Positions 1 through 64,000 of a DNA stretch of 64,000 bases are shown piece after piece. Below the pieces are notes generated by a model. The model was not told where the DNA came from. It was given only the letters and a program-made list of their open reading frames with translations, and searched no databases. Positions within the stretch are counted from its first letter, which is position 1, and every line of letters starts with the position of its first letter. The position numbers and the translations under genes are program-made. Source of the DNA: Leptolyngbya sp. KIOST-1 (GTDB lineage: Bacteria > Cyanobacteriota > Cyanobacteriia > Phormidesmidales > Phormidesmidaceae); NCBI RefSeq assembly GCF_000763385.1, contig NZ_JQFA01000002.1, positions 1,054,001 through 1,118,000 on the forward strand, read 5' to 3'.

Positions 1-169
1 CGCCCAGGGTGGCGACGTGGTACCGCGAGGCCACCTCGGGCACAATGCCGCCGTAGGGCTGGTGAATGTCGATTTGGGAAGCGACGACGGTGCTCAAAAC
101 GGTGCGATCGCGAACCACCGCCACCGCCGTCTCATCACAGCTTGTCTCTAGAGCCAGAATTGTCGCCAT
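1..169 (-). CDS. tsaD: tRNA threonylcarbamoyladenosine transferase TsaD, N-terminal part
   Basis: First 56 residues of TsaD (Gcp/Kae1 family), which transfers the threonylcarbamoyl group to A37 of ANN-decoding tRNAs. The visible start [16 protein letters not shown] is the family's N-terminal ATPase-fold motif, followed by the conserved [16 protein letters not shown] segment carrying the first metal-ligand histidine region. The ATG is at 169. The gene runs off the left edge of the window, so the catalytic core is unseen. It diverges from psaF across 195 bp that must hold both promoters. Confidence 0.93.
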
Positions 170-364
170 GGAGTTGCCGCCGCAGAAGAACGTAAAGTCA
201 GCCCAGCCAGAATTTGTAGAGATGTAAACACCCCACCGATCTTAGCTTTACGGGGGTTCGGCTGCGGGGTATTATGGCGACCAAGTTGGGTGAATTTTCG
301 TTCAAAAAACTTAACTTTACGTTCAAATCGCCCCAGTTTCTTAGGTACTTAAAAGGAACGGTTT

Positions 365-865
365 ATGCGACGGTTTTTTGCTGTAGCGCTTGTAGTGTTT
401 CTCTGGTTCGGGTTTGCTCCCCCGGCCTCCGCTAGCCTGGCTGGCGACAACGTGGCAGGGCTGACCCCCTGTGGCCAAAACGAAGCCTTTCTAAAGCGGG
501 CTGCCGATGCCAAAACCCCTTCGGCAAAGGCTCGCTTTGACTTTTACGGCAGCTCCACGCTGCTGTGCGGCAGCGACGGCCTGCCCCACCTGGTGGTAGA
601 TGGCGATCTGGCCCACGCTGGTGAGTTCCTGATTCCTAGCCTGCTGTTTCTATATATTGCAGGTTGGATTGGCTGGGTAGGTCGGGCCTACCTGATTACG
701 GTCCGCGGTCAAAAGAACCCCGAAGACAAAGAGATCATCATCGATGTGCCCCTGGCCATCAAGTGTATGTTGACTGGGTTTGCCTGGCCCCTGACCGCCT
801 TCAAAGATATTGCCAGCGGTGCCATGTTCGCCAAAGACGATGAGATCACCGTATCTCCTCGCTAG
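365..865 (+). CDS. psaF: photosystem I reaction centre subunit III (PsaF)
   Basis: PsaF is the lumenal/transmembrane PSI subunit that helps dock plastocyanin or cytochrome c6 in algae and plants and contacts PsaJ. The 166-residue protein opens with a signal peptide (hydrophobic run at 4-18, likely cleavage after PASAS near residue 23), consistent with a lumenal N-terminus. Conserved features are the LTPC and [11 protein letters not shown] cysteine pair, the hydrophobic helix [19 protein letters not shown] and the C-terminal stretch with [16 protein letters not shown]. Length matches the family. It is followed after 50 bp by psaJ and then psaL on the same strand, so it is probably the first gene of a psaFJL operon. 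Confidence 0.97.
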
Positions 866-915
866 GTAGCCTCTCTACCTGCCCAAACTACACGATCCAG
901 GAGAACTAATTAGTC

Positions 916-1041
916 ATGGACAACAATCTGCTTCGGTATCTGTCCTCTGCCCCCGTGCTGGCCACGGTGTGGATGGTGGTTACCGCCGGTATTTTGATTG
1001 AGTTCAACCGCTTCTTTCCCGATTTGCTGCTGCACCCCTAG
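916..1041 (+). CDS. psaJ: photosystem I reaction centre subunit IX (PsaJ)
   Basis: A 41-residue single-helix protein, [20 protein letters not shown] followed by a hydrophobic stretch and the ending [12 protein letters not shown], typical of PsaJ. It sits in the thylakoid membrane next to PsaF and binds chlorophyll. A purine-rich ribosome-binding site (AGGAG) lies about 12 bp before the ATG. The gene is shorter than common ORF length cut-offs but is unmistakable by sequence and by its place right after psaF. Confidence 0.96.
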
Positions 1042-1089
1042 GGCGTGACAACAGTTGCTGTGACCTTATTTGAGTTGGAGAAACCCCCT

Positions 1090-1572
1090 ATGACAGAAGC
1101 TATTCAGCCCGCTGGGGATCCTCAGATTGGCAATTTAGAAACGCCGATCAATTCCTCTGCGTTTTCCAAGGCCTTCATTGGCAACCTGCCTGCCTACCGG
1201 GCTGGTCTCTCGCCCCAGCGCCGCGGCCTTGAGATTGGCATGGCCCACGGCTATTTCCTCTACGGCCCCTTTGCCCTGCTCGGTCCCCTGCGCGACTCTG
1301 AGATTCCCGGTCTGGCCGGTCTACTCAGCGCCGCCGGTCTGATTGTCATCCTGACCGCCTGCCTATCGCTGTATTCCGGCGCTGGCGTCAACACCTCGGT
1401 CACCAAAACCACCACCCCCTTCACTCCCCCCGCCACCCTGGAAACCAACGAGGGCTGGAGCGAGTTTGCGGGCGGCTTTCTAATTGGTGGCATTGGTGGA
1501 GCTACCTTTGCCTACCTGCTGGCGGCCAACATGCCAATTTTGACCACCCTGGTCAGCGGCGGCCACAGCTAA
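1090..1572 (+). CDS. psaL: photosystem I reaction centre subunit XI (PsaL)
   Basis: PsaL mediates contacts between PSI monomers in cyanobacterial oligomers. I chose the ATG at 1090 (160 residues, MTEAIQPAGDPQIG) over an in-frame GTG 45 bp upstream because a GGAG box precedes it and PsaL proteins normally begin this way. Conserved parts are the N-terminal GDPQIGNLETPINSS, the RRGLEIGMAHGYFLYGPF helix and the C-terminal GGFLIGGIGGATFAYLL helix. The loop between helices 2 and 3 is threonine/proline-rich (residues 104-118, with TPFTPP). psaI, the usual partner of psaL in trimer-type gene order, does not follow. The gene lies 48 bp after psaJ. Confidence 0.97.
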   Translation: MTEAIQPAGDPQIGNLETPINSSAFSKAFIGNLPAYRAGLSPQRRGLEIGMAHGYFLYGPFALLGPLRDSEIPGLAGLLSAAGLIVILTACLSLYSGAGVNTSVTKTTTPFTPPATLETNEGWSEFAGGFLIGGIGGATFAYLLAANMPILTTLVSGGHS

Positions 1573-1612
1573 GTCTGACGCAATAAGTCTGACGCAATAA
1601 CCCTTTGCTTTG

Positions 1613-1658
1613 AAAGCGCTGGGGGCAATGGACCACAATCCATTGCCCCCAGCGCTTT
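1613..1658. terminator. perfect 19-bp hairpin, bidirectional terminator candidate
   Basis: The arms 1613-1631 (AAAGCGCTGGGGGCAATGG) and 1640-1658 are exact reverse complements with an 8-nt loop. A T-tract follows the stem on the plus strand, and its A-tract complement serves the minus strand. It lies between the convergent psaL and the PLP-lyase gene, so it can end transcription from both sides. Just before it the 14-mer AAGTCTGACGCAAT is repeated twice (1571-1598), and just after it CTACAGC(A/G)CTCCGTT is repeated. Confidence 0.7.
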
Positions 1659-1689
1659 TCTACAGCGCTCCGTTCTACAGCACTCCGTT

Positions 1690-2919
1690 CTACAGCACTC
1701 CGATCGCCTCGACAGCGGCCTCTACCGCCAGCGCCACATGGGTCCAGTGGGTGCCGCCCTGGCAATAGACGGTGTAGGGTTCCCGCAGGGGGCCATCGGC
1801 GGAGAGTTCTGAGGTGCTGCCGTCGATAAAGGTGCCCCCGGCCATCACCAGTTGGCTGTCGTAGCCGGGCATGGCGGCGGGCACCGGTTCTACGTAGGCA
1901 TCGATGGGGGAATGGGCCTGCACCGCCTTACAGAAGGCGATCAGTTTTGCCGACGAGCCCAGGCGAATGGCCTGGATGACATCGCGCTGGGGGACAGTGG
2001 GCGCGGGGTTGACGGGATAGCCCAGGGCCTCAAAGGTAGCCGCCAGCAGGTAGTTGCCCTTCATGGCCTCGCCCACCATTTGAGGAGCCAAAAACAGGCC
2101 CTGGTACAGCAGGCGGTTTTGGTTCAGGCTGGACCCGCCGCTGGCCCCAATGCCGGGGGCAGTGAGGCGGCAGGCGGCGGCGGCCACCAGATCCGCGCGA
2201 CCCGCTACGTACCCCCCCGTAGGGGCAATTGTGCCGCCGGGGTTTTTGATCAGGGAACCGGCGATTAGGTCGGCCCCGACGGCGGTGGGCTCACGGTCTT
2301 CTAAAAATTCGCCGTAGCAGTTGTCGACAAAACAGACCACGTCGGGTTTCTGGGCCTTGACCGATCGCACGATTTTTTCGATTTCGGCTATGGTGAGGGT
2401 TGAGCGCCAACTGTAGCCGCAGGATCGCTGGATATGGACCAGTCGGGTATTGGGTCTGACTGCGTTAGCCAGGGCCGTCCAGTCGATTCCGTGGGTGGGG
2501 CTCAGCGGTAACTCTCGATAGGACACCCCAAACTCAGCTAAGGACCCCTGGCCTGCGCTTCGAATACCAATCACTTCCTCCAGGGTGTCGTAGGGGGTAC
2601 CTGCTACCGCCAGCATTTCATCGCCAGGGCGCAGCACGCCGTACAGGGCACAGGCGATCGCGTGGGTGCCAGAGACAAACTGCGATCGCGCCAGCGCCGC
2701 CTCTGCTCCCATAACGTCGGCAAACACGCGATCGAAGGTATCTCGGCCGATGTCGTCGTGACCGTAGCCCGATACACTACTGAAGTGGTGGCTCCCTACC
2801 CGGTGCCGCCTGAATGCCGCCAGTACCCGCTCCAGGTTCTGCTTGACCTGGGCGTCAATTCCATAAAAAATCGGAAGAAGTACAGATTCTGGCGGCATTT
2901 TTGGGTTTGATTGTTGCAA
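1690..2919 (-). CDS. methionine gamma-lyase family protein (PLP-dependent, 'aluminium resistance' type)
   Basis: A 409-residue fold-type I PLP enzyme of the Met_gamma_lyase/YnbB family. The likely Schiff-base lysine is K225 in GSLIKNPGG. Other family marks are SGYGHDDIGRDTFDRVFADV at 50-69, RSQFVSGTHAIACAL (cofactor phosphate region), and CFVDNCYGEFLED with the aspartate that pairs with the PLP nitrogen. The family name rests on similarity to Cys/Met-metabolism enzymes; the true substrate is usually unknown, so I do not assign one. It is convergent with psaL and divergent from desC. Confidence 0.88.
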   Translation of the reverse strand: MQQSNPKMPPESVLLPIFYGIDAQVKQNLERVLAAFRRHRVGSHHFSSVSGYGHDDIGRDTFDRVFADVMGAEAALARSQFVSGTHAIACALYGVLRPGDEMLAVAGTPYDTLEEVIGIRSAGQGSLAEFGVSYRELPLSPTHGIDWTALANAVRPNTRLVHIQRSCGYSWRSTLTIAEIEKIVRSVKAQKPDVVCFVDNCYGEFLEDREPTAVGADLIAGSLIKNPGGTIAPTGGYVAGRADLVAAAACRLTAPGIGASGGSSLNQNRLLYQGLFLAPQMVGEAMKGNYLLAATFEALGYPVNPAPTVPQRDVIQAIRLGSSAKLIAFCKAVQAHSPIDAYVEPVPAAMPGYDSQLVMAGGTFIDGSTSELSADGPLREPYTVYCQGGTHWTHVALAVEAAVEAIGVL

Positions 2920-3039
2920 TGGTTAAATTTTTCCGTTAAGAAACAGGGGTAATTATTCTCCCCCATATTTACTCCGCTTGAGCAAAATTCTTATCTAAAG
3001 GTCTTGTTCGAGCCTCTGTCCAATTTCTGAGATTTCTGC

Positions 3040-3861
3040 ATGACTGCTGTAACTACTGAGCGTTTGTCCCGCGATTGGGTCACCCTCCTATTTATGATCG
3101 CTGTCCACAGCATGGCTGCGTTGGCCTTTTTGCCCAGCAATTTCTCCTGGGCGGCGATCGGTGTGGCACTGCTGCTGCACTGGTTTACGGGCTGCCTCGG
3201 CATCACCCTGGGCTGGCACCGCCTGGTCTCCCACCGCAGCTTCACGGTGCCCAAGTGGCTAGAGTATTTCTTCGTCTTTTGCGGTACCCTGGCCTGTCAG
3301 CACGGCCCCATCATGTGGGTGGGTCTGCATCGCCATCACCACGCTTACTCCGACAAAAGTCTGGACCATCACGACTCCAACAAAGGCTTCTGGTGGAGTC
3401 ATATGGGCTGGATGCTGCGAGACGTGCCGGCCAAAGACGAGGTCTCTCGATTCATTCGCGATATTAAGGACGATCCGTTCTACCTGTTCTGCGAGCGGTT
3501 CTTTCTGCCGCTGCAAATTGCGTTGGGAGTAGTCCTGTACCTTCTGGGCGGTTGGCCCTTCGTGCTCTGGGGTGTGTTTGTGCGGCTGGTGGCAGTTTAC
3601 CACTGCACCTGGTTGGTCAACAGCGCCACCCACAAGTTTGGCTACCGCAGCTTTGAAACCGACGACAAATCGACCAACTGCTGGTGGGTGGCCGTGCTGA
3701 CCTACGGTGAGGGCTGGCACAACAACCACCACGCCTACCAGTACTCGGCGCGCCACGGCCTGAACTGGTGGGAGATTGACATCACCTGGATGACCATCCG
3801 TTTTCTAGAGGCGGTAGGGCTGGCCAAAAAGGTAAAACTGGTTGGTACCGCCGACAGCTAG
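3040..3861 (+). CDS. desC: delta-9 acyl-lipid fatty acid desaturase
   Basis: Membrane di-iron desaturase that introduces the first double bond at C9 of lipid-bound acyl chains, using ferredoxin in cyanobacteria. All three histidine boxes are present: HRLVSH (60-65), HRHHH (97-101) and HNNHH (227-231). Hydrophobic segments occur at about 15-55, 75-90 and 155-195, consistent with four membrane spans. Length (273) is normal for cyanobacterial DesC. Which C9 desaturase paralogue it is cannot be told from the sequence alone. A strong terminator follows 50 bp downstream. Confidence 0.93.
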   Translation: MTAVTTERLSRDWVTLLFMIAVHSMAALAFLPSNFSWAAIGVALLLHWFTGCLGITLGWHRLVSHRSFTVPKWLEYFFVFCGTLACQHGPIMWVGLHRHHHAYSDKSLDHHDSNKGFWWSHMGWMLRDVPAKDEVSRFIRDIKDDPFYLFCERFFLPLQIALGVVLYLLGGWPFVLWGVFVRLVAVYHCTWLVNSATHKFGYRSFETDDKSTNCWWVAVLTYGEGWHNNHHAYQYSARHGLNWWEIDITWMTIRFLEAVGLAKKVKLVGTADS

Positions 3862-3914
3862 CGACTGGGCCAGGGCTATCCGTAGCGATCGCCTGTGCGA
3901 TCGCCCATCGCTTG

Positions 3915-3948
3915 AGGACACCGTCACGGCATGGTGTCCTATTTTTTT
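3915..3948 (+). terminator. intrinsic-type terminator after desC
   Basis: Perfect 8-bp stem AGGACACC (3915-3922) / GGTGTCCT (3933-3940) with a 10-nt loop, followed by A and seven Ts. It separates desC from the GDSL lipoprotein gene that starts 20 bp later. Confidence 0.75.
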
Positions 3949-3968
3949 GTCCCTGCTAAGTCCTGTCC

Positions 3969-4694
3969 ATGAGAGAAAAAATAACCGCCTGGTCTGTGGG
4001 TGCAGGAATTGGACTGCTGGTTTTAGCTGGGTGCGATCGCCCCCAGGGCCCGGTTGCGACTCCCCCCGTCGATCAGCCCATCGTCACCCAGCCGAGCAGT
4101 GCCCCTAGCCTCGAGGTCAGCAACCTGAATCGCGGCACCGGAGAGCAAATTGTTGCCTTTGGTGACAGTATTACGGCGGGGGCGGGGGTGGGGCCCGAGG
4201 CCGCCTATCCCAACCAGCTCAGCCAGACCCTGGACCTTCCCATTGTCAATTTGGGCCGGGGGGGCGACACCACCGGAACGGCTTTAAATCGATTGCCGCA
4301 AGAGGTGATCCCGGCCAATCCCTGGCTGGTTATGGTGGGCCTGGGTGGCAACGACTACCTGCGCCAGGTGCCGATCGCCCAAACCGAGGAAAATCTGCGC
4401 GACATTGTCACCCAGCTCCAGCAGCAGGGGGCAATCGTGGTGATCTTGGGGATGAATGTCTACCCCTTCAACGGCGACTACGAAGCCCTGTACCAGCGAG
4501 TCGCCAACGAGACCCAGGCCCATCTCATCCCTGGCGTGCTGGAAGGGCTCAACGACACCCGCTACCTGTACGACCGCATTCACCCCAACCAGGCTGGCCA
4601 CCGGATCCTGGCCGACCGGGTGGCCGAGGGGCTGGAGCCACTGCTAGAGCAGGCCACCTGGCCGACCAGCCTGTCCGACTGGCAACCCAACTAG
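3969..4694 (+). CDS. SGNH/GDSL-family esterase, lipoprotein
   Basis: A 241-residue arylesterase/TesA-like hydrolase. The N-terminus is a lipoprotein signal: positively charged MREK, a hydrophobic run, and the lipobox LVLAGC with C22 as the lipidation site, so the enzyme is probably anchored in a membrane facing the periplasm. Block I is FGDSITAG with nucleophile S67, followed by block II glycine in LGRGGD, block III GGND, and the C-terminal DRIHPNQAGH holding the Asp-His pair. A proline-rich linker (23-47) joins anchor and enzyme. The substrate is unknown. The stop is only 6 bp from the convergent gyrB stop. Confidence 0.87.
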   Translation: MREKITAWSVGAGIGLLVLAGCDRPQGPVATPPVDQPIVTQPSSAPSLEVSNLNRGTGEQIVAFGDSITAGAGVGPEAAYPNQLSQTLDLPIVNLGRGGDTTGTALNRLPQEVIPANPWLVMVGLGGNDYLRQVPIAQTEENLRDIVTQLQQQGAIVVILGMNVYPFNGDYEALYQRVANETQAHLIPGVLEGLNDTRYLYDRIHPNQAGHRILADRVAEGLEPLLEQATWPTSLSDWQPN

Positions 4695-4700
4695 CGGCGG

Positions 4701-6641
4701 CTAGATGTCGAGGTCTTCCAGCTTCATGCGAGGACCGTAGGTTTCGATGAACTCGCGGCGGGGAGCCACGCGATCGCCCATCAGAATCGTAAAGATGCGA
4801 TCGGCCTCGGCGGCATCCTCGATCTCCACTCGCTTCATGGTTCGGGTGGCAGGGTCCATGGTGGTCTCCCACAGCTGCTGGGGCATCATTTCGCCGAGAC
4901 CCTTAAACCGCTGCACCGTGTAGTTGGCGTTGGCCGGAAACTCGTTGGTGATCAGGTTTTGCAGCTCGCGCTCGTTGTAGCAGTACCAGTGGTTGCGGCC
5001 CCGCTCCACCTTGTAGAGGGGGGGGCAGGCGATGTACACATAGCCCTGGTCCACCAGGTCCCGCTGGTAGCGGTAAAAGAAGGTGAGCAGCAGGGTGCGA
5101 ATGTGGGCCCCGTCCACGTCGGCGTCGGTCATCAGACAGATGCGGTGGTAGCGCAGCTGGGACGAGTCGAACTCTTCGCCCTTGATACCCATGCCCAGAG
5201 CGGTGATCAGCGCCTGGATCTCGGTGTTTTTATAAATCTTGGAGTCGTCGGTCTTCTCGATGTTGAGGATCTTGCCCCGCAGGGGCAGAATGGCCTGGAA
5301 ACGGCGATCGCGCCCCTGCTTGGCGCTACCGCCCGCCGAGTCCCCTTCCACAATGAAGATCTCAGACTCGCCAGGGTCACGGCTGCTGCAGTCGGCCAGC
5401 TTGCCGGGCAGCGTGGACGACTCCAGCACCGACTTGCGCCGCACCAGGTCCCGCGCTCGCCGGGCTGCCTCGGCAGCATTAAACGACTGAATCGCCTTTT
5501 CCAGAATGGCATCGGCCACGTTGGGGTGAAAGTCGAGGTACTCCGTCAGCGCCTCGCCCACCAAAGAATCGACGATGCCGCGCACCTCAGTGTTGCCCAG
5601 CTTGGTCTTGGTTTGGCCCTCAAATTCGGGGTCGGGCACCTTCACCGAGATAATCGCCGTCAGTCCCTCGCGGATGTTTTCCCCCGCCAGGTTGGACTCG
5701 GCCTCTTTGCGTTTGTTGCGCTTGCGGCTGATGGTGTTGAGGGTGCGGGTCAGCACCGCCTTCAGCCCCTCCAGGTGGGTGCCGCCGTCGATGGTGCGAA
5801 TGTTGTTGGCGAAGCCCAGCAGATTGTCGGAGTAGGCGTCGACGCACCACTGGAGCGCCGCCTCCACCTGCACCCCGTCGCGCTCGGAGGAGATGTAGAT
5901 AATCTCGTCGTGGATGGGCTGCTTGTCGCTGTTGATGTACTGGACGTACTCCTTGATGCCGCCTTCGTAGAAATAGGTTGAGACCCTGGGCTCGCCGGAC
6001 TTGATCAGCTCCAGCCGATAGTCGGTAAACACGACCCGAATGCCCGCATTCAGGTAGGCCAGCTCCCGCACACGGCTGGCCAGGGTGTCGTAGTCGAACT
6101 CAATGCCGGTGTGAAAGATCTGGGTGTCGGGCAAAAACGTCACCGAGGTGCCCTGGCGCTTTTCGGCGATTTTCTCAACCCGCAGATCGCCGACGGGAAT
6201 GCCGCGCTCAAACCGCTGCAGGTGCTCTTTGCCCTCGCGCCACACGGTGACCTCGACCCACTCCGACAGGGCGTTGACCACGGAGATGCCGACGCCGTGG
6301 AGACCGCCGGAGACCTTGTAGCCGCCGCCGCCAAACTTGCCCCCGGCGTGGAGCACGGTCATCACCGTTTCAAGGGCAGACTTGCCCGTGCGGGGGTGAA
6401 TGTCGGTGGGAATGCCGCGTCCGTTGTCGGTGACGCTGACCGAGCCGTCGGCGTTGAGAGAAATATCGATGCTGTCGCAGTGGCCCGCCAGGGCTTCATC
6501 CACCGAGTTGTCGACAACCTCGTACACTAGGTGATGGAGACCACGGGGCCCAGTGCTGCCGATGTACATGCCTGGACGTTTACGAACAGGCTCAAGCCCC
6601 TCCAGAACCTGAATCTGCTCAGCACCGTAGTTGGTTGTCAT
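4701..6641 (-). CDS. gyrB: DNA gyrase subunit B
   Basis: ATPase subunit of gyrase, which introduces negative supercoils as GyrA2B2. The 646-residue protein has the GHKL ATPase domain ([44 protein letters not shown]), the transducer domain with a conserved QTKTKLGN, the TOPRIM domain ([28 protein letters not shown]) and the C-terminal RFKGLGEM motif. Length is that of the short GyrB form without the Gram-negative TOPRIM insertion. A TATAAT -10 box lies 65 bp upstream. The gene is convergent with the GDSL gene with almost no spacer. Confidence 0.97.
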
Positions 6642-6704
6642 GTTGTACGCTCCAAAAATGGGCCTAAGGCCATCCGGCTACCCAGTAGACTAAAACACTA
6701 GAAA

Positions 6705-6710
6705 ATTATA
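6705..6710 (-). promoter_or_regulatory. -10 box of a gyrB promoter
   Basis: On the minus strand this reads TATAAT within GCTATAATTTTC, an exact sigma-70 -10 consensus, leaving a 5' leader of about 55-60 nt before the gyrB ATG. No clean -35 box stands at 17 bp, so the assignment rests on the -10 alone. Confidence 0.45.
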
Positions 6711-6766
6711 GCACAAAGCCGCCACAGCGGATTCTAGAGCGGCTTCAGGCGAAGAATGGAGCAGGG

Positions 6767-7759
6767 ATGCAATCAACATTTTTTTCTCAGCTAAAATCAC
6801 CGCTCCAACCCCAAGCCAATATCAGTTCAATAGTACCATTCCTGCTGGTGATTGGCGGAGCCACCGCTACGGGCAAGTCATCCCTGGCCCTGGCCCTCGC
6901 CCAGCGCCTGCTGGCTGAAAATCACGGGGGCGTCATTCTCAGCGCCGACTCCCGACAAGTATACCGAGAGTTTGATATTGGCACCGCAAAACCTTCCGCC
7001 CGCGATCGCGAACAAGTCCCCCACTATTTAATTGATATCTGCGCCCCCACCGAAACTTTGACCCTGGCCCAGTACCAGGCCCAGGCCCAGGCGCTCATTC
7101 ACACCCTGCATGTCCAGGGCGAAGCGATGCCGCTGCTGGTCGGGGGCACCGGACTCTATATTGATGCTGTGATCAAAGGGCTGCGGATTCCGCCTGTGGC
7201 CCCCCAGCCGGCCCTGCGCCAGCAGTTAAATGACCTGGGTCAGTCCCACTGCTACGCTCTGCTCCAGGCGCTGGACCCGGCGGCGGCACAGCGCATTCAT
7301 CCCCACGACCCGGTGCGCACTGCACGCGCCCTGGAGGTCTGCTACGTCACCGGGCAGCCGATGTCTGCCCTCCAGGGGGAAGCCCCCCCTGACTATCCGG
7401 TGCTGTACCTGGGCCTGGACTGCGAGGCTGTGGCTCTAGAGCGCCGCATCGCCCAGCGGACCCAAGCCATGGTTGACGCCGGGTTCGTGGCCGAAGTCAC
7501 CGAGCTGAGCCAAACCTACGGCCCCGACCTGCCGCTGCTGCAAACTCTGGGCTACGCCGAAATGCTGCGCTACCTGCAAGGAGATAGCTCCCTGGCCACT
7601 GCCCAGGCCGAAATCGTGCAGCACACCCGCCAATTTGCCAAGCGCCAACGCACCTGGTTTCGCAACCGGGCAGCGGTGCAGTGGTTTGATGCCGAGGCGG
7701 AGGATCTGGTGGATCAGGTTTGGAAAGTGTTGAAGGAGTGGGAGGGACAGGTGGGGTAG
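6767..7759 (+). CDS. miaA: tRNA dimethylallyltransferase
   Basis: MiaA adds a dimethylallyl group to A37 of tRNAs reading UNN codons, the first step towards ms2i6A. The P-loop is GGATATGKS (29-37); further signatures are LSADSRQVYREFDIGTAKPS, the DxxxP region PHYLIDICAPTETLTLAQYQ and LVGGTGLYIDAVIKGL. Near the C-terminus QHTRQFAKRQRTWFRN is the conserved tRNA-binding segment. The ATG at 6767 is supported by GGAG 8 nt upstream, although about 20 residues precede the usual start of the family. It diverges from gyrB and converges on ccmO. Confidence 0.95.
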   Translation: MQSTFFSQLKSPLQPQANISSIVPFLLVIGGATATGKSSLALALAQRLLAENHGGVILSADSRQVYREFDIGTAKPSARDREQVPHYLIDICAPTETLTLAQYQAQAQALIHTLHVQGEAMPLLVGGTGLYIDAVIKGLRIPPVAPQPALRQQLNDLGQSHCYALLQALDPAAAQRIHPHDPVRTARALEVCYVTGQPMSALQGEAPPDYPVLYLGLDCEAVALERRIAQRTQAMVDAGFVAEVTELSQTYGPDLPLLQTLGYAEMLRYLQGDSSLATAQAEIVQHTRQFAKRQRTWFRNRAAVQWFDAEAEDLVDQVWKVLKEWEGQVG

Positions 7760-7841
7760 GTGAGAGGGTGGGTGGGTGCTGAAGATGGGTGGGTAAAAAT
7801 TCGTCCTCATCCACTCATCCACTCACCCAATTCCCATTGCC

Positions 7842-8726
7842 CTATAACTCTTCGTCAGCCAGCTCGCGCTCCTCCACGGTCAGTTCCAGGGCAATGGGTT
7901 CGACCTCTGTAGCGGCGGCTTCAAGCAGCACTGGCTCGGCTTCGGCAACCTCTTGCTTGACCTCCAGATTGAGGGGAATCCGCAGGGGTTCGGGCTGCTC
8001 CTGCTCCTGCTCCATTACCGGCAGCGATTCGACCAGATCGTCGAGGGGGCGCGGGATGACCATAACGGCGTGAAGTTCGCCGATGCGCTCGGCTTCGTGC
8101 ATGCCGGCTTCAATGGCGATCGCCACGTTGGGCAGCGATCCGCGAATCAAAATTGTGCAGAGGCCTTCGCCAATGGCTTCATGGGACATGAGCTGCACAT
8201 CGGCGCTCTTGGTCATGGCGTCGGCGGCTCCCACCATGGCCGGGAAACCTCGCGTTTCGAGCAGCCCAATGGCCTGACTGCCCAGTTTGCCTCCGGCCTC
8301 GCTGCGCAGCTCATCCCAGCGGGCGCAGATGGGAAGGACCGCCTCCAGGTTGGGCAAAGGGCGCGGAATCAGGCTCGAGGAGACAAACTGACCAAACTCC
8401 TGGGCCGTTTCAACCCCGGCCTCTACCGCCATCCGGACATCGGCAACACCGCCACGCACGATGGCGGTGCAGTGGCCCCCGCCAGTCTTTTCGTAGCCCA
8501 CCAACAGCACATTGGCGGCTTTGAGCATGGCGTCAGCGGTACCGACCACGGCTGGAAAACTCTCGGTGGACACCATACCCAGGGCAGCCCCCCGATAGGT
8601 ATCACGCCGCTGAGCTGCCGTTGACCTGGGGGCGGGCGTCGCCAGGGTCAGCCGCTTGGGCGTGCCGGACTTGAGCTCAAGGGGCGAGGCTAGTTTGCCG
8701 TCGGGTTGCATAGGGTGCCTCTGCAC
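7842..8726 (-). CDS. ccmO: carboxysome shell protein CcmO (tandem BMC domains)
   Basis: CcmO is a trimer-forming shell protein with two bacterial-microcompartment domains. The two repeats are visible: residues about 46-130 (ALGMVSTESFPAVVGTADAM, KTGGGHCTAIVRGGVADV) and about 150-235 (AIGLLETRGFPAMVGAADAM, AIGEGLCTILIRGSLPNV). A basic, proline-rich N-terminal extension (1-45) and an acidic C-terminal tail of about 55 residues flank them. It is the last gene of the ccm operon, 21 bp after ccmN. Lower similarity between its domains and CcmK is normal for CcmO. Confidence 0.94.
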   Translation of the reverse strand: MQRHPMQPDGKLASPLELKSGTPKRLTLATPAPRSTAAQRRDTYRGAALGMVSTESFPAVVGTADAMLKAANVLLVGYEKTGGGHCTAIVRGGVADVRMAVEAGVETAQEFGQFVSSSLIPRPLPNLEAVLPICARWDELRSEAGGKLGSQAIGLLETRGFPAMVGAADAMTKSADVQLMSHEAIGEGLCTILIRGSLPNVAIAIEAGMHEAERIGELHAVMVIPRPLDDLVESLPVMEQEQEQPEPLRIPLNLEVKQEVAEAEPVLLEAAATEVEPIALELTVEERELADEEL

Positions 8727-8747
8727 AGGGATGTCTGCCTCTCCATT

Positions 8748-9395
8748 CTACGGCCTGTCCTCTGGGGTAGCGCCATTCAAAGCCTGACGGTGGGGAAACA
8801 GGGTTGCCAGCAGACGGTTGACCTGGGCCTTGCCGTAGATTGAGGAGCCGGTGAGGGCATGGCCACTGGCAGCATGGCCATTTGAGCTATGGCCATTTTG
8901 GGCGTTTTCGCCTGGGTTCGGACCGCTTTGGGTAGCCCCGGTGCCATGGTTAGAACTTTCCATCACCTCCCAGGGGCGCAATTGCCCCTGTCCGCCGCCG
9001 TTTCCCTCATTCCCCGCAGCAGACTGCTGCTCCTGAGTCTGGCTGGGATCGCCCACCAGAGAGCCCGGAGCGACAACTTGAGCTGGCCCCAGGCAGGGAT
9101 TGAGCAGGGTGCTGTTGGCGCCAATGCAGGTGTGCTGTCCGATGGAGCCGTGGCCGACCACCAGCACGCCGCTGCCCAGACTTACCCCCGGCTCCAGCAC
9201 CAGGTCACCCTGAGAGGCCTGCACCACCACATCAGCCCCCAAACAAACCCCGGCGGCAATCACCAAACGACAGCCCGGAGCCGCCCCCAGCAAGACCCCG
9301 GGAGCCACCGCCACCCCCGGTGCCACATCCACATGCCCCTGGGTGTGGTAACTGGTAGACAGATTGCTAGCCTGGGCGGGTACTGCCACGGTCAA
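8748..9395 (-). CDS. ccmN: carboxysome assembly protein CcmN
   Basis: CcmN bridges the CcmM/Rubisco core and the CcmK shell. The N-terminal 115 residues are a left-handed beta-helix of hexapeptide repeats (APGVAVAPGVLLGAAP, LEPGVSLGSGVLVVGHGSIG) that binds CcmM. A long low-complexity linker rich in N, G, S and Q follows (120-185). The C-terminus carries the encapsulation peptide: SIYGKAQVNRLLATLFPHRQ (about 185-204), an amphipathic helix that docks on the shell. The gene is 30 bp downstream of ccmM, in the canonical order. Confidence 0.93.
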   Translation of the reverse strand: MTVAVPAQASNLSTSYHTQGHVDVAPGVAVAPGVLLGAAPGCRLVIAAGVCLGADVVVQASQGDLVLEPGVSLGSGVLVVGHGSIGQHTCIGANSTLLNPCLGPAQVVAPGSLVGDPSQTQEQQSAAGNEGNGGGQGQLRPWEVMESSNHGTGATQSGPNPGENAQNGHSSNGHAASGHALTGSSIYGKAQVNRLLATLFPHRQALNGATPEDRP

Positions 9396-9425
9396 AGATC
9401 TTTGCCTCAGAAGAACCTAGCAGGG

Positions 9426-10739
9426 TCAGGGACGCTGAATCGTCGCTTCGAGCACTCGCTTCTTCACCCTAGGGTCAATGCCAATCAGCCGCACATATTC
9501 GCCCGAGTGGTGGCGCAGCTGAGACTCCAAAGCCGCAAGTACGTCAGAGGTGCGGCTGCCCTCCAGGGCTCCAGCCGTCTGCCAGGCCCCGCTGCGGTAG
9601 CGGCGCACATCGGCATGCTCCAGACTGAGCCGGTAGCCCTGATTGATCAGCTGGTTCACCTGCTGCACCAGATCCTGAGAGAGTCCGCCCATGGGCGCAG
9701 AGCCATTGCCCCCCGAGGGGCGAGCAGCCGGCGCTGAGTAGGAGGGTGCCGGGGCCGCCCCCTTGGCACCAGGCCGCTGCACGGTCACAGCCGAAACCCG
9801 ACGCTTGGCTTTAGGGTCAATGCCAAACACTCGCACGTACTCGTTGGGATGCTCGGACATACAGGTGTTGATCGCCGCCATCACATCGCCATCGCGGGTG
9901 CTGGTAATGGGGGTGCAGGACTGCCACACATTGCTCTTGTAGCGGCGGGCATCGGCGTGCTCGGCCCCGATGTGATAGCCCTGGTTAAGCCACTGACGCA
10001 CCTGCTGAGCCACATCACCCGACGCCTGGGCAGAGCCACCGTTGCTGCTGGACGCCGCATAGGTGGAGCCAGAGGAACCGCCCGTGGAGGACCCACCCCC
10101 CGCTACGGGTTTGCCATCGGGGCGCTGAATGGTGATCGGAGCAACCCGACTTTTGGCCCGAGGATCAATGCCAAACAGGCGCACGTACTCGCCAGCGTGC
10201 TCGGCCAGGCAGCGCTCTAGGTCTGCAAACACCTCACCCTCCCGTGAGGACTGGATGGGGGTGCAGGTTTGCCAAACATTGCTGCGGTAGCGGCGAGCAT
10301 CGGCGTGCTCGGTACCAATGCGGTAACCCTGGCTGAGATACTGGCGCACCTGCTGCACCACCTCAGGGGAAAGGGGACCAGCGGAGGCAGATGGTGCCGG
10401 GCGATAGGCCCCATTGCTGGATGGAGATGACACCGTAACGCCTCCGCCCACCGCCACTGGCTTGCCATCGGCCCGTTGAATGGTGATCGGAGCCACCCGC
10501 TGCTTGGCCCTGGGGTCAATGCCAAACATGCGAACGTACTCACCAGAGTGCTCAGAAAGGCAAGCTTCCAGGGCCGCCAACACCTCAGACTCTCGGGTGG
10601 ACTGAATCGGGCTACAGGTTTGCCAGACGCCGCTGCGATAGCGGCGAGAGTCGGCGTGCTCGGTACCAATAGTCAAGCCCTGGGCCAGATACTGACGGGC
10701 CCGCTGGACAACGTCGGGGGGTAGCAGTTGAGAAGTCAT
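9426..10739 (-). other. probable internal translation start for short CcmM (M35-like form)
   Basis: Beta-cyanobacteria make a short CcmM containing only the SSUL modules by internal initiation. Here an in-frame ATG encodes M216, six residues before the first SSUL module (MTSQLLPPDVV). A weak GGA stands about 10 nt upstream. The position matches the internal start reported for Synechococcus elongatus CcmM. The product would have 437 residues and four SSUL modules, without the gamma-CA domain. The location is seen; its use is inferred. Confidence 0.6.
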
Positions 10740-11384
10740 AGTGCCAAATCCATCACGTGCGATTGAGTCTGCTGTGCGGTCGGAGGACGCGGAGCTGGGG
10801 GGCTCGCGCCAGGGGGTCGGGGATACAACACCCGACGTTTGGGAAAGCTCATTGACCAAGGCTCGATCCGTCGGGCCGACGTCGGGCAACCTGTCAGCTT
10901 GGTGCTGCTGAGTAATGACCGAACCGGAAGGCACCAGCTTACCCGGAGGCACTGCGACATCCTGCACCAGGGCGTGCATCATCACGATACAGCCAGCCCC
11001 CAGACGGGCATTGTAGAGCGTGGAACGAAAGCCAATAAAGCAGTCGGCACCGATGTAGACGGGGCTCTGGACCAGGGCTTTGTAGCCTAAGAAGGCGCGA
11101 TCGCCTACCCAGACTGCGTAGGCCTGGCGATCGTCCCCCAGCACTCGCCCCTGGGTACGACCATAGATGGTCGTACCCTCCTGCAATGTGCTGGCGGCAC
11201 CGAGGCGCACCACAGCGCTGGGGTCGGCCTGCACCGTTACCCCAGCCGCCAGAGTGGCCCCCGAATCTACCATGACCTGCCCGTGCACCTGAGCCAAAGG
11301 GTGTATTCGGGGAGCAAGTGCCCCCGACACCTGCCCCACAGCTGCCGCCTGAGTCGGGGATGCCGCTGGTGTGCGGATCGCCAT
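9426..11384 (-). CDS. ccmM: carboxysome scaffold CcmM: gamma-CA-like domain plus four SSUL modules
   Basis: CcmM condenses Rubisco into the beta-carboxysome core. Residues 1-185 form a gamma-carbonic-anhydrase-like beta-helix (GRVLGDDRQAYAVWVGDR, FIGFRSTLYNARLGAGCIVM). After a linker there are four Rubisco-small-subunit-like modules, beginning near 222, 343, 455 and 571, each with a Q.Y(L)..G...G.EHAD.RRY+S..WQ signature and ending in (F/I)GIDP+.K.RV. Modules 1-3 carry the cysteine pair typical of redox-sensitive SSULs only in part (WQTC, EACL); module 4 lacks them (WQTA). The three metal-ligand histidines expected near 75, 102 and 107 are Y74, Y101 and Q106 here. An internal start probably yields a short form (see separate entry). 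Confidence 0.95.
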   Translation of the reverse strand: MAIRTPAASPTQAAAVGQVSGALAPRIHPLAQVHGQVMVDSGATLAAGVTVQADPSAVVRLGAASTLQEGTTIYGRTQGRVLGDDRQAYAVWVGDRAFLGYKALVQSPVYIGADCFIGFRSTLYNARLGAGCIVMMHALVQDVAVPPGKLVPSGSVITQQHQADRLPDVGPTDRALVNELSQTSGVVSPTPWREPPSSASSDRTADSIARDGFGTMTSQLLPPDVVQRARQYLAQGLTIGTEHADSRRYRSGVWQTCSPIQSTRESEVLAALEACLSEHSGEYVRMFGIDPRAKQRVAPITIQRADGKPVAVGGGVTVSSPSSNGAYRPAPSASAGPLSPEVVQQVRQYLSQGYRIGTEHADARRYRSNVWQTCTPIQSSREGEVFADLERCLAEHAGEYVRLFGIDPRAKSRVAPITIQRPDGKPVAGGGSSTGGSSGSTYAASSSNGGSAQASGDVAQQVRQWLNQGYHIGAEHADARRYKSNVWQSCTPITSTRDGDVMAAINTCMSEHPNEYVRVFGIDPKAKRRVSAVTVQRPGAKGAAPAPSYSAPAARPSGGNGSAPMGGLSQDLVQQVNQLINQGYRLSLEHADVRRYRSGAWQTAGALEGSRTSDVLAALESQLRHHSGEYVRLIGIDPRVKKRVLEATIQRP

Positions 11385-11539
11385 TGCTACACATCCTCCA
11401 AAAGAACCCTTGAGCGATCAAACAGCCTGAGTTGCTTGCCTCCAGCTGTTCAATCAAGGCGGCCAGAGGGTCAGACCAACCAACCTTCAGCACCACCGAG
11501 TCACCATAGCCCACGCCCAGGACAAATCCCTGGGTAAAG

Positions 11540-11842
11540 CTAACTAAAATCGTCCCGCTTGTTGTAGAGATTGCCGCTGTCGAGACTGACGGTATCAACA
11601 ATAGCAATGACGGCTGCATCCACCGGTCGACCTTCGTAGCCCTGGTGTTGGCGGGCCCCACTACCCTGGGTGATCAACACCCATTCGCCAGGCCCGGCCC
11701 CCACCACATCGGCGGCAACGGTATAGTCGGGCAGCAAGTCGCCAGCTTCGCTAATAAGTTGCACCAGCAAAAACTTAACCCCACTCAAGCTGGGCTCTTT
11801 GCAGGTGCTGACCACCGTGCCGCGAACCTTAGCCAAGAGCAT
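11540..11842 (-). CDS. ccmL: carboxysome vertex protein CcmL
   Basis: A 100-residue pentamer-forming shell protein (EutN/CcmL family) that closes the icosahedral vertices. The family start MLLAKVRGTVVSTCKEPSL, the core GVKFLLVQLI and the GAGPGEWVLITQGSGAR loop around the pentamer pore are all present. It lies 6 bp after ccmK1 and 155 bp before ccmM; that gap holds no gene I can see. Confidence 0.96.
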   Translation of the reverse strand: MLLAKVRGTVVSTCKEPSLSGVKFLLVQLISEAGDLLPDYTVAADVVGAGPGEWVLITQGSGARQHQGYEGRPVDAAVIAIVDTVSLDSGNLYNKRDDFS

Positions 11843-11848
11843 AGCGAC

Positions 11849-12187
11849 TTATCTGCCGTAGGGGCGAATGCCGCTGACGCTCTCTCTAAACTGCTCAACC
11901 GCCTCGGTATAGCGAATAGGCAGCACGAACTCCAGGTTTTCGTGGGGGCGAGCAATGATGTGGGTGGACAGCACCTGCCCGCCGTTGACCCGCTTCACGT
12001 TCTCAATGCCCGCAGCAACCGACGCCTGAACCTCAGACACATCGCCACGGATAATTACCGTAACGCGCCCGCTACCAATTTTTTCGTAGCCCACCAGGGT
12101 GACCCGAGCGGCTTTTACCATCGCGTCAGCCGCTTCCACCACAGCGGGGAAGCCCAACGTTTCAACCATGCCAACAGCAATTGCCAT
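11849..12187 (-). CDS. ccmK1: carboxysome shell hexamer CcmK (CcmK1-type)
   Basis: Single-BMC-domain protein forming hexameric facets of the shell. The 112-residue sequence shows [20 protein letters not shown], the [20 protein letters not shown] pore region (KIGSG at the central pore) and [20 protein letters not shown]. It is nearly identical to the upstream copy but has an extra C-terminal tail ([11 protein letters not shown]), the main difference between CcmK1 and CcmK2. It is separated from ccmK2 by 154 bp. Confidence 0.94.
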
Positions 12188-12341
12188 TCTTTTGTATCCT
12201 TTGTTTTCAGACTTTGTTTTGAGAGATAGAAACGCTTAACCGAACGCCGATTCAGATCCGCCGATGAATGCTAATACACTGGGACTAGCCAAAATACTTT
12301 TCACACCAACGAACCTGGAGTCCAATCAGGACTCTTTAGGC

Positions 12342-12650
12342 CTAGGTTCTGAACTGTTCTACGGCCTCGGTGTAGCGAATGGGCAGCACAAACTCCAGGT
12401 TTTCGTGGGGGCGAGCAATGATGTGGGTAGAGAGCACTTCGCCACCGTTGACCCGCTTGGCAGACTCGATCCCTGCTGACACCGAGGCTTGAACCTCAGA
12501 CACATCGCCGCGCACGATAACCGTTACCCGCCCGCTGCCGATTTTCTCGTAGCCCACCAGGGTGACCCGGGCTGCTTTTACCATCGCGTCAGCCGCTTCC
12601 ACCACCGCCGGGAAGCCGAGCGTTTCAATCATTCCAACAGCAATTGGCAT
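12342..12650 (-). CDS. ccmK2: carboxysome shell hexamer CcmK (CcmK2-type)
   Basis: First gene of the carboxysome operon: a 102-residue BMC-domain protein with the [20 protein letters not shown] pore segment. It starts [20 protein letters not shown] and ends at EAVEQFRT, without the tail seen in the next copy. The two genes are also nearly identical at DNA level over most of their length, which points to a tandem duplication kept similar by gene conversion or selection. Confidence 0.94.
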
Positions 12651-13497
12651 AGCCGCAATCTCCTTATATAGTTGGACAACCCTGGTCTTACCTGGCCCGT
12701 TTCACCAGGTTCTTTTGGGCACGAAAAACAGATCCCGAAAATAAAAAAACGGGAATCGCCTTTGGGAAGCAAAAAACGCCGGATTGCCCAAAATTCTTGA
12801 TGACAGATTAAGCATAGGTGTCCGTAGTCACTTTTGCAATATAAGCCCCAATGATTGTTGCTAATGTTGAATATTATTAAAGCTTATGATGCAAAGCTTT
12901 TTTTGTCGTAATCTATCCTCACTCAGATGAGAGTGATGACTCACAACCAGGCTAGATAGCCCAAGGCCGATCGGCTCCGGCAGCCCACTCTAGCTTTTTA
13001 AGCGTCGGCTTTAAGCCTTTTCTTCAATTGGGGCCATAACTCTTGCTCCATAGACAGGAGGCCGAGGGGGAATCAGGTAGAATATCAGACAAAGCGCTGT
13101 CCCAAGGGAACTGGAGGCTGGTTTACCCCCATTTTGGTGCTGGTCAAGCCGAGAGGACTTAGGTCTGGGTCGTAGAACTGTCGTTCGAGGGCATCTGCTC
13201 AGATTGTTCTGGGCAGGGGTTTTGAGCAGAGAGTTTTTGTTGCCACCACAACTAGCCTGTTGCGGGGCCTGACTTTTGGGGCGATCGCGCCGAGACGATT
13301 CTGGGACTTGTGTTGCTCCCGGGCTGGATGACGGCGGCTTTTGCCGGGGCTAGTCCACAGGCCGCAGCACAACCCCACAGCAGTAAGAGCCAAGAGAATG
13401 GCTCTGGTGTAGGGGTTAGCGCAAAGCTAGCGCTAGCACAAAGGTCTAGATCTCGTGCATCGAGTACAAGGATGAGGTGTTGTCAGAGAGCGTCGGA
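12651..13497. other. 847-bp divergent intergenic region between ccm and ndhF4 operons
   Basis: No convincing gene. It is more AT-rich than its surroundings, especially 12720-12920. It must hold the promoters of both the carboxysome and the CO2-uptake operons. Visible elements are a sigma-70-like promoter for ccmK2 (12811-12839), a small hairpin AAAGCTT...AAGCTTT followed by a T-run (about 12880-12905, plus strand) that looks like a terminator or attenuator, and the palindrome GCTAGCGCTAGC near 13426. The last 150 bp before ndhF4 are GC-rich with a short open frame that has no credible start. Confidence 0.5.
12811..12839 (-). promoter_or_regulatory. candidate promoter of the ccm operon
   Basis: Read on the minus strand: -35 TTGCAA (12834-12839), 17 bp, -10 TATGCT (12811-12816). 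Spacing is optimal and three of six positions in the -10 core match. It would give a leader of about 150 nt before ccmK2. Confidence 0.4.
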
Positions 13498-15333
13498 ATG
13501 ACCCAGTTTTTTGTCGAGACCAGCTGGCTCCTGCCGATTTACGGCCTGCTTGGGGCGCTGCTGTCGTTGCCCTGGTCAACGGGGTTGGTGCGCCGCACTG
13601 GCCCCCGGCCCGCGGTGTACCTCAATATCGCCATGACCCTGCTGGCGTTTGGTCACGGGCTGCTCGCCTTTCGGGCGATTTGGAATCAAGGCTCGCAGGA
13701 GCTGCTGCTGCCGTGGTTTGACTTTGCCGATCTGCACCTAACCCTGGCGCTGGACATCTCGGTGCTCAACCTGGGGGCTCTAGAGCTGATTACCGGCCTG
13801 AGCCTGCTGGCCCAGGTGTTTGCGCTGGGCTACTTAGAAAAAGATTGGGCCTTGGCTCGGTTCTATTCCCTGATGGGCTTCTTTGAAGCTGCCATGAGCG
13901 GGCTGGTGCTGAGCGGGTCGCTGTTTGTCTCCTACTCGCTGCTGGAGATGCTGACGCTGTCGACCTACTTGCTGGTTGGCTTCTGGTATGCCCAGCCCCT
14001 GGTGGTCACGGCGGCTCGGGATGCCTTTCTCACCAAGCGCATTGGCGATGTGCTGCTGCTGATGGGGGTGGTGGCCCTGGCGGCGCTGGCGGGCAGCCTC
14101 AACTTTAACGATCTGTACGAATGGGTCAAGGTGGAGGGGCTTTCACCCACTATGGCTACCCTGCTGGGGCTAGCGCTGATCGCCGGACCGATTGGCAAAT
14201 GCGCTCAGTTTCCGCTGCACCTGTGGCTCGACGAGGCGATGGAAGGCCCTAACCCCGCCTCTATTTTGAGGAATTCGGTGGTGGTTACCTGCGGGGCCTA
14301 CGTGCTGATTCGGCTACAGCCGATTGTCGTGCTGTCGCCCGTGGCCCTGGGCACCTTGGTAGCGCTGGGTACGGTGACGGCGGTGGGAGCGTCCCTGGTG
14401 GCGCTGGCCCAGGTGGATCTCAAGCGGACCTTTTCCTACTCCACCAGCGCCTACCTGGGGCTGGTGTTTATCGCGGTCGGCACCGAGTGGCCCGGGGTGG
14501 CGTTTACCCTGCTGCTCACCCACGCGGTGGCCAAGGCGCTGATCTTTATGGCGGTGGGGTCAATTATCACCACCACTAACTGCCAGAACCTGACCGAGCT
14601 GGGGGGGCTGGGGAAAAAGATGCCGGCCACCACGTTGGCCTACGTGGTGGGTGGGCTGGGCATGGTGGGCGTGTTGCCCCTGGGCTGCTTTTGGGGCCTC
14701 CGGATGGGGGCCGATTTTCTCAGCCGGGACTATCCCCTGCTGGCAGGCGTGTTTATTGTGGTCAATGCCCTGACGGCCCTCAACCTGACGCGGGTGTTTC
14801 GCCTGGTCTTTTTGGGCAATGTTCAGCCCAAGACTCGCCGCGCCCCGGAGGTGCCCTGGCCGATGGCGGTGCCGATGGTGGCGCTGACTGTGGTCACGCT
14901 GTTGGTGCCCGTGATTATGGGCCAGCTGGCGCTGCTGCCCCCCTGGGAATACATCAACCCGCCGATTGCCGCCCTGGTGCTGGCGTCGGGCTGGTTGGGG
15001 GTGGCCGTCGGGGCCAGAGTATCGCTGTCTAAGTCCCTGGCGCGATCGCTGAATCGCCCCCTGCGCATTGCCCAGGACCTGCTGGCCTACGATTTCTACA
15101 CCGAGCGGCTCTACGACAAGACGGTAGTGGCGGCGGTGGCCGGTCTGGCCCGGTTGAGCAGCTGGTTTGACCAGTACGTGGTCGACGGGCTGGTGAACGG
15201 GGTGGGGCTGGCCTCTCTGTTTGGCGGGGAGGGACTCAAGTACAGTGCCTCCGGCCAGTCTCAGCTCTACCTGTTGACCATTGTCACTGGGGTAGGGCTA
15301 CTGGGAATTTTCATGACCTGGACGCTTTGGTAA
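13498..15333 (+). CDS. ndhF4: NDH-1 subunit NdhF4 (CO2-uptake type)
   Basis: Distal membrane-arm subunit of the NDH-1 complex variant that powers CO2 hydration. The ATG at 13498 gives 611 residues, MTQFFVETSWLLPIYGLLGA; an in-frame GTG 21 bp earlier is less likely. About 14-16 hydrophobic segments are visible, with the antiporter-like core (GPIGKCAQFPLHLWLDEAME, FSYSTSAYLGL, LLLTHAVAKALIFMAVGS). I assign the F4 rather than F3 type because the operon goes on with an ndhD and a short, CupB-sized hydration protein, no cupS follows, and this block diverges from ccmKLMN as in Anabaena. The F3/F4 choice is an inference. Confidence 0.85.
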   Translation: MTQFFVETSWLLPIYGLLGALLSLPWSTGLVRRTGPRPAVYLNIAMTLLAFGHGLLAFRAIWNQGSQELLLPWFDFADLHLTLALDISVLNLGALELITGLSLLAQVFALGYLEKDWALARFYSLMGFFEAAMSGLVLSGSLFVSYSLLEMLTLSTYLLVGFWYAQPLVVTAARDAFLTKRIGDVLLLMGVVALAALAGSLNFNDLYEWVKVEGLSPTMATLLGLALIAGPIGKCAQFPLHLWLDEAMEGPNPASILRNSVVVTCGAYVLIRLQPIVVLSPVALGTLVALGTVTAVGASLVALAQVDLKRTFSYSTSAYLGLVFIAVGTEWPGVAFTLLLTHAVAKALIFMAVGSIITTTNCQNLTELGGLGKKMPATTLAYVVGGLGMVGVLPLGCFWGLRMGADFLSRDYPLLAGVFIVVNALTALNLTRVFRLVFLGNVQPKTRRAPEVPWPMAVPMVALTVVTLLVPVIMGQLALLPPWEYINPPIAALVLASGWLGVAVGARVSLSKSLARSLNRPLRIAQDLLAYDFYTERLYDKTVVAAVAGLARLSSWFDQYVVDGLVNGVGLASLFGGEGLKYSASGQSQLYLLTIVTGVGLLGIFMTWTLW

Positions 15334-15342
15334 CGATTGGCC

Positions 15343-17007
15343 ATGCTGAGCACGCTGATTTTAATTCCGCTAGTAGGGGCGCTGGTGCTGTGCCTGTGGC
15401 CCAGCAAACTTGAGTCTAAAACCGCCAAACTGATCAGTGGAGTAGCCCTGGTCTTGACGCTGGGCTGGGTGGGGCTGCTGGCGACCCAGTTTGAGCTGAC
15501 GACGCCGGGCTTCCAGTTTGAGGAGCTGCTGCCCTGGGTTGAGCCCCTGGGCCTGAGCTACCGGCTCGGACTCGACGGTCTGTCGCTGCCGCTGCTGGCG
15601 GTGAACAGCCTGCTGGGGCTGGTGGCTATTTACATTACCGACCCGACGCTGCACCGGGTGCGGCTCTACTACGTGCTCCTGCTGGTGATTAACAGCGCGG
15701 TAGCCGGGGCGTTTTTGGCCGCCAACCTGCTGCTGTTTTTTATCTTCTACGAGCTGGAGCTGATTCCGCTGTACCTGCTGATCGCCATTTGGGGCGGGGC
15801 GCGGCGGGGCTATGCCGCCACCAAGTTTTTGATCTACACCGCCCTGTCGGGGGTACTGATTCTGGGGGCGTTTTTGGGCCTGGTGTGGCTGTCGGGCAAC
15901 ACCAGCTTCGACTACGACAGCGGTCTGGCCGCCGCCCTGCCCCTGGCCCAGCAGGTGACTTTGCTGGTGGCACTGCTGGTGGGCTTTGGCATTAAGGTGC
16001 CCCTGTTCCCCTTCCACACCTGGCTGCCCGATGCCCACGTCGAGGCTTCGACTCCGGTGTCGGTGCTGCTGGCGGGGGTGCTGCTGAAGTTGGGGACCTA
16101 CGGCGTGGTGCGGTTTGGGCTGGGTCTGCTGCCCGACGCCTGGATGGCGCTGGCTCCCTGGATGGCCACCTGGGCGGTGGTGAGCGTGCTGTACGGATCG
16201 CTGGCGGCGATCGCCCAGACCGACATGAAAAAGATGGTCGCCTACAGCTCGATCGGCCACATGGGCTACGTGCTGCTGGCGGCGGCGGCCTCAACCCCGG
16301 TGAGCATTGTGGCCACCGTGTTTCAAATGATCAGCCACGGGCTGATCTCGGCGCTGCTGTTTTTGCTAGTGGGGGTGGTGTACAAAACCACGGGCACCCG
16401 TGACCTGACGGTGCTGCGCGGCCTGCTCAACCCCGAGCGGGGTCTGCCCTTTGTGGGATCGATGATGATCCTGGGGGTGATGGCCAGCGCTGGCATTCCC
16501 GGTATGGTGGGCTTTATTTCTGAATTTTTGGTGTTTCGTGGCAGCTTTTTGATCTTCCCCACCCAAACCCTGCTGTGCATGGTGGGCTCAGGGCTGACGG
16601 CGGTGTACTTTTTGCTGCTGGTCAACCGGGCCTTTTTTGGCCGCCTGGCGATCGCCCCACCGAGCCCTACCCCCCAGCTAGACCCCGAACTGCCCCGGGT
16701 GGGCTGGCGCGATCGCGCCCCTGCCCTGGCTCTGGCAGCCCTGATTGTGACCTTTGGGCTGCAGCCCAACTGGCTGGCCCGCTGGAGTGAGCACACCACC
16801 CTGGTGCTGCACCAGCCCTACCAGGGGTTTGTGGTGGAGAAAACTCCGTTTACCCCCGCCACCCTACCCGCCACTCTAGCCGCCACTCCAGCCGCCACTC
16901 CAGCCGCCACTGGGGCCAATACCAGCTTAGTCGCTCCCCATTGGGACCGATCGAGTCTGGTTGCTCCTGTCCTTGCCGACCCTAGCGCCGAGGTCCTATT
17001 GCCATGA
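15343..17007 (+). CDS. ndhD4: NDH-1 subunit NdhD4 (CO2-uptake type)
   Basis: Proton-pumping antiporter-like membrane subunit partnering NdhF4 and CupB. I use the ATG at 15343 (MLSTLILIPLVGALVLC), 9 bp after the ndhF4 stop, in place of a TTG two codons upstream. Typical motifs are the glutamate in FFIFYELELIPLYLLIAIWG (TM5), FGIKVPLFPFHTWLPDAHVE and KKMVAYSSIGHMGYV. The C-terminal 55 residues beyond the last helix are low-complexity, with the repeated unit ATPA (near 510-525), and are not part of the family core. The stop overlaps the cupB start by 4 bp (ATGA), indicating translational coupling. Confidence 0.87.
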   Translation: MLSTLILIPLVGALVLCLWPSKLESKTAKLISGVALVLTLGWVGLLATQFELTTPGFQFEELLPWVEPLGLSYRLGLDGLSLPLLAVNSLLGLVAIYITDPTLHRVRLYYVLLLVINSAVAGAFLAANLLLFFIFYELELIPLYLLIAIWGGARRGYAATKFLIYTALSGVLILGAFLGLVWLSGNTSFDYDSGLAAALPLAQQVTLLVALLVGFGIKVPLFPFHTWLPDAHVEASTPVSVLLAGVLLKLGTYGVVRFGLGLLPDAWMALAPWMATWAVVSVLYGSLAAIAQTDMKKMVAYSSIGHMGYVLLAAAASTPVSIVATVFQMISHGLISALLFLLVGVVYKTTGTRDLTVLRGLLNPERGLPFVGSMMILGVMASAGIPGMVGFISEFLVFRGSFLIFPTQTLLCMVGSGLTAVYFLLLVNRAFFGRLAIAPPSPTPQLDPELPRVGWRDRAPALALAALIVTFGLQPNWLARWSEHTTLVLHQPYQGFVVEKTPFTPATLPATLAATPAATPAATGANTSLVAPHWDRSSLVAPVLADPSAEVLLP

Positions 17008-18140
17008 CCAGAACCCTACCCCTCGCCACCGCTGCCACCCACCCCCTTGAGTCGTTCATTCAAAAGCTGCTGGGGGCAGAGGCCCTGCTGCCCGACTCTG
17101 ACACCAACGTGCTGGAAGTGGTCGGCATTCTCAAGAGCTATGGGGTCGTGCTCGACGCCTACTCCAAAAACCTGATCTACATTGCCGATCACCAGTTTTT
17201 GGTGCTGTTTCCGTTTTTTAAGTACTTTAACGGCGAGGTGACCCTGCCAAAGCTGCTGCGCCACTGGTGGCACGATCGCATCAACTTTGAGTACGCCGAG
17301 TACTGCATGAAAACCATGCTCTGGCACGGCGGCGGCCAGATGGACGCCTACCTGGACAGCGACGACTTTTTGCAGCGGTGCCAGGCGGCGATCGCGGCTA
17401 AAACCAAATCGAACCCCGTTATAGGGGGCCTCCACCGGCTGTTCTCTGACTTTCTGCCCGAGCAGGTGCGCCAGCTCGCCTACTACAGCGCCCTGGGCCA
17501 GTTTTGGCGGGTCATGAGCGACCTGTTCATCGACCTGTCCGATGCCTACGATGCCGGCCAAGTGACCACAATTCCTGAGGTGGTGGCGTTTATCAAAGCC
17601 GGCCTGGTCGCCGCCGCCGCCAACCCCATCACCTACAGCGTCGAGATCGGCGGCAGCCGCTATGACCTGCTGCCCAAGTCAGCGGGGCTGACCTTTCTGA
17701 TGGACGTGGCGGTGCCCTACGTCGAAGCGGTATTTTTCCGGGGCACGCCGTTTTTGGGCACGGTTTCCTACAACGCCCAGGCCAACCAGATCTCGGTCGA
17801 TCAGGGTCGCTTCGACTACGGTGCGCTTTACGCTGACCCCCTGCCCATCGGCGGTGCGGGTATTCCTCCCACGCTGCTGATGCAGGACATGCGCCACTTC
17901 CTGCCCGACTATCTGACAGCGTTCTATCAGGCCCAGGGGCGCGGCCTTGACGATGTGCGGGTGAAGATCTGCCAGAGCTTTCAAAAATCCATGTTTTGCG
18001 TAACCAGCGCCTCGCTCCAGGGGCTGCTTCCCCACCCCGCCGACACCCCTGACCCCACCGAGCAGGCCACCAACCACCAGTTTTTGGCCGGATGGATGGA
18101 TCGCCTGGCCACCTCGCGGCTGGATATTGTGCAGCTCTAA
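17004..18140 (+). CDS. cupB: CO2 hydration protein CupB (ChpX)
   Basis: CupA/CupB proteins bind the NdhD/NdhF distal arm and carry a zinc site that hydrates CO2 to bicarbonate vectorially. This 378-residue protein has the family's conserved blocks SYGVVLDAYSKNLIYIADHQ, FFKYFNGEVTLPKLLRHWWH (histidine-rich, likely metal site) and MKTMLWHGGGQMDAYLDSDD. It is shorter than CupA (ChpY), which supports CupB. The C-terminal half includes YDLLPKSAGLTFLMDVAVPY and QSFQKSMFCVTSA. The start codon overlaps the ndhD4 stop. A large hairpin lies 126 bp downstream. Confidence 0.88.
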   Translation: MTRTLPLATAATHPLESFIQKLLGAEALLPDSDTNVLEVVGILKSYGVVLDAYSKNLIYIADHQFLVLFPFFKYFNGEVTLPKLLRHWWHDRINFEYAEYCMKTMLWHGGGQMDAYLDSDDFLQRCQAAIAAKTKSNPVIGGLHRLFSDFLPEQVRQLAYYSALGQFWRVMSDLFIDLSDAYDAGQVTTIPEVVAFIKAGLVAAAANPITYSVEIGGSRYDLLPKSAGLTFLMDVAVPYVEAVFFRGTPFLGTVSYNAQANQISVDQGRFDYGALYADPLPIGGAGIPPTLLMQDMRHFLPDYLTAFYQAQGRGLDDVRVKICQSFQKSMFCVTSASLQGLLPHPADTPDPTEQATNHQFLAGWMDRLATSRLDIVQL

Positions 18141-18265
18141 CCGGGGACAGCCAGTAAGGCTATCCCACGATGGCCGTCCCACGATGGCCTCACGGTTCAG
18201 GGCGGGGGGCCAAACCCTTGTGCGATCGGCCTCGGGCCTGTTTCGCTCCAGTCATAACTCATTCA

Positions 18266-18304
18266 GACCGAGAGCGACCCGGCTTGGCCAGGTCGCTCTC
18301 GGTC
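18266..18304. terminator. 14-bp perfect hairpin between convergent cupB and xfp
   Basis: GACCGAGAGCGACC (18266-18279) and GGTCGCTCTCGGTC (18291-18304) are exact inverted repeats with an 11-nt loop. There is no T-run, so it is not a classic intrinsic terminator, but the location between two convergent genes suits a bidirectional stop or RNA-stabilising structure. Confidence 0.5.
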
Positions 18305-18383
18305 GCTTACCTTGGTCTGGGCCCAGTGATCAGAGGCTGTCATCAGCTACCGCTGACGGTTCCGGTACCGGGCCCACTCAAGA

Positions 18384-20783
18384 TCAGTAGGGCCACTTCC
18401 AGTGGGTGATCTCATCCTGGTCTTTGCCCTGGGTATGGGCGTAGTCGAGGCACTCGATGATTTTGTTCTTCATTTTTTCCTTGACGTGGGCGGCCGCGGA
18501 CCCCAGTTTGGGCACCCGATCGATCACATCGATCACCAGGTTAAAGCGATCGATCTCGTTGTTGATGGCCAGCTCCAGCGGCGTGTTGATGTTGCCCTGC
18601 TCCTTGTAGCCCCGCACGTGAATCCGCTCCTGATTCGAGCGGCGGTACACCAGCTTGTGAATTAGCCAGGGGTAGCCGTGGAAGTTAAAGATGATCGGCT
18701 TGTCGGGGGTAAACAGGGAATCAAAGTCGCGATTGCTCAGGCCGTGGGGGTGCTCCCCATGGGAGATCAGGGTAAATAGATCAACCACGTTGATGAAACG
18801 CACCTTCAGGTAGGGAAACTCTTCGCGCAAAATGGCCGTAGCCGCCAGCGACTCTTTGGTGACAATGTCGCCACAGCAGGCCATCACCACATCGGGCACA
18901 TCGGGCTCGGTGCCACAGTCATCGTTGCTAGCCCAGTTCCAGATGCCGATGCCCTTGGTGCAGTGTTGGATCGCCTGTTCCATATTCAGGTACTGGAGGT
19001 GGCTCTGTTTGTCAGAGACGATCACGTTGATGTAGTCCACGCTGCGGAAGCAGTGGTCGGCCACCGACAGCAGACAGTTGGCATCGGGAGGGAAATAAAG
19101 CCGCACTACGCCGGGACTTTTGTTGGTAACCAGGTCGATGTAGCCGGGATCCTGGTGGCTGAAGCCGTTGTGGTCCTGCCGCCACACCAGCGACGACAGC
19201 AGAATGTTGAGCGATGACACCGATCGCCGCCAGGGCACGTGGTTTTTGCAGATGTCCAGCCACTTGGCATGCTGGTTAAACATCGAGCTAACCACGTGGG
19301 CAAAGGCTTCATAGGTGTGGAAGAAACCGTGGCGGCCGGTCAGCAAATAACCTTCCAGCCAACCCTGGAGAGTGTGTTCGCTCAGCATCTCCATCACTCG
19401 CCCATCGCGGGACAGCTCGCCGCCGTCCAGGTCCTCGGGCAAAAAGTCGGCCATCCAGGCCTTTTTCGTAACTGCGTAGACCGGATGCAGGCGGTTTGAC
19501 GCAGTTTCGTCAGGCCCCATCAGGCGGAAGTTAGTCGGGTTGTCGCGCATCACGTCGCGCATGAAAATGCCCAGGGCCTTGGTGTTCTCAAACTCCACGC
19601 TGGCGGGTTTGGGCACATCAATAGCGTACTCGCGAAAGTCGGGCAGCTTCAGGGCCTTGCGCAGCATACCGCCGTTGGCGTGGAGGTTGGCGCTCATGCG
19701 GCGGGGGCCGACTGGGGCCAGATCCCTCAGCTCAGGGATCAGCGTACCGTTCTCGTCAAACAGTTCCTCCGGGCCGTAGCTACGCATCCACTCTTCCAGC
19801 AGGCGCAGGTGTTCGGGGTTGCTGTGCATGCCGCCCATGGGCACCTGGTGCGATCGCCAGAACCCCTCCACCTTGTGGCCATCCACCTCCTTAGGCCCAG
19901 TCCAGCCCTTGGGGGTACGTAGCACAATCATCGGCCAGCGGGGACGCTCCAGGTTGCCGTTGATGCGGGCGTCGCGCTGAATCTCTTTGATTTTGAGGAC
20001 GCATTCTTCCATCACCGCCGCCATTTTCTGGTGCATCTCGGCGGGGTCGCTGCCTTCGACAAAGTAGGGGGTGTAGCCGTAGCCCCTAAACAGGCAGTCC
20101 AGCTCCTCGTGGGAAACCCGCGACAGAATGCTGGGGTTGGCGATCTTGTAGCCGTTCAGGTTGAGAATGGGCAGCACCGCCCCATCGCGGGCCGGGTTGA
20201 TGAACTTGTTGGAGTGCCAGGCCGTAGCCAGGGGGCCGGTTTCAGCTTCGCCGTCCCCCGCCACGCAGGTCACGATCAGGTCGGGATTGTCGAGTGCGGC
20301 TCCGTAGGCGTGGGAAATGCTGTAGCCCAGTTCCCCCCCCTCATGGATAGAGCCTGGCGTTTCAGGTGTGACGTGGCTGCCGATGTGACCAGGGAAGGAG
20401 AACTGCTTGAAGAAGCGGCGCATGCCGTCCTCATCCAGGCTCTTGTCGGGATAAATCTCTGAGTAGGTTCCTTCTAGGAACACAGGCCCCAGCACTCCTG
20501 GGGCACCATGGCCCGGGCCGGCCACAAAGATCATGTCCAGGTCGTACTTTTTAATCAGGCGGTTGCAGTGGATATAGGTAAAGCTGAGGGCTGGCGAAGC
20601 GCCCCAGTGGCCCAGCAGCCGGTACTTGACGTGCTCGGCCCGGAGGGGTTCCTTCAGCAGGGGGTTGCTGCGCAGGTAAATCATACCGACGGCGAGATAG
20701 TTGCAGGCTCGCCAGTAGGCATGGAGTTTACGCAGTTCTTCGTCGGTAAGGGATTTGGTCGGGGGAGGGGAAGCTACTACCAT
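18384..20783 (-). CDS. xfp: xylulose-5-phosphate/fructose-6-phosphate phosphoketolase
   Basis: Thiamine-diphosphate enzyme splitting xylulose-5-P or fructose-6-P into acetyl-P plus glyceraldehyde-3-P or erythrose-4-P. The 799-residue length is typical. Conserved segments are [48 protein letters not shown] (with substrate-phosphate and ThDP contacts), the ThDP-binding [20 protein letters not shown] and [19 protein letters not shown] in the second half. It gives a shortcut from Calvin-cycle sugars to acetyl units. The gene is convergent with cupB and followed by no obvious partner such as ackA within the window. Confidence 0.96.
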
Positions 20784-21154
20784 GGCGCTAATTCCATCAA
20801 AATTACTTGTTTTCTTAAGGAATCAAAAACGATGTTTTCGGACTTCAGTTGATGTTTTAAGGCATTTTCTATGGTCTAGCAATACCTCAGTGAAATTAAG
20901 ATTTGATTAGGGTTTCTGTCGCTGGCTACAACGCCCTTGGGTCAAGCCCTGAAGCCTAAGGGGCGATCGCTTTTTATCGTTTTGTTTCTAACCGCCAAGA
21001 GGACAAATGGCTGCATAGAATCAACCCAATACCTGACCATTGCCTGACCAACACCTGGTCTAAAAAACTGCCCAGGCAACCCTATAAAAACAGGCTTAAG
21101 CTATTTTTTTTTGTCAGCATTGCTACATCTGTTTCAGGTTGGCTGCACCGCCTA
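20784..21154. other. 371-bp intergenic region upstream of xfp
   Basis: No gene seen. The part next to xfp (20784-20900) is AT-rich and should contain its minus-strand promoter. Near 21083-21117 a stretch CCTATAAAAACAGGCTTAAGC precedes an eight-T run; I could not pair it into a convincing terminator. It also serves as the downstream region of the HhH gene. Confidence 0.4.
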
Positions 21155-21685
21155 CTAAGGGCGCAGAAAATACATGAGGGTCTGAACCAGATCGGGGGTG
21201 AGCCCCAGGCGGCGCTGCAAGTCGGCCAGATCCTGGTAAGGGCCGCGGCGCGATCGCTCCTGCACCACCGCCTGGGCCAGCGTGGGCGACATTCCCGGCA
21301 CCCCGCACAGCTGCTGCACCGTCACCTGGTTGAGGCTGAGGCAGGGTGCCCCGTCGCCAAGCTCATCGTAGTAGCAGAAGGACAGCACCGGAGCGAGGGG
21401 GCGCAGGTGGGCAGGGCTGACCCCCAGGGCAGCGGCCACATCCTCCACGCAGTGGAACTGCACCCCCGCCTGGCGCAGGCGCACCAGCCCCTGGGCCTGG
21501 CGAATCGAGAGCCCCGGCAGCCGCAGCCAGTCATCCACGGTGGCTCGGTTGACATCGACGGTAAAGCCCAGGCGGGCGGCCTGCTCGACCTCCTGGTAAG
21601 ACCGCAGCCGATAGGCCGGATCCTGGCCCAGCCGACTGGCCAGGGGAGCCAGCTGCGCCCTCAGGCTCTGCCAACGCTTCAGCAC
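21155..21685 (-). CDS. helix-hairpin-helix (ComEA-like) protein
   Basis: A 176-residue protein with repeated HhH DNA-binding motifs. One lies at about 44-72 (VDVNRATVDDWLRLPGLSIR, with QAQGLVRLRQ completing it) and another at about 115-150 (LSLNQVTVQQLCGVPGMSPT then LAQAVVQERSRRGPYQDLAD). These match the ComEA C-terminal fold. Unlike true competence ComEA there is no signal peptide or membrane anchor, so a cytosolic role with DNA is more likely; uptake of DNA cannot be claimed. It lies upstream of xfp on the same strand, separated by 371 bp. Confidence 0.72.
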   Translation of the reverse strand: MLKRWQSLRAQLAPLASRLGQDPAYRLRSYQEVEQAARLGFTVDVNRATVDDWLRLPGLSIRQAQGLVRLRQAGVQFHCVEDVAAALGVSPAHLRPLAPVLSFCYYDELGDGAPCLSLNQVTVQQLCGVPGMSPTLAQAVVQERSRRGPYQDLADLQRRLGLTPDLVQTLMYFLRP

Positions 21686-21727
21686 TGCTTGTTCTGCCGG
21701 GATCGGGGTCGTGTCATATCTGACATC

Positions 21728-22117
21728 CTAGGCGACCTGGTCGAGCAGCTGACGACGCTTTTGCTCAAACTCAAGCTCCGAGATCAGCCCCTCCTGGCGC
21801 AGGGTATCCAGCTCCCGCAGAGCTTTGCCCAGGGCGTCGATCTGGGAAGGGTCGAGAGTGGAACTACCCTTAGTCACAGTAAGGTTACCGTTCCAACGTT
21901 GAGCAAAATCATCAGACGACTGAGAAAGCAACACCACCCCCTCAACAGCACACGCCACCTTAGGAATCAAGGAAATAAAGGGAATAAGCTCAATAGTCAG
22001 ATAAAGTACGCCCCAGAAAGGCTGACCTACGTAAAACTTATGAACCCCTGACAACGGGGTGAAAACCCCGGCCCAAGCTAGGATCACGGCTGTTCGACGG
22101 GAACGCTGCGCTACCAT
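21728..22117 (-). CDS. TM2-domain membrane protein with C-terminal SHOCT-like helix
   Basis: I choose the ATG at 22117 (129 residues, MVAQRSRRTAVILAWAGVF). A longer in-frame start at 22276 would leave only 13 bp to the divergent gene at 22290. The TM2 domain covers about 8-62: one helix, a short turn with GVHKFYVGQ (glycine-rich, typical of TM2), and a second helix LYLTIELIPFISLIPKVACA. The C-terminus ALRELDTLRQEGLISELEFE matches the SHOCT oligomerisation motif. TM2 plus SHOCT proteins are small bacterial membrane proteins of unknown function. Confidence 0.68.
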   Translation of the reverse strand: MVAQRSRRTAVILAWAGVFTPLSGVHKFYVGQPFWGVLYLTIELIPFISLIPKVACAVEGVVLLSQSSDDFAQRWNGNLTVTKGSSTLDPSQIDALGKALRELDTLRQEGLISELEFEQKRRQLLDQVA

Positions 22118-22289
22118 GTACTCTGCCACCTGGGAAGCCCGTAGACCGTAAAGCTTGCCCCAATTTGGAACCAAACTTGTGAAACCAGTATAAGCCTGAC
22201 GTAAAGAAACGACATTCCTCTCTAGATTTGAGTTCAGGGTTAGCATGAATCCGTAAAGATACAGATAACTCCCCAAAACGCGTTCCTGG

Positions 22290-23234
22290 ATGCCCCACGC
22301 CGCCTTCTCCCCTGAATGGCTAAACCGCTTTACCGACCCCTACGCTCTGCTGGGGGTATCTGTGGCTGCCGATGAACGCCGCATTCTCAAGCGCTACCGG
22401 GCCGTAGCCAAGCAGCTCCATCCCGACGCCTTAATCAATGCGACCCCAGAGCTGCAGCAGTTTGCTGGTCAGGTGTTGCCGAAGCTGGTCAACCCCGCCT
22501 ACCAGCGCCTGAAGCAGGACAAGGGCCGCAACGAGGTGCTGGCCACGTTGCGCTTTAAGGTACGCCGCCTGAGCCGTGATCAGCCCCTCAACCCCACCGC
22601 AGAGCAGAGCAAACAACTGCTGGCGATACCTGAGGCCGAGGTGGACGTGTTCTACGAGCAGGCGGTCGATCGACTGTGCGATCGCCAGTATGAAACCGTC
22701 GCCAATTTTGAACGCTTTACCCAGCAGCTCAGCGAGCTCAACCTGGTCTACCTGCGCCGCAAAATGGGGGCTCCGGTGATTCGCGAAAAGCGTACCGGGC
22801 TGATGTCCACCGCCTCCATACCCCGGTCGCCCGCGCCGCTGCCAGCCGATCCCCCCTCCGACGGCAAATCGACCTCAGGGCTGATGTACGCCGAGCGCCA
22901 CTACAGCCGCGCCCAGGAATACCTCAAGGGCAAAAACATTCAGGCGGCCATTCAAGAGCTGAAAGACGCCCTCAAAATCGATCCGCAGAACAGCAGCTAC
23001 CACTGCCTGATCGGGCAGGCCTACCTGCTCAGTCAGCTGACCGGGATGGCCAAGGTGCACTTCAAGCAGGCCCTGCGCCTCAACCCCAACAATGCTGTAG
23101 CGCTAAAGTATGCTCAGCAGCTCAAGATTTCGATGAGCGAGACCCAGCCTCGCCGGGCCGAGACAGCGACGACCCCTCCGCCGGAAAAGCGATCGCTGTT
23201 TGGCAGTCTGTTTTCCAGGGGCACAAGTCGTTAG
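22290..23234 (+). CDS. J-domain protein with TPR repeats
   Basis: A 314-residue protein with an N-terminal J-domain (about 15-75), including the DnaK-activating HPD at 44-46 (AVAKQLHPDALIN), so it should recruit an Hsp70. The middle (85-165) has no domain I recognise. Residues about 195-275 hold two or more TPR units (YSRAQEYLKGKNIQAAIQEL, ALRLNPNNAVALKYAQQL). The C-terminal 40 residues are charged and disordered. There is no zinc-finger region, so it is not a canonical DnaJ. It diverges from the TM2 gene. Confidence 0.8.
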   Translation: MPHAAFSPEWLNRFTDPYALLGVSVAADERRILKRYRAVAKQLHPDALINATPELQQFAGQVLPKLVNPAYQRLKQDKGRNEVLATLRFKVRRLSRDQPLNPTAEQSKQLLAIPEAEVDVFYEQAVDRLCDRQYETVANFERFTQQLSELNLVYLRRKMGAPVIREKRTGLMSTASIPRSPAPLPADPPSDGKSTSGLMYAERHYSRAQEYLKGKNIQAAIQELKDALKIDPQNSSYHCLIGQAYLLSQLTGMAKVHFKQALRLNPNNAVALKYAQQLKISMSETQPRRAETATTPPPEKRSLFGSLFSRGTSR

Positions 23235-23340
23235 CCGAGGCTCGATTGGCAACACAGCTTACAGCACAGCGGGGTGGCGAATGTAATAAGATCGCAACGC
23301 TAACCATGATCCCCGTCGCGACTCGGAGAGTTCCAGCCCT

Positions 23341-26022
<2,682 letters not shown>

Positions 26023-26245
26023 GCCCAGGGGCGGTCTGGAACCGCCCCGGTCTCTTTGCGTCAAGGGTAGGAATGCGCAGATTCTCCTAACCAACTCATC
26101 AACGAGTGATTAAGACTCCTTGAAGTTGGGGCCAGGGGCAGGGCAACCCGGGAGAGTGACTCTTATAGTTTGGTCATTGTCGGGGGAACTCTGACAGTGA
26201 CCAACCCGATCTCATTGTTGCCAACCACTATTTAGGGATGTCGGT

Positions 26246-27271
26246 ATGACCTCATCCATCGCCCCAGATCAAGATCCACAAGTCGCAGCCCAGCCGTCTG
26301 CCGATGCGGATCTGAGTACGGCCTGTGTCGTCAGCGTGCCGTCTACCCTGACCGTCGTAGAGGCGGTGGAGTTTGAGCAACAGGTCAAGCGCCACTGCCT
26401 CAGCCAGTCGGTGCCCGAGTCCATCATCATCGACCTCAGCCAAACTGAGTTTATCGACAGCAGCGGGTTGGGTGCCCTGGTCATTTGCTACCGCACTTGC
26501 AAAGGCAAAAACATTGAGATGGTGCTGCGGGGGGTGCAGGAACAGGTGCGCATGGTGCTGGCCCTCACCGACCTGGAGCAACTGTTCACCTTTGAGGCGG
26601 CACCAGGGGAAGCGGAGGCTCCGGCCCCCAAGCCCGAGATGCGGTTTGTGGCGCTGACGGCGCACCCGTCGGTGACCTCCAGGGGCAAGCGTGCCCTGGA
26701 CATTCTCGGGGCCCTGGTGGGTCTGGTAATTACCGCGGTGCTGGCGGTGCCGATTGTGCTGGCCATCAAGCTGGAGGACGGCGGCCCCATCCTCTTTAAG
26801 CAGGTGCGGTGCTCCTGGATGGGCAAGCGTTTTCACATCTGGAAGTTTCGCTCCATGGTGACCGATGCCGAAGCGCTCAAGGCCCAGGTTGAAAACGAGT
26901 TGGAAGGGCCGCTGTTTAAGAACGAAAACGACCCTCGCATCACTAAGGTCGGTCGCTTTCTGCGCCGCACCAGCCTGGATGAACTGCCCCAGTTCTGGAA
27001 CGTGCTGCGGGGCGACATGAGCCTGGTGGGCACCCGCCCCCCCACGCCCGATGAAATTGAGCAGTACAAGGTGCCCGAGTGGCAGCGCCTGGACGTGAAG
27101 CCCGGCATGACCGGCGAATGGCAGGTGAACGGTCGCTCGACGGTGAAGAAGTTTGAGGACGTGATTCGGATGGACCTGGACTACCAGAAGAACTGGAGCC
27201 TGGCCTACGATATTCAGCTAATTGTTAAGACCATCCTGGTGCTGTTCTCCAAGAAGGCCGGGGCTGCCTAA
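26246..27271 (+). CDS. STAS domain fused to a polyprenyl-phosphate sugar transferase
   Basis: The N-terminal domain (about 24-118) is a STAS domain of the anti-sigma-factor-antagonist kind, with FIDSSGLGALVICYR; the D71-S72-S73-G motif is where SpoIIAA-type proteins are phosphorylated. After a proline-rich linker (119-142) comes a bacterial sugar transferase: membrane helix at 152-174, then GPILFKQVRC, RFHIWKFRSMV, FLRRTSLDELPQFWNVLRGD, MSLVGTRPP and KPGMTGEWQVNGR. Such enzymes place the first sugar phosphate on undecaprenyl phosphate for exopolysaccharide synthesis. The fusion suggests that a Ser/Thr phosphorylation switch controls sugar loading; that link is inference. No other polysaccharide genes are adjacent. 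Confidence 0.86.
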   Translation: MTSSIAPDQDPQVAAQPSADADLSTACVVSVPSTLTVVEAVEFEQQVKRHCLSQSVPESIIIDLSQTEFIDSSGLGALVICYRTCKGKNIEMVLRGVQEQVRMVLALTDLEQLFTFEAAPGEAEAPAPKPEMRFVALTAHPSVTSRGKRALDILGALVGLVITAVLAVPIVLAIKLEDGGPILFKQVRCSWMGKRFHIWKFRSMVTDAEALKAQVENELEGPLFKNENDPRITKVGRFLRRTSLDELPQFWNVLRGDMSLVGTRPPTPDEIEQYKVPEWQRLDVKPGMTGEWQVNGRSTVKKFEDVIRMDLDYQKNWSLAYDIQLIVKTILVLFSKKAGAA

Positions 27272-27300
27272 GGCCTGTCAGTAGAGGGCAGTTCCCGGAG

Positions 27301-27324
27301 GGTGCATTCGCGCAGCGATGCACC
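27301..27324. repeat. short palindromic repeat GGTGCATTCGC...ATGCACC
   Basis: GGTGCAT (27301-27307) pairs with ATGCACC (27318-27324), with an inner CGC/GCG stem and a GCA loop. The core TTCGCGCAGCG belongs to the short palindromes dispersed in many cyanobacterial genomes. It sits 30 bp after the sugar-transferase stop and could also act as a transcript end. Confidence 0.5.
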
Positions 27325-27437
27325 GCCTGGGGGTGATGGCAAGAGCCTCTATTCGAATAATGGGCTGAGCTTGTCTAACCGCGCCTGATCAACCGCGATA
27401 GAGTAGTGGTGTTGAAACAGCGGGTACACCGAGCGGT

Positions 27438-28472
27438 ATGTGGGTTCAGGTTCTGGCGATCGCGGTGTGGCTGGGCAGCCTTGCCCTGTACGGAGCCGCC
27501 TTTTTCTTTCCGGAAGTGCACCGCCGCCACGATTTTTTTTGGAGTGGGGTGGGGGCATTTTACGGTCTGGTGCTGTGGTTTAGCGCTGTGCAAACCTCCC
27601 CGACCGAGCTGCTGGGCCACCTGGCCAGCGTTGTGCTGCTGGGCTGGCTGGGCTGGCAAACCCTAACCCTGCGGCGCAAGCGCACCCCCCTGGACCTGCA
27701 AACGCCCCTCACGGCGGATGCCTGGCCTGCCTTTGGTCGGCAGCTCAAGCAGTCGGTTTTAAATGGGCTGAGGACAACCCCTCTGGGCCGCTGGTTGCCC
27801 ACACCAGAGCCTGAGCGATCGCCAGGCGACCCGGCGATCGCCGTCAGCGAAATTCGGGTGTCCTCCCTCAAGGATGTGGACTACGAGTTTGTCGATGAGC
27901 TGACGCCCAGCGATCGCCGGGCTACCCCCGCCACCGGTTCTCCGGGGACTGAGCCCGCTGTGGTAGCGGCAGTCCCCCCCGTCCGGGCACCGCGATCGCC
28001 GCGGCCCTCGGCCCCTCCAGGGTCTGCCCAACCCAAAGCTACGCCGCCTTCCCCCCGGCAAAAGCCGACTACCCTTGCAGCCAGGCTGGCAGGGCTCAAG
28101 GCCTGGCTGGGAGATGTGGTCAAAGCCAGGCAGACGCCCAAACCCAAGCGAGCGGTAATTGACATTCCCCCCCGCCCCTCACCGCTGGCCAAAAAGAAGG
28201 TGGCCCAGGCCACCCCATCGCCCCAGTCGCCCCCAGAGCCCGCTCCAGATCTGCCCTTGGGGGTAACGATTATCGACACGGAAGCGATCGACCCCGAAGC
28301 CATCGAGAGACGCGATCGCGGCGAGGAGGCGGATTCTCCAGCGACTCCATCCGGCTCAGAGGCAACCCCTACGGCCAGTTCAGAGGCTCAGGCCGACAGT
28401 GACCCTGCCCCCCCGCCAGTCAGTGATGAAACCAATTGGGCCGACGACACAAACTGGGCCGATCTAGATTGA
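27438..28472 (+). CDS. ycf66: Ycf66 family protein
   Basis: The N-terminal 75 residues match Ycf66: two or three hydrophobic helices (VQVLAIAVWLGSLALYGAAF, LLGHLASVVLLGWLGWQTL). The rest (80-344) is a long disordered, proline- and acid-rich tail ending in repeated ETNWADDTNWADLD. Ycf66 is conserved in cyanobacteria and some plastids; its function is unknown, with a presumed thylakoid location. The tail varies widely between species, which is normal here. ileS begins 138 bp downstream. Confidence 0.85.
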   Translation: MWVQVLAIAVWLGSLALYGAAFFFPEVHRRHDFFWSGVGAFYGLVLWFSAVQTSPTELLGHLASVVLLGWLGWQTLTLRRKRTPLDLQTPLTADAWPAFGRQLKQSVLNGLRTTPLGRWLPTPEPERSPGDPAIAVSEIRVSSLKDVDYEFVDELTPSDRRATPATGSPGTEPAVVAAVPPVRAPRSPRPSAPPGSAQPKATPPSPRQKPTTLAARLAGLKAWLGDVVKARQTPKPKRAVIDIPPRPSPLAKKKVAQATPSPQSPPEPAPDLPLGVTIIDTEAIDPEAIERRDRGEEADSPATPSGSEATPTASSEAQADSDPAPPPVSDETNWADDTNWADLD

Positions 28473-28610
28473 CCCTACAAATGCCTTCAACCTGACCTAA
28501 TCTATAGAGATAGCTCAGAGATAGCTCCCCAGGCTCGATTCCTGAGCCAGCTCAGGAGCAAATCTGCGATAATGGCGCGAGCAACCCTTCACCCTTAGTC
28601 GACTCAGGCT

Positions 28611-31493
28611 GTGACAGACACCAAAAGCTACAAAGACACCGTTCTGCTGCCCCAGACCCGCTTTGACATGCGGGCCAACGCTCCCAAGCGCGAGCCTGAG
28701 ATTCAAGCCTTTTGGGCCGAGAACAAAATTTACGAAACCCTGTCGACGGAAAACCCCGGCGATGTCTTTGTGCTGCACGACGGGCCGCCCTACGCCAACG
28801 GCGACCTGCACATTGGCCATGCCCTGAACAAAATTTTGAAGGACACGATCAACAAGTACCAACTGCTCCAGGGCCGCAAGGTGCGCTACGTGCCCGGTTG
28901 GGACTGCCACGGCCTGCCGATCGAGCTGAAGGTGCTCCAGGGGATGGACGCCGAGGCGCGGGCCAACCTCACCCCCCTAAAGCTCCGCTACAAAGCTCGG
29001 GATTTTGCCCTCAAGGCGGTCGATCGCCAGCGGGAGAGCTTCAAGCGCTACGGCGTCTGGGGCGACTGGGACCACCCCTACCTGACCCTCAAACCCGAGT
29101 ACGAAGCCGCCCAGATCGAGGTGTTTGGGCAGATGTACCTGAAGGGCTACATCTACCGGGGCCTCAAGTCCGTCCACTGGAGCCCGTCGTCCCAGACGGC
29201 CCTGGCCGAGGCGGAACTGGAGTACCCCGAGGGCCACACCTCCCCCAGCATTTACGCCGCCTTCCCGATGGTGAGCGCGTCGCCCGAGGCGAAGGGTGCC
29301 CTGGCACCCTACCTGGGCGAGTTAGGGGTGGCGATCTGGACCACGACCCCCTGGACGATTCCGGCTAACCTGGCGGTGGCGGTCAATGCCGAGTTGACCT
29401 ACGCCGTGGTGGAGGTGGCTGCGGGGACCCCGTTTAAGTACCTTATCATTGCGAAAGATGTGTGCGATCGCATGGCCCAGGTCCTGGGTTCTGAACTGAC
29501 GGCGAAGGCGGAGATCAAAGGCGCAGCCCTGGAGCAGTCCACCTACCGCCACCCCCTGTTTGACCGCGAGAGCCCGATTGTGATCGGCGGCGACTACGTC
29601 ACCACCGAGTCGGGCACCGGCCTGGTGCACACCGCCCCGGGCCACGGCGACGAAGACTTCAAGGTGGGCCAGCGCTACGGCCTGCCGGTGCTCTGCCCCG
29701 TGGACGAAAAGGGCGACATGACCGAGGAGGCCGGTCCCTTTGAGGGGCTGAACGTGCTGAAGGACGCTAACCCGGCGGTGATCGAGGCGCTAGAGAAAGC
29801 CGGTTCCCTGCTCAAGCACAAACCCTACGTCCACAAGTACCCCTACGACTGGCGCACCAAGCAGCCCACCATCTACCGGGCCACGGAGCAGTGGTTTGCC
29901 TCGGTGGAAGGTTTCCGGGACGAAGCGCTGAAGGCCATCCAGTCAGTGCAGTGGATTCCCGGCACGGGGGAAAACCGGATCACGGCCATGGTGGGCGATC
30001 GCTCCGACTGGTGCATCTCCCGCCAGCGCACCTGGGGCATGCCGATCCCCGTGTTCTACGACACCGAGACCGGCGAACCGCTGCTGAACGAGGAGACCCT
30101 GGCCCACATCAAGGCCCTGTTTGCCGAAAAAGGCTCCGATGCCTGGTGGGAGCTGCCCGAGGCCGATCTGCTGCCCGAGCAGTACCGCAACAATGGCCGC
30201 ACCTACCGCAAGGGCACCGACACCATGGACGTGTGGTTTGACTCGGGCTCCTCCTGGGCGGCGGTGGCCCAGCGGCGGGGTGAACTGGCCTACCCGGTGG
30301 ACCTGTACCTGGAGGGCTCCGACCAGCACCGGGGCTGGTTCCAGAGTAGCCTGCTGACCAGCGTGGCGGTAAACGGCCACGCCCCCTACAAAACCGTGCT
30401 CACCCACGGCTTCACCCTCGATGAGCAGGGCCGCAAGATGAGCAAGTCCCTGGGCAACGTGGTGGACCCCTACATCGTCATCAACGGCGGCAAGAACCAG
30501 AAGACCGAGCCCCCCTACGGGGCCGATGTGCTGCGCCTGTGGGTGTCCTCCGTGGACTACTCCTCCGATGTGCCATTGGGCGGCAACATCCTCAAGCAGA
30601 TGGCCGATGTGTACCGCAAGATTCGCAACACGGCGCGGTTTTTGCTGGGTAACCTGCACGACTTTGACCCCGCCCAGGACGCCGTGCCCTACGACCAGCT
30701 GCCCGAGCTGGACCGCTACATGCTCCACCGCATGACCGAGGTGTTCGCCGACATCACCGACGCCTTCGAGACCTACCAGTTCTTCCGGTTCTTCCAGACG
30801 GTGCAGAATTTCTGCGCCGTGGACCTGTCGAACTTCTATCTGGATATTGCCAAGGACCGGCTGTACATCAGTGCGGCGGATTCCCAGCGGCGGCGCAGTT
30901 GTCAGACGGTGCTGGCGATCGCCATCGAAGCCCTGGCCCGGGCGATCGCCCCGGTGCTCTCCCACATGGCCGAGGACATCTGGCAAAACCTGCCCTACCC
31001 CACCCCCCACCAGTCGGTGTTCCAGGCGGGCTGGGTGCAGCTTGACGACCAGTACCGCCAGCCCGATCTGGCCACCACCTGGAGCCAGATCCGCACCGTA
31101 CGCCAGGAGGTGAACAAAGTCCTCGAACAGGCCCGCACCGCCAAGGACATTGGTTCTTCCCTGGAGGCTAAGGCGTTGATCTACCTGGCAGACCCAGATC
31201 TGCGGGCGACCCTGGCGGCGATGAATCCCGTTGATGCGGTAGCCCCTGGGGCCAACCATGTCGATGAACTGCGCTACCTGTTTTTGGTGTCTCAGGTGGA
31301 GGTGCTGGAGGATCCCGCGCCCCTGGCCGAGGTGAAGTGCCGCAGCGAGTCTGATGCCCTGGGCATTGGTGTGGTGGATGCCGAGGGGCAGAAGTGCGAC
31401 CGGTGCTGGAACTACTCCACCCACGTGGGGGAGAGTAGTGAAGATCCGACTATCTGCGATCGTTGCGTGGAAGCCCTGGCTGGGACGTTCTGA
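28611..31493 (+). CDS. ileS: isoleucyl-tRNA synthetase
   Basis: Class I aminoacyl-tRNA synthetase charging tRNA-Ile. GTG start at 28611. The HIGH motif is at 67-70 (GDLHIGHALNK) and KMSKS is near 609-613 (GRKMSKSLGN). The large CP1 editing domain (about 190-390) with TTTPWTIPANLAV and GTGLVHTAPGHGDEDF is intact, so mischarged valine can be cleared. The C-terminal zinc finger CDRCWNY...CDRC is present, marking the bacterial IleS1 type. Length 960 is standard. Just upstream, AGAGATAGCTC is repeated in tandem (28504-28525). Confidence 0.97.
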   Translation: MTDTKSYKDTVLLPQTRFDMRANAPKREPEIQAFWAENKIYETLSTENPGDVFVLHDGPPYANGDLHIGHALNKILKDTINKYQLLQGRKVRYVPGWDCHGLPIELKVLQGMDAEARANLTPLKLRYKARDFALKAVDRQRESFKRYGVWGDWDHPYLTLKPEYEAAQIEVFGQMYLKGYIYRGLKSVHWSPSSQTALAEAELEYPEGHTSPSIYAAFPMVSASPEAKGALAPYLGELGVAIWTTTPWTIPANLAVAVNAELTYAVVEVAAGTPFKYLIIAKDVCDRMAQVLGSELTAKAEIKGAALEQSTYRHPLFDRESPIVIGGDYVTTESGTGLVHTAPGHGDEDFKVGQRYGLPVLCPVDEKGDMTEEAGPFEGLNVLKDANPAVIEALEKAGSLLKHKPYVHKYPYDWRTKQPTIYRATEQWFASVEGFRDEALKAIQSVQWIPGTGENRITAMVGDRSDWCISRQRTWGMPIPVFYDTETGEPLLNEETLAHIKALFAEKGSDAWWELPEADLLPEQYRNNGRTYRKGTDTMDVWFDSGSSWAAVAQRRGELAYPVDLYLEGSDQHRGWFQSSLLTSVAVNGHAPYKTVLTHGFTLDEQGRKMSKSLGNVVDPYIVINGGKNQKTEPPYGADVLRLWVSSVDYSSDVPLGGNILKQMADVYRKIRNTARFLLGNLHDFDPAQDAVPYDQLPELDRYMLHRMTEVFADITDAFETYQFFRFFQTVQNFCAVDLSNFYLDIAKDRLYISAADSQRRRSCQTVLAIAIEALARAIAPVLSHMAEDIWQNLPYPTPHQSVFQAGWVQLDDQYRQPDLATTWSQIRTVRQEVNKVLEQARTAKDIGSSLEAKALIYLADPDLRATLAAMNPVDAVAPGANHVDELRYLFLVSQVEVLEDPAPLAEVKCRSESDALGIGVVDAEGQKCDRCWNYSTHVGESSEDPTICDRCVEALAGTF

Positions 31494-31541
31494 CCGTCGG
31501 GTTTTTGATTCCCCTGTTGATGACGAGGCTGTGCCATTGCC

Positions 31542-32114
31542 ATGACCCAAGCCAAGCCCAAACTTCAGACCTTCGCCGACTTTCTGGCCTATACCGATGG
31601 CCTAGAGGGCTACTACGAACTGACTAGTGGAGAGCTGTGCGAAGTGCCGCCTGAGTCCTACGACAACTTGCGCTGCGCCCTCAAGCTTTACGATGCATTC
31701 AAAGCTCTAGTCAGTGCCGAGCAAGTTTGTCCCCAGGGGCTGGCGTTAGCTATGCCAGGGCAGCCTAAAAATCGATACCCTGACCTCACAGTCCTACGGC
31801 CAGAACACCCAGCCCAACTGCGGGACCTCGGGCAAGCGGCGGTAACCCTAGAGATGGCCCCGCCGCTGCTGGTGGTGGAAGTGGTCAGCCCTGGGGCCGA
31901 GAACGCCCGGCGCGACTACCTGGAGAAGCGCAATCAGTACGAGTGGCGCGGCATTCCTGAATACTGGATTGTGGACCCCCAGCAGGGGCAGGTGACGGTG
32001 CTGGCCATGGTAGACGGGGCTTACCGGCAAACCCTATTTACCGGCGATGAACCGGTGATCTCCCCCACTTTCTCCGCCTGGGCGCTGACGGCCAAGGCCA
32101 TGGTGACGGTGTAG
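31542..32114 (+). CDS. Uma2-family (DUF820) putative endonuclease
   Basis: A 190-residue PD-(D/E)XK-fold protein of the Uma2 family, which is highly expanded in cyanobacteria. The nuclease-like residues are in RYPDLTVLRPEH (Asp) and LLVVEVVSPGAENARRDYLE (Glu, then the conserved D-x-x-x-K in RDYLEKRNQYEWRGIPEYWI). The start MTQAKPKLQTFADFLAYTDG is usual. Role unknown; many copies are linked with mobile DNA but this one sits quietly 48 bp after ileS. Confidence 0.85.
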   Translation: MTQAKPKLQTFADFLAYTDGLEGYYELTSGELCEVPPESYDNLRCALKLYDAFKALVSAEQVCPQGLALAMPGQPKNRYPDLTVLRPEHPAQLRDLGQAAVTLEMAPPLLVVEVVSPGAENARRDYLEKRNQYEWRGIPEYWIVDPQQGQVTVLAMVDGAYRQTLFTGDEPVISPTFSAWALTAKAMVTV

Positions 32115-32180
32115 GCAGGATGGGCAAAAGCTGCATGCCGATCTGGCAATCCCCCTGACTGGCGAGAAGGGAGGCTGGGG

Positions 32181-34190
32181 TTAGTGGCCTAGCTGAATCT
32201 GTTCCAGCAGTTCTTGGGGGTTGAAGGGCTTGGGCAGAAACCCCTCGAAACCCTGCTGTTCGGCCCGGGCCACGGCATCGGTGGAGTTGAGACCGCTCAT
32301 GGCGATCGCCCGCAGGTTGGGGTTAATGGCCTTCAGCAGGGGAATCGCCGTCAGTCCGTCCATGGTGGGCATCATCAGATCCATCAGCACCGTGTGGATG
32401 GGGGTGGGGTGCTGGGTCAGCAGGGCGATCGCGGCCTGGCCCCCAGCCGCCACCAACACCCGGTAGTTGTGCAGTTCCAGCACCATGCGCACCGTCTCGC
32501 AGACCGCCGGCTCATCGTCCACCACCAGCACCGTAGTCTGGCGGCCATCGATCTGCACCGGGGCCGGGGGATCATCGGGGTTGGTGGCCAGGGTGGCGGG
32601 CAGATAGACCTGAAACCGGCTACCCTGCCCCACCTGGCTTTGCACATCGATAAAGCCACCGTGGCTATGGACAATGCCCAGCACCGCCGACAGCCCCAGG
32701 CCGGTGCCCTGCCCCAGGGATTTGGTGGTGAAGAAGGGGTCAAAAATGCGGTTGAGCACCTCCGGCGCCATGCCAGTGCCGGTATCGGCCACGGTTACCA
32801 CCACATACCCCCCCGGCTGGGCCTGGAGATAGCGCTGGGCCGCCGCCGCATCCAGGGTGACATTGGCCGCCGCAATCCGCAACACCCCGCCCTCGGGCAT
32901 AGCATCGCGGGCATTGACACAGAGGTTCATAAACACCTGGTGCAGTTGGGTGGGATCGCCCCACACCGGCCAGAGATCCTTGGCTACCTCCGTGGAGACC
33001 TCCACGGACTTGGGCAGGGTTTGCTGTACCAGTTGGCGAATGTCCGCCAGCAGGTGATGGACCTGGAGGGCGAAGCGCTTGCCCTCCACCCCCCGGGTAA
33101 AGGCCAGAATTTGTTTGACCAGGTCGGCCCCCCGCTGGGCGCTGGCCTCGAGAATATTCAGCTTGCCCTGGAGCCAGGGGTCCATGGGGCGCAGCTTCAG
33201 GGGCAACAGCTGCACCACCAGCAAGATCGGCGTCAGGATATTGTTGAGGTCATGGGCAATGCCGCTGGCCAGGGTGCCCAGGCTCTCCAGCCGCTGCGAT
33301 CGCAAAAACTGAGCCTCCAGCTGTTTTTTGTCGGTAATGTCCATGTGGATGCCCAGCAGCCCCTCGCTGTGGGTCTCCAGATCGCAGATCAGGCTGCTGT
33401 TGATCGTCAGCCAGTGCACCCGATCCCCCACTAAAATGCGAAATTCGGTGTTGAGCCCCTGCCCCTGTTGCAGGGCCCGCCGCAGTTCCTGGTGGACCCG
33501 TTCCCGGTCGTCGCTGTGGATTGGCCAGGGCCAGTTGGCGCTGAAGCGACTCATCAGATCAACCCCACCCGCCGTCTCCGGCCCCCCAACCCACCACTCA
33601 AAGGTGCCGATACTGGCGGCGTTCTGGGCCAGGGTGAGGCGTTCCTGGATGCGCTGGCGCTGTTCGATCTCCTGGCGCAGGTGGCGGTTAGTCGCCTCTA
33701 GTTCGGCGGTGCGGGCCCGCACCCGGTCTTCTAAAATCTCGTTGGCCTCCCGCAGGGCGGCGTCGGCCCGCTGCCGCTCGATCGCATAGAACAGCGATCG
33801 CACCAGCACCTCCTGTTGCAGCGATCGCTTCATCAGGTAGTCCTGGGCCCCGTGGCGCACGGCAGCCACCGCCAGGTCATCGTCGTTGGTATTGGTCAGC
33901 ACCACCACCGGCAGGCTGGGGGCCTGGCTGAGCAGTAGATCGAGGGAATCGAGGCCGCTGCTGTCGGGCAGGGTGAGGTCCAGCAGGGCCACATCAAAGG
34001 CGCCCTCCCCCAGCTGGGCGATCGCCTCCCCCAACCGCTGGGCGTGGCTGAGCTGAAAGCGGCAGCGGGGCGCTCCCTTCAACACCTCCTGTAAAAACCG
34101 GGCCTCCGCCAGGTTGTCCTCAATTAACAGTACGCGCACCGCCGCCGGGTTCAGGGGAGAGGCGAGGGCAGCGTCGCCGTTTCTAGCCAA
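32181..34190 (-). CDS. hybrid histidine kinase (REC-PAS-HisKA-HATPase-REC)
   Basis: A 669-residue sensor. An N-terminal receiver (about 18-135; phospho-acceptor D71 in DVALLDLTLP) is followed by a coiled coil (140-185), a PAS-like domain (190-290), the dimerisation/phospho-acceptor helix with H313 (SLGTLASGIAHDLNNILTP), a HATPase domain (N-box MNLCVNARDAMPEGG, G1 VADTGTGM, G2 GTGLGLSAVLGI), and a C-terminal receiver (550-669; DLMMPTMDG). It has no membrane segment. Its start lies 40 bp inside the upstream rcp1-like gene, so it is the third member of a phytochrome operon. The front receiver is a plausible phosphate input from the phytochrome; that route is inferred. Confidence 0.9.
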   Translation of the reverse strand: MARNGDAALASPLNPAAVRVLLIEDNLAEARFLQEVLKGAPRCRFQLSHAQRLGEAIAQLGEGAFDVALLDLTLPDSSGLDSLDLLLSQAPSLPVVVLTNTNDDDLAVAAVRHGAQDYLMKRSLQQEVLVRSLFYAIERQRADAALREANEILEDRVRARTAELEATNRHLRQEIEQRQRIQERLTLAQNAASIGTFEWWVGGPETAGGVDLMSRFSANWPWPIHSDDRERVHQELRRALQQGQGLNTEFRILVGDRVHWLTINSSLICDLETHSEGLLGIHMDITDKKQLEAQFLRSQRLESLGTLASGIAHDLNNILTPILLVVQLLPLKLRPMDPWLQGKLNILEASAQRGADLVKQILAFTRGVEGKRFALQVHHLLADIRQLVQQTLPKSVEVSTEVAKDLWPVWGDPTQLHQVFMNLCVNARDAMPEGGVLRIAAANVTLDAAAAQRYLQAQPGGYVVVTVADTGTGMAPEVLNRIFDPFFTTKSLGQGTGLGLSAVLGIVHSHGGFIDVQSQVGQGSRFQVYLPATLATNPDDPPAPVQIDGRQTTVLVVDDEPAVCETVRMVLELHNYRVLVAAGGQAAIALLTQHPTPIHTVLMDLMMPTMDGLTAIPLLKAINPNLRAIAMSGLNSTDAVARAEQQGFEGFLPKPFNPQELLEQIQLGH

Positions 34191-34597
34191 AATGCCTCAA
34201 TTCCTTGCACTATTTTGAATAGCTGGGCCAAATTCCGCGATTTTGAAATGTAGCAATTGACGTGCAGATCGTAGCTCTTGCAAATGTCCTCCTCATTGCG
34301 CGAGGTGGTCAACACAATGATCGGGATGTGCTTGAGGGCGTCGTCGGCTTTGATCTCCGCCAATACCTCCCGCCCATCCTTCTTGGGCAGGTTTAGATCG
34401 AGCAAAATCAGGTCCGGGGGAGTGGCCGCGGCAAACTCCCCCTGGCGCTGCAGGTAGGCCATCGCCTCCATGCCGTCCCGGGCGATGACAATCTCGCACG
34501 GGGCGGCGGTGCTCTTGAGGGCCTCCTGGATCAGGCGAATGTCGCCCCGGTTATCCTCGACTAAAAAGATAGTTTTGGGCCTTGCGTCCGTTGCCAT
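34151..34597 (-). CDS. rcp1: Rcp1-like single-domain response regulator
   Basis: A stand-alone receiver of 148 residues. I use the ATG at 34597 (MATDARPKTIFLVEDNRGDI), preceded by AAGGA about 13 nt away, over an in-frame TTG at 34618. The acidic pocket (VEDN), phospho-acceptor aspartate (LILLDLNLPKKDG), the switch Thr (IIVLTTSRNEEDI) and the conserved Lys (CYISKSRNL) are present. The C-terminal extension QLFKIVQGIEAFWLETATLP is typical of Rcp1, the cognate regulator of Cph1. It overlaps the 3' end of the phytochrome gene by 47 bp and the 5' end of the hybrid kinase gene by 40 bp. Confidence 0.9.
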   Translation of the reverse strand: MATDARPKTIFLVEDNRGDIRLIQEALKSTAAPCEIVIARDGMEAMAYLQRQGEFAAATPPDLILLDLNLPKKDGREVLAEIKADDALKHIPIIVLTTSRNEEDICKSYDLHVNCYISKSRNLAQLFKIVQGIEAFWLETATLPSPLP

Positions 34598-36869
34598 GGT
34601 AGCGATCGCGTCCTTCAACGGGGATAGTGAAATAGAAGGTGGCGCCCCGGTCGGGCAGGGATTCTACCCAGATGCGACCCCGGTGGCACTCGACAATTTT
34701 TTTGCAAATGGCCAACCCCATGCCCGACCCGGCGTACTCATCGCGGGTGTGCAGCCGCTGGAAGATCACAAAGATCCGCTCGGCAAACTGCGGGTCAAAG
34801 CCAATGCCATTGTCCGCCACCGAGAACAGCCAGTGCTCCTCCTGGCGCTGCACCCCAATATGGATGTGCGGCGTCTCCTGAGGCTTGCCAAACTTGATGG
34901 CATTGCCCACCAGGTTTTGGAACAGCTGCATCAACTGGGTGCCATCGGCCACGATGGTGGGCAGGGGGTCGGCGGTGATCACCGCGCCAGTCTCCGCCAC
35001 CCGGCCGCGCAGGTTGCCCAGGGCCTGATCCAGCGCCTGCTGCACATCGGTGAGCTGCCACTCAATGCCCTGGAGGTCCACCTTACTGTAGGCCAGCACA
35101 TCGTCGATCAGGGTTTGCATCAGGCTCACCCCCTCCACGGCAAAGCCAATGAACTCCTTGCCGTCCTCGTCGAGCTTGGCGTCGTAGCGCATCTCCAGCA
35201 GTTGCACAAAGTTGGCCACCTGGTTGAGGGGTTCCTGCAGGTCGTGGGAGGCCACGTAGGCAAACTTCTTCAGCTCGGCGTTGGACCGCTCCAGGTCATT
35301 GGCCAGCAGGGCCAGTTCCTCCGCCTGGCGCAGCACAATGTTGACGATCGCCTTGCGCAGTTCCAGGGCCGCCTTCACCTCCACCGCCTGCCAGGGCAGC
35401 GATCGCAGACTCACGGTCTCCTTCCACAGCTCAAAGGACTGGCGCGGGCACAGCCACTGGGCCTCGCCCTCGCCCACCAGGGTGTAGGCCTCGTTGGGGT
35501 TGCCGCCCCAGTTCACCGTCTGAATCACCTCCGGCCGGAACCACAGCACATAGCTGCGCTTGGAGATCGGAATCGCCAGCAGCCCGCTGGCCACATCCTT
35601 AAACCGCTGGGCCTCGGTGTAGTCCAGGGGCAGGGCATTGGTCACCACCACATCCTGGTCCGCCTGGTTAGCCGAATTGGCCAGCCACTGCACCAGGTAG
35701 TTCAGCTCCTCCTCCGGCGGGGTCTGGCCCAGGGTGGTCCACTGGCCGCCAAAGCAGATCGCCGCCCCCTGGGCCCCCACCAGGTCCAGCAGGTTAGGGT
35801 CGTGGCGCACCAGGCCATCGATGAAATAGTCCTCCCGCGCCATCTGGTCGATCAGGGCCGACTGCACCGCCGCCAGCTTCAGCCGGTAGCTCTGGTCGGC
35901 CTCCTCCTCCAGGGTGGAAATTTCTGCAAAGATCACCCGGCCCAGAAATTCACAGGCCTTGCGCAGTTCGTAGGGCACATACTTGGGCGTCTTGTGGTGG
36001 CAGGCAATTAGCCCCCACAGCTTCTGGTCCTTCATCAGCGAAATGGTCAGCGAGGCCCCCACCCCCATGTGGTGCAGATACTCGGTGTGGCAGCGGTAGG
36101 GCTGCCGCAAAATCGACATCACCAGGTCGGTGCCCCGCTGGGTAACAGGGTTGATTGCGGGCACCAGGTCCACGGGCTCGGCGCTGGCGTTGGGGATCAC
36201 CCGAATCCAGTTGGAGAGAAACATCTTGCGGGCGGGCTGGGGCACGTCCGACTCGGGGAAGTGCAGCCCCAGGTACGACTCCATGTCGTCGAGTTTTTCT
36301 TCCGCCAGCACCTCGCCGTGGCCGTCGTCGTCAAACTTGTAGAGCATCACCCGGTCGAAGCCGGTCACCTGGCGCACCTCACGGACAATGATGCGGCAGA
36401 AGTTGGCCAGACTGGCGGACCCGGCCTCCAGTTGGCCAATGGAGGCCCGGGCCAGGTGGTAAAAGCTGAGGAAGGGAATGGTTTCGGTGGTCAGGGCGGG
36501 CTCCAGTTCCAGCACCAAAAAGCCGTCCCCAGTGCGGTGGAAAATGGCGTCGTAGACCCCGTAGTCGTCACCCCGGCGGCGCACCCACACCTTGGTGGGG
36601 TTGATGATGTCCAGGTTTTCGTGACGCAGCCCGACCCGCACCTGGTCCACCTGGTAGGTGTCCAGCAGGTCGTCAAGGGTCTGACCCAGCACCTCCTCCG
36701 CTGCCAGCCCAAAGGCTTCCCGGGTGTTGCGGCTGGCCTGCACCACCGACAGGTCAGCCTCCCGCAGCACCAGCAACACCCCGTGGGGCTGCACCTGAGT
36801 CAGAGTGTGGATTTCGGGCTGTTTGAGACTCTGGAACTGGGTGTCAGGGTTCAGATTTCGAAGGGACAT
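34551..36869 (-). CDS. cph1: Cph1-type phytochrome histidine kinase
   Basis: A 772-residue red/far-red photoreceptor kinase: PAS (about 17-125), GAF (140-310), PHY (330-500), HisKA and HATPase. The bilin-attachment cysteine is C260 followed by H261 (QPYRCHTEYLHHMGVGASL), the Cph1 position (C259). The N-terminal PAS lacks the biliverdin-binding Cys of bacteriophytochromes, so phycocyanobilin is the expected chromophore. The usual DIP motif reads DVP (PESDVPQPAR). The kinase H-box is FAYVASHDLQEPLNQVANF; N-box QNLVGNAIKFGK; G-boxes VADNGIGFDP and GSGMGLAICKKIVECHRG. It leads an overlapping operon with the Rcp1-like regulator and a hybrid kinase. Confidence 0.95.
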   Translation of the reverse strand: MSLRNLNPDTQFQSLKQPEIHTLTQVQPHGVLLVLREADLSVVQASRNTREAFGLAAEEVLGQTLDDLLDTYQVDQVRVGLRHENLDIINPTKVWVRRRGDDYGVYDAIFHRTGDGFLVLELEPALTTETIPFLSFYHLARASIGQLEAGSASLANFCRIIVREVRQVTGFDRVMLYKFDDDGHGEVLAEEKLDDMESYLGLHFPESDVPQPARKMFLSNWIRVIPNASAEPVDLVPAINPVTQRGTDLVMSILRQPYRCHTEYLHHMGVGASLTISLMKDQKLWGLIACHHKTPKYVPYELRKACEFLGRVIFAEISTLEEEADQSYRLKLAAVQSALIDQMAREDYFIDGLVRHDPNLLDLVGAQGAAICFGGQWTTLGQTPPEEELNYLVQWLANSANQADQDVVVTNALPLDYTEAQRFKDVASGLLAIPISKRSYVLWFRPEVIQTVNWGGNPNEAYTLVGEGEAQWLCPRQSFELWKETVSLRSLPWQAVEVKAALELRKAIVNIVLRQAEELALLANDLERSNAELKKFAYVASHDLQEPLNQVANFVQLLEMRYDAKLDEDGKEFIGFAVEGVSLMQTLIDDVLAYSKVDLQGIEWQLTDVQQALDQALGNLRGRVAETGAVITADPLPTIVADGTQLMQLFQNLVGNAIKFGKPQETPHIHIGVQRQEEHWLFSVADNGIGFDPQFAERIFVIFQRLHTRDEYAGSGMGLAICKKIVECHRGRIWVESLPDRGATFYFTIPVEGRDRYHGNGRKAQNYLFSRG

Positions 36870-37475
36870 AGCGATCGCTCTCCTGGCAAAATTTGCAGAC
36901 GTTGAGTGGGGTTGAGTCGTGACCTAACGTGCGGGACAAAAAACATGCAAAGCCTTCGGATGAGCTTTCTTTTCACGCTCATTCGTCAGATGGAGTCCTG
37001 ATTTTCTTCAAATCAACGAAGCCTTTTAGGCCTCACATCCCATTCCATGAGTCCAAGAACATCGGTGGCCTTTGACGCATTTGGACCAAGCGCCACCACC
37101 CGACACCTTAATTCTCCTGAGCTTGAACCCCACGTGCTGAGGCAGACCTGAACACCTAATCGTTGAGCTGGGGAGAAATTTTACGATGGTAGGTGAGGCA
37201 TAGACAGGGCCAGGGATAGTAGATAACCAAAGCCCTAACTATTGTTCAATCAATCGCAAAAATGAGACTACCGCAACCTGAAGTGACTCTAAACGACTCC
37301 ACCTGCCAGCATATCTCAGTTGATTTGAACCTCTAGAGCAAGGTTGTTAAAAAAATGGGAAGTTTACTATTCAGGTGAATTTAGGTTTCAATCCAGCCCA
37401 GAAGTAGGTGTTACTTTTGGCAAGACTAATCAATAGTTTTCGTTTGTTTACCAAACGTATTCAACCGAGCAAGGT
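36870..37475. other. 606-bp intergenic region upstream of cph1
   Basis: No credible gene on either strand. Base composition is clearly more AT-rich than nearby coding DNA. It should contain the cph1 promoter at its left end. A small hairpin CGTTTG-TTTAC-CAAACG lies at about 37440-37457, near the 3' end of the next gene, and could end its transcript. I recognise no known RNA in it. Confidence 0.4.
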
Positions 37476-37919
37476 TTACCTCAACGGCAGCGTTACAATC
37501 TCAAGCCAAAACGCCTCGATCTGTTGCACCGTGTGGGACAGTTGCCCCAGGTCAGCCGCCTTCACCACATAGCAGTTGCCCTGACTGGTGTAGGTCCGCA
37601 GGACATCTTCGGCCCGCTCAGACTCTGAAAACACAATCACCGGAATCCGCTTGAGATGGGGCGTAGTTTTGATGGTGGTGAGTATCTGGTGACCATCGCC
37701 CGGCAAATCGAGATCGAGCAGGACTAAATCTGGACGGGGTGCCTGGGCATACTCGCCCCGCTGCAGCAGGTAGTCGATTGCAGCCTCCCCATCCATCAAA
37801 ATCTCAAAGCGATCGCGGCCTGCCCGCTGGGTCAGCACCTGCTGCATCACGTGCGCGTGATCGCGATTGGGGTCAATGACCAAAATGACGCGTTCTCGTT
37901 CCAGCGCTTGATCTTGCAT
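37476..37919 (-). CDS. orphan Rcp1-like response regulator
   Basis: A 147-residue single-domain receiver related to the Rcp1-like protein 3 kb away. It keeps a phospho-acceptor Asp in LVLLDLDLPGDG, the conserved lysine in CYVVKAADL, and the Rcp1-like C-terminus VQQIEAFWLEIVTLPLR. The acidic pocket is changed: VIDPNRDH in place of VEDNPxD, and the switch residue is serine in IVFSESERAED. No kinase is adjacent; it may be a diverged duplicate served by cph1 or the hybrid kinase, which is inference. Confidence 0.82.
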   Translation of the reverse strand: MQDQALERERVILVIDPNRDHAHVMQQVLTQRAGRDRFEILMDGEAAIDYLLQRGEYAQAPRPDLVLLDLDLPGDGHQILTTIKTTPHLKRIPVIVFSESERAEDVLRTYTSQGNCYVVKAADLGQLSHTVQQIEAFWLEIVTLPLR

Positions 37920-37935
37920 AGGGAATGGCCAAGTC

Positions 37936-38065
37936 TAGGGGGAGTCTTCAATTAGCTGCTAAACACCCAAAAATTAAGGATTAGAGCCCCCAGCCTGTCG
38001 TTTGGGGCGGGCATGACAAGGCTTGATATACCGTGCTTTTGGCCACAATTGGTGACACCCCCTTA
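37936..38065. mobile_element. MITE-like element, copy A
   Basis: A 130-bp non-coding repeat, about 85% identical to copy B at 39363-39491 and in the same orientation. Ends are imperfect terminal inverted repeats (CTAGGGGGAGTCTTCAATT against CTAAGGGGGTGTCACCAATT read inwards) and both ends carry a TA dinucleotide, as expected for IS630/Tc1-mariner-type targets. The interior keeps GCCTGTCGTTTGGG and CTTGATATACCG in both copies. It occupies much of the 369-bp gap (37920-38288) between the orphan regulator and the K+ channel; I see nothing else in that gap. Confidence 0.65.
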
Positions 38066-38288
38066 GGGCTGATTTACACAATGCCAAGCCCACAACGGAC
38101 CCGACTACAGCGCTGGGTGGGCCTTCCGTAGAACCTCAATACTGAACGCTAGCGACAAATAGCCAGAAACGGCCCATTGTGCGGAAAGTTGTAAGATTCA
38201 GTCTTTTCTAGCGATGCCAGTGCCGCGCAGCAGTGCGATGTTGATCGTCATCAGGCAATCAATTTGTCAGTCCATCGGTCTGCTGGGT

Positions 38289-39350
38289 CTAGCGTTCAAT
38301 GGGGCTCAAAATTTGGTTGAGCAACCGCAGCTGATCGGCGTTGCCCATGGTGATCACCATATCGTTGGGGTAGAGGCGGGTATCGGCAGAGGGGCTAAAA
38401 ATCAGCGTGTTGTCGGCCCGGCGAATGGCCAGAATGAGCGCCCCCGACTGGCGGCCGAGCTGGGCTTCGGCCAGGGTTTTACCAACAATTGGGCAGCTTT
38501 CGGGCAGCAGCAAAAACTCTTCCACGTAGACCGAACGCTCGGCCCCTGCCAGAATGCCGTCCAAAAAATCCACCACCTGGGGCCGCACCGCCGCCGCCGC
38601 CATCCGCTTGCCGCCGGTGATGTAGGGCGACACCACCACATCGGCTCCCCCTCGCTGCAACTTGAGCATAGCCTCTTCGCTGCTGGCGCGGGCGATGGTG
38701 CGAATTCCAGGCGACAGGGTTTTGGCTGAAAGCACGATGTAGAGATTTTCAGCGTCGGAGGGTAAGGCCGCCACCAGACACCGAGCCCGCTCCACCCCCG
38801 CCAGTAGCAGCAGCTGATCCTGGGTGGCGTCCCCCTCTAGAGTGACGTACCGGAGCTGTTGGGCGGCCTGAATTGCCGTACTGTCGGAGTCAACTACCAC
38901 AAAGGAAATCGCTTCAGCGGCAAACTCTGTCGCCACCTGCCGACCGGTCCGCCCAAACCCGCAGATAATGTAGTGTCCCTGTAGCGATTCCATCCGTCTG
39001 CGCCGTTTGAGCAACCGAAACCCGGCCTGAAAGTGCCCCTGCACAATGGCATCGGTGAGGCTGTTGAGGATATAGGCGATCACGCCTACCCCCATCATGA
39101 TCAGCAGGATAGTAAATAGTCGTCCCCGGGGGCTGAGCGGATTGATCTCCCCAAATCCTACAGTCGAGAGGGTGATCACCGCCATGTAGGTGGCGTCCAG
39201 CCAGCTCCAGCCCTCCACCAGGCGATACCACAGCACCCCTGTGAACACCACTCCAGCCAGGGCGATCGCGCCACAAATTAGGTGTAGCCGAGTGCGGCGA
39301 TAGTTCTCTTCAACGACGGTTTCGCCGTAGCGAGGTCGTTTTTGACGCAC
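38289..39350 (-). CDS. potassium channel with RCK (TrkA-N/TrkA-C) domains
   Basis: A 353-residue MthK/Kch-like channel subunit. Two membrane helices (about 22-42 and 75-98) enclose a pore loop with the filter TVGFGE at 63-68 (TLSTVGFGEINP). The cytosolic RCK-N domain (125-240) has the Rossmann motif GFGRTG at 131-136 and acidic VVVDSD for nucleotide binding; RCK-C spans about 265-345. It would open to K+ under control of a nucleotide, Ca2+ or redox ligand; which one cannot be read from the sequence. The gene is bracketed by two copies of a MITE-like repeat. Confidence 0.93.
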   Translation of the reverse strand: MRQKRPRYGETVVEENYRRTRLHLICGAIALAGVVFTGVLWYRLVEGWSWLDATYMAVITLSTVGFGEINPLSPRGRLFTILLIMMGVGVIAYILNSLTDAIVQGHFQAGFRLLKRRRRMESLQGHYIICGFGRTGRQVATEFAAEAISFVVVDSDSTAIQAAQQLRYVTLEGDATQDQLLLLAGVERARCLVAALPSDAENLYIVLSAKTLSPGIRTIARASSEEAMLKLQRGGADVVVSPYITGGKRMAAAAVRPQVVDFLDGILAGAERSVYVEEFLLLPESCPIVGKTLAEAQLGRQSGALILAIRRADNTLIFSPSADTRLYPNDMVITMGNADQLRLLNQILSPIER

Positions 39351-39362
39351 AGGTGTAACCCC

Positions 39363-39491
39363 TAGGGACTGTCATCAACTAGCTGCTAAACGCTCAAAAA
39401 TCAAGGGTTACAGCCCCTAGCCTGTCGTTTGGGTAGGGCGTGGCAAAGCTTGATATACCGGGCATTTTGCCACAATTGATGACACGCCCTA
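39363..39491. mobile_element. MITE-like element, copy B
   Basis: The 129-bp partner of the repeat at 37936-38065. Its inverted ends are clearer: TAGGGACTGTCATCAACT at the left and, reading inwards from the right, TAGGGCGTGTCATCAATT. TA stands at each border. It has no coding capacity. It lies in the 375-bp gap (39351-39725) before the small conserved gene, next to a 16-bp tandem repeat. Confidence 0.68.
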
Positions 39492-39550
39492 AAACTTGGT
39501 CCCCAACGCCTCAGCAACCGAGTTTTGGGAGAGAGCCGGACTCCGACCGT

Positions 39551-39614
39551 ACAGTATCACCCACGGACAGTATCACCCACGGACAGTATCACCCACGGAC
39601 AGGATCGCCCACGG
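39551..39614 (+). repeat. 4 x 16-bp tandem repeat
   Basis: The unit ACAGTATCACCCACGG is present three times exactly and a fourth time with two changes (ACAGGATCGCCCACGG). Non-coding. It could be a set of protein-binding sites or a simple slipped-strand repeat; nothing in the sequence decides. Confidence 0.85.
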
Positions 39615-39725
39615 TGAGTCGCCGCTGCTTTAAATTGTAGGAGTAAACCGATACCGTCGCAAAAAGCGCCCTGGGGTAACCAGAGCGCGGAGTCCCTATC
39701 CTGGAGGCCTGTATCAGTCAATTAA

Positions 39726-39932
39726 TCAGTCGGCCAGGCGCACTCGTCCGGTCCGAATGCTGTCGAACACCTGGTTGATATGCTGGCGATCGCTGGGGGA
39801 GAGGGCTGGGTTGCTCAGCATGGCGGTCGACAGGAGCAGGTGATCCCGGCGGCTTAAAACGCCCTGGGCCATGGCCGTGTTGACCAGGGCTTGAATATTT
39901 AAGGCGGGGTTTTGGGGAGGGGATGACACCAT
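39726..39932 (-). CDS. small conserved cyanobacterial protein of unknown function
   Basis: A 68-residue protein beginning MVSSPPQNPALNIQALVNTA. It resembles a widespread small cyanobacterial family with the pattern L..L....+..G.L(S/T)R.+H..L..A+LSN..++...R..IN.+F+.+..GR(V/L)+L.D; here RDHLLLSTAMLSNPALSPSD and INQVFDSIRTGRVRLAD. All-helical by composition; no motif tells a function. AAGGA stands about 12 nt before the ATG. A longer in-frame frame exists upstream but the short start fits the family. Confidence 0.7.
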   Translation of the reverse strand: MVSSPPQNPALNIQALVNTAMAQGVLSRRDHLLLSTAMLSNPALSPSDRQHINQVFDSIRTGRVRLAD

Positions 39933-40201
39933 GACTGAAATCCTTAAGGCAGGAGTGACGACGATAGATGCTTTGCCATACCAAACGGCAGCAGGCTTAA
40001 ACGGCGGCGCTTTGGCGCGGAGTTTTTGTAGCGAGAGCTACACTTTTACCTTCCCTCAGCATGCCCAATTCCTAAGGATTACGGCCGGGCAGTCGGTGAA
40101 GATTCAGTAAATTTGTATTAAAGCTCAGCTAAGGCAGGCTTGCCACAGCAAACTTACGGAAAGAGCCATTACGGCAAACGAGTTCAGTCAGGGAGATCAC
40201 C

Positions 40202-40975
40202 ATGGAGATCCATCGGGTAGAGGCTTTTCGCGATAACTATATCTTTGTCCTTCACGACGTGGGCAATGCCCGGGCGGCGGTAGTCGATCCCGGCGATGCC
40301 CAGCCGGTGCTCCGGCTACTGGAGCGTCTGGACGCAGACCTGACTGCCATTTTCAACACTCACCACCACAGCGATCACGTCGGCGGCAACCAGCAGCTGC
40401 TGGAGCGCTTCCCTGGGGTCCAGGTCTACGGTGGAGTCGAGGATCGGGGCCGAATACCGGGGCAGACCCATTTCCTGCGGGAGGGCGACGAAGTTCACTT
40501 TGGCGAACGGTCGGCCAGAGTATTCTTTGTGCCCGGCCACACTCGGGCCCACATCGCCTACTACTTTCCCCCGGTGGCCCCCGCCGACTGGGGGGAACTG
40601 TTCTGCGGCGATACCCTGTTTGCGGGCGGCTGTGGTCGCCTGTTTGAGGGCACTCCCGGGCAAATGGTCGAGTCCCTGGACAAGCTGCGGCGGCTGCCCG
40701 ACACCACCCGCGTCTGGTGCGCCCACGAATACACCCTCAACAACCTCAGGTTTGCCATCACCGTGGATGGGAGCAATGGGGCGCTGCGCGATCGCCTGGA
40801 GCAGGTCCAAACTGCCCGGGCCCAAGACCAGCCCACCGTGCCCACGGATTTGGGCCTAGAAAAACAGACTAACCCCTTTTTGCGGTGGGACACCCCGGCC
40901 CTTCAGCAGGCCACGGGCAGCAGCTCAGAGGTGCAAACCTTTGCCCGACTACGAGGCAAAAAAGACCTGTTTTAA
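40202..40975 (+). CDS. gloB: hydroxyacylglutathione hydrolase (glyoxalase II)
   Basis: Hydrolyses S-lactoylglutathione to lactate and glutathione in methylglyoxal detoxification. The 257-residue metallo-beta-lactamase-fold protein has the two-metal motif THHHSDH at 53-59, further ligands in VPGHTRAH and the bridging Asp in FCGDTLFAGGCGRLFEG. The C-terminal helical domain includes the glutathione-binding CAHEYTLNNLRFA segment and ends FARLRGKKDLF, as usual. The 269-bp upstream gap contains a hairpin TGTAGC-GAGA-GCTACA at 40027-40042. Confidence 0.95.
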   Translation: MEIHRVEAFRDNYIFVLHDVGNARAAVVDPGDAQPVLRLLERLDADLTAIFNTHHHSDHVGGNQQLLERFPGVQVYGGVEDRGRIPGQTHFLREGDEVHFGERSARVFFVPGHTRAHIAYYFPPVAPADWGELFCGDTLFAGGCGRLFEGTPGQMVESLDKLRRLPDTTRVWCAHEYTLNNLRFAITVDGSNGALRDRLEQVQTARAQDQPTVPTDLGLEKQTNPFLRWDTPALQQATGSSSEVQTFARLRGKKDLF

Positions 40976-41007
40976 GCTCCTGTTTCAGACCTGCGTTAGG
41001 GCGGTGC

Positions 41008-41015
41008 TATACAAT
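41008..41015 (+). promoter_or_regulatory. -10 box of a candidate ndhM promoter
   Basis: TATACAAT at 41008-41015, with TTCAGA 18 bp upstream as a weak -35. It lies 77 bp before the ndhM start and just after the gloB stop, so ndhM may have its own promoter. Confidence 0.35.
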
Positions 41016-41091
41016 CACAGAAGCAACGCCACTCTGGGCCAGCCTGGGGGGAAACCACCCAGAACGACTATACAAGGGGCAAAACCTGGCT

Positions 41092-41439
41092 ATGATGCTC
41101 AAATCAACTACCCGGCATATCCACATCTATACCGCTGTTGTTGCCAACAACGAACTGGTGCCCAGCGACGACAAACTCACCCTCGACATCGATCCCGACA
41201 ACGAATTCAACTGGTCAGAAGATGCCCTCAAGGCCGTCTATGCCGAGTTTGACCGCCTGGTCGATGCCGCCGCCGGAGAAGATTTAACCGATTACAACCT
41301 GCGCCGGATTGGCTCTGATCTGGAGGGGTTTATCCGTCAGCTGCTGCTTCAGGGGGCAATCAGCTACAACCTCAAAAGCCGCGCCCTCAACTACAGCATG
41401 GGACTGCCACGGGTTGAAGCCGAAGAATCGGCAGGCTAG
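41092..41439 (+). CDS. ndhM: NAD(P)H-quinone oxidoreductase subunit M
   Basis: NdhM is a cyanobacterial/plastid-specific hydrophilic subunit of NDH-1 at the ferredoxin-binding peripheral arm. The start MMLKSTTRHIHIYTAVVANN fits the family's MLxKSTTRH start. Also conserved are LTLDIDPDNEFNWSEDALKA, GEDLTDYNLRRIGSDLEGFI and LNYSMGLPRVE. Length 115 is normal. An open frame extends upstream to 40885, but that part overlaps gloB and is not conserved. Confidence 0.95.
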   Translation: MMLKSTTRHIHIYTAVVANNELVPSDDKLTLDIDPDNEFNWSEDALKAVYAEFDRLVDAAAGEDLTDYNLRRIGSDLEGFIRQLLLQGAISYNLKSRALNYSMGLPRVEAEESAG

Positions 41440-41702
41440 AATCAAGCGCCAGTAGCCTCCTTCCCTGCGTATGGCCGCTGAATGATCAAGTCTGCTTAAA
41501 CTACAGGCAGATGTCTACAGTTGGGTGTGGCGGACCGACATGGCAGCGAGACTGTGGCTGGGCAGGGGTTAACGTCTCTTAGTTGTTCATGATTGGGGGG
41601 CTTACCCTTTAAACTCAGGTACTCGAGAAACCACGTATAGAGACCATAGAGACCCCGCAGACGACCGGAGACAACCAGCTGTTTACCTGCCCTTAGAGGA
41701 TC

Positions 41703-44099
41703 GTGATCCAGTGCTCTAATCCATCCTGTCGGTCGGTTTCGGCCCCCCCTGCCAGCCACTGCAAGGTTTGCCAGACTCCCTTGCTATACCGATTTGTGCT
41801 GGCGATCAGCGATGGTCCTCAAAAAGCTCGTCCTGGCGATCTGGTCGCCGGTCGGTTTTTGGTCTGGAGCGATGGGACAACTTCGCCCCCCACAGCCCAC
41901 TCCATCTGGTTAGATACCCGGCCCGACCACCCCGTTCCTCCGCTGGAGCAGATTCCAGCCTCGGTCCTTAACTATTTGAAGCTGTTTGCCCTGGGTCAGC
42001 ACATGCCCAGGCCCTACGCCTACCTGATCCCCGAACAAACCGGGCTCACCGCAGCGGTCCTGCTGCTCGATATGGCGCCAATCAGCGTGCGCATTGCGCA
42101 GACCGTTCAGGGCGACAGCGGGCAAGCCCCCCAGGGTCAAGTTGAGGCGGCGCTATTGCCCTCCCTGTCCCAGGCCTGGGTGCAGGGAACGGCCCTGCAG
42201 CAGCTGAACTGGCTGCGGCAGCTGGCCCAGCTGTGGCCCCAGTTGGCCACGGAGCGGGTGGCCTCGACCCTGCTGCGGGTCGACGAGCTGCGGGTCGATG
42301 GAGCGCTGCTGCGCCTGACCACCTTGACGCCTGACGCCGCCCACCCTCCCCTGGCCGAGTTGGCCGCGGGGTGGCAATCCCTGGTCAAAACCGCTCAGCC
42401 CTCCGTCCGGCCCTACCTGGGATGGCTGGTGAAGAGCCTCAAAGATGGTCAACTGAGCGCGGCCAAGGATCTGCTGGCGGAACTGGAGGGGGCGATTCAA
42501 ACCCTCGGGCGGGAGCTGTTGGTGGCCGTAGATTGGGCGGCGGATACCGATCAGGGACCAACCCGCGATCGCAACGAAGATGCCTGCTATCCCGAAAAAG
42601 AGGCCCGCCAGCAGCGCCTCTCCGGACGCACAGCGAGCCCCAATCCCCCACCCCTGCTGCTGGTGTGCGATGGCATTGGCGGCCACGAACAGGGCAATGT
42701 GGCGTCGCAAACCGCGATCAAACTGCTCCAGCAGGAGCTGGAGCCACTGACTCAGCAGCCCCACCTGTCTCCCAGCGCGATCGCCGAACGCCTGCGCCAG
42801 GCCCTGATTCTAGCCAACGATGCCATCTCCGCCCGCAACAACGACGAACAGCGCTCTGCTCGGGCCCGTATGGGCACCACGGTCGTCGTGGCCCTGGTCC
42901 ATTTCCCCTACGTTTCGATTGCCCACATCGGCGATAGTCGGGCTTACCGCATTAGCCCCCACACCTGCTACCAGATTACCGTCGATGACGATGTCGCCTC
43001 GCGGGAAGCCCAGCTGGGCTACGCCCTCTACTCCGAGGCCGTGCAGCTACCCAGCGGCGGGGCGCTGATTCAGGCCCTGGGCATCAGCAACTCTGACTTG
43101 CTCTACCCCACCGTGCAGCATTTGCTGCTCGACGACAAAGCTGTACTGTTGCTCTGCTCCGATGGCCTCAGCGACTACGACCGAGTGGAAGCCCTGGCCC
43201 CCCATCTGGTTGGCCCGTTGAATCAGCAGCCAGGTTCCCTCGGCCCGGCGGTTTCAGCCCTCATTCAGCAGGCCAATCGGCTCAACGGCCACGACAACGT
43301 CACCGTAGGGCTGATGCGATTTATTCCCCAACCGGGGGCTGCGGTAACCCTTAACCCTGGCCCGCTGCGACAAACCCAGGCCGAACCTAACGACCTGGAA
43401 CCTGACGCGTCCCACCCAACGACCCGGCCCACCACCCACGTGGTGGCACCGGCCGGTCGAACCGCCGCCAGCCCGGCCCTCCGGCGCTCAAGGGTGGCCT
43501 GGGGAGCCTTTTTGGGGGGAATGGCCGTGGTCCTGGCGGTATTGGGTGCGGTGGGTCTGTTTTTTGGTCGGCGTCCGGCTGTTCCCGTAGCCCTGCGGCC
43601 CCTACAGCGGCCCTGGCCCCTGGCGGCCCTGGCGGGGCAGCCGCTGCCAGAGATGGCCCTGGCCGCCACCCTTGAGGTGCCCCTGGGGTCCTACTGGCAG
43701 TCACAGCAGGCCTCTAGCCCCGACCCCAACCTGCCCGAAATCGGGGACGGGCGACTGCGACTAAGGCCGCAGCCAGTCCCATCGGTGCAGCCCACAACGG
43801 CTGGATCAGCCCCGGCCCTCGTGGCGACAGGCAGTGTTCTCAGGGTTGTCAGTCGCCAAACTACCGCTGACAATGTCGATTGGGTCAGGGTGCAGGTCTG
43901 CTCTATTCCTTCAGGGGTATCCCTGGACCAGCAACCCCAGGAGACCACCCAGCCCACGGCCCCGGCCCCCCCCCTCGATCTGAGCCAGCAACTTCTGGCC
44001 CCAGGGGATGAAGGCTGGGTAGAGGTCCGCCACCTCTATAGAACAGCGGCCTTCCTGGAGTTGGTTACCCCGGCTCAGTCAGGGCGCTGCCAGCCCTGA
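41703..44099 (+). CDS. PP2C-type protein phosphatase with zinc ribbon and membrane anchor
   Basis: A 798-residue Ser/Thr phosphatase, starting at GTG 41703 with AGGA just upstream. Residues 1-25 form a zinc ribbon (C4, C9, C20, C23). Residues about 30-270 look like a degenerate domain, possibly a former kinase fold; I do not recognise it firmly. The PP2C domain spans about 275-540: TRDRNEDA (288-294), CDGIGGHEQGN with D323, IAHIGDSRAYRI, CSDGLSDYD with D487 and GHDNVTVGLM with D531. These metal-binding aspartates are intact, so it should be active. A proline/threonine linker leads to one membrane helix (599-622) and a 175-residue outer or C-terminal region. It heads a same-strand cluster with a CHAT-FHA gene 53 bp downstream. 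Confidence 0.9.
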   Translation: MIQCSNPSCRSVSAPPASHCKVCQTPLLYRFVLAISDGPQKARPGDLVAGRFLVWSDGTTSPPTAHSIWLDTRPDHPVPPLEQIPASVLNYLKLFALGQHMPRPYAYLIPEQTGLTAAVLLLDMAPISVRIAQTVQGDSGQAPQGQVEAALLPSLSQAWVQGTALQQLNWLRQLAQLWPQLATERVASTLLRVDELRVDGALLRLTTLTPDAAHPPLAELAAGWQSLVKTAQPSVRPYLGWLVKSLKDGQLSAAKDLLAELEGAIQTLGRELLVAVDWAADTDQGPTRDRNEDACYPEKEARQQRLSGRTASPNPPPLLLVCDGIGGHEQGNVASQTAIKLLQQELEPLTQQPHLSPSAIAERLRQALILANDAISARNNDEQRSARARMGTTVVVALVHFPYVSIAHIGDSRAYRISPHTCYQITVDDDVASREAQLGYALYSEAVQLPSGGALIQALGISNSDLLYPTVQHLLLDDKAVLLLCSDGLSDYDRVEALAPHLVGPLNQQPGSLGPAVSALIQQANRLNGHDNVTVGLMRFIPQPGAAVTLNPGPLRQTQAEPNDLEPDASHPTTRPTTHVVAPAGRTAASPALRRSRVAWGAFLGGMAVVLAVLGAVGLFFGRRPAVPVALRPLQRPWPLAALAGQPLPEMALAATLEVPLGSYWQSQQASSPDPNLPEIGDGRLRLRPQPVPSVQPTTAGSAPALVATGSVLRVVSRQTTADNVDWVRVQVCSIPSGVSLDQQPQETTQPTAPAPPLDLSQQLLAPGDEGWVEVRHLYRTAAFLELVTPAQSGRCQP

Positions 44100-44152
44100 C
44101 CAGTCCTCCACGCCTCCATCCAACGTTTGGCCCTGGTTATTTCGGCCCGCCT

Positions 44153-45790
44153 ATGCTGTCGTCCGACACCCTTACCCTTTGCCTTGCCATCGATCGCCTT
44201 ACCCAGGTCGAGTCCAATCACTATGCCATCTGGGTCTTAGAAAGCCCGTTCCCCGGCGGTTACGCCCACCACGATCGCCTGTGGGACAGCCAGATGGCCC
44301 AGCTTTGGGAGAGCTGGCAACAGTTTTTTTCGCTGCGGGGACTGCCCCAGGTACCCCACGTGCCATCGGCCTACGTGCCGGAGTTTCACCTCGACGATCT
44401 GCTCGACCGGGTGGCTCCGTCAGCGGAAACCGGCAGCAAAACCGGACGACTGATGCAGGGTCTGGGGGTCAGCCTCTGGGAATGGCTGTTTGACGGGCCC
44501 ATTCGCCAAACTCTGGAGCGCAGCCTGGGTATGGCCATTGGCCAAAATCGACCGCTTCAGCTGCGGCTCGAGGTGCGCCCCCCCGAGCTGATTAGCCTAC
44601 CCTGGGAAATTATGCAGCCCCAGCCCGGTTGCCCGGCCCTCTCCCTGGGGCCCCAGGTGCTGTTCAGCCGCACCGCCAGCACCGTAGAACCGCTGCCAGC
44701 CGCTGAACTGGAAACCTCCTTGCGAATTCTGCTGGTGCTGGGACAGGACGAACCCGGCATGGAGCAGAACGCCAAAGATGTTTTGCAGCTGCCCCAGGAG
44801 GCCGAAGCCCTCAAGCAGCTCCTGGAGCTGAGCGCCTCTCGGCTCAGCTACCAGGGCGCTAATCTGGTGGTCTGCCAGGTGCAAACCCTGGTCGAGCCCG
44901 ATACCAAAACCCTGCTCAACGCGCTGGAGACCGGCTACTTCAATGTCTTCTTCTACGCCGGGCATGGGGTACCCGCCCCCGACGGGGGGCTATTGTTTTT
45001 GCGCCAGGGAAGCAACCTGAGCGGCACTGAACTGGCCCAGGGGCTGGCCCGCAACGGTATTCGCCTGGCGGTGTTTAACACCTGTTGGGGGGCACAGCCC
45101 GACCTCAAGCAGCAGCGGGTGATTTCGCGCAGCAGTTTGGCCGAGGTGCTGCTGCACCACGGCGTACCGGCGGTGCTGGCCATGCGCGACTCCATTGCCG
45201 ACCACGAGGCGCTGAGCTTTATTCAGGTGCTGGCCCGGGGGCTGGCCGAGCGACAGCCCGTGGCCCAGGCCGTGGCGCTGGCCCGCCAGCACTTGCTCAC
45301 CGCCTACCGCTTCAACCATACGGCCTGGACGCTGCCGGTGCTCTACCAGCACCCCCAGTTTGAGGGGCACCTGCTGCGCGAAGTGGGGCTGGCGGTGACT
45401 CAGCTGCCGGGGCAGGAAATGCCGGCCGCCCAGTCGGTGGTGCTGCGCTGTTTGAATGCACCTACCCGCCTGTGGCGGCTCTACGATGGCTACCTGCGGG
45501 TGGGGCGGCTGCCGGACAACGACCTGGTAATTTTGGAGCCCTGGGTTTCGGGGCAGCATGCCGAAATTTTTTGCCGCACCCAGTTTAACAATGGGGTGCA
45601 GGAGACCTACTACTACCTGCGCGATATGTCACGCTACGGGTCGTACTACTTTGACCAGCAGGGCTGGCACCACGTCCACCGGGGCGAGGTGCCGCTGGCG
45701 TTGGGGGCGGCGATTCGGTTCGGCAGCCCCGAGGGGGAGCTGATGGAATTTACCCTGGAGGGTAGCCCCAAATCGATCCCACCCTGCTAG
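44153..45790 (+). CDS. CHAT protease-like domain fused to an FHA domain
   Basis: A 545-residue fusion. The CHAT (caspase HetF-associated with TPR) domain covers about 120-400, with catalytic His H271 in FFYAGHGVPAPDGG and Cys C311 in AVFNTCWGA, so the protease dyad is intact. The C-terminal FHA domain (about 435-535) has the phosphothreonine-binding residues: GR in LRVGRLPDNDLVI, SGQH in WVSGQHAEIF, and N/D-rich loops. The N-terminal 110 residues are unassigned. It follows the PP2C gene by 53 bp. A protease that reads phosphothreonine beside a phosphatase that removes it suggests a phosphorylation-gated proteolytic switch (inference). Confidence 0.88.
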   Translation: MLSSDTLTLCLAIDRLTQVESNHYAIWVLESPFPGGYAHHDRLWDSQMAQLWESWQQFFSLRGLPQVPHVPSAYVPEFHLDDLLDRVAPSAETGSKTGRLMQGLGVSLWEWLFDGPIRQTLERSLGMAIGQNRPLQLRLEVRPPELISLPWEIMQPQPGCPALSLGPQVLFSRTASTVEPLPAAELETSLRILLVLGQDEPGMEQNAKDVLQLPQEAEALKQLLELSASRLSYQGANLVVCQVQTLVEPDTKTLLNALETGYFNVFFYAGHGVPAPDGGLLFLRQGSNLSGTELAQGLARNGIRLAVFNTCWGAQPDLKQQRVISRSSLAEVLLHHGVPAVLAMRDSIADHEALSFIQVLARGLAERQPVAQAVALARQHLLTAYRFNHTAWTLPVLYQHPQFEGHLLREVGLAVTQLPGQEMPAAQSVVLRCLNAPTRLWRLYDGYLRVGRLPDNDLVILEPWVSGQHAEIFCRTQFNNGVQETYYYLRDMSRYGSYYFDQQGWHHVHRGEVPLALGAAIRFGSPEGELMEFTLEGSPKSIPPC

Positions 45791-45892
45791 TAAAATCACA
45801 AAAATGCTCCCGCTGTACGGAATCCTCTGGCGGGGCGCTGTATCCACTGTCATCAGGTACCGTTACCATCTCGTGCATCTGTAGATAACGCT

Positions 45893-46555
45893 ATGACCCA
45901 GCCCTCCCAAAACCCCAACTCTGCTTCTGAGCCCGCCATGGCCGCCGAACACGATTTGCTTACCACCATTCTCAGCCCTGAGCCGGCCTATCCCTGGCAG
46001 CCGCTGGATCCCGAGGCAGAGGGCTATCTGGCCAACCTGGAGGCCGAGTTTGAGGCCCTGGCGGAGGACGACTTTAGCACTGCGATCGCGGCGGGTTGGC
46101 AAATCCTGTCGGCCCAAATCGCCACCCAGATGAACGCCACCCAGGCCGCTGATCTCTCCAGTCCGACCGCACCGACCTCGGTGCTGAGCCAGCTGCGTCC
46201 CTTTGAGGGGCGGCTGCCGGGTGAGCTTTTGCAGCGCCTGGCCACCGCCGCTACGGCCCTAGCCCGCAGCGGGCAGCCGCTGATCGATCAGCTGGTGCAG
46301 TGCGCCAACGATATTTTGCCCGGCTGGAACCCGGATGATCTGGGCGTGCTGGCTCGCCCCCTGGCCTATTCCCTGCGCGACGGACGGGGCGAAATTTTAG
46401 AGCTCAATCTGCGCGCCATTCCGGCCAGGGCCTGGGACTCGCTGTCGGAGTTGGAGCAGGCGCGACTGACCCTGACCATTGCATCGGTGGCCCTGAAGGC
46501 GGCGGCCGAAGGGGAAAGCCCTGACGATGGCGCCGCTGACTCAGCCGATGGGTAG
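45893..46555 (+). CDS. uncharacterised acidic helical protein
   Basis: A 220-residue protein without a domain I recognise. It is strongly acidic (especially 1-60 and the last 20 residues), has no membrane segment or signal peptide, and appears mostly helical, with several leucine-rich amphipathic stretches (RLPGELLQRLATAATALARS, QPLIDQLVQCANDILPGW). One cysteine only. Codon use is like that of its neighbours, supporting a real gene. It lies 102 bp after the CHAT-FHA gene and 151 bp before the TPR-CD225 gene, all on the same strand. Possibly a partner of one of them. Confidence 0.75.
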   Translation: MTQPSQNPNSASEPAMAAEHDLLTTILSPEPAYPWQPLDPEAEGYLANLEAEFEALAEDDFSTAIAAGWQILSAQIATQMNATQAADLSSPTAPTSVLSQLRPFEGRLPGELLQRLATAATALARSGQPLIDQLVQCANDILPGWNPDDLGVLARPLAYSLRDGRGEILELNLRAIPARAWDSLSELEQARLTLTIASVALKAAAEGESPDDGAADSADG

Positions 46556-46706
46556 ATGGTAATGGGTCGGTGAATGGCGACAATAAACCAAATTGCGCTA
46601 AAAAACTGGGCGACCCGTTACGATCTCGTAATGCTTCACTAACAAGGCAAGATTCCCAGGGAATCATGGGGATGGTTACGCCTCCTCAGGACACTTCTGG
46701 ATACTC

Positions 46707-47888
46707 ATGGGACTCTACTTCACCCCCTGGTTACGTCGACAGCAGGCCCGCTATCGCTACCGGCAAGCTCTCACCCACCTTCGCAAGGGCGATGTCGATG
46801 CGGCGTTGACGGTGTTGCCCCAGGCCCTCGGCCACTATCCTGCTCCAGCAGAGATCCACATCGAGCTAGGTAAGGCCCACTGGCAGACGGGGGATACGGT
46901 GGCGGCGCTGGAACACTACAGTGCTGCGATCGCCCTCGACCCCACCAGCGTGCGCGCCTACGGCAACCGTGGCCTGCTGCACTGCCACCAGGGCCAGGAG
47001 GAGCTAGCCCTGGCCGACTGGCAGCAGGCGCTGATTCACCAGCCGGGCCATCCCCTGATTCACTACAACCGGGGCCTGCTGCACTTTCGTCGGCAGCACT
47101 ACGCCCTGGCCCTAAACGACTTTGACGCCGCCATTGACGCCAACCCCAACCTGGCAGAGGCCTACCTGCACCGGGGCTACGCCTACGAACAGCTGGGCCA
47201 GCCCGTCGCCGCCGCCCACAACTGGGAACTGGCCCTCTGCAACGACCTCAACCTCGACCAGGCGCGGCTCAAGCTGCACCATCTGCACCAGGCCCACCGC
47301 GATCGCGCCATTTCCCAGCGACTGCAGTCGGAGCTGGACCTGCGACAAATTACCGTCGTCGCCCAATACCAGGACGACGGCCTGCGGATTCAGGTGCATC
47401 GCCCGGTGGGAGTCGGTATCAACTACTTCACCCTGCCTGACCAGATTCGCACCCTGATCATCAAGTGGCAGCTGGAGGAGGTGCAGGGCTTTGAGCTGAC
47501 CGGGCAGGTGCAGGATCAGCCCGTGGTGGAGTGGCGGGGCCACTACAAGCTCTTCCACGGCCAGCCCTGTCCCCCGGCCCGATGGCACCGGGTGCTGCTC
47601 ACGGCCTTCGTGATTTTTCCGCCCCTGGGCATTCCCGCCCTGGCCTGCGCCATGAACCTGCGCCAGGCCTACCAGCGCGGCGACTACCTGACGGCATTGC
47701 GAGCCTCCAGGGCGATCCAGGGGCTGTGTCGCGCCGGAAGCATTGCCTCCCTCACCCTGGTTACGCTGCTGGCGGGCTACTGGGGCTACCAGCGGCTCTA
47801 CGGGCCACCGGAGGCCTCGGCCGCTCCGGTGCAGCTGGCTCCGACCCAGCCGACCCCGCTCAGGAAGCCGGCTCCGGCTGATAAGTAG
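46707..47888 (+). CDS. TPR protein with C-terminal CD225 (dispanin/IFITM-like) membrane domain
   Basis: Residues 15-180 hold four to five TPR units (AALEHYSAAIALDPTSVRAY, LALNDFDAAIDANPNLAEAY). Residues about 205-290 form a beta-rich module I cannot name. Residues 298-360 match the CD225 pattern: hydrophobic half-helix FVIFPPLGIPALACAM, the YQRGDY..AL.AS loop (conserved G-D and A..S), then helix SIASLTLVTLLAGYWG. CD225 is the intramembrane domain of IFITM/dispanin proteins; bacterial versions are known but uncharacterised. The start is the ATG at 46707. The 3' end overlaps a convergent phosphoribosyltransferase gene by 29 bp. Confidence 0.8.
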   Translation: MGLYFTPWLRRQQARYRYRQALTHLRKGDVDAALTVLPQALGHYPAPAEIHIELGKAHWQTGDTVAALEHYSAAIALDPTSVRAYGNRGLLHCHQGQEELALADWQQALIHQPGHPLIHYNRGLLHFRRQHYALALNDFDAAIDANPNLAEAYLHRGYAYEQLGQPVAAAHNWELALCNDLNLDQARLKLHHLHQAHRDRAISQRLQSELDLRQITVVAQYQDDGLRIQVHRPVGVGINYFTLPDQIRTLIIKWQLEEVQGFELTGQVQDQPVVEWRGHYKLFHGQPCPPARWHRVLLTAFVIFPPLGIPALACAMNLRQAYQRGDYLTALRASRAIQGLCRAGSIASLTLVTLLAGYWGYQRLYGPPEASAAPVQLAPTQPTPLRKPAPADK

Positions 47889-48384
47889 CCGCCAGTTCGG
47901 CCGGGGTCATGGTTTCGTAGCGCTCAAAGGGCTGGTGAATCCAGGGGTTGTCGGGCAGGTAGACCACGTGGTAGTCGGGCTTGACAATGGATTCGGCCTT
48001 GTACCATAGCACCGCCGTCCGCAGATCCTCAATGTAGAAGCCGTACTTGTGGCGCAGCCAGTCCATGGATTTTTTCAGGCTGTAGCCCGAATCGACCAGG
48101 TCGTCGACGACGAGCACCTGGCTGCCCAGGCTGGGGGTGGTCATGCTCAGATCGCGGGAAAAGGTAATTGCCCCACGGGTGCGCCCGTCGGCCCCGCCGT
48201 AGGAGGCCGTGGACAGAATCGCCAGCGGCACATCGAACAGGCGGCAGAGGGTATCGCCGATGCGCAGTCCGCCCTTGGCCAGGCAGACAATCTGGTTGAA
48301 CTCCCAGCCCGACGTATAGATCGCGACGGCCAGCTTTTCGATGTCGCGGTGGTAGTCGTCCCAGCTTACGTAGAAATCAGCCAT
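47860..48384 (-). CDS. phosphoribosyltransferase (Gpt/xanthine-type)
   Basis: A 174-residue type I PRTase. The PRPP loop is VLVVDDLVDSGYSLKKS, with two acidic residues before D-S-G; QIVCLAKGGLRIGDTLCRLF is the first conserved loop and YKAESIVKPDY the hood strand. It most resembles purine (xanthine/hypoxanthine-guanine) PRTases of cyanobacteria, but the base specificity is not determined. Convergent with, and overlapping by 29 bp, the TPR-CD225 gene. Confidence 0.85.
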   Translation of the reverse strand: MADFYVSWDDYHRDIEKLAVAIYTSGWEFNQIVCLAKGGLRIGDTLCRLFDVPLAILSTASYGGADGRTRGAITFSRDLSMTTPSLGSQVLVVDDLVDSGYSLKKSMDWLRHKYGFYIEDLRTAVLWYKAESIVKPDYHVVYLPDNPWIHQPFERYETMTPAELAATYQPEPAS

Positions 48385-48620
48385 CCCTTCTCCCAGGCCC
48401 TCGCCCTAGCGTGTAACGTGCCGTCCTGCGTCTGCCCAGCCCCTGCCCTAGCGTTGGGCTCTAGAGTTTTGTCCAGAGAAGCGCTACAGTTCCTAAGCTG
48501 GACTCGGTGTAGGGCGTTTTGCAATGGGGAAATAATACACTGAGGACGCTGTTTGAATTGTTATTCAGCCGCGATCGCCTTCCCCACCGCTGAGATCTCC
48601 AATTTACGAGCACCCGACCC

Positions 48621-50045
48621 ATGGCTTCTAACCTTTCGTCGAGCAGCGCCAGCCACTCCGCCCCCAGACCGTTTTCGCTATTGGGCAAGCTGGCGTTTGG
48701 GGCTGGCGACATTGGGCCGGGCATGACGGCCAACCTGCTGGCCTTTTCGTACCTGATCTTTTTGACCACGGCGGCGGGGCTGAGCCCGGTAGCGGCGGGT
48801 TCGGTGCTGGCGATTGGACGGATCTGGGATGCGGTGAATGACCCGTTCATTGGCTACCTGAGCGACAAAACCCGCACCCGCTGGGGCCGCCGCTATCCCT
48901 GGATGGTCGTGGGAGCGCTGCCCTTTGGCCTCAGTTTTTTTCTCATGTGGGTTGTGCCGCCGCTGGAGAGCGAAGCCGCCCGGTTTGGCTACTACGCGGT
49001 GGTGTCGCTGCTGTTTCAAATGTTCTACACCGTCATCAATCTACCCTACGCTACCCTCACCGCCGAACTCACCAAAGACTATGACGAGCGCACCGAACTG
49101 ACCGCCTTTCGGCTGGCCTCATCCCTGTTTGGAGCCATTTTTGCCCTCGGCCTGGGCCTGGTGATTACCCAGACGATCGAGGATCTGGGCCAGCAGTACC
49201 TGGTGCTGGGGGGAATCTGTGCCGTGCTGGCGGTGCTGCCCCTGCTGTGGTGTGTGTGGGGTACCTACCCCTACGCGGTGCAGCGCAACGCGCTCCAGCC
49301 CGCCGCCACCGACGAGGTTCCCCTCTCGTTTGTCGCTCAGATCAAGGTGGTGTTTGCCAACCGGGCTTTTTTGTTTGTGGTGGGTATTTACCTGTTTGCC
49401 TGGCTGGCCCTGCAGATGACCGCCAGCATTATTCCCTTCTACGCCACCTTCTGGATGGGACTGGATTCGTACTTTTTGGCAGCGCTGCTGGTGCAGGGGA
49501 CGGCCATTGTGATGATGGTGCTGGTCAACCAACTCAGCCGTCGCCTGGGCAAGCAGGAGGTGTTCTACATTGGCATCGGCACCTGGGTGATTGCCCAGAT
49601 TGCGCTGTTTTTTGTGCAGCCGGGGCAGGTGGCGTTTCTCTACCTGCTGTGCATTGTGATTAGCTTTGGGGTGGCCACCGCCTACGTGGTGCCCTGGGCC
49701 ATGCTGCCCGACGTGATTGAGCTGGACGAGCTGAAAACCGGCCAGCGCCGGGAGGGGGTCTTCTACGCCTTTATGACGCTGCTGCAAAAGGTGGGCCTGG
49801 CCCTGGGGCTGTTTTTGGTCAGCCTGGCGCTGCAGTTTTCGGGGTTCGTCAGCGAGGCCGCCCAGCAGCCCGACAGCGCCCTGATGGCGATTCGCATTTT
49901 CATTGGCCCAGTGCCCATGGTGCTGCTGCTGGGGGCGATCGCGCTGGCCCGGTTTTACCCCATTACCCGGCAAATGCACGAAGAAATGTTGCTGCAGCTG
50001 GCCGAACGTCAGCGGCAGCAGGATTCGGATGGGGCGGCAGGGTAG
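48621..50045 (+). CDS. GPH-family (MelB-like) sugar/cation symporter
   Basis: A 474-residue 12-helix transporter of the glycoside-pentoside-hexuronide family in the major facilitator superfamily. Typical motifs: GAGDIGPGMTANLLAF in helix 1, GRIWDAVNDPFIGYLSDKTR in helix 2 with the cation-site aspartate, TRWGRRYPWM, and LPYATLTAELTKDYDERTEL. These match Na+/H+-sugar symporters such as MelB. Substrate unknown. The C-terminal 25 residues are charged and cytoplasmic. No sugar-metabolism gene is adjacent. Confidence 0.87.
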   Translation: MASNLSSSSASHSAPRPFSLLGKLAFGAGDIGPGMTANLLAFSYLIFLTTAAGLSPVAAGSVLAIGRIWDAVNDPFIGYLSDKTRTRWGRRYPWMVVGALPFGLSFFLMWVVPPLESEAARFGYYAVVSLLFQMFYTVINLPYATLTAELTKDYDERTELTAFRLASSLFGAIFALGLGLVITQTIEDLGQQYLVLGGICAVLAVLPLLWCVWGTYPYAVQRNALQPAATDEVPLSFVAQIKVVFANRAFLFVVGIYLFAWLALQMTASIIPFYATFWMGLDSYFLAALLVQGTAIVMMVLVNQLSRRLGKQEVFYIGIGTWVIAQIALFFVQPGQVAFLYLLCIVISFGVATAYVVPWAMLPDVIELDELKTGQRREGVFYAFMTLLQKVGLALGLFLVSLALQFSGFVSEAAQQPDSALMAIRIFIGPVPMVLLLGAIALARFYPITRQMHEEMLLQLAERQRQQDSDGAAG

Positions 50046-50523
50046 GCCGCTTGGCAGCGGTGGTGCTGCCGTTGGTGGGATGTCGGGTATCGGGTGTCAG
50101 GTGTCGGGAATGATGGGCGGATTGGGGCCGGTCCTCGGGGGACGGGTCTGTGGTCCTGGGATAACCGAACGCAGGCCAGCCTGGCGATCGCGCCCGTTAG
50201 CCCTGTGGTAGGCGAGGGAAAAATATGCTAGATTTGCGTGCATCCAATTCTGCATGCAATACAGCTTGCTACGCTGCCTAATTCGGTATGGCCCCGGCCT
50301 GCCGAAGCGGAGGAACCACTTTTTGGGGCTTATCTCAGGGCGAATCATATCGCTAGAGAAGGGGATCTCTCACCCCTCGCCCGTCAGCTAACTCCGTCGG
50401 CCTTGGGAGAGAACGTACTGGAAGCATTTTCTAGCGCTACCCGTAGTTCTCCTACGATCGTTAACCCCTCGGTGAGACCCCTCATCGCAGGGAATTTGTT
50501 TAGCACCACACAGGAGACAGGCG
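50046..50523. other. 478-bp intergenic region upstream of the ArsB/NhaD transporter
   Basis: No convincing gene. Starts with a GT-rich stretch in which the motif TGTCGGG recurs (about 50077-50107). A 9-bp inverted repeat TTGCGTGCA...TGCATGCAA (50235-50260, one mismatch) could be a repressor site. The last 160 bp form a possible leader with short complementary segments, ending in a good ribosome-binding site (AGGAGA) before the transporter start. I could not match it to a known riboswitch. Confidence 0.4.
50235..50260. promoter_or_regulatory. inverted repeat, possible operator
   Basis: TTGCGTGCA (50235-50243), 8-nt spacer, TGCATGCAA (50252-50260): a dyad with one mismatch, 260 bp before the transporter start. 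Size and spacing suit a dimeric regulator, but none is encoded next to it. Confidence 0.3.
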
Positions 50524-51861
50524 ATGGAAACCTGGTCTGGGATCACCGCGTCGGTGGTCTTTTTTGGGGTACTGGCCCTGATTGCTACCGAACGTCTGCA
50601 TCTGACCGTTGCCGCCTTTCTGGGGGCAATGCTGCTGATTTTTATGCACGTGCTGACGCTGGATCAGGCGATCGCCTACATTGGCCGCAGCCACGCCACG
50701 CTGGCGCTGTTCTTTGGCGTCATGGTGATGGTGCGGGCCTTTGAGCCCACCAAAATCTTTGAGTACCTGGCAACTCAGATGGTGATTATGGCAAAGGGCG
50801 AGGGCAAGCGCCTGCTGCTGGGAATTGTGGCGATTACGACCCCGATCTGCGCCATGCTGCCCAACGCCACCACGGTGATGCTGCTGGCCCCGCTGATTCC
50901 GCCGATGGCGGCGGAGCTGAACCTCAACTTTGTGCCGCTGCTGATTTTGATGGTGTTTGTGGCCAACAGCGCTGGCCTGCTCACCATCGTCGGCGACCCG
51001 GCTACCTTTATCGTCGGCAGCTCAATCAACATGAGCTTTCTGGACTACCTGCTGAAGCTGAGCCTGGGGGGCGTGGTGGCGATCGCCACCATCGTCGTCA
51101 TGCTGCCGGTGCTCTTTCCCAACACCTGGAACCGGAAGCTGGATGATCTCGACCACCTGCCCCACCCGGTGGTCAACCACCCCCGCATGCTGGCCCTGGG
51201 CGGCGCGATCGCGGCCCTGGTGCTGGGGCTGTTTGTGGTGGGCGAGAGCCTGCCGGTACCCATTTCGCCCGCGGCGATCGCCCTGCTGGGGGCGGCGCTG
51301 TGCCTGCTGCTCACCCACCACAGCGGCATCGACACCGTCCACAACATTCTGCGGGACGTGGACTGGAGCACTCTGATCTTTTTCATGAGCGTATTCGTGC
51401 TGATTGGCGGTCTGCAGGAGACCGGGGTGATCAGCGCCGCCTCGGGGCTCCTGGGGGTGGCGATCGGTCAAAACATTGCCCTGGGGTCGATGCTGTTGCT
51501 GGTGATCACGGGCGTTCTCTCCAGCCTGATTCCCAATATTCCCCTGGTGGTGGCTATGGTGCCCCTGCTGAAGGAATACCTGGTCAACGTGAACCTGGCC
51601 GGGCCAGAGCTGCTGTCCCCCGACTTCGCCGGACAAATTCCGCCGGAGATTTTGCCCCTGTTCGCGGCCATGATGTTTGGGGCCACCCTGGGGGGCAACG
51701 GCACGCTGGTGGGGGCATCGTCCAACATTGTGGCGGCGGGCATTGCCGAGCAGCACGGCAAGCCGATCTCCTTCCGCCTGTTTCTGAGCTACGGCCTACC
51801 GCTGATGGGGCTTCAGCTGGTGGTGATCAGTGTCTACATGGCCGTCCGGTTTCTGCTGTAG
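50524..51861 (+). CDS. ArsB/NhaD-superfamily ion transporter
   Basis: A 445-residue membrane protein of the ion-transporter (IT) superfamily (SLC13/ArsB/NhaD/P-protein group), with about 11 hydrophobic segments. Characteristic parts are ICAMLPNATTVMLLAPLIPP and VGDPATFIVGSSINMSFLDY (the first re-entrant loop region) and, in the second half, GVLSSLIPNIPLVVAMVPLL and LGGNGTLVGASSNIVAAGIA. The two Asn-Thr/Ser-Asn motifs form the ion site in the family. The ion (Na+/H+, arsenite or other) cannot be told. Good AGGAGA ribosome-binding site 7 nt before the ATG. Confidence 0.87.
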   Translation: METWSGITASVVFFGVLALIATERLHLTVAAFLGAMLLIFMHVLTLDQAIAYIGRSHATLALFFGVMVMVRAFEPTKIFEYLATQMVIMAKGEGKRLLLGIVAITTPICAMLPNATTVMLLAPLIPPMAAELNLNFVPLLILMVFVANSAGLLTIVGDPATFIVGSSINMSFLDYLLKLSLGGVVAIATIVVMLPVLFPNTWNRKLDDLDHLPHPVVNHPRMLALGGAIAALVLGLFVVGESLPVPISPAAIALLGAALCLLLTHHSGIDTVHNILRDVDWSTLIFFMSVFVLIGGLQETGVISAASGLLGVAIGQNIALGSMLLLVITGVLSSLIPNIPLVVAMVPLLKEYLVNVNLAGPELLSPDFAGQIPPEILPLFAAMMFGATLGGNGTLVGASSNIVAAGIAEQHGKPISFRLFLSYGLPLMGLQLVVISVYMAVRFLL

Positions 51862-52061
51862 ACGGGCTGGGCCACCCCTGTCATCGATCGCTGAAATCCC
51901 TGGGCTAAGTCGTAGCGAATCCGACTTGGGTTGGGTAGAATGGTAAGGATAGCTACCGTTCCTGGGGCCTGGGCGGCGGTGATCGCTCTGCGGTGGTCAT
52001 CTCCCGCAAAAGGCTCTACTCTCGATCTAGCACCCTCGTTATCTCGTCTGTGGGAGTCCCT

Positions 52062-53681
52062 ATGAGCAACCCGCCCAGCCCCGATCGCATTCTCATTTTC
52101 GACACCACCCTGCGCGATGGCGAACAGTCGCCAGGGGCTACCCTCAATGTCGAAGAGAAACTGGCGATCGCGCGGCAGCTTTCCCGCCTGGGCGTGGACA
52201 TCATTGAGGCGGGGTTCCCCTTTGCCAGCCCCGGCGACTTTGAGGCGGTGCAGAAGATCGCCCGCGAGGTGGGCACTGAAACTGGCCCCACCATCTGCGG
52301 CCTGGCCCGCGCCACCAAGGGCGACATTGAGCGGGCCGGGGAGGCGATCAAGCCCGCCGCCCGTGGCCGGATCCACACCTTCATTGCCACCTCGGATATC
52401 CACATGCAGTACAAGCTGCGTAAGGGCCGCGACGAGGTGCTGGCGATCGCCCCGGAGATGGTGGCCTACGCCAAGACCTTCACCGACGATGTGGAGTTTT
52501 CCCCCGAGGATGCGGGCCGCTCTGACCCTGAGTTTTTGTACCAGGTGCTGGAGGCGGCGATCGCCGCCGGGGCTACCACCGTCAACATTCCTGACACCGT
52601 GGGCTACCTCACCCCCACCGAGTTTGGCGATCTGATTCGCGGCATCAAGGCAAACGTCCCGAATATCGACCAGGCGGTGATCTCCGTCCACGGCCACAAC
52701 GACCTGGGCCTGGCGGTGGCCAACTTCCTGGAGGCGGTGAAGGCCGGGGCGCGCCAGCTGGAGTGCACCATCAACGGCATCGGCGAGCGGGCGGGCAACG
52801 CCGCCCTGGAGGAGCTGGTGATGGCCATGCACGTGCGCCGCAGCTTCTACAACCCCTTCCTCGGTCGCCCCGCCGACTCCGAGGCTCCCCTGACCGCCAT
52901 CGACACCCGCCAGATCTACAAGACCTCGCGGCTGGTCTCCAACCTGACCGGCATGTTTGTGCAGCCCAACAAGGCGATCGTGGGGGCCAACGCCTTTGCC
53001 CACGAGTCGGGTATCCACCAGGATGGCGTGCTCAAAAACAAGCTCACCTACGAGATCATGGACGCCACCTCCATCGGCCTCACCGACAACCAGATCGTGC
53101 TGGGCAAGCACTCGGGCCGCAACGCCTTTCGCACCCGCCTGGGCGAGCTGGGCTACGAGCTAGACGACCAGGCCCTCAACCGTGCCTTCCTGCGCTTCAA
53201 GGAGCTGGCCGACAAGAAGAAAGAAATCACCGACTGGGACATCGAGTCCATCGTCAACGACGAGACCCAGCAGGCCCCGGAGCACTTCCACCTGGAGCTG
53301 GTGCAGGTGTCCTGCGGCGACAGCGCCAAGCCCACCGCCACCGTCACCCTGCGCACCCCCGACGGCCAGGAGCTGATGGATGCGGCGATCGGCACTGGGC
53401 CGGTGGACGCGGTGTACAAGGCAATCAACCGGGTGGTGGACATCCCCAACCAGCTGATCGAGTTCTCGGTGCAGTCGGTGACGGCGGGTATTGACGCCCT
53501 GGGCGAAGTCACCATCCGCATTCGCCACGAGGACCGGGTCTACTCCGGCCACGCCGCCAATACCGACATCGTGGTGGCCTCCGCCCACGCCTACCTGCAC
53601 GCCCTCAACCGGCTGTACGCCAGCCTGCAGGGGGAAAAGGCGATCCATCCCCAGCGCGATGCGGTAACAGCATCCCTATAG
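52062..53681 (+). CDS. leuA: 2-isopropylmalate synthase
   Basis: First committed step of leucine biosynthesis: acetyl-CoA plus 2-oxoisovalerate. I choose ATG 52062 (539 residues, [20 protein letters not shown]) with GGGAG 6-10 nt upstream; the frame opens 69 bp earlier without conservation. The catalytic motif [13 protein letters not shown], the metal-site [14 protein letters not shown] and [10 protein letters not shown] are present. The C-terminal leucine-binding regulatory domain (about 395-520, [20 protein letters not shown]) is complete, so feedback inhibition by leucine is expected. Confidence 0.96.
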
Positions 53682-54071
53682 CACCGCAGGATTCTGGGCA
53701 CAGCCAGTAACGGTAAACCTTTCGCGGCTGGCTTCTATCCCCTTGGAGGGATGAGTGGGCGCTATTTCCCATACTATGTTTGGACAAATTGCCGTCTTTG
53801 TGCTTCATGTCCGCGATCAGCGCTACACGCAACTCTGAACCAGTTGGCCACTTACCGTTACCACAACCTTTGCAAACAGTCCGGCCGCCTTTGGGTTTTT
53901 CACGGGCGAAGTTGACGGCAAAATCAGGGGATTTACCCACGAGCATCAACCGCTGGGGCATGGGCGAGCCTGGCCTCTATCCAGGGCTGTGAAGCTGGCG
54001 TTACCCCTGCTGTCCTCGATGGGGGTGGCCGGTAACGCTTTGTTTGCAAATGCATTTGGAATGAAGATCCT
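53682..54071. other. 390-bp intergenic region before the giant sensor kinase
   Basis: No gene I can support. A minus-strand frame with protein-like composition and one CxxC (VCKGCGNGK) covers about 53750-53946, but it runs into leuA antisense and has no clear ribosome-binding site. Short inverted segments AGCCAG/CTGGCT flank 53706-53733. The right end, more AT-rich, should hold the kinase promoter. Confidence 0.35.
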
Positions 54072-57000
54072 ATGGCTGAGCCTACCCGTCACTCTACGTC
54101 ATTCGGCCAGCCTTCCGCTCAGGTTCGTACTCAGGTCAGCAACAGCGCCAGTAGTCCGGTCGCAGCAGATGACGCTGGCTCAGTCCAGCCACCTGGTCTA
54201 ATGTTGGACATCCAGACGCTGCAAATCCTGGATAGTAGTGATGACTGCATCAAGGTGCTGGATTTAGACGGACGCCTTCTGTTCATGAATCGGGGCGGAC
54301 AGGCACTGGTAGGCATTGAGGATTTCTCTCCCTTTCTCAACGCCTCCTGGATCGAGTTTTGGCCGGAGGCAGAGCGGCAGAGCGCCAGGGATGCGATCGC
54401 CCGGGCGGCTGCAGGGGAGGTGTGTTCCCTGGACGGCTACTGGCCAACCCTGACCGGTGAACCCAAGTGGTGGAACAACAAAATTAGCCCCATTCGCAAC
54501 GCAGGGGGCCAGGTTGAGCGACTGCTGTGCGTTTCGCGGGACATCACCGAACGTCGGCAGATTCAAGCCAGCGGGAAACAAGCTGAGGAAAAATTACGGG
54601 AGTCGGAAGGTCGGTATCAGGCCATTGTTAACCAGGCCGTGACCGGCGTCGCCTGTGTGAATTTGGAGGGCAGGCTGACCCTGGTCAATCAGAAGTATTG
54701 CGACATTACCGGCTACTCAGCCGATGAACTGTATCAGCGGCGGATGCAGGATATTACCCATCCCGAAGACCTGCCCCGCAATGTCGAACTGTTTATGCGA
54801 ATGCTGGCGGATGGCACGCCGTTTGAGATTGAGAAACGCTACATTCGCAAGAATGGCTCGATTGTCTGGGTCAACAACAGTGTTTATGCGGTCTGCGATC
54901 GCGATGGCAAGCCCCAATCGGTGGTCGCGATTGTTTTAGATATCACCGAGCGCAAACAGTCAGAGATGGGCGCGGAATTGCTGGCGAACGTCACGCAGAA
55001 TCTGGCGGAGGCAAACCGGGTTGAAGACATTATTCAGGCCGTTGGCGAACAGTTGAATCGTTATCTGCACGTTTCAACCTGTGCCTTAATTGAAGTTGGG
55101 GAGAGCGGCAAGTTAGCAACAATCGTTCACAACTGGCACCGAGATGACATCCCCAGCTTAGTAGGTCGTTATCATCTACCGGAATTTGTTACCGGAGAAT
55201 TTTTCCAAACGGCCCGACTTGGACAGTCCATCATTGTTCAAGACATTAAAACAGACTCGCGCATTGCTGAGGCAGAGCGATTTACAAGCCTCAACATTGG
55301 TTCGTTTATCAGTGTGCCGCTGACGCGGGATCATGAGTGGAAATATTCGCTGGGTATCTACCATCAAACGCCTTACCCCTGGAGCAGCCATGAAGTTGCG
55401 TTAATGCGCGAACTGGCCAATCGGGTTTGGACCAAACTGGAGCGAATTCGGGTCGAAGTTGCCCTCCGGCAGAATCATGAAATGTTTTCGGCTTTGGTGG
55501 GAGATGCCCCGTTTGGCGTGTACATGATCGACGCCGAGTTCCGGGTCCGACAGGCCAACCAAGCCGCGATCGCCACGTTTAATCTGCAGCCCTTAATTGG
55601 ACGCAACCTCGCTGAGGCACTGCGGAGCATCTGGCAGGAACCCTTTGCCACCGAAGCGATTGAGCGCTTCCGCCACACGCTGATTACGGGTGAGCCTTAC
55701 CACTTACCGCCGACAGTTGAATACCGCACGGATATTGCAGAAATTCAGTCCTACGATTGGCAGCTCTATCGCATCACCTTGCTCGATGGCAGCTATGGGG
55801 TGGTCTGTTACTTTTATGACCTTTCTGAAATCAAACGGGCCGAGGAGATCATTCGTCGCAGTGGCGAGCGCGATGCCTTCCTGGTCACCCTCAACGATAC
55901 GCTGCGTCCGTTAACCGATGCGATCGACATTCAGGCAACGGCCAGTCGGGTTCTGGGCGAACATTTAAACGCCAATCGGGTCGCGTACTTCGAGGTCCAG
56001 GGTGCGGACTATGTGGTGGCACAGGATTACGTCAACGGCGCAGAGTCGCTGCGGGGAGGCTACCCAATTGAGTCTTTTAGTACGGAATTGCTGGCGACGT
56101 ACCGCAGGGGTCATACCGCCGCCGCAACGGAGGTGATGAGCGATCCTGATTTATCTGCGGCGCAACGATCGGCTTACGCTGCCATTCAGATTGCCGCCTA
56201 CATTGGCGTTCCCCTGGTCAAGCAGGGTGAGTTTATGGCCGGACTGGCCGTCCATTCCTCCACCCCACGACGTTGGACAGCGGACGAAATAGCCCTGGTA
56301 GAAGAAGTGGCTGAGCACACCTGGGCCGCCGTTGAACGGGCCCGGGCTGAAGCCGAACTACGGGCATCGGAAGCTAAATATCGGGGGTTGTTTGAGTCTC
56401 TGGACGAAGGGTACTTTCTGGCAGATGTAATTTTCGACGAAAACGACCGCCCCATTGATATTTTGTACCTGGAGGCAAATTCAGCGGCGGCCCGGATGGT
56501 TGGGCAGGATTTTACCGGACAACGGTTGAGGAAAATTGCCCCCAACTATGATGCCGACTGGTATGAAAGCTTTGGTCGTGTTGCCCGAACGGGGCGGAGC
56601 GAACGGTTGGAGCAATATGCCAAGCCAGACCAGAAATGGTACGACTTCTACGTGTTTAAAGTGGGTGATGAGCAGAGCCGACGCGTTTCTGTGGTTTTTA
56701 AAGATATCACCCAACGCAAACGGCGCGAAGCCCACGGAGCCTTTCTGACTGAGATTGAGAAAGACTTCTCGCGGTTTTCAACTGCGAATGAAATCATGCA
56801 AACGGTTGGGGCAAAAATCGGTGCCTTTTTGCAGATTACGACCTGCAATTTCACCGATGTCGATGAAGCTCACGATCGCATAACCGTTCACCACGGCTGG
56901 AGCAGTCCAGAGGTGCCCAGTACCGTAGGCACGTTTTGCCTTTCTCAATACCTGAGCAAAGAGTTTGAGCGGGCCAGCCGAGCGGGAGAGACCGTTGCAG

Positions 57001-59621
57001 TCTGCAATACGCAAACTGACCCGCGCACCGATGCCGCCAGCTACGCGGCACTGGAAATGTATTCCTTCGTCACCGTTCCGTTTCACCAAAATGGTCGGTG
57101 GACCCATTACATCGCCATCTGCCACTCGCAACCCCGTACCTGGCGAGATGATGAAATTGAGCTGATTGAAGAAATCTCAAACCGCATTTTTCCACGGCTA
57201 GAACGGGCCCGTGCCGAAGCTGCCCTGCGGGAAAGTGAGGCGCGGTTTCGCACCGTCACCGCTACCGTCCCGCAGCTGATTTGGACCGCAACCCCCGACG
57301 GTCAGGTGGACTACATGAGTGAGCAGTGGGCAGACTACGTGGGACTTTCGCCAGAGCAGCTTTACGGCTGGAACTGGCAACAAGTGACCCATCCTGAGGA
57401 TCTGCCCAATACCGTCCGGGACTGGCGGAATTGTATTGAATCGGGCGAACCGGTGGACATAAAACATCGCTTTCGCCACCGCACCGGGGAATGGCGCTGG
57501 CAGTTGGTACGGGGTGTTCCCGTCAAAGATGCAACTGGCGCCATTACAAAATGGGTAGGCACCTGCACCGACATTCAGGATGAGGTGGACATTAAAGAAG
57601 CACTGCGCGAGTCAGAGGCAAAATATCGCTCGCTGTTCGATTCCATTGATGAAGGCTTTTGCATTATTGAAGTTTTATTTGATGCCGCTGGAAAGGCCTT
57701 TGACTACCGCTTCTTAGAAGCCAATGCAGCCCTGGAGAGACAGACCGGGTTGAAGGATGTGATTGGCAAAACGATGCGAGAATTCGCCCCCAACATGGAG
57801 GCCTACTGGTATGAAAGTTATGGTGAAGTTGCCCTGACGGGAATTCCGAAACGGTTTGAAAACACAGCCCAGGAACTAGGGCGATTTTACGATGTTTACG
57901 CGTTTCGGATGGGTGAACCGCACGAGCACAAGGTGGCCGTTCTTTTCAACGACATCAGCGATCGCAAACGGGCAGAACAGGATCTGCGCGAAAGCGAGGA
58001 GTGGGCCCGCATTGCCATCCAGGTGGCCAAACTGGGCGGGTGGCGGCTGCATCTCGATACCGAACTGGTTGAAATGGACGAGCGGATGGGGGAGATTTGG
58101 GGAGAGCCAAAAGACGCGGTGATGATTCCCCTGCCCCAGGTCCTGGAACGAATGCACCCAGGCGACCGCGATCGGGTAGCGGCGGCGGTGAGCGCGGCGA
58201 TTGACCCTCAGTCCACCGGAACCTACGAGATTGAATATCGCATTGTGTGGAATGACGGCACCGAACGGTGGGTGTTAGCCAAAGGACAAGCCCAGTTTGA
58301 AGGGGAGGGAGAGTGCCGCCGCACGGTTGATTTCTTCGGCACATTGCTGGACATTACCGATCGCAAGCAGGCAGAAGTGGAGCGAGAGCACCTGCTAAAG
58401 CGGGAGCAGTCGGCCCGGGAAGACGCCGAACAGGCCAACCGCATCAAGGACGAGTTTTTGGCGGTGCTGTCCCACGAACTCAGGTCGCCCCTCAACCCCA
58501 TCCTCGGTTGGTCTACCCTGTTGCTGGGCGGCAAACTGGATGCCGCTAAGACCTCCCACGCGCTCACCACTATCCAACGCAATGCCAAGCTGCAATCAGA
58601 GCTGATTGAAGACCTGCTGGATGTATCGCGAATTTTGCGCGGCAAGCTAAATCTCAATGTGGCCCCGGTTAACCTGGCCAACAAAATTCGGGGCGCAATG
58701 GAAACGGTACAGCTGGCGGCAGAGGCCAAGGCGATCAATTTGCAATTTACGATTTTGGATTTTGGCTTAAAAAACGAGAGCCCTCCAAACGCCGAAAGCC
58801 AAACTTCAGACGTCATGGTGTGGGGCGATTCCACTCGATTGCAGCAGGTAGTCTGGAATCTGCTCTCCAATGCGGTTAAGTTCACCCCCGAAGGCGGGCA
58901 GGTCGATATTCAACTGGAACGAGTTGACTCCTTTGCTCAGATTACCGTTACCGACACAGGCCAGGGGATTTCACCTGACTTTTTGCCCTACATGTTTGAC
59001 TACTTCCGCCAGGCCGATGGCACAACTACCCGCAAGTTTGGCGGCCTGGGGTTGGGGCTTGCGATCGTGCGCCACCTGGTGGAACTGCATGGGGGAACCG
59101 TGAGCGCCAACAGCTCAGGGGAGGGGCAGGGGGCCACTTTCACCATTCGGCTCCCCCTCTTACCGGCGCTGTCACCCCCTAACCGGGACGAGCGTTCGCG
59201 AAGCGTGGCCTTAGGCACATCGCCCCAGCGGTCCCTCGATCTCAGCGCCATCAAAATTCTGGTGGTGGATGATGAACCCGACACCCGGGAGCTGGTGGTA
59301 TTTATCCTAGAACAGCAGGGAGCACAGGTCATCACCGCAGCATCTGCCCACGAAGCCCTGCTTTTGCTACCCCGGGCCAAACCCGACCTTCTGTTGAGTG
59401 ATGTAGGCATGCCGGAAATGGATGGCTACATGCTAATTCGGCAGGTTAGAGAGTTAGCCCCTGAAGACGGGGGACAAATTCCGGCGATCGCCCTCACTGC
59501 CTATGCTGGCGACACCAACCAACAGCAGGTGCTGGCCGCAGGCTTCCAACAGCACATCTCCAAACCCATCGAGCCAGAAAAGCTGGTGCATGCGATCGCT
59601 CGACTCCTTCCTTCCCGCTAG
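54072..59621 (+). CDS. giant multi-PAS/GAF hybrid histidine kinase
   Basis: An 1849-residue soluble sensor with about seven PAS and three GAF domains: PAS 45-163, PAS 175-296, GAF 310-460, PAS 466-590, GAF 605-758, PAS 765-884, GAF 895-1045, PAS 1055-1175, PAS 1183-1300, PAS 1305-1432. PAS borders carry the usual DITERR/DITDRK ends. HisKA contains H1468 (FLAVLSHELRSPLNPIL), then a HATPase (NLLSNAVKFTPEGG, VTDTGQGI, GGLGLGLAIVRHL) and a C-terminal receiver (1726-1849; LVVDDEPDT, LLLSDVGMPEMDG). GAFs lack a bilin-type cysteine-histidine pair that I can see, so light sensing is not indicated. A short palindromic repeat is embedded in the HATPase-REC linker. Confidence 0.92.
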   Translation: MAEPTRHSTSFGQPSAQVRTQVSNSASSPVAADDAGSVQPPGLMLDIQTLQILDSSDDCIKVLDLDGRLLFMNRGGQALVGIEDFSPFLNASWIEFWPEAERQSARDAIARAAAGEVCSLDGYWPTLTGEPKWWNNKISPIRNAGGQVERLLCVSRDITERRQIQASGKQAEEKLRESEGRYQAIVNQAVTGVACVNLEGRLTLVNQKYCDITGYSADELYQRRMQDITHPEDLPRNVELFMRMLADGTPFEIEKRYIRKNGSIVWVNNSVYAVCDRDGKPQSVVAIVLDITERKQSEMGAELLANVTQNLAEANRVEDIIQAVGEQLNRYLHVSTCALIEVGESGKLATIVHNWHRDDIPSLVGRYHLPEFVTGEFFQTARLGQSIIVQDIKTDSRIAEAERFTSLNIGSFISVPLTRDHEWKYSLGIYHQTPYPWSSHEVALMRELANRVWTKLERIRVEVALRQNHEMFSALVGDAPFGVYMIDAEFRVRQANQAAIATFNLQPLIGRNLAEALRSIWQEPFATEAIERFRHTLITGEPYHLPPTVEYRTDIAEIQSYDWQLYRITLLDGSYGVVCYFYDLSEIKRAEEIIRRSGERDAFLVTLNDTLRPLTDAIDIQATASRVLGEHLNANRVAYFEVQGADYVVAQDYVNGAESLRGGYPIESFSTELLATYRRGHTAAATEVMSDPDLSAAQRSAYAAIQIAAYIGVPLVKQGEFMAGLAVHSSTPRRWTADEIALVEEVAEHTWAAVERARAEAELRASEAKYRGLFESLDEGYFLADVIFDENDRPIDILYLEANSAAARMVGQDFTGQRLRKIAPNYDADWYESFGRVARTGRSERLEQYAKPDQKWYDFYVFKVGDEQSRRVSVVFKDITQRKRREAHGAFLTEIEKDFSRFSTANEIMQTVGAKIGAFLQITTCNFTDVDEAHDRITVHHGWSSPEVPSTVGTFCLSQYLSKEFERASRAGETVAVCNTQTDPRTDAASYAALEMYSFVTVPFHQNGRWTHYIAICHSQPRTWRDDEIELIEEISNRIFPRLERARAEAALRESEARFRTVTATVPQLIWTATPDGQVDYMSEQWADYVGLSPEQLYGWNWQQVTHPEDLPNTVRDWRNCIESGEPVDIKHRFRHRTGEWRWQLVRGVPVKDATGAITKWVGTCTDIQDEVDIKEALRESEAKYRSLFDSIDEGFCIIEVLFDAAGKAFDYRFLEANAALERQTGLKDVIGKTMREFAPNMEAYWYESYGEVALTGIPKRFENTAQELGRFYDVYAFRMGEPHEHKVAVLFNDISDRKRAEQDLRESEEWARIAIQVAKLGGWRLHLDTELVEMDERMGEIWGEPKDAVMIPLPQVLERMHPGDRDRVAAAVSAAIDPQSTGTYEIEYRIVWNDGTERWVLAKGQAQFEGEGECRRTVDFFGTLLDITDRKQAEVEREHLLKREQSAREDAEQANRIKDEFLAVLSHELRSPLNPILGWSTLLLGGKLDAAKTSHALTTIQRNAKLQSELIEDLLDVSRILRGKLNLNVAPVNLANKIRGAMETVQLAAEAKAINLQFTILDFGLKNESPPNAESQTSDVMVWGDSTRLQQVVWNLLSNAVKFTPEGGQVDIQLERVDSFAQITVTDTGQGISPDFLPYMFDYFRQADGTTTRKFGGLGLGLAIVRHLVELHGGTVSANSSGEGQGATFTIRLPLLPALSPPNRDERSRSVALGTSPQRSLDLSAIKILVVDDEPDTRELVVFILEQQGAQVITAASAHEALLLLPRAKPDLLLSDVGMPEMDGYMLIRQVRELAPEDGGQIPAIALTAYAGDTNQQQVLAAGFQQHISKPIEPEKLVHAIARLLPSR
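59190..59210 (+). repeat. short palindromic repeat inside the kinase gene
   Basis: GAGCGTTCGCGAAGCGTGGC, centred on the palindrome TTCGCGAA, resembles the short dispersed palindromes known from many cyanobacterial genomes. It lies in frame in the linker between HATPase and receiver and encodes ERSRSVAL, so the reading frame tolerates it. Confidence 0.5.
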
Positions 59622-59804
59622 TTTTCGCCATCCCGAACAGTATCAAGCAGTCGGTCAGCCCGGTTTTCCGCTTAATCACGGGCTCCAATACTGTCCCAAG
59701 GAGCCGTCCTCTTCATGCTCCTTTTTGATGGAGAGGTATTACATGCCTCGAGCTGTTGATGGTGAGTTAGGTTTCCTTTCTAGGTTGTTGTATATCGGCT
59801 CAAT

Positions 59805-61005
59805 TTAATATTCGCCAACAAAATCTGCGTGAACCCACAGAAACTCTCGTCGCTTGTTCTGGACTCGCACTAGACCGCCAAAACCGGGGTCTTTGTCTTG
59901 GAGCAGGGTATGGAGTTCTCGGAGCATGGCCCCTTGGGCGCGAATAGCTTCACCCTGCTCAAACTCAGCGCCATCGCGTTTGGTCTGCCAATCGATGGCC
60001 ATATTGCTGCTTTTGATGCCAAACTCCAGGCTTTTTTGCCCAAGATCCAGCTCTTCTTGGATGCCCTTGTAGGTAGCGTCATCCAGCATGAACTGGGTGG
60101 TTGAGGCGGCGACGGGTAAGACCAGGCTCAGGGTGCCGGTGACGAGTTTGAAGTAGGGCACCGCTTTGGTAAACCATTCGCGGTTGAGTTCGAGTTCATA
60201 AACGCCCTGCTGACTACCTCCATTAAGTACAGGCAGAGGTTTGCGCGAATGTTCACACCAGAGGGTGAGCTGAAATTTCTCGCTGATCCATTTGGGGCGA
60301 TCAAAGAACCCAGGGTCAACGGGCTTGAAGCTGAACAATCGGGGGCCATCCTTAGCTTCATCGGTGAGCATTTGCATGAGGTAGGCAAACTGCTGATCGA
60401 TTTGGCTCATGATGGCTTGCTGATCTTTCGACAACGCTTGATGCCGTTGCTGCGCTCGATGATCGAGCGTTACCAAATCTCTACGAATTACTTTTAGCTC
60501 GTCTTTAACAACCGTGCGGAATTGTTCTAGGCCAAGGTCTTGAGACGGGGCAGGAGTAGTCACAGCATTATTTAGCAGCTGATCGATGTTTTGCCACTCG
60601 TCGCAACCCGAAACCGTACAGGGAAACTCTGGGCGATTTTTCTTTTTGCTTTCAATCAGTTTTTGCACCTCGAATAGCCCATGTCCGGGGGCTTCCATGC
60701 CACAGGGAGCAATGCAAGGCACCATGATGTTGCAGTTCAGCCCTTCCCAAAAGCTCTCCACCAGCCATTTAACTTCTTCGGTGAGGTAGGAGAGAAACCG
60801 TTCTGGATAGGCGGCGCGGACGGTGATTTTGACATCGTTGCCGATGTGCTCTAGCAGGGCGCGACCGTTGTAGTCGTTGTCGAGCATGAGGCCCCGCTGC
60901 CAGTGGATGCTGTCGTTGTAGTTGTTGCGGCCCAGGGAGTATTTATGCAGGCGCACGATGAGCTGATAGAACAAGCCTTCGGCGTTGGCGCTCTGACCGC
61001 GATCG
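59805..61005 (-). pseudogene. Roco (Roc-COR) protein gene, 3' part, cut off by an insertion
   Basis: Downstream part of a Roco-family gene whose upstream part is at 63346-64000. The frame enters at 61005 (DRGQSANAEGLFYQLIVRLH), the C-terminal half of the COR domain, and continues through LGRNNYNDSIHWQRGLMLDN, VESFWEGLNCNIMVPCIAPC to a helical C-terminal region (coiled coil near 160-205 of the fragment) and the end WVHADFVGEY. Joining 63355 to 61565 and removing one target-site copy restores an open frame (ICRIMDDRGQSANAEG). The gene is therefore recently broken. An ATG-initiated remnant of 389 residues remains (start at 60974), but lacks the GTPase. Confidence 0.85.
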
Positions 61006-61387
61006 CTGGTTGACTGACAAAACTAATCGGCGGCATAGCAGTACGTGTGTATTTTGAACTCGATTCGATAGGTGCGTTGCTCGTGCTGTTTTCGGGAGGC
61101 CATAGCGGGTTCAGGATCACGGTTATGGGTAAAACAGACATGACGGATGAGTGGCCACCCATTCTCTAATGCGGCTTTCAGCCAATCCCACCCAATGCGG
61201 AAGTAGCTATTGCCGCGAAACCAATGGGGGTCAACCCAGCGACGTTTGCCAGCGGCGACTACTTCGAGGCCTTGGGCGGTGACATAGAGGGTAGCGACAG
61301 CCAAGAGGAACCAAAGCCGAGAGAGGGCGCAGAGGTCGCGAATCTCTGATTTCTGGAGATTCCAACCGTTGGATTGGTCATCGAGAA
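61006..61387 (-). mobile_element. partial IS4-like end, product of the tandem duplication
   Basis: Starts with the same terminal inverted repeat CTGGTTGACTGACAAAA as the complete element and stops at the duplication border. It encodes only the last ~100 residues of the transposase, so it is not functional. Confidence 0.85.
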
Positions 61388-61556
61388 TTTGACATCGTTG
61401 CCGATGTGCTCTAGCAGGGCGCGACCGTTGTAGTCGTTGTCGAGCATGAGGCCCCGCTGCCAGTGGATGCTGTCGTTGTAGTTGTTGCGGCCCAGGGAGT
61501 ATTTATGCAGGCGCACGATGAGCTGATAGAACAAGCCTTCGGCGTTGGCGCTCTGA

Positions 61557-61565
61557 CCGCGATCG
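61557..61565 (+). repeat. target-site duplication, left copy (CCGCGATCG)
   Basis: CCGCGATCG abuts the left inverted repeat here and recurs directly after the outermost right inverted repeat at 63346-63354. Nine base pairs is a usual IS4-family target length. An earlier copy, due to the tandem duplication, is at 60997-61005. Confidence 0.85.
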
Positions 61566-61582
61566 CTGGTTGACTGACAAAA

Positions 61583-62731
61583 CTAATCGGCGGCATAGCA
61601 GTACGTGTGTATTTTGAACTCGATTCGATAGGTGCGTTGCTCGTGCTGTTTTCGGGAGGCCATAGCGGGTTCAGGATCACGGTTATGGGTAAAACAGACA
61701 TGACGGATGAGTGGCCACCCATTCTCTAATGCGGCTTTCAGCCAATCCCACCCAATGCGGAAGTAGCTATTGCCGCGAAACCAATGGGGGTCAACCCAGC
61801 GACGTTTGCCAGCGGCGACTACTTCGAGGCCTTGGGCGGTGACATAGAGGGTAGCGACAGCCAAGAGGAACCAAAGCCGAGAGAGGGCGCAGAGGTCGCG
61901 AATCTCTGATTTCTGGAGATTCCAACCGTTGGATTGGTCATCGAGAAACGCTTCCTCAATGTCGAAGCGCAAGCCGTATTCCTCGAAGGTGTGCAGGTTG
62001 GTGGGTTCATCGCTGACGATGGCCCAGAACTCACCATTGACGCTGTTATAGCCAAAGGCGAGGTGCACCGGGCCATACCACTCCCCTTTGTGGAGCTTAA
62101 CAGTATGCCAACAGAGCGCCTCCCCCCGCTGAAGATGAACGTCCTTCAATTGGCTCCACCCGTGACCGGCCCGCCAAATCCAGGTATTGCGCTTGATGCG
62201 GACACGGTAGTGCCAGCCGAGTTCAGTCGTCATCGCGCTCATGGCCTCGGTGTGAATGAAGCCCCGGTCGGCCAACACGACCACCTTCACCCCCGACGGC
62301 AAGCGATGGGCGGCCTGTTGAAGCATCTCCTGGTACTCATCGAAGGCAACGGACGCGCTGCGGTGCCGGAGCACCCGCCAGACCACGGGCAACGCCCGAC
62401 CTCGATGCACCACCGCCAGGCGGATCAAGCAATACTCATCCCAAAACAGCGAGGTGTCCAAACTCAGGTACAAACAGTCCTCATCCCAGTGGGCTAAGGC
62501 CCCCTGAATCAAGGGCTTGTACAGACGATGGACGTTCAGACGGCTATTGTGCAGCCAGCGGCTGAGTCGTCGTTGTTTACTTTGCGCCTGCACCCCTCGA
62601 CACGGCACGTAGGGCAGCCAGCGCGTCAGGTTGACCTCTCCACGCTGGAGCAAGGCCACCACCATCCATAGGCAGGTCGTCAGATGGCCCCGATGCGCCC
62701 AGGGCACCGATTGACCTAGCCAGGCGTTCAA
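61583..62731 (-). CDS. IS4-family transposase
   Basis: An intact 382-residue DDE transposase. The likely catalytic residues are the first Asp in YLSLDTSLFWDEY, the second in VVVLADRGFIHTEAM, and the Glu in the Y-(2)-R-(3)-E signature YGLRFDIEEAFLDDQ; the lysine usually found seven residues after the Glu is Gln here. The start MNAWLGQSVPWAHRGHLTTC is preceded by about 140 bp to the right inverted repeat. Its last residues reach the left inverted repeat. With both ends present the element may still be active. Confidence 0.88.
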   Translation of the reverse strand: MNAWLGQSVPWAHRGHLTTCLWMVVALLQRGEVNLTRWLPYVPCRGVQAQSKQRRLSRWLHNSRLNVHRLYKPLIQGALAHWDEDCLYLSLDTSLFWDEYCLIRLAVVHRGRALPVVWRVLRHRSASVAFDEYQEMLQQAAHRLPSGVKVVVLADRGFIHTEAMSAMTTELGWHYRVRIKRNTWIWRAGHGWSQLKDVHLQRGEALCWHTVKLHKGEWYGPVHLAFGYNSVNGEFWAIVSDEPTNLHTFEEYGLRFDIEEAFLDDQSNGWNLQKSEIRDLCALSRLWFLLAVATLYVTAQGLEVVAAGKRRWVDPHWFRGNSYFRIGWDWLKAALENGWPLIRHVCFTHNRDPEPAMASRKQHEQRTYRIEFKIHTYCYAAD

Positions 62732-62784
62732 GGCATTGTAGAGGGGGGAGTTTTTTTCACAGCGTTCATGGTTTTGAGTGGTAT

Positions 62785-62886
62785 CTAAGCTTAGAACGCT
62801 GGCTCCCCTCTCTCTCCTCAGATCCCTGAAACTACCGCGTCACGAGCTGTTCAACAGCTTTCAGCCAACTTTTGTCAGTCAACCAG
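62785..62886. repeat. 102-bp IS right end, inner copy
   Basis: Identical over 102 bp to 63244-63345, same orientation. It starts CTAAGCTTAGAACGCTGGCT and ends with the IS inverted repeat TTTTGTCAGTCAACCAG. It is the natural right end of the complete IS. Confidence 0.9.
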
Positions 62887-62887
62887 G

Positions 62888-63139
62888 GCCAACGTTGCGA
62901 AGCATGGGATTAGCTTTGATGAAGCTGTCACGGTTTTTTACGACGAAAGCGCTCGCGTGATCTTCGACCCTGACAACTCATTCGATGAAGATCGGTACCT
63001 AATCTTGGGAATGAGTGAAGCCTCTCGACTGCTGTTGGTATGCCATGTCTATAGACGAAACGATGAGGTGATTCGGGTTATTTCGGCCCGAAGGGCTACC
63101 AGCAGAGAAGAACGACAGTACTGGAGTTTTATGCCATGA
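62888..63139 (+). pseudogene. brnT: BrnT-type toxin, 5'-truncated
   Basis: Frame from 62888 encodes ANVAKHGISFDEAVTVFYDE, then DPDNSFDEDRYLILGMSEAS, and ends RVISARRATSREERQYWSFM-P. This is the BrnT ribonuclease-toxin family (KHGISFDEA near the start, ISARRAT..E...Y at the end), missing the first 12-15 residues and its start codon. The break coincides with the IS right end at 62886. It overlaps the antitoxin start by ATGA. Confidence 0.8.
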
Positions 63140-63288
63140 GGGATGAGTACGATTTTTCGGCATCAGTTGAAAATCCTTACACGAAAAAGCTGAAGAAACA
63201 AATCACAATTCGGCTTGAGGAAGGAGTGGTTGACTACTTCAAACTAAGCTTAGAACGCTGGCTCCCCTCTCTCTCCTCAGATCCCTGA
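63136..63288 (+). pseudogene. brnA: BrnA-type antitoxin, 3'-truncated
   Basis: Starts MRDEYDFSASVENPYTKKLK, followed by KQITIRLEEGVVDYFK, the N-terminal part of BrnA-family ribbon-helix-helix antitoxins. Family-derived sequence ends exactly at 63243; from 63244 the frame reads 14 codons of IS sequence to a stop. The ATG overlaps the toxin stop, as in true brnTA operons. Missing its C-terminal DNA-binding or oligomerisation part, it is probably inactive. Confidence 0.78.
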
Positions 63289-63345
63289 AACTACCGCGTC
63301 ACGAGCTGTTCAACAGCTTTCAGCCAACTTTTGTCAGTCAACCAG
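63244..63345. repeat. 102-bp IS right end, outer copy
   Basis: Second copy of the right end, directly followed by the target-site copy CCGCGATCG (63346-63354). It is thus the functional outer border of the 1780-bp unit 61566-63345. Confidence 0.9.
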
Positions 63346-63354
63346 CCGCGATCG
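63346..63354 (+). repeat. target-site duplication, right copy (CCGCGATCG)
   Basis: Same nine bases as 61557-61565; together they frame the 1780-bp unit and show that it moved as one piece into the Roco gene. Confidence 0.85.
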
Positions 63355-64000
63355 TCCATAATGCGGCAAATTTGCACCTGCTGTCTGTCTCCTCCTTCCG
63401 GCTGTTCGCCCCAGTTGGGTAGCTGCTCTGGGCGCTGGTCGGGCACGAGTTGGGCAATCAGGCTGGTGGTGTTAGCTTCTGGATTCGCAGGGTCGAGGAC
63501 GACTTTGTAGGAAAGATCAAAGCGCTCCATCAGCCGCAGAAAAATGGGGTGGAGTTCTTTGGGATAGCCGGTTTCGCCAACAAAGGGGGGATGGATCCAC
63601 AGGTGACTGAGATGGTCAAACTCAACTAGCCCATAACGCTGGCGGGTGGTTTCATCATCGAGAACATAGCTGATGGCTTTGGCCAACCAGTCGGGCTGGA
63701 GGATGACGATGTCTTTTAGAATTTCGTCGTAGTCGTAGTGGATGAAATAGCCGAGGGTATGGGATACACGCACAAACAGCTCGGCAGCAAAGCCCTCTAG
63801 CCCGTGCTCTTCGCAAAGAGCAAGCACGTCTGCATAGGGCATGTGGGTTTTGCCAGATGCTTCGAGCAGTTCGCGAATCTGCTGCCATTTAGTGGGCACA
63901 AGGCGACCCATGCCGGGTAAAGTGGCAGCAACATTGGCAATCGCCTCTCGCAGTTCGGCAATGCCAGTGCAAACCTGAGTTTCAGGATGGGGTTTGCTAT
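63346..64000 (-). pseudogene. Roco (Roc-COR) protein gene, middle part, open at the window edge
   Basis: Frame from beyond 64000 covers the end of the Roc GTPase domain (QVCTGIAELREAIANVAATL, the typical last helix) and the first half of the COR domain (VPTKWQQIRELLEASGKTHM, DIVILQPDWLAKAISYVLDD, ELHPIFLRLMERFDLSYKVV). Family-derived codons stop at the target site (CRIMDDRG); the frame then reads 18 codons of IS sequence to a stop at 63291. Leucine-rich repeats usual for the family would lie outside the window. The remaining part of the gene is at 59805-61005. Confidence 0.85.

Follow-up and report, generated by a model that had tools for sequence, protein, structure and literature searches.

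The window analysed here, a stretch of 64,000 nucleotides from Leptolyngbya sp. KIOST-1, contains a row of genes for a PP2C phosphatase, a protease carrying a CHAT and an FHA domain (CHAT-FHA), a protein without family assignment (UNK) and a TPR-CD225 protein, and the question is which of these genes belong together and what they do. In the initial annotation they were regarded as one four-gene system, a membrane-bound and phosphorylation-linked protease module possibly serving cell death or immunity. The layout that it described was recovered by ORF calling, with four + strand ORFs at 41703-47888 and intergenic gaps of 53, 102 and 151 bp (Table 1). No terminator-like site was found on the + strand in the three gaps, and one on the - strand was located in the second gap.

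Table 1 Genes of the locus and parts of their products (protein parts in residues)
Feature	Position	Strand	Remarks
ndhM (NDH-1 subunit M)	41107..41439	+	Conserved upstream neighbour, anchors the locus
PP2C phosphatase gene	41703..44099	+	798 aa, GTG start
PP2C protein, zinc ribbon	about 1-30
PP2C protein, probable pseudokinase domain	about 45-270
PP2C protein, group-I-type PP2C domain	about 273-542
PP2C protein, TM-like stretch	from 603
PP2C protein, C-terminal region	–		SH3-like, judged by eye only
CHAT-FHA gene	44153..45790	+	545 aa
CHAT-FHA protein, HetF-like CHAT domain	about 103-415		His271/Cys311
CHAT-FHA protein, C-terminal FHA domain	449-524		Pfam
UNK gene	45893..46555	+	220 aa, product without family assignment
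TPR-CD225 gene	46707..47888	+	393 aa, genus-level neighbour, judged outside the conserved module

Wherever the PP2C, CHAT-FHA and UNK genes are linked, they keep the same order and strand across cyanobacterial families, usually with the PP2C gene upstream of the protease gene and often behind ndhM, which was retained beside module genes in 50 of 80 loci and for which no functional part in the module is claimed. In the 77 named loci where a CHAT-FHA ORF was present, every UNK gene lay downstream of it (67/67) and every PP2C gene upstream (64/64), all on the same strand. A sample of 117 genomes contained 52 with the protease. Measured from start to start, 40 of these 52 had UNK on the strand of CHAT-FHA and no more than 4 kb from it, and 37 had the best-scoring PP2C copy no more than 6 kb away. 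The TPR-CD225 protein has the annotated domains, since Pfam matched TPR repeats (TPR_1, 3.8e-24) and CD225 (5.8e-7; 30.0 bits, cut-off 27.1) and a hydropathy window gave one TM-like stretch from residue 296. However, its gene was present in only 11 of the 117 genomes, adjoined the module only within the genus of the window (not in G006, G015 and G019), and, in 8 more members of the family that have it, was located on contigs apart from the module. Because TPR-CD225 is not co-distributed with the other genes, the four-gene module was rejected and this gene was ruled out as a member. The conserved set is three of the four genes, PP2C, CHAT-FHA and UNK, which do keep the proposed gene order in relatives.

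The PP2C protein has the intact phosphatase site, zinc ribbon and membrane anchor ascribed to it. The Pfam family PP2C_2 was matched at 2.5e-9, the zinc-ribbon cysteines (C4, C9, C20, C23) and five acids (D293, D323, D411, D487, D531) were invariant in 11/11 aligned rows, and the hydropathy window gave a single TM-like stretch, from residue 603 onward. A separate set of 51 rows was picked by its zinc-ribbon and PP2C motifs; motif invariance there is circular and was not counted. The PP2C domain superposed on tPphA with Z 26.5 and rmsd 2.3 over 233 aligned residues, and this superposition and the five invariant aspartates give the fold and the metal-binding acids of the bacterial group I PP2Cs. 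The protein matched PRK14559 (NF011149), a cyanobacterial Ser/Thr phosphatase family, at 1.3e-69, but scored below the cut-offs for this family (235.6 against 374) and for Stp1 (137.9 against 230). Compared with PRK14559 and the group I PP2Cs (Stp1, PstP, tPphA), this PP2C has a TM-like stretch and a C-terminal region in addition. HltA was ruled out as the same phosphatase, being described as a GAF-PP2C of another group (PMC9430166). The membrane-bound character assigned to the whole module thus holds for the PP2C, but not for the other conserved members, neither of which has a TM-like stretch by the hydropathy window.

The folded domain between zinc ribbon and phosphatase is probably a pseudokinase, judging from the model and profile comparisons. 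Zinc-ribbon Ser/Thr kinases encoded by this genome resemble the protein in the ribbon and probably in a collinear kinase-like domain, and hhalign against them gave 95% with the ribbon included. Without the ribbon, the match to the kinase profile was weak (P 0.074, against 0.13 and 0.24 for unrelated controls), and a second kinase profile comparison gave P 0.041, a value reached in 1 of 100 column shuffles. The order of strands and helices in the PP2C model was kinase-like in a by-eye reading. When a viral library was searched, kinases came next after PP2Cs by probability (up to 0.89), whereas by E-value 17 PP2C-type rows were followed by two unrelated proteins (0.031) and then by kinases at E >=0.076. 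The PDB fold search was uninformative on this part because PP2C chains fill the list. Kinase motifs include those named the catalytic loop and DFG, and residues of both types were absent at the places aligned with the genome's zinc-ribbon kinases; none of the 11 PP2C N-termini had a Pfam kinase match.

In the CHAT-FHA protein, Pfam identified the CHAT domain at 5.4e-19 (69.2 bits, cut-off 24) and the FHA domain at 3.2e-8. From 127 matched rows, 103 distinct relatives over 450 aa were taken, and the His-Cys dyad reported as intact (H271 and C311) was invariant in all 103. The protein is predicted to be a soluble caspase-like protease with putative activity. FHA domains contact their ligand through Gly-Arg, Ser-x-x-His and Asn-Gly residues, an Asn being usually expected before the latter Gly. 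In the 103 relatives G451 was conserved in 103, R452 in 87, and S466 and H469 in 102 each, but the position before Gly was Tyr, Phe or Trp in 89 and Asn in only 12. The FHA domain is only partly canonical, and the phosphothreonine reading proposed for it is not certain because the usual Asn is missing in 91/103.

By sequence, CHAT-FHA has its nearest named relative in HetF, a protease of development and cell division rather than a defence effector. Over 318 columns the CHAT domain shares 34% identity with the HetF-like protein that this genome also encodes, the catalytic His and Cys of the two being aligned, and the NCBIfam HetF profile (NF045509) matched the CHAT region at 1.8e-46. The occurrence of both proteins in one genome makes them paralogues. 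As a HetF equivalog, CHAT-FHA scored far below the cut-off (158.9 bits against 1200), and the HetF-like protein likewise fell under it (601.9). HetF is reported to have a TM segment and a TPR part behind its CHAT domain (PMC8406250) and to cleave PatU3 (review PMC12288457), whereas CHAT-FHA has neither a TM-like stretch nor a TPR match and carries an FHA domain instead.

UNK agrees with its description as an acidic helical protein (220 aa, pI 4.05). Its model is all-helical with a conserved helical core, blocks 101-200 having mean pLDDT >=90, and its N-terminal part contains a conserved Tyr-Pro-Trp stretch where model confidence is low. Among relatives D149 and R155 were kept in 105/105 and R162 in 103/104. 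Assignment to a known family failed, with no Pfam, NCBIfam or PADLOC match up to E=1. The best match among PDB sequences was a 'Four Helix Bundle Protein' (E=0.007), and fold searches with the model gave a best Foldseek E of 2.1 and a best VIA Z of 5.2, within noise for helical models.

CHAT-FHA and UNK are almost always found in the same genomes. Both were present in 188 of 388 genomes of the class and both absent in 195, while 2 had only the protease and 3 only UNK; the corresponding counts in the 117-genome sample were 52 with both, 64 with neither and one with UNK only. Carriers of the two genes include Nodosilinea nodulosa PCC 7104 (locus L122) and Leptolyngbya sp. PCC 6406 (L148). The pairing does not need linkage, since in 12 of the 52 genomes with the protease no UNK gene is nearby, in one of these because of a contig break. 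Three of the five exceptions can be explained innocently: in G058 what is left of CHAT-FHA between PP2C and UNK is decayed, with 7 stops, the UNK frame still being open; in G285 only the C-terminal end of CHAT-FHA is present, at the contig end; and in G193 CHAT-FHA starts at base 127 of the contig, on the UNK side. As for the other two, G337 has UNK with CHAT matches that are only partial and HetF-like, and G351 has CHAT-FHA without a UNK match up to E=0.01. Furthermore, joint losses were seen inside clades that keep both genes (G136 against its congener G200, and G084 against seven f30 genomes). On an rpoB tree of 60 genomes the two traits changed at least 9 and at least 8 times, and counting on well-supported branches only gave 3 independent pairs, of which 2 agreed and 1 did not differ (sign test p 0.5). 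Co-occurrence thus did not reach significance once relatedness was counted, and the Fisher value, which ignores relatedness, was not used. With so few well-supported independent pairs, shared ancestry may also account for the pairing. We nevertheless consider it probable that CHAT-FHA and UNK work together.

The PP2C has no such tie to the protease. Its N-terminal family was present in 97 of the 117 genomes, with paralogues, and in 15 of the 52 protease genomes the best-scoring copy was away from CHAT-FHA. The three genes could then share an inherited order in a housekeeping neighbourhood, with the PP2C serving other targets and no phospho-switch connecting them. The many genomes that have PP2C-type proteins with the same N-terminus without CHAT-FHA would fit this, as would the retention alongside of ndhM, whose function is unrelated. 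Yet CHAT-FHA and UNK remain paired even without linkage, the FHA domain on the protease and the adjoining PP2C suit each other, and at some UNK loci there is a further FHA-protease gene, FHA-PrsW; we therefore regard mere inherited order as improbable.

The cell-death or anti-phage role, in which CHAT-FHA would kill and TPR-CD225 would be the membrane part, is not supported and very improbable. CHAT proteases do occur in Borvo and type III-E CRISPR, as described in PMC10952713, and the part available of a 2020 eLife survey of conflict systems (PMC7159879) mentions caspase and FHA domains, the word CHAT being absent from it. However, only one of the four proteins had any PADLOC match up to E=1, the best being BovA at E=0.069. 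Each of 190 positive genomes had one protease match at E<=1e-100 (with at most 3 candidates scored per genome), and the protease was found at E<=1e-60 in none of 72,556 plasmid records, taken together whatever their cyanobacterial share. The housekeeping neighbourhood with ndhM, the relationship to HetF and the separate distribution of TPR-CD225 also speak against it. The closest parallel among CRISPR systems is Craspase, in which Csx29 (TPR-CHAT) and Csx30 are likewise a CHAT protease and a dedicated partner protein; Craspase is RNA-activated, whereas phosphorylation is suggested for CHAT-FHA, and no CRISPR gene was found among the neighbours named or scanned around the module.

The usual side-by-side arrangement of the gene set and the near-constant pairing of protease and UNK point instead to a little-studied switch of protein cutting that is linked to phosphorylation. 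The phosphorylation-linked protease module thus survives from the initial annotation as the best reading, reduced to three genes and stripped of its role in death or immunity. Tentatively, and at somewhat under an even chance, we propose that the three genes encode a module for regulatory proteolysis, fixed in cyanobacterial chromosomes, whose HetF-like protease is steered by phosphorylation and acts on UNK or together with it. CHAT-FHA would share a common stock with HetF, an FHA domain standing where HetF has its C-terminal half. A Ser/Thr kinase, of which the cell has many, would phosphorylate a protein, and the FHA domain would dock on its phosphothreonine; the kinase was expected elsewhere in the genome, which has 20 Pkinase matches, 19 over the cut-off, none of them specifically tied to the module. 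The membrane-anchored PP2C, steered by its dead kinase domain, would strip the phosphate as the presumed opposing enzyme and so switch docking or activity. Phospho-dependence of the module is inferred, and control through FHA and PP2C appears rather likely.

The protease would act on or through UNK, and most likely cut it, as HetF reportedly cuts PatU3; that UNK is the substrate is nevertheless only a tentative assignment. It may also be a partner that is not itself cut, serving as adaptor, inhibitor or stability factor and keeping hold of CHAT-FHA until released by a phospho-signal, with the substrate elsewhere; we consider this possible but somewhat doubtful. The conserved helical core with D149, R155 and R162 would be equally in keeping with a binding surface and with a substrate, UNK remained open where CHAT-FHA decayed, and the pairing outlasts the loss of linkage. 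The precedents favour a target instead: the best-characterised relative, HetF, acts on the regulatory protein PatU3, and the type III-E CRISPR protease acts on Csx30 (PMC12288457 and PMC10952713).

In the literature search no study of the CHAT-FHA/UNK pair was found, nor one joining CHAT domain, FHA domain and cyanobacteria. As HetF shows, development and division can be under the control of a CHAT protease. Another CHAT protease with a phospho-reading domain, a phosphatase neighbour and a companion offers a testable pair of enzyme and probable target, carried by roughly half of the 388 sampled genomes of cyanobacteria. It is conceivable, though unlikely on present evidence, that these proteins form a further caspase-like pathway of regulation alongside HetF-PatU3, with a phosphothreonine-docked protease, a dead-kinase-steered phosphatase and UNK as a dedicated target family. 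The pseudokinase-phosphatase arrangement, if confirmed, would be of interest by itself. If the proposed module is real, it would link regulated proteolysis in cyanobacteria to Ser/Thr phosphorylation and would place a caspase-like switch under phospho-control in the everyday physiology of bacteria, not in death or defence.

Four forward-strand reading frames were recovered by ORF calling, with gaps of 53, 102 and 151 bp (see table), and the domains assigned to their products in the initial annotation were confirmed by Pfam: PP2C in the first, CHAT and FHA in the second, and TPR and CD225 in the fourth. The third product, a 220-aa protein referred to here as UNK, matched no Pfam family. The window comes from contig 2 of a genome of 6.3 Mb, and the named relatives nearest by the CHAT-FHA protein are Nodosilinea and Leptolyngbya strains. 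A GloB-type hydrolase lies upstream beyond ndhM, while TPR-CD225 is followed on the opposite strand by a phosphoribosyltransferase and then two transporters.

Coordinates of the genes in the window and of neighbouring genes in related loci (L numbers)
Feature	Location	Strand	Pfam match	Remark
ndhM	41107-41439	+	PF10664, 9.4e-51	upstream of PP2C
PP2C	41703-44099	+	PP2C
CHAT-FHA	44153-45790	+	CHAT, FHA
UNK	45893-46555	+
TPR-CD225	46707-47888	+	TPR, CD225
FHA-PrsW	L018:12904-14289		PF00498 + PF13367	beside UNK
FHA-PrsW	L266:3548-4885		PF00498 + PF13367	beside UNK
FHA-PrsW	L260:5680-7032		PF00498 + PF13367	beside UNK
Zinc-ribbon Ser/Thr kinase-GUN4	L269:736-2574			G025
STAS-type and RsbW-like gene	L016:6865-7709			G029, by eye
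SPFH-like with FHA	L018:6027-7022			G036, by eye

Gene order was compared in 80 named loci reaching up to 6 kb on each side of CHAT-FHA, the best 80 of 383 relatives, many of which are cut by contig ends or close to the window. ORFs were called in these for CHAT-FHA (77), UNK (69), PP2C (66), ndhM (50), an FHA-PrsW-type FHA gene (19) and TPR-CD225 (18). Among the 77 loci with a CHAT-FHA ORF, UNK was located downstream of the protease in 67/67 and PP2C upstream in 64/64, both on its strand. As for ndhM, which accompanies the module (PP2C, CHAT-FHA and UNK) in 50 of the 80 loci, its position could be resolved in 48 and was upstream on the protease's strand each time (48/48). In 117 genomes sampled evenly across the class, CHAT-FHA was found in 52 (E<=1e-70); 40 of these carriers have UNK no more than 4 kb away on the same strand, 37 have PP2C within 6 kb (best-scoring copy only), and both were linked in 32. 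UNK was unlinked in 12/52, one of which (G025) reflects a contig break, with the FHA end and UNK together on another contig.

The pairing of the two genes extends beyond linkage. UNK (E<=1e-4) was present in 53 of the 117 genomes, namely all 52 with CHAT-FHA and G058. Among 388 genomes, UNK (E<=1e-12) occurred in 191 and CHAT-FHA (E<=1e-100) in 190, with both in 188 and neither in 195. CHAT-FHA occurred without UNK only in G193, where the UNK side faces the contig end and the gene starts at base 127, and G351; UNK occurred alone only in G285, which keeps a C-terminal piece of CHAT-FHA at a contig end, G337 and G058. G337 and G351 have no explanation such as a contig end or decay. In G058 (L260, G058:C16) a decayed CHAT-FHA remnant with seven stops lies between PP2C and UNK, a gene loss still in progress. 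PP2C and UNK are still open beside it. That UNK is paired with CHAT-FHA even when unlinked argues for a working relation. However, relatedness limits this evidence. On an rpoB tree for which we picked 60 of the 117 genomes so that 33 families were represented, the traits change a minimum of 9 and 8 times, and only three independent pairs fell on well-supported branches (p 0.5). Clear examples at local scale are G136, with neither gene, against G200 of its genus, with both, and G084, with neither, against seven f30 genomes with both.

The predicted CHAT His-Cys dyad was upheld, His271 and Cys311 being kept in 103/103 distinct relatives. The CHAT domain matched the HetF profile (1.8e-46) and is 34% identical over 318 columns to the genome's own 849-aa HetF-like protein, with the catalytic His and Cys of the two aligned; by these comparisons it belongs with HetF. 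HetF is described in a review as cleaving PatU3 and thereby acting on heterocyst formation and division (PMC12288457). Most protease-bearing genomes also matched in one further reading frame (about 770-1000 aa, 34-40% identity). The FHA domain, annotated as reading phosphothreonine, keeps Gly, Ser and His, whereas the Asn that belongs to the classical motif is usually absent; a phosphothreonine ligand is therefore only putative.

UNK was confirmed as acidic (pI 4.05) and all-helical, with mean pLDDT of at least 90 in blocks 101-200, and structure searches with its model gave no convincing fold match. D149 and R155 are unvarying across 105 distinct sequences, in which the Tyr-Pro-Trp stretch at 33-35 is preserved to about 95%; the region around this stretch has a mean pLDDT of 59. 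A flexible kept motif ahead of a folded core, as modelled, would suit a docking or cleavage site.

The initial annotation had also included TPR-CD225, which the wider sample did not support. Its C-terminal half was found in 11/117 genomes, 9 being members of the window's family; wherever both occur outside the window's genome, it and the protease lie on different contigs. G032 and G092 carry it without CHAT-FHA. In genus loci long enough it adjoins the module, except in G006, G015 and G019, and it is a local neighbour. A gene joining FHA to a PrsW-type intramembrane protease lies beside UNK in three loci, so that the module has another FHA-protease as its neighbour there; 19 of the 80 named loci have a gene resembling it, by likeness only, downstream and on the opposite strand. 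In G025 the kinase joined to GUN4 is some 2.5 kb away from UNK and is possibly the upstream kinase in that lineage. The window's genome gave 20 Pkinase matches, 19 over the cut-off, with none singled out for the module.

An AlphaFold2 model of PP2C residues 1-542, built with 51 sequences, reached pLDDT 91.2 and pTM 0.92. Residues 273-542 superpose on tPphA and PstP (Z ~26), and residues 30-270 show, by eye, strands and helices in kinase order. In a viral library, kinases had the top probabilities after PP2Cs (0.89, 0.72, 0.63, 0.60), at E of at least 0.076 and with two unrelated proteins ahead by E-value. Profile comparison with zinc-ribbon kinases gave 95% with the N-terminal cysteine motif (the ribbon) included and P 0.074 with it left out (unrelated controls 0.13 and 0.24); a second comparison without the ribbon gave P 0.041, a score reached by 1/100 column shuffles. 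The catalytic-loop and DFG-type residues of kinases were missing at the aligned places, and Pfam kinase models matched none of 11 PP2C N-termini. Residues 30-270 are probably a pseudokinase. This N-terminal family occurs in 97/117 genomes, in up to 4 copies each, so the phosphatase has a broader distribution than the module. Directly upstream of PP2C, we noted by eye a STAS-type anti-sigma-antagonist and RsbW-like kinase gene in G029, and, in G036, an SPFH-like membrane protein that carries an FHA domain.

The suggested role in suicide or immunity found no support in defence-profile and plasmid-record searches. The evidence so far comprises a parts list, motifs, pairing and kinship only. The parts are of known kinds, and their combination and the UNK family appear undescribed in the literature examined, which included few subscription papers, so an earlier description may exist. 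In the mechanism favoured here, kinase activity would create a phosphothreonine docking site to which the FHA domain would bring the CHAT protease; UNK would be cut or work with the protease as a partner, and resetting the state would fall to the membrane PP2C.
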